Shown here in pieces: positions 1 through 33,416 of a stretch of DNA of 33,416 nucleotides. The stretch is taken from contig JAKEEQ010000433.1 in assembly GCA_022616515.1 (NCBI GenBank), positions 1-33,416 on the forward strand. The letters are read 5' to 3'. The stretch is from Chloroflexota bacterium (GTDB taxonomy: Bacteria > Chloroflexota > Anaerolineae > Aggregatilineales > J027). Position 1 is the stretch's first letter; each line of letters opens with the position of its first letter. Below the pieces are notes generated by a model. That model saw only the letters and a program-made list of their open reading frames with translations, did not search any database and was not told the origin of the DNA. Made by a program: the position numbers and the translations under genes.

Positions 1-335
1 ACACTGCCGGACGGTGGAATGGCAACGGGCGGAACCGCATTCGCAATCGGAGTTCCATCGCGGCTCTCACCGATAAAAACACCTACATCAGCCGTCGGCG
101 TTGCGGTTGGCTCCGGTGGTTCGGGAGTCTCACTTGCGGTGGGCGACACAATAACCTGTGTTGGGCTGGGAATGCCGCCCTGCGGTGTAGGGGAAATCCA
201 GATGGTGACGACTTGTTTGGGCATGTCGTTGACGCCGACCAGAATGGGGCCATCTTCAGGCGGTGGCGTGGAGTCCTGTTCACAGGACACCAGAGCTAAT
301 AGGGCTATCATCAATAAAAAAACAAGCTTTTTCAT
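1..335 (-). CDS. Lipoprotein with Thr/Pro-rich region, 3' end truncated by window edge
   Basis: Not in the ORF track because no stop lies in the window. Reverse-strand translation from ATG at 335 gives MKKLVFLLMIALLALVSCEQDSTPPPEDGPILVGVNDMPKQVVTIWISPTPQGG...PTATPTADVGVF; signal peptide with lipobox-like LVSC. Confidence 0.8.
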   Translation of the reverse strand, partial: MKKLVFLLMIALLALVSCEQDSTPPPEDGPILVGVNDMPKQVVTIWISPTPQGGIPSPTQVIVSPTASETPEPPEPTATPTADVGVFIGESRDGTPIANAVPPVAIPPSGS

Positions 336-1222
336 TCTAATATCTTCCAGGGATCGGTTGGATCATTGTCAACCAACGAGAATAATTCTTGAACAGTTGC
401 CAAAGGATTTTTAGAGGTTAGCAAATGAAAGCCAACTTGAACAGCATCAACACCAGCCTCTGCAACGCGCAGCAGGGCTTCGCGAGATGAAATGCCGCCG
501 ACACTCACCACCACGATGTGATCCGGGACTTTGGGGGCCAACTTTTCGGTGCGTGACAAATTAATCTCAAAAGTGCTCCAGTCGCGATTGTTAATGCCGA
601 TTAAGCGCGGGTCAAGATCGAGTGCCCGTGCCAGTTCCTCCTTGTTTTGCACGATAACCAGCGCCGACATTCGCAGCCGCTGTGTTAAAGACAGCAAGTT
701 ACGCAGCCGCTGCTGCCCCAGCATAGAGGCGATGAGCGTCAAACCATCCGCCCCGGCGGCTCGTGCTTCAATCACCTGATATTCCTCAAAAATAAAATCC
801 TGGCGAATGACGGGTAGATCAATTTCACCCGCGATGAGCATCAGATGGTGCAGATCGCCGCGATAATATTTAGGATCAGTTGTCACACTGATCGCCTTTG
901 CGCCAACATCAGCAAACGTTCGGGCTAACTCTACCGGATGATAGTCATCACTGTCCATCACTGGTTCACCACTGATTCGCTGACATTTCACGGTCGCAAT
1001 CAACGAAGGACCACCCCTCTGGCGTAGGGCATTTGCTACAGGGATGGGACGGTGTTGAATAGTCGTTAACGCATTCAGGCCAGACAGGGGAACTTGAATC
1101 TTTCTTTCCATAACACGAGTGCGAGAATAGGTAACAACCTCGCTCAAAAAGCTGGTGATTTCAAGCTGATCGACTTTATCGGGGTCATATAGTACAGGTG
1201 GTTGATCCATAGCGCCTCCCAC
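332..1222 (-). CDS. Indole-3-glycerol-phosphate synthase (TrpC)-like protein with atypical active-site residues
   Basis: TIM-barrel IGPS motifs recognisable: DFIFEEYQVIEARAAGADGLTLI, LIGINNRDWSTFEINL, GGISSREALLRVAEAGVDAVQVG; 4-nt ATGA overlap with the downstream lipoprotein. Confidence 0.85.
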   Translation of the reverse strand: MGGAMDQPPVLYDPDKVDQLEITSFLSEVVTYSRTRVMERKIQVPLSGLNALTTIQHRPIPVANALRQRGGPSLIATVKCQRISGEPVMDSDDYHPVELARTFADVGAKAISVTTDPKYYRGDLHHLMLIAGEIDLPVIRQDFIFEEYQVIEARAAGADGLTLIASMLGQQRLRNLLSLTQRLRMSALVIVQNKEELARALDLDPRLIGINNRDWSTFEINLSRTEKLAPKVPDHIVVVSVGGISSREALLRVAEAGVDAVQVGFHLLTSKNPLATVQELFSLVDNDPTDPWKILE

Positions 1223-1312
1223 CTATGATTGTACGGGTTAACCCGACTCTTATGCAAGAAGTGCCTTTGGTGTACAATTCAGGCCGTTATGGACCGTTGT
1301 CGGGAGTAAAGG

Positions 1313-1852
1313 ATGGCTATGCCAGACATTCAAGAGTCAAACAAGATTCAAGGTGTGCAGATTGTGAAACTGCACGGGTTTGAAGACAATCGCGGGCGGT
1401 TTATGGAAACATTTCGCAAGGAATGGTTTCCGCAACGTACATGGGAGAATTTGCAGACCAATCGCTCCGATTCAAAGGCCAATGTCCTGCGCGGATTGCA
1501 CTACCACTTTCATCAAGTAGATTACTGGTACGTCCCATTCGGCAACATCCGTGCAGCACTGCTTGATATACGCCCCCTCTCCCCTACCTATCTCGCTACG
1601 CAGACCATTGATTTGGACAACGAAACCGGATTATTTATTCCGGTTGGCATTGCTCATGGATTTGTGGCGCTGACAGATGTCACAATGATGTATGTGGTCG
1701 ACAATTATTATGACAGCACAGATGAATATGGTGTTCGATGGAATGATGCGGCAATCAACATGCCGTGGGGAGTTGAAAACCCGATGGTGTCCGACCGTGA
1801 TGCTAGTAACCCACTGTTTGCCGACATTCCACCGGAGCATTTGCCAGAATGA
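1313..1852 (+). CDS. dTDP-4-dehydrorhamnose 3,5-epimerase (RmlC)-family cupin protein
   Basis: Motifs LRGLHYH, LLDIRPLSPTY, FIPVGIAHGFVAL, DNYYDSTDEYGVRWND. Confidence 0.85.
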   Translation: MAMPDIQESNKIQGVQIVKLHGFEDNRGRFMETFRKEWFPQRTWENLQTNRSDSKANVLRGLHYHFHQVDYWYVPFGNIRAALLDIRPLSPTYLATQTIDLDNETGLFIPVGIAHGFVALTDVTMMYVVDNYYDSTDEYGVRWNDAAINMPWGVENPMVSDRDASNPLFADIPPEHLPE

Positions 1853-1876
1853 TGTGATTGGCCGAAAAATCTATCT

Positions 1877-3181
1877 TCAAGGCAGGACAAAATATAACGG
1901 TTCCGACCAGACCGGCATTAAATCGGTGTCCTCTTGAGTAATCAGGCGTTCAACATCTTTGCCAATCTCAAGCACCAATAAGCCTTCATCAGTTGGCACG
2001 ACAAGCTGATTGTTGCCCGGTCCCCATGTTGTGCCGCCGGGAACACTCATTTCCTGCGGAACATATTCGGCGCTCCACAGGCGACCGTTTTCGTCGATCC
2101 ACCAGTCAAGGGAAGGGGCCACCAGTACCCGCCCGCCGGTGCGATTAACCGACTCACCATTGGTCAGGTTGATAACCTTCCATACCGGCTGCCCTGCTTC
2201 AGTTACTTGAACCGCTACCGCTGGCTCACCATTGTCACCTTCAAAGGGAACCCAGAGCGGGCCATCCTTATATGAGCTAAGCTGATCATGGCTGGTTATC
2301 TCAAAGGTTTCTGTGTCGATGGATTTGAGGGTAGGACGGTTGTTTACCCACTCAAGGAAGGCAATATTAAGGTCATCCGGTGACCAGGCGGGTGGAACGG
2401 GCTGGTCGGAATCTGGCGGCGTAAAATCACCTACCGACACGACCCGTCGCCCGGTCCCGTCACGATTGATCATAATAAGCGAACCCCGGTCAGCGACCTG
2501 CTCCACGTAAGCGAGTTGTTCGTTGTCAGGTGACCATGCCGGATCACTGCGAACAAGCTGCTCGGTAGGTCCCTGTTCGGCGAGTTCAAAGAGGCCGGTT
2601 CCATCAGCGTGCATAATCCAGATGTCGGATGCTGTCGTTTCAGCGAATGGTGATAGAACACGATAAGCGACCCATTCATAATCAATGGTACGCACCGGTC
2701 GCCCCAGAACCATCTCATGCTCGGTGAGCTGGCGCGGCGATGTGCCATCCGATTTCACCGCCCAGATATTGTGTTTACCATCACTCTCTTCGCGTATAAA
2801 CAACACCAACCCATCTAGACCAATTGGGCTGGTGGCAATGTCGACCGCAATAGAATTGGGCACAACCAAAATATCGCCAACGTCGATAAAATCACTATCT
2901 GTCAGGCAGTTACCTTCTTGCAGTGCCTCAACGCTTACTCCCGATGCAATCGCAATTGCGCCAAGCGTGTCGCCGGATTGGACGGTATAGGTGTCCTCCC
3001 ATTCGGGATTTGGAGCGCAGGGGGTAGGGGTTGGAGTCTGGATAGTCGTGGGGCTTGGCACTGTCGTGGCAGTTGGCGGAATATCGGTTTGGGTGGGGGT
3101 TGGCGAAGGTGTTTGTTCCTCTTCACCGCACCCCACCATCAGGTAACCGATGATGGCGATTAACACCAAAAAACGGTTCAT
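1877..3181 (-). CDS. Lipoprotein with LysM domain and PD40/TolB-like beta-propeller repeats
   Basis: N-terminal signal with VGCG lipobox; LysM segment YTVQSGDTLGAIAIASGVSVEAL...DVGDILVVP; repeats such as SDPAWSPDNEQLAYVEQ and PPAWSPDDLNIAFLE. Confidence 0.85.
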   Translation of the reverse strand: MNRFLVLIAIIGYLMVGCGEEEQTPSPTPTQTDIPPTATTVPSPTTIQTPTPTPCAPNPEWEDTYTVQSGDTLGAIAIASGVSVEALQEGNCLTDSDFIDVGDILVVPNSIAVDIATSPIGLDGLVLFIREESDGKHNIWAVKSDGTSPRQLTEHEMVLGRPVRTIDYEWVAYRVLSPFAETTASDIWIMHADGTGLFELAEQGPTEQLVRSDPAWSPDNEQLAYVEQVADRGSLIMINRDGTGRRVVSVGDFTPPDSDQPVPPAWSPDDLNIAFLEWVNNRPTLKSIDTETFEITSHDQLSSYKDGPLWVPFEGDNGEPAVAVQVTEAGQPVWKVINLTNGESVNRTGGRVLVAPSLDWWIDENGRLWSAEYVPQEMSVPGGTTWGPGNNQLVVPTDEGLLVLEIGKDVERLITQEDTDLMPVWSEPLYFVLP

Positions 3182-3909
3182 CAGTCGATAATAGAGTCCA
3201 CCGTGGCACGAATGGTTGGATGATTAATCCGGTCATCCAATAAATAGTCCTCACTCATGGTTCTAAAGAGATTGTTCATGGTAGAAACAGGGATTAACGG
3301 AGCATCCTTTTGAACATTGGCGGAATTTGACGTGAAGACCACAATCCCATGCACGGGAACATGCCCCAGGTCATTTTTCTTCAGAAATTTGCGTAAGGCA
3401 TACACATCTTTGGCACATTCGCGGGTAGGATTCGTATTCGCCGATTTTAGATTGCCGCTGCGCGTCCGGTTCCGCCATTCGGAACGCTCATTAATCCATG
3501 TTCCCGGATAATCCACCGCGCGGAACACGAGGACACCCGGTGGCCCAACCAGCACGGCATCAATATAACCCAGGCGACGGCGACTGATATTGCGCACAAA
3601 AATATAGCGGGCATCACTGCCAATTGAGGTTTGCTTGAGAAATTCACCTACTTCATAGGCGAGCGGGTTATCTTTTTGCAAGGTAAGACCTCTGACGACA
3701 ACCCCCAATCCCCCGAGGCCGAATGGAATCCCAACAACGGTGAAGCAAACACCAAGCGGCGTCGAAAGTGATTCGCCAGCCAGCGGCAGTAAAAATAAGA
3801 GGATGCCGAGGGCAATGGAGATCAGGCCGATAAGAAAAACAAAGAAACCCATTACCCCATAAAACCGCCCACGGCGATTCACATTTTTTGAAGGATTAAT
3901 ATTCTGCAT
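3181..3909 (-). CDS. Membrane protein with NERD-like (nuclease-related) domain
   Basis: Two hydrophobic segments, then GYIDAVLVGPPGVLVFRAVDYPGTW and NPTRECAKDVYALRKFLKK...VPVHGIVVFTSNSANV, as in NERD proteins. ORF opens to 3954; M at 3909 (MQNINPSKN) is a likely start. Confidence 0.7.
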   Translation of the reverse strand: MQNINPSKNVNRRGRFYGVMGFFVFLIGLISIALGILLFLLPLAGESLSTPLGVCFTVVGIPFGLGGLGVVVRGLTLQKDNPLAYEVGEFLKQTSIGSDARYIFVRNISRRRLGYIDAVLVGPPGVLVFRAVDYPGTWINERSEWRNRTRSGNLKSANTNPTRECAKDVYALRKFLKKNDLGHVPVHGIVVFTSNSANVQKDAPLIPVSTMNNLFRTMSEDYLLDDRINHPTIRATVDSIID

Positions 3910-3956
3910 ATCACAGCCCGTCCCAGAAGACGCAACAGAGTAAGTCGAACCCAATT

Positions 3957-4250
3957 CTACCGCTGATTGCGACGGAGTTCCATTAATCGGCGCTTTGCAT
4001 CCTCGTGATTTGGATTGATGGCGAGTACATTTTGCAGTGCAACAATGCGGTCGTCATGAGATTCAGCCACTCGCGCCAGCCACAGCCACACATTGGTGCT
4101 GAACGGGTAGATTTCAACGGCCTTGCGAAAATAAAAATGCGCCTCATACAGCTTATTCTGCATAGCGCTGACATGCCCTGCCTGACACAGCCTGATGTAT
4201 CGTTCTCGTTCCTCGTTGCTCAGATCACGTTCCGACATCAGCGTATCCAA
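3957..4250 (-). CDS. Small TPR-like protein
   Basis: Sequence RYIRLCQAGHVSAMQNKLYEAHFYFRKAVEIYPFSTNVWLWLARV...ALQNVLAINPNHEDAKRRL; shares its module with the next three genes. Confidence 0.75.
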   Translation of the reverse strand: MDTLMSERDLSNEERERYIRLCQAGHVSAMQNKLYEAHFYFRKAVEIYPFSTNVWLWLARVAESHDDRIVALQNVLAINPNHEDAKRRLMELRRNQR

Positions 4251-5839
4251 TCACTTACAATATCCCATGTAGTGCCATCACTGATTACACTATAGAACGT
4301 ATCGGTCTGGAGGTCATACAAGAAGATGTCAAATTTCCCGTCAACATCGGATGAAAATGCAATAAAACGCCCATCCGGTGACCAGCGTGGGTTGATGTCA
4401 TTCTCGCCATAGTTAATCAGCAATTCCGGCTCTCCGGAGCCATCGGCAGGCATAACATAAATATCAGAACCCGTTGTGCCTTCGCGTGTTCCACTGAAGG
4501 CAATGCGCGACTCATCGGGACTCCAATCAGGTGAATCCTCAACGATGGTGGCTTCGTTGCGTGTAATTTGTGTGACAACCTGTGCAGCGACTTCGTACAC
4601 ATACAGATCAGTTATGCCGCTCGATTCCATTGCGTAAACAATACGTGACGCATTGGGTGCCCACGCAGGATCAGAAACATTGCCATCCGAGGGGACTTCT
4701 CGTATTCGCGGTTCGCCCTCGCCGGGCATGAAAAAGTTAATGAACAGATTCTGGCCCGCACCACTACTCATTGCATTCCCCGTAAAAGCCAGCATGGTGT
4801 TACTTGGTGCCCAGGCGGGGGAACTTATATTCTCGACAAAAACTTCGCCGAACCACAGTGTATCCAGCGGTAACGAACTTCGATTGCCGACAAAGACCAC
4901 GAGCGGATCAAAACGCCCAAAACGTGAATTGTATTCAAGCATGGCGAAACGCGCACCATCTGGTGACAGTGAGGCGTTTTGCCCGCGTGATTGATCTGGC
5001 GAGATTGGCGTTAGGATGTTTGTCGAAGGTTCTAGAATGAACACTGGCTGGTTCATTGGTTCGCTGCTTTGCGCACCACTGACAATCACCATGCGACCCA
5101 CCGCCTCGGCGGGGGCTGGGGGTGGCGGTGTGGGTGTTTCGGTAGGCGGCGGCGTTTCGGTTGCGGTCTCCGTCGGTGTAATGGTCGGTGTGAGAGTAGC
5201 CGTTGGTGTATCCTCCGGCGTGACCGCTGTGGGTGGCAGTTCTGTGGTCTCGCTGTCAGGTGTATCCGTTGCATTTTGCGCGATATCGGTCGGGACGGCT
5301 GTATCGTCGGCTGTCGAATCGTCTTCGCCATCATCACTACCGCCGCCGGGCAGCAAAATAATCAGACATAACAAAACCACGAACACCAGTCCGCCGCCAA
5401 ATACCAGACGTGCCTGTCGCTGGCTGAGACCATAACGACCCAACGCCTTCTCCACCGGGGCAAACATCCGGTTGAGATCGACAGTTGTCTTTTCCATTTC
5501 CGTTTCGGAGGTTGCTTCCGGGGTTAACCTGCCGCGTGTACCTCTTCCTTCTTTGGGAGCAGCACCTGTCGGAACTTCCGCTGCCGTTTGTTTCGCCAGC
5601 AGGCGATCAAGAATTTCACGGGCCTTCTGGTTGTCCGGGTTAATTTTCAGGACTCGCTGAAGGCTTTTAATGCGCTCTTCAGTGCCGTCAAGGACACTGG
5701 CAAGCCAGAACCAACCCATTTCATTGTTGGGATCAACCTTCACCACCTGCACCAGCTTCTGGCGGGCAAGGGACTTATTTCTGGCTCGCGCAGCCGCAAT
5801 GCCTTCACGTAGAAGTTCTTGCAAATCTTGATCGGTCAC
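4238..5839 (-). CDS. TPR module, transmembrane helix, Thr/Pro linker, PD40 beta-propeller protein
   Basis: N-terminal LLREGIAAARARNKSLARQKLVQVV...WFWLASVLDGTEERIKSLQRVLKINPDN; TM LVFGGGLVFVVLLCLIILL; linker TPTATLTPTITPTETATETPPPTETPTPPPP; WSPDESRIAFSG and WSPDGRFIAFSSDVDGKFDIFLYD repeats. Confidence 0.88.
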   Translation of the reverse strand: MTDQDLQELLREGIAAARARNKSLARQKLVQVVKVDPNNEMGWFWLASVLDGTEERIKSLQRVLKINPDNQKAREILDRLLAKQTAAEVPTGAAPKEGRGTRGRLTPEATSETEMEKTTVDLNRMFAPVEKALGRYGLSQRQARLVFGGGLVFVVLLCLIILLPGGGSDDGEDDSTADDTAVPTDIAQNATDTPDSETTELPPTAVTPEDTPTATLTPTITPTETATETPPPTETPTPPPPAPAEAVGRMVIVSGAQSSEPMNQPVFILEPSTNILTPISPDQSRGQNASLSPDGARFAMLEYNSRFGRFDPLVVFVGNRSSLPLDTLWFGEVFVENISSPAWAPSNTMLAFTGNAMSSGAGQNLFINFFMPGEGEPRIREVPSDGNVSDPAWAPNASRIVYAMESSGITDLYVYEVAAQVVTQITRNEATIVEDSPDWSPDESRIAFSGTREGTTGSDIYVMPADGSGEPELLINYGENDINPRWSPDGRFIAFSSDVDGKFDIFLYDLQTDTFYSVISDGTTWDIVSDWIR

Positions 5840-5842
5840 CGT

Positions 5843-7558
5843 TTATTGTCCTGCACACCTGAACCCAATATCATCGGGCAGTTCAATGTCTTCCGACGGT
5901 AGCCAGACTGGATGACTAATCTCCTCATCCGGCGTCAACAGGTACCAGGTCAATGTTGCCACATCGACCAGCCACAGCCGCGTATTTTCGCGAGCAAATG
6001 ATCGGGTTGTCGGCGGTGGAGTTGGAAGCTCTGGATCAGGTGTAGTGGGGTCCCGCGTGGGGCTGGGCGGCGGTACATCGGTCGGCTCGATAGCCAGGAT
6101 TTCTTCGCCGGTTAAGCGAGCAGAACTGACAGCAATCCAGCGACCGTCCGGCGACCACGACGGATCGAATTCACCTGCAATAAAATCATCACCAATTGAG
6201 ACAAGATTTTCCTGCGTACCATCGGCGACCATCGTGTACAAATCGGTTTCTTCAGGGTCGTTTCGATTGCTAATGAAGGCAATCTGACTTCCGTCGGGTG
6301 ACCATGCCGGTGAAAAACTCTGACGCGGGGCGTCGGTCATCTGACAAACATTAACCGGCTCTTCAACCGGGAAACCATCTTGATCGTTCAACGGCAGCAC
6401 AAAAATCTCTCTGTCGACTCCATCTAGATCTCCAGATGAATATGCCAGATAGTTTCCATCGGGCGACCACGCTGGCTCACGTTCATCCCGGTCATCAGTA
6501 TTAAACAGCTTGACCGGATTGCCACCATCGGCATCCACGAGGAAAAGATCGAAGTCACCATCCTCGTTCGATGCAAATGCCACCCGGCTTCCATCCGGCG
6601 ACCATGCCGCGTCAACAGTTTGGCTGGCCCCTAGAGATGTTAACTGCTGGACATCGCCGCCATTCACATCCCCAATAAACAGTTCCTGTGCTGTTCCCGT
6701 ATCCGCCGTCAATAGAATCGAGTCGCCATCGGGTGAAATCATAGGCGAACTCAGGTCAGACGCCGAAACACCCTCGCCAAAAGTAAACGAAATGGGACTC
6801 TGATCATCCCCGGCACTGTTGATGGTAAACAGGCGATTGGCACTGGCAAACACCAGCGAAAATTCCCCACTCGGCGGCTCTGGTTCCGGCGTTTCCGTGG
6901 GAACAGGAGTCAATGTAGGTGGGGGTTCTGGCGTAAAGGTGGGGGGGGCCGTTTCAACCGCGAGATTCTCAATGGGTGTGCGAACAGGTGTGGCTGGTCC
7001 GGTGGTTGGCGCTGGCGTGGGCGTCCCTACCACCACAACCACTGGAACGTCTGTGGCTTCCACATCAGTATCCACCGTTAACCGATCAATCAACAGCAAC
7101 AGGCCGCCGATAATTAGACCCAACGCAATTAAGGCCACCGCCAGTATGTACAGCGTCCGATTGTCGTCGGATTCCTTGCGCGTACCTTTCCACAGCTCAG
7201 ACGGTTGCTGCGAGCGATCTTTCCGCTGTGGGATATAGACCTGACCGGCCTGTTGATCTGTCCGACTGCCGGTTGTGCGCAGACCTGTTGCGGGTTGGGA
7301 GGCCGCTCCCGTTACCGACAATCGTCGTAGCGCGTCTTGAGCACGCTCATTAGCGGGGTTGATACGCAAAACCTGCTGTAAAGCCTGGCGACGTTGTTCC
7401 TGTGTATCAACAACCTGGGCCAGCCACATCCAGGCTAGCTCATTATCCGCGTCTTCTTCAAGAACCTGACGAAATATGCTTCTGGCAAGAATTGTATTAT
7501 TGTTCTGCGCTGCTTCAATTCCCGAACGCAATAGGGCGCGAAGGTCTTCCTGATTCAA
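5843..7558 (-). CDS. TPR module, transmembrane helix, Thr/Pro linker, PD40 beta-propeller protein
   Basis: N-terminal LLRSGIEAAQNNNTILARSIFRQVLEEDADNELAWMWLAQVVD; TM LYILAVALIALGLIIGGLLLLI; several WSPDGS.IAF repeats. Confidence 0.88.
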   Translation of the reverse strand: MNQEDLRALLRSGIEAAQNNNTILARSIFRQVLEEDADNELAWMWLAQVVDTQEQRRQALQQVLRINPANERAQDALRRLSVTGAASQPATGLRTTGSRTDQQAGQVYIPQRKDRSQQPSELWKGTRKESDDNRTLYILAVALIALGLIIGGLLLLIDRLTVDTDVEATDVPVVVVVGTPTPAPTTGPATPVRTPIENLAVETAPPTFTPEPPPTLTPVPTETPEPEPPSGEFSLVFASANRLFTINSAGDDQSPISFTFGEGVSASDLSSPMISPDGDSILLTADTGTAQELFIGDVNGGDVQQLTSLGASQTVDAAWSPDGSRVAFASNEDGDFDLFLVDADGGNPVKLFNTDDRDEREPAWSPDGNYLAYSSGDLDGVDREIFVLPLNDQDGFPVEEPVNVCQMTDAPRQSFSPAWSPDGSQIAFISNRNDPEETDLYTMVADGTQENLVSIGDDFIAGEFDPSWSPDGRWIAVSSARLTGEEILAIEPTDVPPPSPTRDPTTPDPELPTPPPTTRSFARENTRLWLVDVATLTWYLLTPDEEISHPVWLPSEDIELPDDIGFRCAGQ

Positions 7559-7578
7559 GGCGTTTTCCTTCCGGTTAG

Positions 7579-7944
7579 TTAAAGGGATAAGACCAGGATA
7601 CAGGCGAGGACGGCCAGAAGGACCATACCGACCAATGCTACCCCGCCGTAGAGCATTGCCTGATTGGCGCTGCGTGCACGCCGTCGATTAATTTTGTCCA
7701 AAGCCCGTTTGGCCTGTTGGTTTGCTGGATTGGATTTGACAGCGTTTTCCAGATACCGTTTACGCTGTTCGGGGTCATCCTGAACAGATGCCAGCCAGAA
7801 CCAGGCGACATCATTACGTTTATCCTGTTGGAGCACCTGTTGCAGCATTACCCTGGCACCCTCTTTGTTGCCCTGTCTGGCGCTTTCAATTCCCATACGT
7901 AGTAGTTGGTCAACACTGGTGCCGCTACCTGAGAAGTTTGCCAT
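7579..7944 (-). CDS. TPR-module protein with C-terminal transmembrane anchor
   Basis: Module LLRMGIESARQGNKEGARVMLQQVLQQDKRNDVAWFWLASVQDDPEQRKRYLENAVKSNPANQQAKRAL, then terminal hydrophobic helix YGGVALVGMVLLAVLACILVLSL. Confidence 0.8.
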   Translation of the reverse strand: MANFSGSGTSVDQLLRMGIESARQGNKEGARVMLQQVLQQDKRNDVAWFWLASVQDDPEQRKRYLENAVKSNPANQQAKRALDKINRRRARSANQAMLYGGVALVGMVLLAVLACILVLSL

Positions 7945-8019
7945 TGTCCCACGCCTTTCGTCAGTCGTGCAGTGTTACTCACGAGTAGTATAGCACACGG
8001 CACAAATTGCCACACCCTT

Positions 8020-9153
8020 CTAGCCATTCGCGAACAAAGCTAAAGCCAATTGTATAAAATTATAGACAAAATGAGCCGAAATCGCGGCCCACAGATTGAA
8101 AGCTTCACGTAACCAGCCGAGGGCAAGTGCAACCACGAAGATAATAAGAGTCGCCGGGGTAAGCGTATATTGAATATGTACTGCCGTAAACAATAATGCG
8201 GTGGCCCACAAACCAAAAACGGGTTGGAGCGCACCTCGAAACGCAATTTCCTCGCCAATGGCGGCGGCAAATGCCACTGCAAAGACAATGCCCCAGCTAT
8301 TAATGCTTTCGGCAATGGCTTCGGTGGCTTCGGTCTGGGCTTCAAAGGTTTCGGGAGAAACCAGAAGTGACCAGATGAACGCGATGAAACCAGCAGCCAT
8401 AAACATCACGACACCCATACCGGCCCCTGCCAGCAACGATTCTAGCAGTGGCGGCAGAATACCCATTCTGGATTTAGGCGCAACAAAGCCGAGGCGTGTC
8501 ATAACTTCCGGCCAGGAACGACGCAGGAACAGCCCGACACCTAACAGGGGAACAATGACCTGTGGCAGGAAATTGATGGCAAGAGACTCTAGCGTGATGC
8601 GAGATGTTTCGGCCAGCCCTTCCAATCCACCGCCCAGTACAAAGTTCCCAAGCTGTGTACCAAGTAAAAACACGGCGATGACGAGGGCCAGCATATGCAC
8701 CGTGTTAGCAGGATCGAAGCCTCGTAAGCCCGGCGCATTGGGGTCGGTCGGCAAATAAACTCCGGCATGTTTTTCGACGGAACTGGGGTCCTGGCGTTTC
8801 GGGAAGAAACGCGCCAGCCAGGTTCGCACGTCATACAACAGCAACGCCGCCGCAACACTTGATGTAATAAAAAAAATAATAAAAGACAGAAGCGCATCGT
8901 CTGGATTAACCTCGGGTACATCAAGGGTCTCGCGCATATCATCAGATAGGGTCGAAATCCAGAGTGTCATTCCACTTATCAACACCAATATTGAGCTTGT
9001 CAGCAGCAAAATAAACTGAACGACCCGGTGCATACGCCGTTCTTGCAAAGCGTAATTTGCCGCAATCGTCAAAAACGATAACACAACCAGTATGATGATT
9101 CCTTCAAATATCACAATCCACCACGCGAACGTATAATCTGACCAGTAATCCAT
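8020..9153 (-). CDS. CPBP family (CAAX-type) intramembrane metalloprotease
   Basis: Multiple TM helices; EEIAFRG motif, then FTAVHIQY and ISAHFVYNF histidine motifs. Confidence 0.85.
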   Translation of the reverse strand: MDYWSDYTFAWWIVIFEGIIILVVLSFLTIAANYALQERRMHRVVQFILLLTSSILVLISGMTLWISTLSDDMRETLDVPEVNPDDALLSFIIFFITSSVAAALLLYDVRTWLARFFPKRQDPSSVEKHAGVYLPTDPNAPGLRGFDPANTVHMLALVIAVFLLGTQLGNFVLGGGLEGLAETSRITLESLAINFLPQVIVPLLGVGLFLRRSWPEVMTRLGFVAPKSRMGILPPLLESLLAGAGMGVVMFMAAGFIAFIWSLLVSPETFEAQTEATEAIAESINSWGIVFAVAFAAAIGEEIAFRGALQPVFGLWATALLFTAVHIQYTLTPATLIIFVVALALGWLREAFNLWAAISAHFVYNFIQLALALFANG

Positions 9154-9884
9154 GCGGCTTCCGGTGAAGCCAGAAATAGAACCAGACGAGCCGCATCATC
9201 TGGGCTGCCAACACGCCCCAACGGTGCTGCTGACCTCAATTGTTCATGCAACTCATCCGACATCCAGCCTGTGTCAGTAGGACCGGGGTCAACGGCGTTA
9301 ACGGTGATGCCGCGACCCATGACCTCTGCACTCAAACTTATTGTGAAAGCATCAATAGCCCCTTTGGAAGCTGCATAGGCCAGATTGCCCGGCATCGGCG
9401 CATATCCCTGACCGGATGTCAGATTGATGATACGACCACCCTCCTGCCCCGTCCAGTGTTGAACGAACTGCTGGCTCATTAGAATCGTACCTGTTACATT
9501 AACCGATAGGTGAGCATTCAAGATACTACTATTTATCGCAAGAATATCAACATCGACCGAGTAGGCTGCATTGTTAACGAGAATATCAATCTGTCTGAAA
9601 AAATCTATGGCTGTTTTAAAAACAATGGCTGGTGATGCCGGATCGGAAAGGTCAATTTCAATACCCTGTGCAGCCACCCCAAGTGCGCGAAGATCTTGTA
9701 GAATTTGGCCCGGTTCATTTGGAGAGACGCCCCAGGGCATTTCTTGATCAAAGGGGCGATAGTAGGTTGTGAAGATAGATGCGCCTGCGGCTGCCAGTCG
9801 TGTAGCGATAGCCTTTCCAATTCCAATTGAACGGGTAACGCCGGTGACAATGGCAACTTTGCCGGAAAGTGGCTCATTCGACAT
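9111..9884 (-). CDS. Short-chain dehydrogenase/reductase (3-oxoacyl-ACP reductase-like)
   Basis: Motifs KVAIVTGVTRSIGIGKAIA, DILVNNAAYS, YAASKGAIDAFT, ITVNAVDPGPTDTGWM. ORF opens to 9956; M at 9884 (MSNEPLSGKVAIVTG) is preferred. Confidence 0.9.
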   Translation of the reverse strand: MSNEPLSGKVAIVTGVTRSIGIGKAIATRLAAAGASIFTTYYRPFDQEMPWGVSPNEPGQILQDLRALGVAAQGIEIDLSDPASPAIVFKTAIDFFRQIDILVNNAAYSVDVDILAINSSILNAHLSVNVTGTILMSQQFVQHWTGQEGGRIINLTSGQGYAPMPGNLAYAASKGAIDAFTISLSAEVMGRGITVNAVDPGPTDTGWMSDELHEQLRSAAPLGRVGSPDDAARLVLFLASPEAAWITGQIIRSRGGL

Positions 9885-10221
9885 CGGCAATGCGGTCAGG
9901 CAGACTGAACTTGCCATCTTTATCGGGAGGGAAATCGATGACCTGTAACACAGCATCCATATTTAGGGGACCATATAGATGTGGAAAATGGTCACCGTCC
10001 GAGGGTTCGTAACGTAAGGGTGACCTGACGCGCTCTGTGTCGACGAGTAGGAGGACAAGACCTACCTGAGCCTTATATAAACGCTCCGCGACCTCAAGAA
10101 GTTGAGCAGGCAAACAAAAGTGAATATACCCCTCTGTTTGAAGTGTGTCGCCCTCATAACTGCCGGAGAGTTGGGCTTTTTCCCACTCTTCGCGAGGCGT
10201 TATATGTACTATCATTGCCAT
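9874..10221 (-). CDS. DUF952 family protein
   Basis: Sequence MIVHITPREEWEKAQLSGSYEGDTLQTEGYIHFCLPAQLLEVAERLY...HLYGPLNMDAVLQV matches DUF952 features. Confidence 0.85.
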   Translation of the reverse strand: MAMIVHITPREEWEKAQLSGSYEGDTLQTEGYIHFCLPAQLLEVAERLYKAQVGLVLLLVDTERVRSPLRYEPSDGDHFPHLYGPLNMDAVLQVIDFPPDKDGKFSLPDRIADVE

Positions 10222-10343
10222 AATATTCGTTTTCCTGAGCTAAACTCTGTGTAACATAATATAAGTCTATCAGAGGATTTGGTTCTGACAAATTTCGCTG
10301 TTGCGCCAAGCCAACGGTGTTATGAATACTGCCGGGAGAAATC

Positions 10344-10664
10344 ATGGTCAAACTGGTCATTTTGTATAAGCACCCTAAAGATGAAGATGCTTTTGAGCAG
10401 GGATATGTCAACAGTCTGGCGCTGTTGGAGAAGATGCCGGGTATTATTCGCCAGCAGGCAAATATAGTGCTGGGTAATCCCGAAGGCCGTTCGCCATACT
10501 ATCGAATTTTAGAACTCTATTTCGATTCATATGATAATCTAGATGCCGCACTGCGCTCTCCCGAAGGCGTTGCGGCAGGTCGGCTGTTGATGAGCTTTGC
10601 GGGCGATCTGGTTGAACTGCTATTTGTTGATGTTTTTGAAGATGACTTGTCGAAAGAAACGTAA
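10344..10664 (+). CDS. EthD-family (dimeric alpha/beta barrel) protein
   Basis: Sequence MVKLVILYKHPKDEDAFEQGYVNSLALLEKMPGI...YRILELYFDSYDNLDAALRSPEGVAAGRLL. Confidence 0.75.
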   Translation: MVKLVILYKHPKDEDAFEQGYVNSLALLEKMPGIIRQQANIVLGNPEGRSPYYRILELYFDSYDNLDAALRSPEGVAAGRLLMSFAGDLVELLFVDVFEDDLSKET

Positions 10665-10667
10665 TTT

Positions 10668-11294
10668 ATGTTTATAACATTTGAAGGTCTTGACGGCAGC
10701 GGAAAGACGACTCAAATCCAGCTTCTGACAGCATTTTTGCGCAATCAGGGATACGATGTTGTCGCGACCCGCGAACCGGGTGGAACGGCCATTGGCGACC
10801 AAATCCGGGAAATATTGCACAGTCTAAAAAATGATGAAATGCATCCTCGTACCGAACTGCTGCTGTACACGGCTTCCAGAGCACAGTTGATTGAACAGGT
10901 CATCAAGCCGCACCTACAAGCCAACGCGATTGTTTTAAGTGACCGTTTTGTTGATTCAACACTGGCTTATCAGGGATACGGTCACCGGCTGGACCTCAAT
11001 GTGCTGCGAACAATTCTGAACTTCGCTACCGGCGGGCTAACTCCAGACGTGACAATCTACATGGATATTTCGGTTGAGGAAGGGTTGAAACGGCGGCGCA
11101 GGGCAGCGGATGATGGCGAAGAATGGAACCGGCTGGATGCGCTGGCACTTGCGTTTCATAAACGGGTTTACGCTGGTTACCAAATTTTAGTGGCGGAAGA
11201 ACCGGAACGCTGGGTTCAGATTGCTGCGTTGGGATCGGAAGTCGAAATCCACCAGCAAATCCGAGATGCTCTGTTGCCACGGCTTAAGCAGTAG
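10668..11294 (+). CDS. tmk: Thymidylate kinase
   Basis: Motifs MFITFEGLDGSGKTTQIQLL, TREPGG, SDRFVDSTLAYQGYG. Confidence 0.96.
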   Translation: MFITFEGLDGSGKTTQIQLLTAFLRNQGYDVVATREPGGTAIGDQIREILHSLKNDEMHPRTELLLYTASRAQLIEQVIKPHLQANAIVLSDRFVDSTLAYQGYGHRLDLNVLRTILNFATGGLTPDVTIYMDISVEEGLKRRRRAADDGEEWNRLDALALAFHKRVYAGYQILVAEEPERWVQIAALGSEVEIHQQIRDALLPRLKQ

Positions 11295-12666
11295 CCGAGT
11301 ACATTCTCTCGCAGATAGCTCTAACTTTCTCACGCAGTTCAGGGTCGTCTTCTAGCTGGCTTGCAATCTTATTGTAGCTGTAGAGCACCGTACTGTGATT
11401 GCGCCCCAGCGCATCGCCGATTTCGGGCAGGGATGCATCGGTTTCTTCACGGGCAATATAGATAGCGAGATGGCGGGCGTTGACGACATCGCGGTTGCGA
11501 CTCTTGCCTACGAGGTCGCTCAAACTGAGCTGGCAGCAGCGGGCAGTAGCTTCGATCACGTCCGAAACCCGCAAACGCCGCTTCATGGTAGACATATCGC
11601 GCGGCTCACGTCCCTGCCGCAAAATACGTTCGGCCATATCAAGGGTCAGGCCAGTTCCCATAAGTGTCGAATAGGCCAGTACCTGAGTCAGTGTGCCTTC
11701 GAGGTCGCGCACATTGCCTTCGATGTACTCAGCGATGAGTTCTGCGATCTCAAAGGGCAGCCACTGGCCCTGCATCTCGGCCTTATCAGTCAAAATTGCC
11801 AGGCGCGTTGCGAATTCAGGCGGCTGAATATCGACCAGTAAGCCCCATATAAAGCGGGAACGCAGCCGTTCGCCAAGCGCAGCAATATCTTCGGGGTGGC
11901 GGTCGGAGGCAAGGACGATTTGTTTGCCCTGACTGTGCAGAGCATTGAAAGTGTGGAAAAACTCTTCCTGAATATTGCCCTTATTTGCCAGAAACTGGAT
12001 GTCATCAATTAGCAGAATATCGAGATTGCGATAGGTATCCCGAAAATCAATGGTCGCTTTGTGGCGAATTGACTCGACTAAATGATTGGTGAACTGTTCG
12101 GCAGTGGTATACAGTACTTTGTAACCCTGCGAGTCGAGTTTATGCCCAATAGCATGCAGCAGGTGAGTCTTACCCAGTCCCGAATCGCCATAAATGAACA
12201 ATGGATTATATGTTTCAGCCGGACGCTCGCTGATGGCCTGTGCTGCGGCAAAGGCGAGTTGATTGCTGGCCCCCACAACAAATGTGTCGAAAGAGTAATT
12301 GGCGTTCAGCCGGGGATTCCAATCACGATTCTCTTCAACATATTCTCTGGCAGCAGGTTCAATTCCGCCGAATTCGGATGTTCCTATCGGATTCGCTGTA
12401 ATTGGATGTTCGGGAATGTAGGGATTGGAGACAACAAATTCAATGTCGATAGGCTGGCGGAAGATACCACTCAAGGTGTGTTTAACCGACCGATATAGCC
12501 GCTTTTCCAGCCAATCCTTGATATATGCGTTGCGTACACTGAGCGTGAAGACACCATTGTGGAATGCGACAAATTCGCAGTCGCGAACCCACGTATCATA
12601 GGTAGCACGATGCAACTGCACTCGCAATTGGCCTTGCGTTGCTCGCCATGCATCCTGGGGTTTCAT
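11284..12666 (-). CDS. dnaA: Chromosomal replication initiator protein DnaA
   Basis: Walker A GDSGLGKTHLLHAIGH; LLIDDIQFLANK; C-terminal signature VVNARHLAIYIAREETDASLPEIGDALGRNHSTVLYS. M at 12666 (MKPQDAW) preferred over 12696. Confidence 0.96.
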   Translation of the reverse strand: MKPQDAWRATQGQLRVQLHRATYDTWVRDCEFVAFHNGVFTLSVRNAYIKDWLEKRLYRSVKHTLSGIFRQPIDIEFVVSNPYIPEHPITANPIGTSEFGGIEPAAREYVEENRDWNPRLNANYSFDTFVVGASNQLAFAAAQAISERPAETYNPLFIYGDSGLGKTHLLHAIGHKLDSQGYKVLYTTAEQFTNHLVESIRHKATIDFRDTYRNLDILLIDDIQFLANKGNIQEEFFHTFNALHSQGKQIVLASDRHPEDIAALGERLRSRFIWGLLVDIQPPEFATRLAILTDKAEMQGQWLPFEIAELIAEYIEGNVRDLEGTLTQVLAYSTLMGTGLTLDMAERILRQGREPRDMSTMKRRLRVSDVIEATARCCQLSLSDLVGKSRNRDVVNARHLAIYIAREETDASLPEIGDALGRNHSTVLYSYNKIASQLEDDPELREKVRAICERMYSATA

Positions 12667-13193
12667 TCGTCTCCACACTCTCTGTAAAAAAATCATCCAC
12701 GGACAAGATATATAACAAACATCATCTACTCTGGCATGCGGCTCTCATCGCACACTGGTGGGCGTGGATTTATACGGCTAAATTCCGTTGTCTCATTGTG
12801 GTCCCGGATACTTTGCGAAGGTCATCTTTTATCCATTGCGTAGGAGTTAATCAATGGAATTGGAAATTGGGTCCCACAATTTCGAAGGTTCAGATATTGT
12901 AGCAATGTCACCTTGAAGACTCAACTAAATCGAGAACTTTTAAGGTTTGGAAAAATACAACCTGTAGAAAGTGACGTTTGGACCATGTTTTTTGTTGTTA
13001 AAAGATATAATATATATATATGTTGGAGGTAGATGTCACTTCCGAAATTTTAAGGAAATAGTCGGAGATAGCTCTATCAGTCCATATTATATATTGTTGC
13101 GGGGATAGTTAATGCATGTTTGGTGCGTTAACGGCTAACAAACATTAACGACGTACCATTGCACGTCTACTGAGCAGTCAGGGGTTTAACATA

Positions 13194-13514
13194 ATGTCAT
13201 TACAACACACAAAACCATCTACATCGGAGGGAACTGCCGACATCATCAAAGTATCTGCCGGTTCGCGTTCCACTGCCGTTGCTGGTGCCATCGCTGGCGT
13301 CATTCGACAGTACCATCATGCCGAAGTTCAAGCCATTGGAGCCGGAGCCGTCTATCAAGCGGTGAAGGCCATTGCGATTGCCCGTAAATATCTTTCGCAT
13401 GAAGTTGGTATAATGACCGTGCCCGTTTTTACTGATGTCATGATTGAAGGTCAGGAAAGAACGGCAATCCGCTTTATCGTAGAAGAACGCACTGTCTTTG
13501 ACAGCGAGGAGTAA
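13194..13514 (+). CDS. spoVS: Stage V sporulation protein S family
   Basis: Sequence DIIKVSAGSRSTAVAGAIAGVIRQYHHAEVQAIGAGAVYQAVKAIAIARKYL...FTDVMIEGQERTAIRFIVEE. Confidence 0.9.
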   Translation: MSLQHTKPSTSEGTADIIKVSAGSRSTAVAGAIAGVIRQYHHAEVQAIGAGAVYQAVKAIAIARKYLSHEVGIMTVPVFTDVMIEGQERTAIRFIVEERTVFDSEE

Positions 13515-14348
13515 ATGGCAAAAATCGATCTTCATATGCACTCGACCGCTTCTGATGGGGTTTACTCACCATCAGAACTCGTTCGCATTGCTCTTGAGCG
13601 TGGATTGAGCGTAATTGCCCTGACAGACCATGATAGTCTGGAGGGAGTTCCAGAAGCACTTGCCGCCGCAGAAGACACCGGTCTTACTGTGATCGCAGGT
13701 CTGGAATTGGGCTGTGAGAACGGCCCCCGTGACGTTCATGTGCTGGGTTATGGATTGGATCCGTATGACGAGGAACTCCGCAACAAACTCGCTGAAATGC
13801 GAGACTATCGTGAACATCGTGCCGAGCGAATTGTTGAGAAACTCAATAGTCTCGGTATCCCTGTAACATACGAACGGATCTGTGAAATTGCCGGTGAGGG
13901 CGTTATTGCGCGTCCCCATATCGCCAAAGCAATGATTGAAGTAGGCGCTGTAGCCGATTACCAGGAAGCCTTCGATAAATACATTCACAACGATGGTCCT
14001 GCATATGTACCGCGTCTCCGCCTCAGCCCTGAGGATGGTATTAATCTCATTCATCAGGCTGGCGGAGTGGCGATTGTTGCGCACCCGTGCCGGTATGCTG
14101 ATCCCATTGGCGTTGTGAGAGAATTTGCGGGTCACGGTGTAGATGGGGTAGAAATATTCTATCCCGACAACCCGCCGCAACTCCGCAATGAATTGAACGA
14201 AGTCGCCGATGAATTGGGACTTATCAAGACAGGTGGGTGCGATTTTCATAGACCGGGTCCAAACGGTGACCTGCTTATGGGTTGTGAGGACGTTCCGCAG
14301 AATGCTGTAGACTCAATTTTGGCACGTGCCGAACGTTATCGCGTTTAG
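13515..14348 (+). CDS. PHP-domain metal-dependent phosphoesterase
   Basis: Motifs IDLHMHSTASDGVYSPSELV, VIALTDHDSLEGV, GGVAIVAHPCRY, TGGCDFHRPG. Confidence 0.92.
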   Translation: MAKIDLHMHSTASDGVYSPSELVRIALERGLSVIALTDHDSLEGVPEALAAAEDTGLTVIAGLELGCENGPRDVHVLGYGLDPYDEELRNKLAEMRDYREHRAERIVEKLNSLGIPVTYERICEIAGEGVIARPHIAKAMIEVGAVADYQEAFDKYIHNDGPAYVPRLRLSPEDGINLIHQAGGVAIVAHPCRYADPIGVVREFAGHGVDGVEIFYPDNPPQLRNELNEVADELGLIKTGGCDFHRPGPNGDLLMGCEDVPQNAVDSILARAERYRV

Positions 14349-14367
14349 AAACGGAAGAACAGTTGCC

Positions 14368-14745
14368 ATGCAGATTTTCATCAGTTATGCCTTGACCGAT
14401 CACGATTTTGCTGAATATCTCGCAGAACGTCTTGGTCAGATGGGAGTGCCCATTGCGTGGGCGCATCCAGAAGATGAACCTTCTGCATGGCAAACTGCTT
14501 TTGAAAATTCACATATTGTGATTGTCGTGCTGAGTCCGCAGGCACTCGAAGATTCAAATGTCAACAACGATTGGCGTCAGGCCCTTGAAACGCGCCGCCC
14601 GCTGCTTCCTGCATTCATTGAAACATGTTTTCCCGACTTGCCCGTCAATAAGTACGCAGATTTTACCGGCGATCTTGATCGCGGATTTAATCGGCTGATG
14701 CATTTACTGTTTGATCAAGCCGCTCGTCTCCGAAACCGCTTCTAG
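14368..14745 (+). CDS. Stand-alone TIR-domain protein
   Basis: Sequence MQIFISYALTDHDFAEYLAERLGQMGVPIAW...AFENSHIVIVVLSPQALEDSNVNNDWRQALETRRPLLPAFIE. ORF opens at 14326, but M at 14368 follows a GGAAG-containing leader. Confidence 0.8.
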   Translation: MQIFISYALTDHDFAEYLAERLGQMGVPIAWAHPEDEPSAWQTAFENSHIVIVVLSPQALEDSNVNNDWRQALETRRPLLPAFIETCFPDLPVNKYADFTGDLDRGFNRLMHLLFDQAARLRNRF

Positions 14746-14756
14746 CGGTGTTTCCC

Positions 14757-15926
14757 CTAATCTGGCCCGTTCCCTTGACGATTATTGCCGTTGTTATTTT
14801 GATTACCCTGTCGATTGCCTCTTCTGCCAGGTTCAGGTCCGGGTTCGCCACACCGTTCACGCCAGCCAACCGCAGGTGCATGAGGTGGGGGTGGATTGCT
14901 GCAATCAATTGCTTCAGACGGTGGTGGTCCAGCGTTATCGGTCGGCGGATTTTCGTCCGCAGAAGAATCGGGATTGCCAGCACTGTCTTCAACATCCTCA
15001 TTGGCAGAGGAGTCTCGACACTGCAAACCAAGACTCGCCGTTATCTCTTCGGCTGTAAATTCATTGGAAGTACCCGACAACATTTCCTTGGCAGAGGCTA
15101 ACGCATTAATCTCAGGAGCATCGTTGACCCTGATATTGAGCTGCACCGAGATATACTGCTCAAATAGGGCATTTGTATCCATTGCCAGGATGGTTGCCTG
15201 ATTAAAGGTTTGATCGTTGATGGTAACAACCACATCTGACCACAACGCTGGTTGCGCTTTCCAATACTCAAAATCACACACGGTCAAGTCTGGCAGGCGC
15301 AAATGAGTGAGTCGGTCATCAATATCAGTCATCAGCGTTTGAATAGAATGGTTCTGTGGTCGGATTTGCTGTGCTTTTGTCAATAAGGTTTGCTGCTCTT
15401 CGGTGAGCGCAATTAGGTCGAGCCGTGTGGCGTCCGATGCGGACAACCGTTGTATGTGATCAATTTCGTCACTGGCATCCTGAATGACAGCCAGATCGAC
15501 CACCCCTTCATCAAGAAGTTGCTCAAATTCATCCAGCCGCCGCTGACTAAATTCCAGGCGCAGATCGACTTCGGCGCTTTCAGATGCTGCGAACGATAAC
15601 CGGGTGCCTTCAACAAACCGTTTGACCGGATAGAGAGGTTCACCCGGTAGAGCATCTTCTGAAGCCCACGCGGTTCCGCCGCCGATAAACATAACCACAA
15701 TTAGCACAGCGGCAATTGCCTTAAACAATACGCGGTGTGTTGTGCGACGCTGAAACGAAACGACGTTGGGGCTTAAGAGTCTTGCTTCAATACGAGCTTT
15801 TGCGGCAGTGTTCAACATTGGTCGGGGGGCATGTTGCAAGCGATTGACGACGTCAACAAAGGGTGATAAATCTTCACCGGCTGCTTCATCCAGATTGTCC
15901 GGGTAATGATGTAAACGGTCGTCCAT
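14757..15926 (-). CDS. DUF5667-type membrane protein, likely anti-sigma partner
   Basis: TM LFKAIAAVLIVVMFIGGGTAWASEDALPGEPLYPVKRFVEGTRLSFA (DUF5667 hallmark); directly downstream of an ECF sigma gene; Asn/Gly-rich C-terminal tail. Confidence 0.8.
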   Translation of the reverse strand: MDDRLHHYPDNLDEAAGEDLSPFVDVVNRLQHAPRPMLNTAAKARIEARLLSPNVVSFQRRTTHRVLFKAIAAVLIVVMFIGGGTAWASEDALPGEPLYPVKRFVEGTRLSFAASESAEVDLRLEFSQRRLDEFEQLLDEGVVDLAVIQDASDEIDHIQRLSASDATRLDLIALTEEQQTLLTKAQQIRPQNHSIQTLMTDIDDRLTHLRLPDLTVCDFEYWKAQPALWSDVVVTINDQTFNQATILAMDTNALFEQYISVQLNIRVNDAPEINALASAKEMLSGTSNEFTAEEITASLGLQCRDSSANEDVEDSAGNPDSSADENPPTDNAGPPPSEAIDCSNPPPPHAPAVGWRERCGEPGPEPGRRGNRQGNQNNNGNNRQGNGPD

Positions 15927-15929
15927 CTT

Positions 15930-16499
15930 TTACTTCTCTCCCCGCAAATAGTGCCGCGAGTCTTTTTCGGTGCCAAGTAAGGCAGCCAATTGTTTAAGCG
16001 CCCGGTGTTGGGCGGTCATGATGGCCCCTGTGCTTTTGCCGAGTATTTCGGCAACTTCCTCATGACTTTTGAGTTCAACAAATCTCAGGATGATGATCGT
16101 TTGCTGCTCATCAGTCAGTTGGGCAAGTGCTGATCGAAGCTCATCAAATGACTCTCGATCCTGTACACGAATGTCCAGCGGTGTTTCGCTGCTATGCAAT
16201 GTGTCAGGTAGTTCCTCCACGGGTTTCTTGCGTCGATAGTAGTCAGCGACATGGCCCTTAGCAATCTGGTATAACCACGCCTCAAAGGGCGCACCTGTGA
16301 AACGATAACGTGGCAACTGCTCAATCATTGCCAGAAAGATTTGCGCGATGATGTCTTCAATTGCTGCATCGTCTGACACCCGATAACCTACATATCGCGT
16401 GATCTTAGCTAGATAACGATGATACAACGCCGCAACGGCTTCACGGCTGCCCGTTTTGGCATCCTCAATCAGGATGTGGTCAGGCGTTTCCGATGTCAT
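15930..16499 (-). CDS. ECF-type RNA polymerase sigma-70 factor
   Basis: Region 2 AIEDIIAQIFLAMIEQLPRYRFTGAPFEAWLYQIAKGHVADYYRR; region 4 LAQLTDEQQTIIILRFVELKSHEEVAEILGKSTGAIMTAQHRALKQL. Confidence 0.92.
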   Translation of the reverse strand: MTSETPDHILIEDAKTGSREAVAALYHRYLAKITRYVGYRVSDDAAIEDIIAQIFLAMIEQLPRYRFTGAPFEAWLYQIAKGHVADYYRRKKPVEELPDTLHSSETPLDIRVQDRESFDELRSALAQLTDEQQTIIILRFVELKSHEEVAEILGKSTGAIMTAQHRALKQLAALLGTEKDSRHYLRGEK

Positions 16500-16703
16500 T
16501 CCAAATCTCGCTGTTTGCGACGCATCTGTTATATCGTAATTCCTGCGCCAATCTTACAAAATGGGAACATGATAATTCGATGAGAGACATGTCCCTGTCC
16601 TGGCTGTTGAGACTTGTCTTATTCTAACGTTAGCATGAATTCGAGGCTACAGTTTATTTGTGGAATTAACCCTGATCAACCTCGTCATGAACGGGGTCAG
16701 AGG

Positions 16704-18677
16704 TTAATTTCCGCCAAAGACCTGGATAGCGATGACAATCGGATCACCAACCAGAATAGGCTCATCGAATTCGGGAGCCGCAAATTGGAGCTGCCACGCA
16801 CCAAAGTAACAACCGCGCGTCCGGGGTGCTTCAGCGGCAAACTCAAGTGATGTCTGTTCACCGCGACGTACCCGCTGTGTGATAAAAAAGCGCGGTCGTT
16901 GAGGGCTGGTGAAGTTGATGTCGTAGGTGATACGGGATGTATCCTCAGGGCAATTGTTGTTTAAATTGTCGTAGAATCCTTCTTCGACCAGCGTTGAGGT
17001 GTTGCTCACAAAAGTCAACTCTAAATCACCATTAAGCGGCCAGTCGCACGTACTTGCATTTTCGATGACGATTTCAAGATCGAAGTCATTGCCTGCCCCG
17101 ACAAGCCTCTCGTTGCGTGTCGCAGTAATAGGTGGAGCGATGCCAATATCTTCAGGCTCAATGACGACATAATTAAGATCACAGCGTGCCAGAATTTCGA
17201 CCAGATCGGGTGTCGGAGAAGGTGCATTGGCTGTTGCGAGGGCAATAGCTGTAGACGTCTCACCGGCAATGGCGCGGGCTGTCGCCGTCCGGTTGGGCGT
17301 TCGTGTTGGTGTGGGCGTGACCTGTGTGTCCGTTGGAGTGGGTGTAGGTGTATCGGTGGCTGTGTCAGTGGGCGTCGGCGTATCGGTTGGTGTGGGCGTA
17401 TCGGTAGCCGTGTCGGTCGATGTCGGCGTATCGGTCGATGTTGGTGTATCGGTCGATGTCGGCGTATCCGTTGATGTTGAGGAGGGCGAAGCATCTGCTA
17501 CGACAGCCTCGGTTGGATTTGAATTCTCTTCCTCAGACAGCAGATTTGATAGCGGTCCTACCCCACCTATTCCGGCGACCAACAGGGCCAGCAGTAGACC
17601 AACAGATGCCACGAATAAAATAGTTATCGCCGACAAGAACAGGTTGTCGGCCCGCGTACGTCTTCTTCGGGCGCTTCCGGTTGAAGTCGTGGAGGAGAAG
17701 TTGCGCGTGCTGCTTGTTGTAACGGGCCGCTCATCCAATTCCCCGGCTGAAAGGACAGGCGTTAAATCAGAAGTTGATCTTAGATCTGTGTCATGAGACA
17801 CCGGGAAACCAGCAGGACGCTTCAACTGAGAGGGGCGATCAAAATTGGCATCAATCCCCGCATGTAACTCTTCAAGAAACTCATCTGCTGTTTGGTAACG
17901 CTGATCAGCATCTTTGTCCATCGCCTTTTTGATGATATTTATCACCCAGTCAGGCGTTTCTGGCGCAATGCTTCTAATGTCCGGCAACGGCTCATTCAGA
18001 TGTTGCAGAATAACGGCTAACGGTGTGTCAGCGTCATAGGGAAGTTGGCCTGTAACCAGTTGAAAGAAAATGACGCCCAGCGAATAAATATCTGAGCGTT
18101 CGTCACCAGCCTCACCTAAGCCCTGTTCAGGGGCCATGTAGGCCGGTGTGCCGACCATTCCCCCGCTGGCCGTAAACTGGACTCCTGTTACGATTTTGGC
18201 AATACCGAAGTCGGTCAATACCACCCGCCCGTCCTCATCCAACATGAGGTTAGCGGGTTTGACATCGCGATGAATCATATTGCGCTTGTGGGCGTAGGAA
18301 AGGGCGCTGCCTGTTCCCGAAATTATATAAATGGCTTCTTCAAGGTTTATTCGCTGATTACCGGCTGTTAACTCAAGCAAGCGATCCTTCAGGGTTGGAC
18401 CATTGATGAGTTCCATCACCATGTAGTAGCTTTCACTGCTTTCGTCAAACTCAAAGTCGAAAACCTGAACAATATTAGGATGACGGAGCTTTGCTACATT
18501 CTTAGCTTCTTTTTCAAAGCGGTTCTTGAACTCTGGATCGTCTGCGAGGAAGGGATGTAGAACCTTGATAGCTACGTAGCGGTCAAGGGAAGCGTGATAC
18601 CCCCGATAAACTTCTGCCATTCCTCCTCGACCGAGGCGCTCAATAACTTCGTATTTACCTAAAGTTTTCCTTGCCAC
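16704..18677 (-). CDS. PknB-type Ser/Thr protein kinase with TM, STDTPT-repeat linker and C-terminal NBR1-like Ig domain
   Basis: Motifs LGRGGMAEVYRGY, YVAIKVL, MIHRDVKPANLML, DFGIAK, GTPAYMAPEQ; TM LFLSAITILFVASVGLLLALLVAG; C-terminal FDLEIVIENASTCDWPLNGDLELTF. Confidence 0.93.
   Translation of the reverse strand: MARKTLGKYEVIERLGRGGMAEVYRGYHASLDRYVAIKVLHPFLADDPEFKNRFEKEAKNVAKLRHPNIVQVFDFEFDESSESYYMVMELINGPTLKDRLLELTAGNQRINLEEAIYIISGTGSALSYAHKRNMIHRDVKPANLMLDEDGRVVLTDFGIAKIVTGVQFTASGGMVGTPAYMAPEQGLGEAGDERSDIYSLGVIFFQLVTGQLPYDADTPLAVILQHLNEPLPDIRSIAPETPDWVINIIKKAMDKDADQRYQTADEFLEELHAGIDANFDRPSQLKRPAGFPVSHDTDLRSTSDLTPVLSAGELDERPVTTSSTRNFSSTTSTGSARRRRTRADNLFLSAITILFVASVGLLLALLVAGIGGVGPLSNLLSEEENSNPTEAVVADASPSSTSTDTPTSTDTPTSTDTPTSTDTATDTPTPTDTPTPTDTATDTPTPTPTDTQVTPTPTRTPNRTATARAIAGETSTAIALATANAPSPTPDLVEILARCDLNYVVIEPEDIGIAPPITATRNERLVGAGNDFDLEIVIENASTCDWPLNGDLELTFVSNTSTLVEEGFYDNLNNNCPEDTSRITYDINFTSPQRPRFFITQRVRRGEQTSLEFAAEAPRTRGCYFGAWQLQFAAPEFDEPILVGDPIVIAIQVFGGN
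17407..17478 (-). repeat. In-frame tandem 18-bp repeat encoding the STDTPT hexapeptide linker
   Basis: Successive units on + strand: gtcggcgtatcggtcgat / gttggtgtatcggtcgat / gtcggcgtatccgttgat; translates to TSTDTPTSTDTPTSTDTPTSTDT. Confidence 0.8.
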
Positions 18678-18753
18678 GAGAGTTGTTTACCTTTGTGATC
18701 GGCAGAGCTAAGCACATCGTGTAGTATAGCGGATAACAGGCGACTACCCAACT

Positions 18754-20985
18754 ATGAGTTGTCAGCAAAAATCGAATCAAGTAGAATTCGATTGCCTATC
18801 AAATAATCTGATTTTGCCAACTATGCTAATTCGTGCTTTTCGTCTGACTGATAAATTTAGCAATGCCTTTTTGAAGATCGCTGTTTGGCTCAGCAGTTTT
18901 TTGCTGACGCAAGTTACATTATTGCGCGAATCGTCCGAACACGCGATTGTCAATTTGTATACAGGCACAAAGGATACCGTAGATACAGTAACGCGGGGAA
19001 GTAGGAATGCTTACGGTGCGACAGATAATCGACGTCGATCACTGATGGCTCAGCGTGCTGCTATTGTCGAGTCGGACAGTCGGGGGGTGATACAAGCTGC
19101 GCTGGTTGAAGACCCGCTGGTGCAGCAAAACCGGACGTTGAGCATGTTTACTGTCCTGTTGCTAATTGCTTTGATCGCAGTCGTGCTGTGGGCAACCAGT
19201 CAGGCCCCCACATCCAATAATGGTTCTTCTAATCTGGGCGGTATTATTCCCCGGAACAACACACCGCTGGCTACTGCCCGTGATATTCCTACGCAGGCAC
19301 CATCGGTAACCCCTGTACCCCAGCCGCTGAATTGGCGGGGCACATTAGCGTTTTCCTTACGTGAAAATGGACAGGAAGATGTCTTCGCGTTCCAGCGAGG
19401 AGACAGCGCTCCCAGCCGCCTCACCAACAATCCGGCGGATGATCGTGACCCGGCCTGGAGTCCTGATGGTCGAACGCTGGCTTTTGTGTCCAACCGTGAA
19501 GGCAATTGGGACCTGTACATCATGGACATCATCTCTAAGGAAATCCGGCGTATCACTTTCTCACCCGGATATGAGGGGTCGCCGACGTGGAGTCCTGATG
19601 GGTTGTTCTTAGCGTTTGAAGCCTATGATAATGTTACCAACAATCTGGATATTTACCTGACATCTGTTGATGGGTCAGGCGAATGCGGTCAGACACCATG
19701 TCAAGTAACCCGGCAGTCTGGGGCAGACTTCGAACCAGCCTGGATGCCACAAGCACCCGATGGAAGCGGAGGGCGGTTGATTGCATATACGAGCATCCGA
19801 GCCGATACGCAGGACATTTATCTGCTGGATCTGGATAACCCTTCTGATGAGTCGGCCCTGAATCTGACTAACACACCATCTATTGACGAAAATTATCCGG
19901 CATGGAGTCCAGATGGTCAGTTTGTCGCCTACAGTGTCCGCACAGAAGATGGCATTGAAGGCGTTTTCTATCGTGACATCAATGACCCTTCAAGGGAAAA
20001 TGGAGTTGGGCGAGGCCGGATGCCGACCTGGAATCCGATTGATGGTAGCAGTCTGTTTTATACGGCACAGCGCGGTCAAGACCAGTCCCAGATTATCGGG
20101 GCGAATCCGGGTACACTCGGCGGTGGAGGCGATTTGCAGACGATCAGCGGTACCGTAGCCGATCTTGATTGGATGGCTGCCGAGCCAGAATTTGAAGCGG
20201 TGGTGGCGAATTATGCACAGCTTTATGACGAAGTGGCTGCTCTCTCTGCTGATGGGCGTTACTTGCTGGCACTACTGCCCGGCGTCGATGCACCCGATGC
20301 CTATCTCAACGCACGAGTGGATGATTCGTTTAATGCGCTGCGACAGCGCGTTGAAGCCGAGACGGGTATTAATTATCTGGGTGAGCTAGAAGATGCTTTC
20401 TGGCGCAAGGAGCGTCTCCCGGAAGGTGGGCTGCCGCGCGAGAGCTGGCATTATGCAGGACGAGCCATCGCGCTGAACCGGACTCTGGTTTCGCAGGGCA
20501 GTCCCACACCAATGGTAGTCGTTCGCGAAAACCGCGAGCTTGGGACCTACTGGCGAGTGTATTTACGAGTTGCGGAAACTGCCCAGAACGGCAGCCTCGG
20601 TGAACCGCTGCGCCAGATACCCTGGAATTTCGACGCGCGAACCTCTGGTGATGACCTTGAAGCGTATGAGGCCGGGGGACGTCGTATGACGAGCCTCCCA
20701 CCCGGCTACTATGTTGACTTTACTCAGCTTGCTGCCGATTATGGCTGGGAACCAGTCCCGTCGGAGCGAAATTGGCGTCAAAACTATCCGGGGATTCTAT
20801 ACTGGCAGTTTGTTAGAAACGATGGGCTGAATTATGCACAGGCCATCCGGGAGTTGTATACTGAAGCTGAAGCCGCGCTCATCGGGGCACCTCCAATAGC
20901 CGCAACCGCAACCATTCCGATTGCGCCAACCGAGACTGATATTCCGGCCAGAACACCGACCCCATTGCCGCCCGACCAGCAGTAG
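18754..20985 (+). CDS. Membrane-anchored PD40/TolB-like beta-propeller protein
   Basis: TM FTVLLLIALIAVVLWATS; PD40 repeats DPAWSPDGRTLAFVSNREGNWDLYIMD, SPTWSPDGLFLAFEA, YPAWSPDGQFVAYSV. Alternative start 18823 (MLIRAFRL). Confidence 0.88.
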   Translation: MSCQQKSNQVEFDCLSNNLILPTMLIRAFRLTDKFSNAFLKIAVWLSSFLLTQVTLLRESSEHAIVNLYTGTKDTVDTVTRGSRNAYGATDNRRRSLMAQRAAIVESDSRGVIQAALVEDPLVQQNRTLSMFTVLLLIALIAVVLWATSQAPTSNNGSSNLGGIIPRNNTPLATARDIPTQAPSVTPVPQPLNWRGTLAFSLRENGQEDVFAFQRGDSAPSRLTNNPADDRDPAWSPDGRTLAFVSNREGNWDLYIMDIISKEIRRITFSPGYEGSPTWSPDGLFLAFEAYDNVTNNLDIYLTSVDGSGECGQTPCQVTRQSGADFEPAWMPQAPDGSGGRLIAYTSIRADTQDIYLLDLDNPSDESALNLTNTPSIDENYPAWSPDGQFVAYSVRTEDGIEGVFYRDINDPSRENGVGRGRMPTWNPIDGSSLFYTAQRGQDQSQIIGANPGTLGGGGDLQTISGTVADLDWMAAEPEFEAVVANYAQLYDEVAALSADGRYLLALLPGVDAPDAYLNARVDDSFNALRQRVEAETGINYLGELEDAFWRKERLPEGGLPRESWHYAGRAIALNRTLVSQGSPTPMVVVRENRELGTYWRVYLRVAETAQNGSLGEPLRQIPWNFDARTSGDDLEAYEAGGRRMTSLPPGYYVDFTQLAADYGWEPVPSERNWRQNYPGILYWQFVRNDGLNYAQAIRELYTEAEAALIGAPPIAATATIPIAPTETDIPARTPTPLPPDQQ

Positions 20986-20994
20986 GAGAGCATT

Positions 20995-22332
20995 GTGAGA
21001 GAACTTCCAGAGACTCCCATACAAAAGTCACAGGGGACCATCTTTAGCAGTCCCCATGTTCAGGCTGTGTTGGTGCTGGTTATTGCAATTGGGGTTGCTG
21101 TCTTTTTTCTCAACCGAAACCAACAACCGGATCAACAAATATCAGCATTCCCGGCAGCAGTGCAGCCAAGTCCATCACCTATCCCGGACTGGAAGTTGGC
21201 GCTTGAAAATCAATTGATCAACGCAGCAACTGCCGAACCGACACAAATCATCCTGCCGACGAACACGCCAACCGACACGCCTTTTCCCACAGCCACATCA
21301 CAGATTTTCGATCCCGATCAGGTTGAAGGTTCACCATTTCCGACCCGGACACCGGGGCCGACGAGCATACCGCAGCCGACAATTCAATCACGCGGCGCAA
21401 CACCGGTCCCAAGCCCAACCGGGGTCGCGATAGCTGACGGCGGTGTTAGTGGATTTCAGCCGCCTGCCGAATCAATCCCGCTTAGTTTGCAGCCCAATGA
21501 CCATTTCTTTATGAAACGTCCGGTTGATGCTACCGCCAATGGACAATCATTATTCTATTATCCGTATGGGTCAGCGAGTTCACTGAATGGCGTGACCTTG
21601 CAGGTACATCACGGCATCGACATCCCGAATCCCGAAGGGGAACGTGTCATCGCTGCCGCTGACGGAACAGTGGTTTTTTCGGGCATCAGTCGTGATACTA
21701 CAGCTCAGATTGACGATCTTGAAGTCTATCCATCTTACGGCGAAATGATCGTCATCCGCCACGACTTCAGTTTTAAAGGTCAGCCTGTATGGACGTTATA
21801 TGCCCACATGTCAGCACGAGTTGTGCAGGAGGGTGATCGGGTTACGATGGGGCAAACTATCGGCCTCGTCGGGCGAACCGGCTATGTGACAGGTGCACAC
21901 GTCCATTTTGAGGTGCGTATTGGCGTCGTTAGTTACTGGAATACCCGAAACCCGTTAATGTGGATTGCGCCTTATTTGGATCATGGTGTAGTCGCCGGGC
22001 GTGTGGTTGACCGCGACGGTAATTTTATCGAGAACGCACTGCTGCAAATTAATCGTGGTGGACGGCGCGTTGACACAACAACGACTTACGTACAACCCCA
22101 CGAGCCGGAAGTTCGCACACGAGGTCATGTTGTGCCAGACGACAATTGGCGCGAGAACTTTGTATTTGGTGATGTTCCCGCCGGAGAGTATGAAATTGTG
22201 TTGGTTGTTGACGGTCGGCGATCTACACAATCGCTAACAGTACGGCCCGGCATGGTCAACTTCAAAGAATTTCAGATTGACCCGCCCGAATCGACACCAA
22301 TACCTATCGACGAAAGTGCACCGGGGAATTAG
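20995..22332 (+). CDS. M23 (LytM-type) metallopeptidase with N-terminal TM and Thr/Pro linker, GTG start
   Basis: Motifs VHHGIDIPNPEGERVIAAADGTVVFSG, VIRHDF, TLYAHMSARVVQEGDRVTMGQTIGLVGRTGYVTGAHVHFEVRIG. Confidence 0.92.
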   Translation: MRELPETPIQKSQGTIFSSPHVQAVLVLVIAIGVAVFFLNRNQQPDQQISAFPAAVQPSPSPIPDWKLALENQLINAATAEPTQIILPTNTPTDTPFPTATSQIFDPDQVEGSPFPTRTPGPTSIPQPTIQSRGATPVPSPTGVAIADGGVSGFQPPAESIPLSLQPNDHFFMKRPVDATANGQSLFYYPYGSASSLNGVTLQVHHGIDIPNPEGERVIAAADGTVVFSGISRDTTAQIDDLEVYPSYGEMIVIRHDFSFKGQPVWTLYAHMSARVVQEGDRVTMGQTIGLVGRTGYVTGAHVHFEVRIGVVSYWNTRNPLMWIAPYLDHGVVAGRVVDRDGNFIENALLQINRGGRRVDTTTTYVQPHEPEVRTRGHVVPDDNWRENFVFGDVPAGEYEIVLVVDGRRSTQSLTVRPGMVNFKEFQIDPPESTPIPIDESAPGN

Positions 22333-22384
22333 CGTTGCCTGAAAGTATAAGAAATCTGGACGGGGTTTTGATAAACTACCTGCT

Positions 22385-23767
22385 ATGAGAAATTGGACAA
22401 AAATCTTAACGGTCATCATTTTGCTGATGTTGGCGACTCTGGCCTGCAACCTCACCGCCGACGCACCGCCGACACTGGCTCCTCGTGCCCCGCAGTCAAC
22501 GCTTACCCCGGCGAATCCATTCGGGCCGCAGGCTACGATTTTGCCACCGCCTGTCACACATGCGCCCCTGCCGCAAGGGTATACTACATCGTTACCCAGC
22601 AGTCCTAATATAACGGTGGTTCTCAATCAGGTCGACTCACAGCGGATGATTTCGGATATTCAAGCACTGGTTGGTTTCGGAAATCGTTATTCGCTGTACG
22701 AACCTGCGGCAAATGAGGGTATTTTTGCTGCCCAGCAGTGGATTACGAGTCAATTGGAGGCTATTCAAGCCACCTATCCTAATACACTTATTCAAGTCTG
22801 GTCGCAGTCCTTCCCGATAGTGAATGGCAGTCAAATCGTTCAGAACAACAACATTGTTATGGTAATCAATGGAACGGACGCTCAAGCGGGTGTTGTGGCG
22901 CTCGGTGCACACTACGATACTATCAGTGTGACCAATAATCCGTTCCAACCCGGCGCGAATGACAACGGGTCCGGAGTGGCAGCGGCTCTGGAAATTGCCC
23001 GCATTATGGCTCAGAGACCGCACCGGGCAACGCTTGTTTTTGTCTTTTTTGCGGGCGAAGAACTTCAAAGAAATGGCAGCTTATCTTTCGCACGCGATTA
23101 CATTCACTCTACACGTATTCCGCTGGTCGCCACCATCAACCTTGACATGATCGGCAACCCTACAGGTCTCAACGGTAATCGTTATGATTATCAGATGCGT
23201 GCTTATTCAGCCCCAGAAAATGACTCCGAGTCACGTGCACTGGCTCGTTTGACCGAAATGGTCGCACGTGGCTATGTGCCGAACATGGTAGTCAATGTCA
23301 TGGATTCACTTGACCGGCAGGGACGCTGGGGCGATCATCAAAGTTTCAGTGATCTTGGCTATCCCGCGATTCGCCTTATCGAACAAGAAGACAATCTAAG
23401 CCTCGTTCATAACCCAAATGACACGTTAACAAACATTGATTCCAACTATCTCCGCCGGACGACGCAGGTAACACTGGCAACCTTGCAGGTACTTGCCGAT
23501 GGACCTAATCCACCAACATTGCGCCAGATGGATACCTCCACCTGGACACTGGAATGGTCACCTGTTCAGAATGCAGTCTCCTATATGGTAGCTTTGCGCA
23601 GCCCCGGCTCACTTAAATATGATATGCACATCATGGTTCAGGATACACGGATGAGCTGGGCGGGTTTCCCCGGTTTTGAAGCGGTTGCCGTCGCGGCCAT
23701 TGACGCCAATGGCCTATTAGGGCGATTTTCTCAAGAACAACGCATTCAGACTGGCCCGGTTGAATAA
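22385..23767 (+). CDS. M28 family zinc peptidase, lipoprotein
   Basis: Lipobox-like LATLACN; GAHYDTI, GANDNGSGVAAALEIAR, FVFFAGEE, NLDMIGN, WGDHQSFSDLGYPAIRL. Confidence 0.9.
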   Translation: MRNWTKILTVIILLMLATLACNLTADAPPTLAPRAPQSTLTPANPFGPQATILPPPVTHAPLPQGYTTSLPSSPNITVVLNQVDSQRMISDIQALVGFGNRYSLYEPAANEGIFAAQQWITSQLEAIQATYPNTLIQVWSQSFPIVNGSQIVQNNNIVMVINGTDAQAGVVALGAHYDTISVTNNPFQPGANDNGSGVAAALEIARIMAQRPHRATLVFVFFAGEELQRNGSLSFARDYIHSTRIPLVATINLDMIGNPTGLNGNRYDYQMRAYSAPENDSESRALARLTEMVARGYVPNMVVNVMDSLDRQGRWGDHQSFSDLGYPAIRLIEQEDNLSLVHNPNDTLTNIDSNYLRRTTQVTLATLQVLADGPNPPTLRQMDTSTWTLEWSPVQNAVSYMVALRSPGSLKYDMHIMVQDTRMSWAGFPGFEAVAVAAIDANGLLGRFSQEQRIQTGPVE

Positions 23768-23771
23768 ATAT

Positions 23772-24413
23772 CTAGGGGGCAAGCCGCTGGATTTTCCACG
23801 AGTTATCATCCTGAAGTGAGTATGCGATACGGTCATGTAACCGGCCCGGACGCCCCTGCCAGAATTCAAATCTAAACGGCTTAACGCGATACCCACCCCA
23901 ATGTGGAGGCCGAGGAATGTCCTGTCCTTCAAATTGCTCAATGATACGTGCTGCGCCCTCATCGAGAGTGGCCCTGCTTTCAACCACTGTACTTTGCTCG
24001 GATACCCATGTGGCAATCTGGCTGTCGCGTGGTCGAGTTACGAAGTATGCATCCGAATCAGCAGCAGCGATTTTTTCGACGGTTCCTTCGGCACGTACCT
24101 GTCGCGATAGTTTATCCCAGTAAAAACAGAGCGCTGCGTTAGGATTCTCGGCGATTTCCGTGGCTTTGCGGCTGTTGTAATTTGTGAAGAAGACAAAGCC
24201 CTGCCTGTCAAAACCTTTAAGGAGCACCATCCGTGCCGAGGGCATTCCATTGGCGGTCGCGGTGGCAAGGCTCATCGCATTGGCCTCAACATGATTGGCA
24301 TCAATCGCAGCTTGCAGCCAATTCGCAAATTGTGCAAACGGATCAGCATCCGCGTGTTCAAGGTCCAGCGGTTCGTTCGGATACTCCGTGCGCATGTTGG
24401 AGAATGTCGTCAT
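23772..24413 (-). CDS. pdxH: Pyridoxamine 5'-phosphate oxidase
   Basis: Motifs NAMSLATATANGMPSARMVLLKGFDRQGFVFFTNYNSRKATEIAENPNAALCFYW, PPHWGGYRVKPFRFEFWQGRPGRLHDRIAY. Confidence 0.95.
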   Translation of the reverse strand: MTTFSNMRTEYPNEPLDLEHADADPFAQFANWLQAAIDANHVEANAMSLATATANGMPSARMVLLKGFDRQGFVFFTNYNSRKATEIAENPNAALCFYWDKLSRQVRAEGTVEKIAAADSDAYFVTRPRDSQIATWVSEQSTVVESRATLDEGAARIIEQFEGQDIPRPPHWGGYRVKPFRFEFWQGRPGRLHDRIAYSLQDDNSWKIQRLAP

Positions 24414-24543
24414 TATTTACCCTTTGCGGTCATAACGTCTGGCAGGCATCTGTGTTACATATAGAAAATGTTCTATTTTCGTTACAAACTTATATAGAAA
24501 TCACAAAAAACAATCATTTTGTATGGCAGGTTTGATGACTTTT

Positions 24544-24571
24544 TGAGTAGTTAACCTGATGTTAACACTCA
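24544..24571. promoter_or_regulatory. 28-bp inverted repeat, candidate operator
   Basis: TGAGT-A-GTTAAC-CTGAT-GTTAAC-ACTCA: dyad symmetric apart from one unpaired A, in the gap between pdxH and the downstream element. Confidence 0.4.
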
Positions 24572-24696
24572 TTGAGTAAAATACGATAGATGGTTAAAGG
24601 TAATGCGTCTGTTGATTCAGAGGTCAACAGAATGCTACAATATCATCGGACTATTTATCCATCTACTAAGTGACAGTGAAGAAATGAAGCTGAAAC

Positions 24697-24971
24697 AGTC
24701 AACTACCCCGCCGCAAGCGACGGGGCATGTCGGAGAGTACCGGTCTTGCCAACCGTGAAAACGATATGGGTAAGCGGTTGACTAGCCTACCCAAGCCGTA
24801 ATCTCATTGAGGCTAAGGCGTTTGAAGGGAACTCGCAACCTGGGCGTGGCAGCCCGACGCACCGTACGGATGTCCCGCTAGTCTGTACGCCTCTGCGGTT
24901 GTGAGTGGCGAAGGGATTAGTTGCCCCCGCAAGGGGAGATGGTGGGGTGACTCACCAGCGTCTTACCGACG
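24697..24971 (+). ncRNA. Highly structured RNA, HEARO / IscB omega-RNA-like
   Basis: Nested complementarity: ACTCGCAACC (24831-24840) with GGTTGTGAGT (24897-24906); CGTACGGA/TCTGTACG (24863-24870/24882-24889); GGGC/GCCC (24842-24845/24852-24855); CCCC-GCAA-GGGG GNRA hairpin (24925-24936); CGTC/GACG (24959-24971). Motifs AGGCTAAGGC, GACGCACC, GGATGTCCC, AGTC recall HEARO/omega-RNA from memory. Confidence 0.55.
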
Positions 24972-25073
24972 TTAAAGGTTTGGCTTGAGGCGAGCCTTCC
25001 ATTTGGTAAATCGCCTCACTTTATCCGACTAAGTACGAAGGAGAGGCGCTCCTCCTCGCTGCAAGCAACGAGG
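24697..25073 (+). mobile_element. Putative non-autonomous IS200/IS605-like element (no transposase or nuclease ORF)
   Basis: Hairpins near both ends with identical architecture and orientation: 24706-24725 CCCCG.C.CG.CAAG.CG.A.CGGGG and 25054-25073 CCTCG.C.TG.CAAG.CA.A.CGAGG. The ORF track shows no substantial ORF inside. Confidence 0.6.
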
Positions 25074-25091
25074 TTTCCGCGCTAAAATCTA

Positions 25092-26084
25092 ATGACAGAT
25101 GTTCGTCCTTTCGCGCCTATGCCCGGCGATTTAGCACTGGTCAGTCGTCTGGCGAAGTCCCAATTCTTGATGGATAACGCGACCGCTTTTGCGCGTGGCG
25201 TGAACCCGCTTGAATCGGCACTGCTTTCGACTGTACCATTAGCCGATATGGGATTGCCAACGCTCATTTTGCGTGAGGACGATCATGGCTACCTGGGGCA
25301 GATCCGTCATCGTGCAGGTGAACGCCATGCTCAGTTGGTCTGTCTTGCTCCGGTTCCTGAGGAACTTGAGGATGACGAAACACAATGGCTTCATCTCCTT
25401 GACGGGCTGGTACGGGTTGCTGGAAGACGCGGGGCACATATTCTGAAGGCAGAAGTGCCAGAATATGAGTACGAAGTGATCAGGTTGCTGCGCAAGGCTG
25501 GATTCTGGGTATATTCGCGACAGACAATTTATCGCCATAAACCGGGACATTTTGTAGAAGCACCTGAGAATGATCGCTTATGTCTGCGATGGGCAACTGA
25601 CCGCGACAAAAATCGCATCCTGGCCCTTCAAGGACATCTGGTGCCCAGCATTGTTCAACAGGCAATGACTCCTTACGATGATGAGGACTTTCGCGCCCTG
25701 GTCGTCGAAACCTTGCAGGAGGGCCGTCTTGTTGGAAGTCTTGAAGTGGTGGATGGGAAATGCGGATTGCTTGTGAAACCGCTGTTACACCCGGATATTT
25801 TTGAGGCAGAAGCCCAGTGGACGTTTGCCATGGCTCTTCGCTCCTTGCCGAAGGCAGACAAACTCCCGGTGTACTTCTCAATCCCAAACTTCCAGGAATG
25901 GTTGCGGGTAGCGTTGCAATCGCTAAAATTGACCGAAATTGACCGTCAGGTTGTGCTTGTCAAACATATGTCGATAAAAAACCGACAGACTGATGAAATC
26001 GTCCAGGCGGCACGTGAAGTAATCTTTGGCACATCACTGGTGAGTGCCATCGAATTAGGGGTAGATCGCGATACCACTCCCTGA
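25092..26084 (+). CDS. Hypothetical protein, possibly GNAT-like
   Basis: 330-aa ORF starting 19 nt after the right hairpin; HILKAEVPEYEYEVIRLLRKAGFWVYSRQTIYR resembles a GNAT C-terminal segment, otherwise no clear motif. Confidence 0.65.
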   Translation: MTDVRPFAPMPGDLALVSRLAKSQFLMDNATAFARGVNPLESALLSTVPLADMGLPTLILREDDHGYLGQIRHRAGERHAQLVCLAPVPEELEDDETQWLHLLDGLVRVAGRRGAHILKAEVPEYEYEVIRLLRKAGFWVYSRQTIYRHKPGHFVEAPENDRLCLRWATDRDKNRILALQGHLVPSIVQQAMTPYDDEDFRALVVETLQEGRLVGSLEVVDGKCGLLVKPLLHPDIFEAEAQWTFAMALRSLPKADKLPVYFSIPNFQEWLRVALQSLKLTEIDRQVVLVKHMSIKNRQTDEIVQAAREVIFGTSLVSAIELGVDRDTTP

Positions 26085-26138
26085 TGCATTCAGCAAATAC
26101 GCACTAGTTCGTGCAGCATTTGAAAATAAAGAGCGTAT

Positions 26139-27773
26139 ATGGAATATCGGATCACTGACGACATTGGCAAACTGCTAGAAGTGCTGCCACATGATATTGT
26201 GGAGAGCATTGAACAAGTTGGGAATAAAGATGAACTCATCGAAATAGTGATGGATCTGGGTCGCGTCCCAACGGCAAGATATGTGGATGAAAATGTCATC
26301 CTGAGCGACCGTGAAATTGAATCGAGCAACATCGATTATGTTGTATCCAGACTGGGTATGTTCGATGCCGATAATCGTGCAGGAATGGAACGTACACTGC
26401 ACCGCATCAGTGCCATTCGCAATCGCCAGGGGGTGATTGTGGGCCTCACATGCCGTGTAGGGCGTGCGGTTTATGGAACCATCGACATTATCGAGGACAT
26501 CATCACACATGGTTCAAGCGTACTGCTGCTTGGCCCGCCGGGAGTAGGTAAAACAACTCTCCTGCGTGAAGCGGCCCGCGTACTCAGCGAGACACGCCGC
26601 GTGGTTATCGTCGATACGTCAAACGAAATTGGCGGCGATGGTGATGTGCCGCATCCGGCTATCGGATTGGCCCGGCGTATGCAGGTTTCGCAGCCTGCCT
26701 TGCAGCATGAAGTGATGATCGAGGCCGTTGAAAATCATAACCCTGAAGTCATCATCATTGATGAAATCGGGCGCGAGTTGGAGGCGCTTGCTGCGCGTAC
26801 CATTGCTGAGCGTGGGGTTCAGTTAGTAGGCACTGCGCATGGTAATACGCTCGAAAATCTCCTGCGCAATCCAACCTTGACCGATCTGGTTGGTGGGATT
26901 GAATCGGTAACACTGTCTGACGAGGAAGCACGCCGTCGCCATACACAGAAGAGTGTATTGGAGCGTCGTTCTCCACCGACTTTTGATGTTCTGATTGAGA
27001 TTAAGAGCCGCAACCAGCTTGTGATTCATGAAGACCTTGCGTCGGCGGTTGATGCACACCTGAGAGGCCGCCCACTGCCGGTTGAAGTTCGCCAGCGTGA
27101 TGAATACGGCGAGATCAAGAAGAAAACGATTTATCCGGAGTCGCGCATGCAGATCAATCGCGGGGGATCACAACCGGGCGTCCGTCTTGGATCGAATGGA
27201 CATGGTTCGCATGATGATGACAGCAGTCGTCGGCTCGAACATAAGCCGAGGCGTAAACCTCAGCAGCAGCCAGCACCAAAGGTAAGTGCCGAGCCTGCCA
27301 AACCGCGTTCCGTGAAGATTTACGCTTATGGCGTGGCACGCAATCGTCTGTATGGGGCAGCGGCGGATATGAATCTGCCCGTCGAACTGGTCGACAATAT
27401 GACCGAAGCGGATGTGGTGGTGACCTTGAAGAGTTACTATCGCCGCCGTCCGAAGTTGATTGTCGATGCGGAACGGCGCAGTATTCCGATCCATGTGCTG
27501 CGGGCCAATACATCGGCACAGGTAGAAAGCTTTCTGGGCGATCTTTATCAGGTCCAGAATCTGGATGATCCTATCGAACGAGCCTTAGCTGAAGCACGGG
27601 CCGCGATTCGTTTGATTCAGAATGGTGAAGCCTTTGAGGTCGATTTAGAGCCGCAGTCCGCACAGGTGAGAAAGTTGCAGCACCAGCTCATCGAAGAGTT
27701 TAATCTTTCTTCCCAGAGTTATGGTGACCAGCCCAATCGCTTTGTGCGGGTCTATGGCGACGACATTGCCTGA
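26139..27773 (+). CDS. SpoIIIAA/Ycf45-type AAA ATPase with C-terminal R3H domain
   Basis: Walker A LLLGPPGVGKTTLLREAARVL; IVDTSNEIGGDGDVPHPAIGLARRMQV; VIIIDEIGRELEALAARTIAERGVQLVGTAHG; R3H-like C-terminus VRKLQHQLIEEFNLSSQSYGDQPNRFVRVY. Confidence 0.9.
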   Translation: MEYRITDDIGKLLEVLPHDIVESIEQVGNKDELIEIVMDLGRVPTARYVDENVILSDREIESSNIDYVVSRLGMFDADNRAGMERTLHRISAIRNRQGVIVGLTCRVGRAVYGTIDIIEDIITHGSSVLLLGPPGVGKTTLLREAARVLSETRRVVIVDTSNEIGGDGDVPHPAIGLARRMQVSQPALQHEVMIEAVENHNPEVIIIDEIGRELEALAARTIAERGVQLVGTAHGNTLENLLRNPTLTDLVGGIESVTLSDEEARRRHTQKSVLERRSPPTFDVLIEIKSRNQLVIHEDLASAVDAHLRGRPLPVEVRQRDEYGEIKKKTIYPESRMQINRGGSQPGVRLGSNGHGSHDDDSSRRLEHKPRRKPQQQPAPKVSAEPAKPRSVKIYAYGVARNRLYGAAADMNLPVELVDNMTEADVVVTLKSYYRRRPKLIVDAERRSIPIHVLRANTSAQVESFLGDLYQVQNLDDPIERALAEARAAIRLIQNGEAFEVDLEPQSAQVRKLQHQLIEEFNLSSQSYGDQPNRFVRVYGDDIA

Positions 27774-27796
27774 GAGGCAACGATTTAGCTAGATGA

Positions 27797-27827
27797 AACG
27801 GCAGGGGAACCCACTCTGCCGTTTTTT
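27797..27827 (+). terminator. Rho-independent terminator between convergent genes
   Basis: AACGGCAG-(11 nt)-CTGCCGTT followed by a T-run (gttttttatt), after the stop at 27773. Confidence 0.85.
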
Positions 27828-28380
27828 ATTCCAGCATATTCTGGAGATAACTGAACGGGTCTGTGATGTCAAAGTAGAGTATTATCTCCGGGCCATCTTC
27901 ATCATTACGCCGGGTGCAGGTCAAGACATCGAACCGCCGCCCATCGTGTTCGATTAGCTGTTGGAACTTGAGTTTCAGCCCATTGAGACTGAGCAGTGTA
28001 TATTCTTCGGCAACCGCTACGACCTTAAGCGCCGACTCAAACGATTTGCCATCGCCGGACGTGTAAATCGCTTCAATCATCCCCCTTATGAAGTCGTGCT
28101 GACGCCGGGCATTTTCCGTATTATTGAGTTGCTCGTAGGTATATTCCAGTAAAAGCCGCACTTCCAGATCCATTGGATTTTGGTCAAGCATGGTAGTGCA
28201 AAATTCCACGACACTCTCAAAACTGTCCAGGCCGTTGGTTGTACCAATCAGTTTGCCTGACGAATAATGGCTCGTCGGGCGATAGTCCCCACTGGCTACA
28301 TATGCCTCACGCAGGGCAATAAAATCAGCACCTGACGGGTTTTCTTGAGCTTGACGGGCCAATTCGAGATAGTCGGGCAT
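27826..28380 (-). CDS. DUF4919-like TPR-containing protein
   Basis: Sequence MPDYLELARQAQENPSGADFIALREAYVASGDYRP...SFESVVEFCTTMLDQNPMDLEVRLLLEYTYEQL...KLKFQQLIEHDGRRFDVLTC. Confidence 0.65.
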   Translation of the reverse strand: MPDYLELARQAQENPSGADFIALREAYVASGDYRPTSHYSSGKLIGTTNGLDSFESVVEFCTTMLDQNPMDLEVRLLLEYTYEQLNNTENARRQHDFIRGMIEAIYTSGDGKSFESALKVVAVAEEYTLLSLNGLKLKFQQLIEHDGRRFDVLTCTRRNDEDGPEIILYFDITDPFSYLQNMLE

Positions 28381-28396
28381 AAATACTCCGCGGGAA

Positions 28397-28813
28397 TTAG
28401 ATGACGTACAGCATCAGATACACGATCACACCCGTAACGGACACATACATCCAGATTGGGAAGGTGTATTTTGCGATCTTGCGGTGCTTTTTAAACCTCT
28501 TTTTGGTCCCGCGCCACAACGTCAGAATTGCCAGCGGTGGTACCGTGGCCGCCAGCACCACATGGGTAATCAAGATCACAAAATAGATGACGCGGCTGAT
28601 ACCCTCGCCTTCGTAGGGACGGGAGCCTTCATAATAGTGATATGTCAGGTACGACATCAGGAACAACACCGAAAACCCAAAGGCGGTCCACATGACGGCG
28701 CGGTGGGCCTTCCAGTGCTTCTGGCGGATTAATATGAAGCCAAACAGCAGAAACACAGCACTTACGCCGTTGAGCACTGCATTGAGCATCGGCAAATCTG
28801 ACGTTTCGATCAT
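28397..28813 (-). CDS. DUF420 membrane protein (CtaM-like cytochrome oxidase assembly)
   Basis: Four TM helices; LPMLNAVLNGVSAVFLLFGFILIRQKHWKAHRAVMWTAFGFSVLFL, YPIW-like FPIWMYVSVTGVIVYLML; adjacent to ctaB. ORF opens to 28843. Confidence 0.85.
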   Translation of the reverse strand: MIETSDLPMLNAVLNGVSAVFLLFGFILIRQKHWKAHRAVMWTAFGFSVLFLMSYLTYHYYEGSRPYEGEGISRVIYFVILITHVVLAATVPPLAILTLWRGTKKRFKKHRKIAKYTFPIWMYVSVTGVIVYLMLYVI

Positions 28814-28815
28814 CG

Positions 28816-29724
28816 TTATATACCGAGCGTTACCGATAAACAAATACTCAACAAAATCAAAGCCAGAAAGCCATTGCTGGTCAGGAATGCTTTCTTTGCC
28901 TGTGTTTTGTCCGGCTGCTGAATGAGCCGCCAGCTCTGTTTCAGGAAGTAATAGGTCATCAAGGCTGAAGGAATGAGGTAAAGAAAGCCCAATGCCGGGT
29001 CCAGATTCAGCAGGATAGTGAGGGTGCCGACACAGGCCGCATGGACAAAGCCCCAGATTGCCGTAGTCCGCGTGTCGGTCGTCACCGGCAGCATGGGGAT
29101 ATTGGCAGCAGCATAATCATCACGGACCATAATCGCCAGGGACCAGAAATGAGCAGGCGTCCAGAAGAAGACCAGCAACGCCAACATGAGCGCTCCGGTC
29201 GCATCCCAATTGCCAACGGCGGCACTGCCGGTGAGCACAGCACACGAGCCAGCCGCCCCACCAATAACGATGTTGAGGGCGCTGCGCGGTTTAAGCCACA
29301 CTGTATAGACCACCACATAAATAATCGCACCCATCAAAATGAAAAATGCCATTGGTGGATTGCTGAACAACAAAATTCCCACCGGAACGAGCACCATTGC
29401 CAGTGATACGAACAACACCAATTCAGCATTGACCGTGCCATTCACCAGCGGTCTCTCGGCAGTGCGTTTCATGGCATGGTCGGAATTGCGCTCAAGATAT
29501 TGATTAAGTGCCGATGCCCCGGAAGCACCAAGCCCACCCGCTACAAACAGGGTTACTAACTCGCCGATGGTGGGTACGCTGCCTACCGCGAGAAATGAAC
29601 TGCCCAGTGATGCAAACAGTAGCAGGGTCACGATGCGCAGCTTGAATAGCTGGACGATAGTTTTTGCCAGTGACGGGTTCGGACGTATACCCGCCTGTAT
29701 AGTTTGTTGTTGTTGGATGCTCAT
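28816..29724 (-). CDS. ctaB: Protoheme IX farnesyltransferase
   Basis: UbiA family; ALNQYLERNSDHAMKRTAERPLVNG, TPAHFWSLAIMVRDDYAAANIPMLPV. Confidence 0.95.
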   Translation of the reverse strand: MSIQQQQTIQAGIRPNPSLAKTIVQLFKLRIVTLLLFASLGSSFLAVGSVPTIGELVTLFVAGGLGASGASALNQYLERNSDHAMKRTAERPLVNGTVNAELVLFVSLAMVLVPVGILLFSNPPMAFFILMGAIIYVVVYTVWLKPRSALNIVIGGAAGSCAVLTGSAAVGNWDATGALMLALLVFFWTPAHFWSLAIMVRDDYAAANIPMLPVTTDTRTTAIWGFVHAACVGTLTILLNLDPALGFLYLIPSALMTYYFLKQSWRLIQQPDKTQAKKAFLTSNGFLALILLSICLSVTLGI

Positions 29725-29725
29725 C

Positions 29726-30271
29726 TTATTCCTTCACACGTTGACGTAAGGCTTGAAAAATGACGGCCAGTGTTACGATACCAATACCAATCAAGCCCAG
29801 AACCTGACCTAGATCACGCAAGTTTGAGACTTCAGAATCACCACTGCTGGAATCACCGCCGACTTCCAGAGCAAATTCGACCTCCGCCGCGCCTTCAGCA
29901 CCTGTAATCACAATCCGAATGGTCCACTCTCCAACATCGGCAAGCTCAAGCAGCCCTTCATAGAACAGTGGATTGGCGCTACCCCCGATGATCGCGGTCG
30001 ATGTCAATGGCTCTGCGATTTCATCAGGAGGTTCTGCGGTGATCGCAAGCGACGCTGTTGTAACGAACATGGTTGCCGTGTCGTTTTGAAGTGAGATCGT
30101 GATATGAACCTCATCACCCGGTTGAACTGCCTCTGGCTCAACCCACACGGATACAGTGTAGGGACCTACGACCTCCTGTTCAACAACCTGTCTGCCAAGC
30201 CCATGACTCAGGGCAGTGGAGACCCCTACCAATAGTATGCTGCACAGGATGAGAAATATCTTGTTTCGCAT
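29726..30271 (-). CDS. YtkA/CopC-like secreted membrane-anchored protein
   Basis: Signal peptide, SHGLGRQVVEQEVVGPYTVSVWVEPEAVQPGDEVHITISLQND, C-terminal TM; encoded between ctaB and ctaG. Confidence 0.6.
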   Translation of the reverse strand: MRNKIFLILCSILLVGVSTALSHGLGRQVVEQEVVGPYTVSVWVEPEAVQPGDEVHITISLQNDTATMFVTTASLAITAEPPDEIAEPLTSTAIIGGSANPLFYEGLLELADVGEWTIRIVITGAEGAAEVEFALEVGGDSSSGDSEVSNLRDLGQVLGLIGIGIVTLAVIFQALRQRVKE

Positions 30272-31143
30272 CAGGATGATAGAACCTTTCGCGTATCGAT
30301 AGGTTTACGGATTCGAGATTTTTTCTCGCTATCGTCGATCATCTTTGCGACAAGGAAAATGATGGCAATCAGGTACATCATGCCACCCGGCAGCCACATT
30401 ATCAATCCCCCGATGGTTTGATCATCGACCGGGTCCAGATTCCAGAAGCGAGGGACGCGGGCATAGTGCTGGTATATCAGTTCGCCCCACAGGCTTAAGC
30501 CCATGCCCAGAATAATATTCTGGAAGTAGGTAAGGCCCACAATAACAAGCCGCATGCCGAATGAGCGGCTCTTGTGGATACGCGGTGCAGCACCCGTAAT
30601 GTGCCACCACAGCAGCATTCCCGTCGCGAAAAACGAGATGTGCTCAATATCATGGATAAATTGATCCTGAATGGCGGCGTCATACGCGCCCGGATCATGC
30701 CACAGCCACAGCGAAATAGTAAACAGCAGCCAGATGAAAGCCGGTGACGATAACTGCGTGAGGCCCTTGCGGAAGGCTGATTTGCGCCCAAAGATTTTGC
30801 CGACTTCAATCCGTCCGGCTCTGGGAAGACCCCAGAAGCTAATGGGCATCGGTGCAGCTAGAAAGATCAACGGCGGCACCGCCATCACCAGCAGTAGATG
30901 CTGGATCATGTGGATGAAAAAGAGAAATGTTTGATAGAAGTCAATCCCGGAATACAAAGCGATGCTGAAGAACATGTGCCCGCCTATGTATGAGGCTAGC
31001 CGCCAGCCATTGGCAATCTTTGCCCCCTTACGACGCAGCCGAAACCAGCCGGTCAGATAAATCACAGCAAGAATCATCTGCGGGATGAGGATTTCCAGAC
31101 GGAATTCCCAGGTTGTCAGGAGTGCTTCGAGTTGTGGGTCCAT
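30271..31143 (-). CDS. ctaG: Cytochrome c oxidase assembly protein, CtaG (caa3) family
   Basis: Sequence FFIHMIQHLLLVMAVPPLIFLAAPMPISFWGLPR, LWLWHDPGAYDAAIQDQFIHDIEHISFFATGMLLWWHI, MWLPGGMMYL. Confidence 0.9.
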   Translation of the reverse strand: MDPQLEALLTTWEFRLEILIPQMILAVIYLTGWFRLRRKGAKIANGWRLASYIGGHMFFSIALYSGIDFYQTFLFFIHMIQHLLLVMAVPPLIFLAAPMPISFWGLPRAGRIEVGKIFGRKSAFRKGLTQLSSPAFIWLLFTISLWLWHDPGAYDAAIQDQFIHDIEHISFFATGMLLWWHITGAAPRIHKSRSFGMRLVIVGLTYFQNIILGMGLSLWGELIYQHYARVPRFWNLDPVDDQTIGGLIMWLPGGMMYLIAIIFLVAKMIDDSEKKSRIRKPIDTRKVLSS

Positions 31144-31152
31144 AAGTTATGA

Positions 31153-31193
31153 AAAAGCCCGTTACGAAGATAGGTCCCCCGTAACAGGCTTTT
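31153..31193 (-). terminator. Rho-independent-type hairpin between oxidase subunit genes and assembly genes
   Basis: AAAAGCCcGTTACG ... CGTAACaGGCTTTT; minus-strand transcript ends in a T-run (GGGCTTTTTC). Confidence 0.7.
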
Positions 31194-31216
31194 GAGTTTA
31201 CCTATCGGTTGACTGA

Positions 31217-31816
31217 CTAATGTGCTTCTGCCACTGTACCGACAAGGTAGAGGGATACATAGAAGAATACCCACACCACGTCAACAAAGTGCCAGTAAAT
31301 TGCAGATGCTTCTACCCCGAAATGTTTCTCAGCGTCATAGTGCCCCTTCATGCCGTTATAAAAGACGATCATCAAAAACAAGACGCCCGTAATAACATGA
31401 AGGGCATGCATACCTGTCATGAAAAAGAACATACCAAAGGCGATACTCTCATCGGGGCCTTGATGGGCAATCGACCACTCATAGCCGACGCCGCCAGTAA
31501 AGATAATGCCCATGATGATAGCAATTGCCAGACTGATCATGAAATTGCGGCGGTCATTGTAGGCAATCGCCACCTCGGCGCGATTCACGAAAAAGCTGCT
31601 GACCAGAAGTATCGCGGTAATGACCAACCCAAGCACCTGATCAAGTTCGGGCCGGGTTCCACCCAACAGCGTAATTCGGGCAACGAGGATACCTGAGAAT
31701 AGGAAAACTTCAGAGACAATGAACAGCCAGAATCCAACCCGATTCATGCGCAGACGCTGTGCCGGGGTAAATTCCAGAGGACCGTGATGCTCGTGTACGT
31801 GATCAATCGCCGCCAT
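31217..31816 (-). CDS. ctaE: Cytochrome c oxidase subunit III
   Basis: Sequence RMNRVGFWLFIVSEVFLFSGILVARI, FMTGMHALHVITGVLFLMIVFYNGMKG, ASAIYWHFVDVVWVFFYVSLYL. ORF opens to 31840. Confidence 0.92.
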   Translation of the reverse strand: MAAIDHVHEHHGPLEFTPAQRLRMNRVGFWLFIVSEVFLFSGILVARITLLGGTRPELDQVLGLVITAILLVSSFFVNRAEVAIAYNDRRNFMISLAIAIIMGIIFTGGVGYEWSIAHQGPDESIAFGMFFFMTGMHALHVITGVLFLMIVFYNGMKGHYDAEKHFGVEASAIYWHFVDVVWVFFYVSLYLVGTVAEAH

Positions 31817-32034
31817 TAGTGATGATCCTCCGTGCTCCACAGTCGTGAGATGTTCATGTAGTAGTTAACGATGAAGGCAGCCTTAATCAAGGCCAACACT
31901 GCCAGAAAAATGACCGACGGTGACTCTTTTGTACCGAAATAATATTCAATACCTGTCAAGATACCGAGAATGACCAGCACTGCGAACCCCTTAAAGTAGG
32001 GTGGTGATTTCTTGAATTCTTGATCCATTTTCAT
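31816..32034 (-). CDS. Cytochrome c oxidase subunit IV-like small membrane protein
   Basis: 72 aa; VLVILGILTGIEYYF...VIFLAVLALIKAAFIVNYYMNISRLW; between subunits I and III. Confidence 0.85.
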   Translation of the reverse strand: MKMDQEFKKSPPYFKGFAVLVILGILTGIEYYFGTKESPSVIFLAVLALIKAAFIVNYYMNISRLWSTEDHH

Positions 32035-32086
32035 TGTTCCTTATTATCCAGTGCAGAGAGGTGCAAGCCTCTCTGTTTCAATCAAG

Positions 32087-33416
32087 CTAGTCGCCTGCCG
32101 GGGCAGGTGCTGTTGACGGAATAACGGGTCCCATTTCGCCCGGCGGCAAATCCGAAGGGGTTTCCTTCGGACGGTCCTGCGGAGCAACGATAGCGTATAC
32201 GGCTCCTTCCAAACCATAGTCATAAGGATTACCCACAACTTCCGGCAGTTCCGTATAGTTGAACTCGCTGGGTGGTGAGGCAATTTGCCATTCCAGTCCC
32301 ATTGAACGCCAGGGATTGGCGGCAGCCTTCGGACCAAACGCCATGTTGTAGACGACGTTGGCAACCATCAAGATAAAGCTCAGTGCCACTGCATAACCAC
32401 CAAGCGTGGCAGCCGTATTCCAGGGATCGAAGCCCAGTGCGGGATCGTAATCTGGAATATGGCGGCGCATACCGAGAAGGCCAATGCGCGATAGTGCCAG
32501 CGTGAAGGTAGTGAACCCGCCAAACAGTAGGACGAATTGTATTCTGGCTATCGTTTCGTTATACATACGACCGCTGGCTTTGGGGAACCAGTAGTAGATT
32601 GCCGCCACAAAGGCGTAGGCGAAACCACCAAAGGCGGCCATATGGAAATGAGCAACAAGAAAATGGGTGTCATGCAAATGCAGGTCGGTTGGTACAAGTG
32701 CATGCGGCGGTCCGGTCAGCCCTCCCAACAGGAAGGTCATAAATGCGCCAAGCACGAACAGCATCGGTGCCGGGAAAGAGATCTTCCCGCCCCACAATGT
32801 GCCCAACCAACTAAAGAATTTCACCCCGGTGGGAACCGCAATCATCAGCGTTGTAACCATGAATGGAATGCGCAGGTTTGGATCCATTGCGGATGTGAAC
32901 ATGTGATGCGACCAGACGAGGAATCCCATCAGGCTGATTGCCAGACTGGACAGTGCTACCGCGACATAGCCAAACAGCGGTTTACGAGAGAATACCGGCA
33001 GTAGTTCACTGATAATACCCAGCCCCGGTAAAATCCATACATAAACCACCGGATGCGAGTAGAACCAGAACAGGTGTTGATATAAGGTGACATTACCGCC
33101 CAACTGCGGATTGAAGAACGGGATACCAACCAGCCGCTCCAGTATTACCATCAAGAAGGCCAGACCAATGAACTGCGTGGCTCCAAGCAGAATGAGGGTA
33201 GTCGCCAGCACAGACCACACAAAAATCGGCATACGGAACAGGGTCATACCGGGTGCACGCATCAAAATGATGGTTACAATGATGTTTAATGAGCCAAAAA
33301 TTGAGCCAAACCCGTTAATAAACACCCCGATCAGAAAGAACTGCATACCTAACCGGGCTTTGACGCTTAGCGGCGGGTAGGCGGTCCAACCGGCGTCAGC
33401 GCCACCGAACACAGGC
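32087..33416 (-). CDS. ctaD: Cytochrome c oxidase subunit I, 5' end truncated at window edge
   Basis: Sequence GGADAGWTAYPPLS, QHLFWFYSHPVVYVWILPGLGIISE, WSHHMFTSAMDP, DTHFLVAHFHMAAFGG. The ORF start at 33412 is internal to a conserved motif, so the true start lies outside. Confidence 0.95.
   Translation of the reverse strand, partial: PVFGGADAGWTAYPPLSVKARLGMQFFLIGVFINGFGSIFGSLNIIVTIILMRAPGMTLFRMPIFVWSVLATTLILLGATQFIGLAFLMVILERLVGIPFFNPQLGGNVTLYQHLFWFYSHPVVYVWILPGLGIISELLPVFSRKPLFGYVAVALSSLAISLMGFLVWSHHMFTSAMDPNLRIPFMVTTLMIAVPTGVKFFSWLGTLWGGKISFPAPMLFVLGAFMTFLLGGLTGPPHALVPTDLHLHDTHFLVAHFHMAAFGGFAYAFVAAIYYWFPKASGRMYNETIARIQFVLLFGGFTTFTLALSRIGLLGMRRHIPDYDPALGFDPWNTAATLGGYAVALSFILMVANVVYNMAFGPKAAANPWRSMGLEWQIASPPSEFNYTELPEVVGNPYDYGLEGAVYAIVAPQDRPKETPSDLPPGEMGPVIPSTAPAPAGD

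Follow-up and report, generated by a model that had tools for sequence, protein, structure and literature searches.

A probable protein-less mobile element of the IsrB lineage directly preceding a start codon in a Chloroflexota genome

The window, that is, the entire 33,416-nucleotide stretch of DNA that was analyzed (contig JAKEEQ010000433.1 of a Chloroflexota bacterium), contains a segment without a convincing open reading frame (ORF) between a divergent upstream gene, pdxH (encoding pyridoxamine 5'-phosphate oxidase), and a gene encoding a 330-amino-acid protein (Table 1). The latter protein has no family match in Pfam and NCBIfam, and its homologues in the relatives compared, which belong to other genera, are approximately 50% identical. 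A first-pass annotation had described the segment as an ORF-less, orphan omega-RNA-like element accompanied by neither TnpA, TnpB nor IscB, and indeed none of these was matched within the window contig. Both 20-nt hairpins reported to bound the segment proved exact, with the architecture that had been claimed (a 5-bp stem, a C/A mismatch, a 2-bp stem and a CAAG loop), and such subterminal hairpins, a trait of the IS200/IS605 type, are conserved at both ends among the copies of the element. The segment itself is real; its right edge, however, had been placed at 25073, 18 nt too short. On the basis of a boundary rule taken from the exact empty sites of homologous elements, the left edge is at 24698 (GTCAAC...), and the right end continues via TTTCCGCGCTAAAATCTA to 25091, immediately adjoining the ATGA at 25092.

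Table 1. Features of the element and its surroundings (positions are those of the window)
Feature	Position	Strand	Remark
Divergent upstream gene pdxH	23772..24413	-	
Promoter-like site upstream of the element	24612..24641	+	weak, at chance frequency
Left flank (host 5' leader), expected to supply the guide of the omega-RNA	24678..24697	+	expected from IscB/IsrB omega-RNA logic
Whole non-autonomous element, putative orphan IsrB-type omega-RNA	24698..25091 (~394 nt)	+	copies alike from GTCAAC to the base preceding ATGA
Omega-RNA scaffold, HEARO match	24698..25000	+	RF02033, 25.5 bits
Left hairpin CCCCGCCGCAAGCGACGGGG	24706..24725	+	compensatory pair changes in A1 alignment
Omega-RNA core also present in five IsrB-associated RNAs encoded elsewhere in this genome	24778..24923	+	model R1, 127 bits
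Nexus pseudoknot loop CCGCT	24875..24879	+	covaries with partner in other members; mismatched in the window copy
Nexus pseudoknot partner AGGGA	24912..24916	+	in-register mismatch to CCGCT; shifted 4-bp alternative TCCC/GGGA
Shine-Dalgarno (SD)-like GAAGGAG of the right end	25037..25043	+	AAAGGAG in most copies; right-end comparison
Right-end basal stem GGCGC/GCGCT	25045..25083 (25045-25049 with 25079-25083)	+	encloses right hairpin
Right hairpin CCTCGCTGCAAGCAACGAGG	25054..25073	+	seen directly
ATGA, both the target/TAM motif and the start codon of the 330-aa gene	25092..25095	+	homologues align from residue 1
Downstream gene (330 aa)	25092..26084	+	conserved in 58/61 relatives

In its own genome (an assembly of 6.8 Mb in 564 contigs, 80.6% complete), the short element is present in at least seven copies or fragments, several of which stop at contig ends, as repeats do. 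Copies elsewhere in this genome share the same ends and are 89-95% identical to the window element over the whole RNA. A search of all species genomes with a 21-base core pattern gave a single match, an unrelated coding site (L100). No Rfam family was matched in the window at the gathering threshold. With an E-value cut, the covariance-model comparison proposed in the first-pass annotation did bring out HEARO (RF02033) along the whole model (positions 1-211 of 211; E = 0.0027), albeit at 25.5 bits, well under the gathering score of 83 that marks membership of RF02033. Matches to 5.8S rRNA (on the minus strand) and RT-19 from the same search were dismissed as chance. Several sequence motifs had also been likened to those of HEARO and IscB omega-RNAs: CACC, GATG..AGTC and CTG do fall on conserved HEARO positions, whereas AGGCTAAGGC lies in an orphan-specific insertion. 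Single-sequence folding of the window element is moderately unusual (z = -2.0). When 16 RNAs were aligned, 97.5% of the pair cells were standard and 11 pairs were changed on both sides, compared with 32-41% pairing in slid controls of the same 16-RNA structure. Taken together, the 89-95% identical copies, the full-length HEARO match and the compensatory base-pair changes establish that the element is more than a product of chance.

Five further loci in the same genome have only the RNA core in common with the orphan, and in these the core is followed by a gene for a protein of approximately 345 aa. These proteins match the IscB model at positions 3-167 only, carry PLMP, GIDPGS, VEDI and HC.DSW (AHCVDSW) motifs and have RuvC without HNH; their best PDB match is DtIsrB (8dmb; E = 3.9e-45), with the best IscB at 2.5e-9. 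Judged by these sequence comparisons, they are IsrB. The scaffold of the window RNA is homologous to the RNAs encoded just upstream of isrB, and the alignment revealed that the whole core is common, with a helix that is ~25 nt longer in the orphan after GACTAGCC; the 3' end of the orphan RNA then joins the right end directly, at the place where isrB would be. These results support the classification of the window element as a putative protein-less, mobile guide-RNA element of the IsrB lineage and not of the IscB lineage. Since it contains no ORF, and hence no encoded IsrB (PLMP and RuvC, no HNH), and since IsrB is found elsewhere in the genome, we regard it as a non-autonomous derivative and not as a full member of the IsrB OMEGA systems.

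The window species has no close relative among the genomes compared, and the insertion of the window copy was judged by the boundaries of two homologues, L082 and L109. L082 is a 322-nt orphan without an ORF in G004, which represents another genus of the same family. When joined, the flanks of L082 match four other genomes across a gapless junction: the alignment spans their full length in G006, G007 and G009 (95-96%) and query positions 27-492 in the case of G008 (87%). The empty sites are exact in all four genomes, with neither target duplication nor loss, marking L082 as a precise insertion without target duplication. The second homologue, L109 (an IsrB element of G006), is absent from four sister species, with empty sites seen, and ATGA stands directly 3' of every empty-site junction of L082 and L109. 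Insertion at a fixed motif without target-site duplication was thus observed for L082 and L109, and extends to the window copy solely through the boundaries that it shares with them. Empty-site alleles in relatives had been named beforehand as one of three tests, alongside a covariance-model match and further copies with conserved ends; they exist for the homologous orphan in another genus, and all three tests support the core idea of a stand-alone omega-RNA or HEARO-type element that has IS200/IS605-type ends, is mobile and relies on a protein encoded elsewhere. In IscB and IsrB omega-RNAs, the guide lies 5' of the scaffold (PMC9581776). The left-flank (guide) stretch of L082 matches the empty target adjoining ATGA in the relatives. 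The ATGA that immediately follows the insertion point thus has the position, 3' of the target matched by the guide, of an NTGA-type TAM. As for the transposase, we infer mobilization of the window element by a Y1 TnpA in trans; one Y1 TnpA gene was found in the same genome (at C552). The 80.6% complete assembly contains at least 27 TnpB-type genes and this single strong Y1 TnpA gene, and one transposase may serve many element families there.

The position of the element, described at first as gene-proximal, is indeed near a gene and is actually an exact docking at its start codon. All 48 tabulated right ends (37 from the same genome and 11 from five other genomes) abut ATGA (40), ATGG (7) or GTGA (1), an adjacency that is not independent evidence since the right ends were partly collected by motif; one further right end (L027) lacks these motifs. 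The enrichment of ORFs at the docking sites is independent of such collection: an ORF of at least 100 aa is opened by 33 of the 48 right-end motifs (69%), compared with 16-24% of control motifs in the window, and for ORFs of 60 aa or more, including those still open where the locus ends, the figures are 40 of the 48 and 27-34%. Pfam matches indicated true N termini at docking sites for pterin-4a-carbinolamine dehydratase (PCD), FtsH, ornithine carbamoyltransferase (OTC), bL32 and others, the genes downstream of the element copies being unrelated. Left flanks are SD-like (at most -5 kcal/mol) in 15 of 37 cases, against 19% of random sites (p = 2.6e-4), the clearest cases being IsrB elements from G004, G006 and G007; the left flank of the window copy has no strong SD. 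The idea that the four bases before ATGA represent a variable target was dropped when more right ends gave a semiconserved TCTN/TTTT end. The same placement was observed in cyanobacterial plasmids (Leptolyngbya, Stanieria and Nostoc), Anoxybacillus (IscB) and phage Ma-LMM01, and start-codon docking therefore looks general on the cases that were measured; it did not appear in Natranaerobius and Calothrix.

Most right ends (42 of 48) follow one order: an AAAGGAG-like purine run, 2 to 4 nt, a basal stem of 4 to 7 bp, an internal loop, an apical hairpin, the other half of the basal stem and, usually after 7 to 9 nt, ATG. The basal stem scores at least 12 in 88% of right ends, compared with 28% of shuffles, and it varies in sequence yet pairs (GGCGC/GCGCT, GGTGC/GCACC, GGTTCG/CGAACC, GCCGCA/TGCGGC and AGCCGTT/AACGGCT). 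Pairing to the anti-SD (at most -6 kcal/mol) was found 52 to 60 nt before the ATG in 81% of right ends, and an SD immediately before the ATG within the element was excluded, with such pairing at positions -15 to 0 in none. AAAGGAG is read in different isrB frames (RKE, from CGA AAG GAG, in L108; ERS, from GAA AGG AGT, in L109) and persists in orphans without any ORF, and is thus not explained by protein coding. The right end of the orphans does keep a remnant of the C-terminal coding stretch of isrB, and the folding of the right end in the window copy does not surpass that of shuffled sequences (z = -0.62). In phage T4 gene 38, a hairpin is known to bridge the distance from the SD to the start codon. 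The right end would most naturally be read likewise, as a hairpin-bridged replacement ribosome-binding site, its hairpin presumably also serving TnpA.

Alternatively, the ATGA placement might reflect nothing but target specificity and selection against gene disruption, the right-end AAAGGAG being incidental. ATGA fits the known NTGA/ATGA-type TAM (PMC9581776), which would make start codons frequent and safe ATGA sites, and the SD enrichment in left flanks is modest. Against this reading, which we consider possible and rather doubtful, ORFs of 100 aa or more begin at 69% of the sites compared with ~16% of control ATGA, AAAGGAG is kept in ORF-less orphans and differing isrB frames and stands beside a covarying stem at a fixed spacing, and insertions precede essential-type genes (e.g., those for bL32 and FtsH). 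A broader reading is that, whether or not they still encode a protein, OMEGA (IsrB/IscB) elements settle specifically in the gap between SD and start codon, with the host promoter expressing the leader guide, the right-end hairpin forming a bridged ribosome-binding site and start codons offering a safe, self-expressing niche; we hold the case for this generalization to be evenly balanced.

For the window locus, the reading that we consider very likely is that of a non-autonomous OMEGA element, IsrB in lineage and IS200/IS605 in type, that has lost isrB and is docked at a start codon. Loss of isrB, as apparent from the alignment, would have left the left end, the omega-RNA scaffold and the right end; a Y1 TnpA in trans would insert this unit exactly 5' of the ATGA of the 330-aa gene. 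The promoter of the host gene might then transcribe its own leader as the guide, joined to the omega-RNA, and IsrB from one of the five other elements could, by analogy with DtIsrB, nick empty ATGA-flanked alleles and so favor retention or homing of the element. Meanwhile, AAAGGAG, the covarying stem-hairpin and the 7 to 9 nt that follow, an anatomy that is observed, would keep the downstream gene translated. If true, such elements use a host promoter for guide expression and give the host a new ribosome-binding site in return; the SD replacement would permit insertion before a start codon without silencing the gene, which would explain the spread of protein-less guide-RNA elements to dozens of copies, even before the genes for bL32 and FtsH. 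It would also connect start codons with the ATGA TAM of the IsrB/IscB nucleases, from which the Cas9 lineage descends.

Whether the RNA of the window copy still works as a guide is a separate matter, on which the nexus pseudoknot bears. Four IsrB elements and one orphan have CCGCT/AGCGG. The remaining IsrB element has TCCCT/AGGGA, as does each of the seven RNAs from the neighboring genus, and the two versions differ by two compensatory changes. In the window copy and L003, CCGCT occurs together with AGGGA, a combination that is broken in register, and in L002 TCCCT occurs with AGCGG, weakening the pseudoknot; the orphans L138 and L129 keep perfect ones. The pseudoknot is needed in DtIsrB, where mutations that break it abolish nicking (PMC9581776). 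Because of its mismatch, the window copy may, the shifted 4-bp alternative aside, be a weakened guide and a mobile passenger. Taken further, the element might be a MITE-like passenger of which only the ends matter to TnpA, the RNA being the decaying remnant of an IsrB element without guide activity. The in-register mismatches in three of the four core-keeping orphans of this genome and the isrB coding remnant in the right end would fit such decay. Conservation of the core RNA pairs, the 89-95% likeness of the copies along the whole RNA, the perfect pseudoknots of L138 and L129 and the good Rfam scores of ~19 orphan HEARO RNAs in the same genome would not, and we regard this alternative, too, as somewhat improbable.

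Far less probable is that the RNA was exapted as a cis-regulatory 5' untranslated region (5' UTR) controlling the downstream gene, e.g., through IsrB binding. Docking at the start codon would indeed place a structured 5' UTR of ~394 nt in the transcript of that gene, but the genes downstream of the copies are unrelated, the insertions look recent (sister species have empty sites) and full IsrB and IscB elements are placed likewise. Least probable of all is the original version of a HEARO element served by IscB in trans: despite at least 10 IscB loci and more than 30 HEARO matches in the genome, and right ends common to HEARO elements, the RNA core matches IsrB-associated RNAs at more than 120 bits and HEARO weakly, and IsrB, a nickase without HNH, fits as the effector lineage in place of IscB.

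Several known systems resemble the IsrB-lineage element favored here. IsrB OMEGA systems were reportedly described by Altae-Tran et al. in 2021. With the DtIsrB system (PMC9581776), the window element shares the RNA scaffold, in which its family conserves the nexus pseudoknot with compensatory changes, a partner family in the same genome and an NTGA-like motif 3' of the target; it differs in lacking a protein gene, in its extended helix between GACTAG and CAACC and in the mismatched pseudoknot. Stand-alone omega-RNAs working in trans with IscB are on record (PMC9581776, citing its reference 4), so that the kind as such is already known; these have in common with our case protein-less loci beside full elements in one genome, and the IsrB type of the RNA and start-codon docking with documented empty sites set the present element apart. 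HEARO RF02033 is homologous along the full model, and the window RNA, besides its low score, is ~90 nt longer. Finally, non-autonomous derivatives of IS200/IS605 (MITE/PATE type) likewise have subterminal imperfect hairpins, no target-site duplication and no transposase, whereas the window element retains a guide RNA and has a right end resembling a translation start. In the literature searched, neither an IsrB orphan family nor SD/start-codon docking nor a right-end ribosome-binding site was found to be described, the primary 2009 HEARO and 2021 OMEGA papers lying outside that search; within the searchable literature, the orphan family and the docking look new. The 2009 paper is said to have noted HEARO insertion next to ATGA/GTGA, so part of the docking may be known already.

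A few further observations concern related elements. The genome contains ~33 HEARO RNAs (loci L047 to L076) compared with about a dozen IscB genes or fragments, and ~19 further orphan omega-RNA elements are of the canonical HEARO type with good Rfam scores; HEARO-type orphans and IsrB orphans have closely related right ends. In one HEARO element (L031/L037; G000:C413:22813-23403), the IscB gene seems to be split in two, with RNA and right end intact. A third class of omega-RNA (L069, L071 and L073 to L076) starts with GTCAGGAACTCC and has a GCCGCA/TGCGGC right end directly before ATGG, and one copy adjoins the ribosomal protein L32 gene on its upstream side. On plasmid alpha of Nostoc sp. PCC 7120 (L160), dpdE of a Dpd-type locus is immediately preceded by an IsrB-type gene; since an in-frame ATGATTAAG follows the right end of the element, the GTG annotated as the dpdE start probably lies ~21 nt too far downstream. 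In Microcystis phage Ma-LMM01 (L162), an IsrB-like element also stops at an ATGA start codon, and several GTCACTAACCCCG-like left-end fragments form a tandem repeat upstream.
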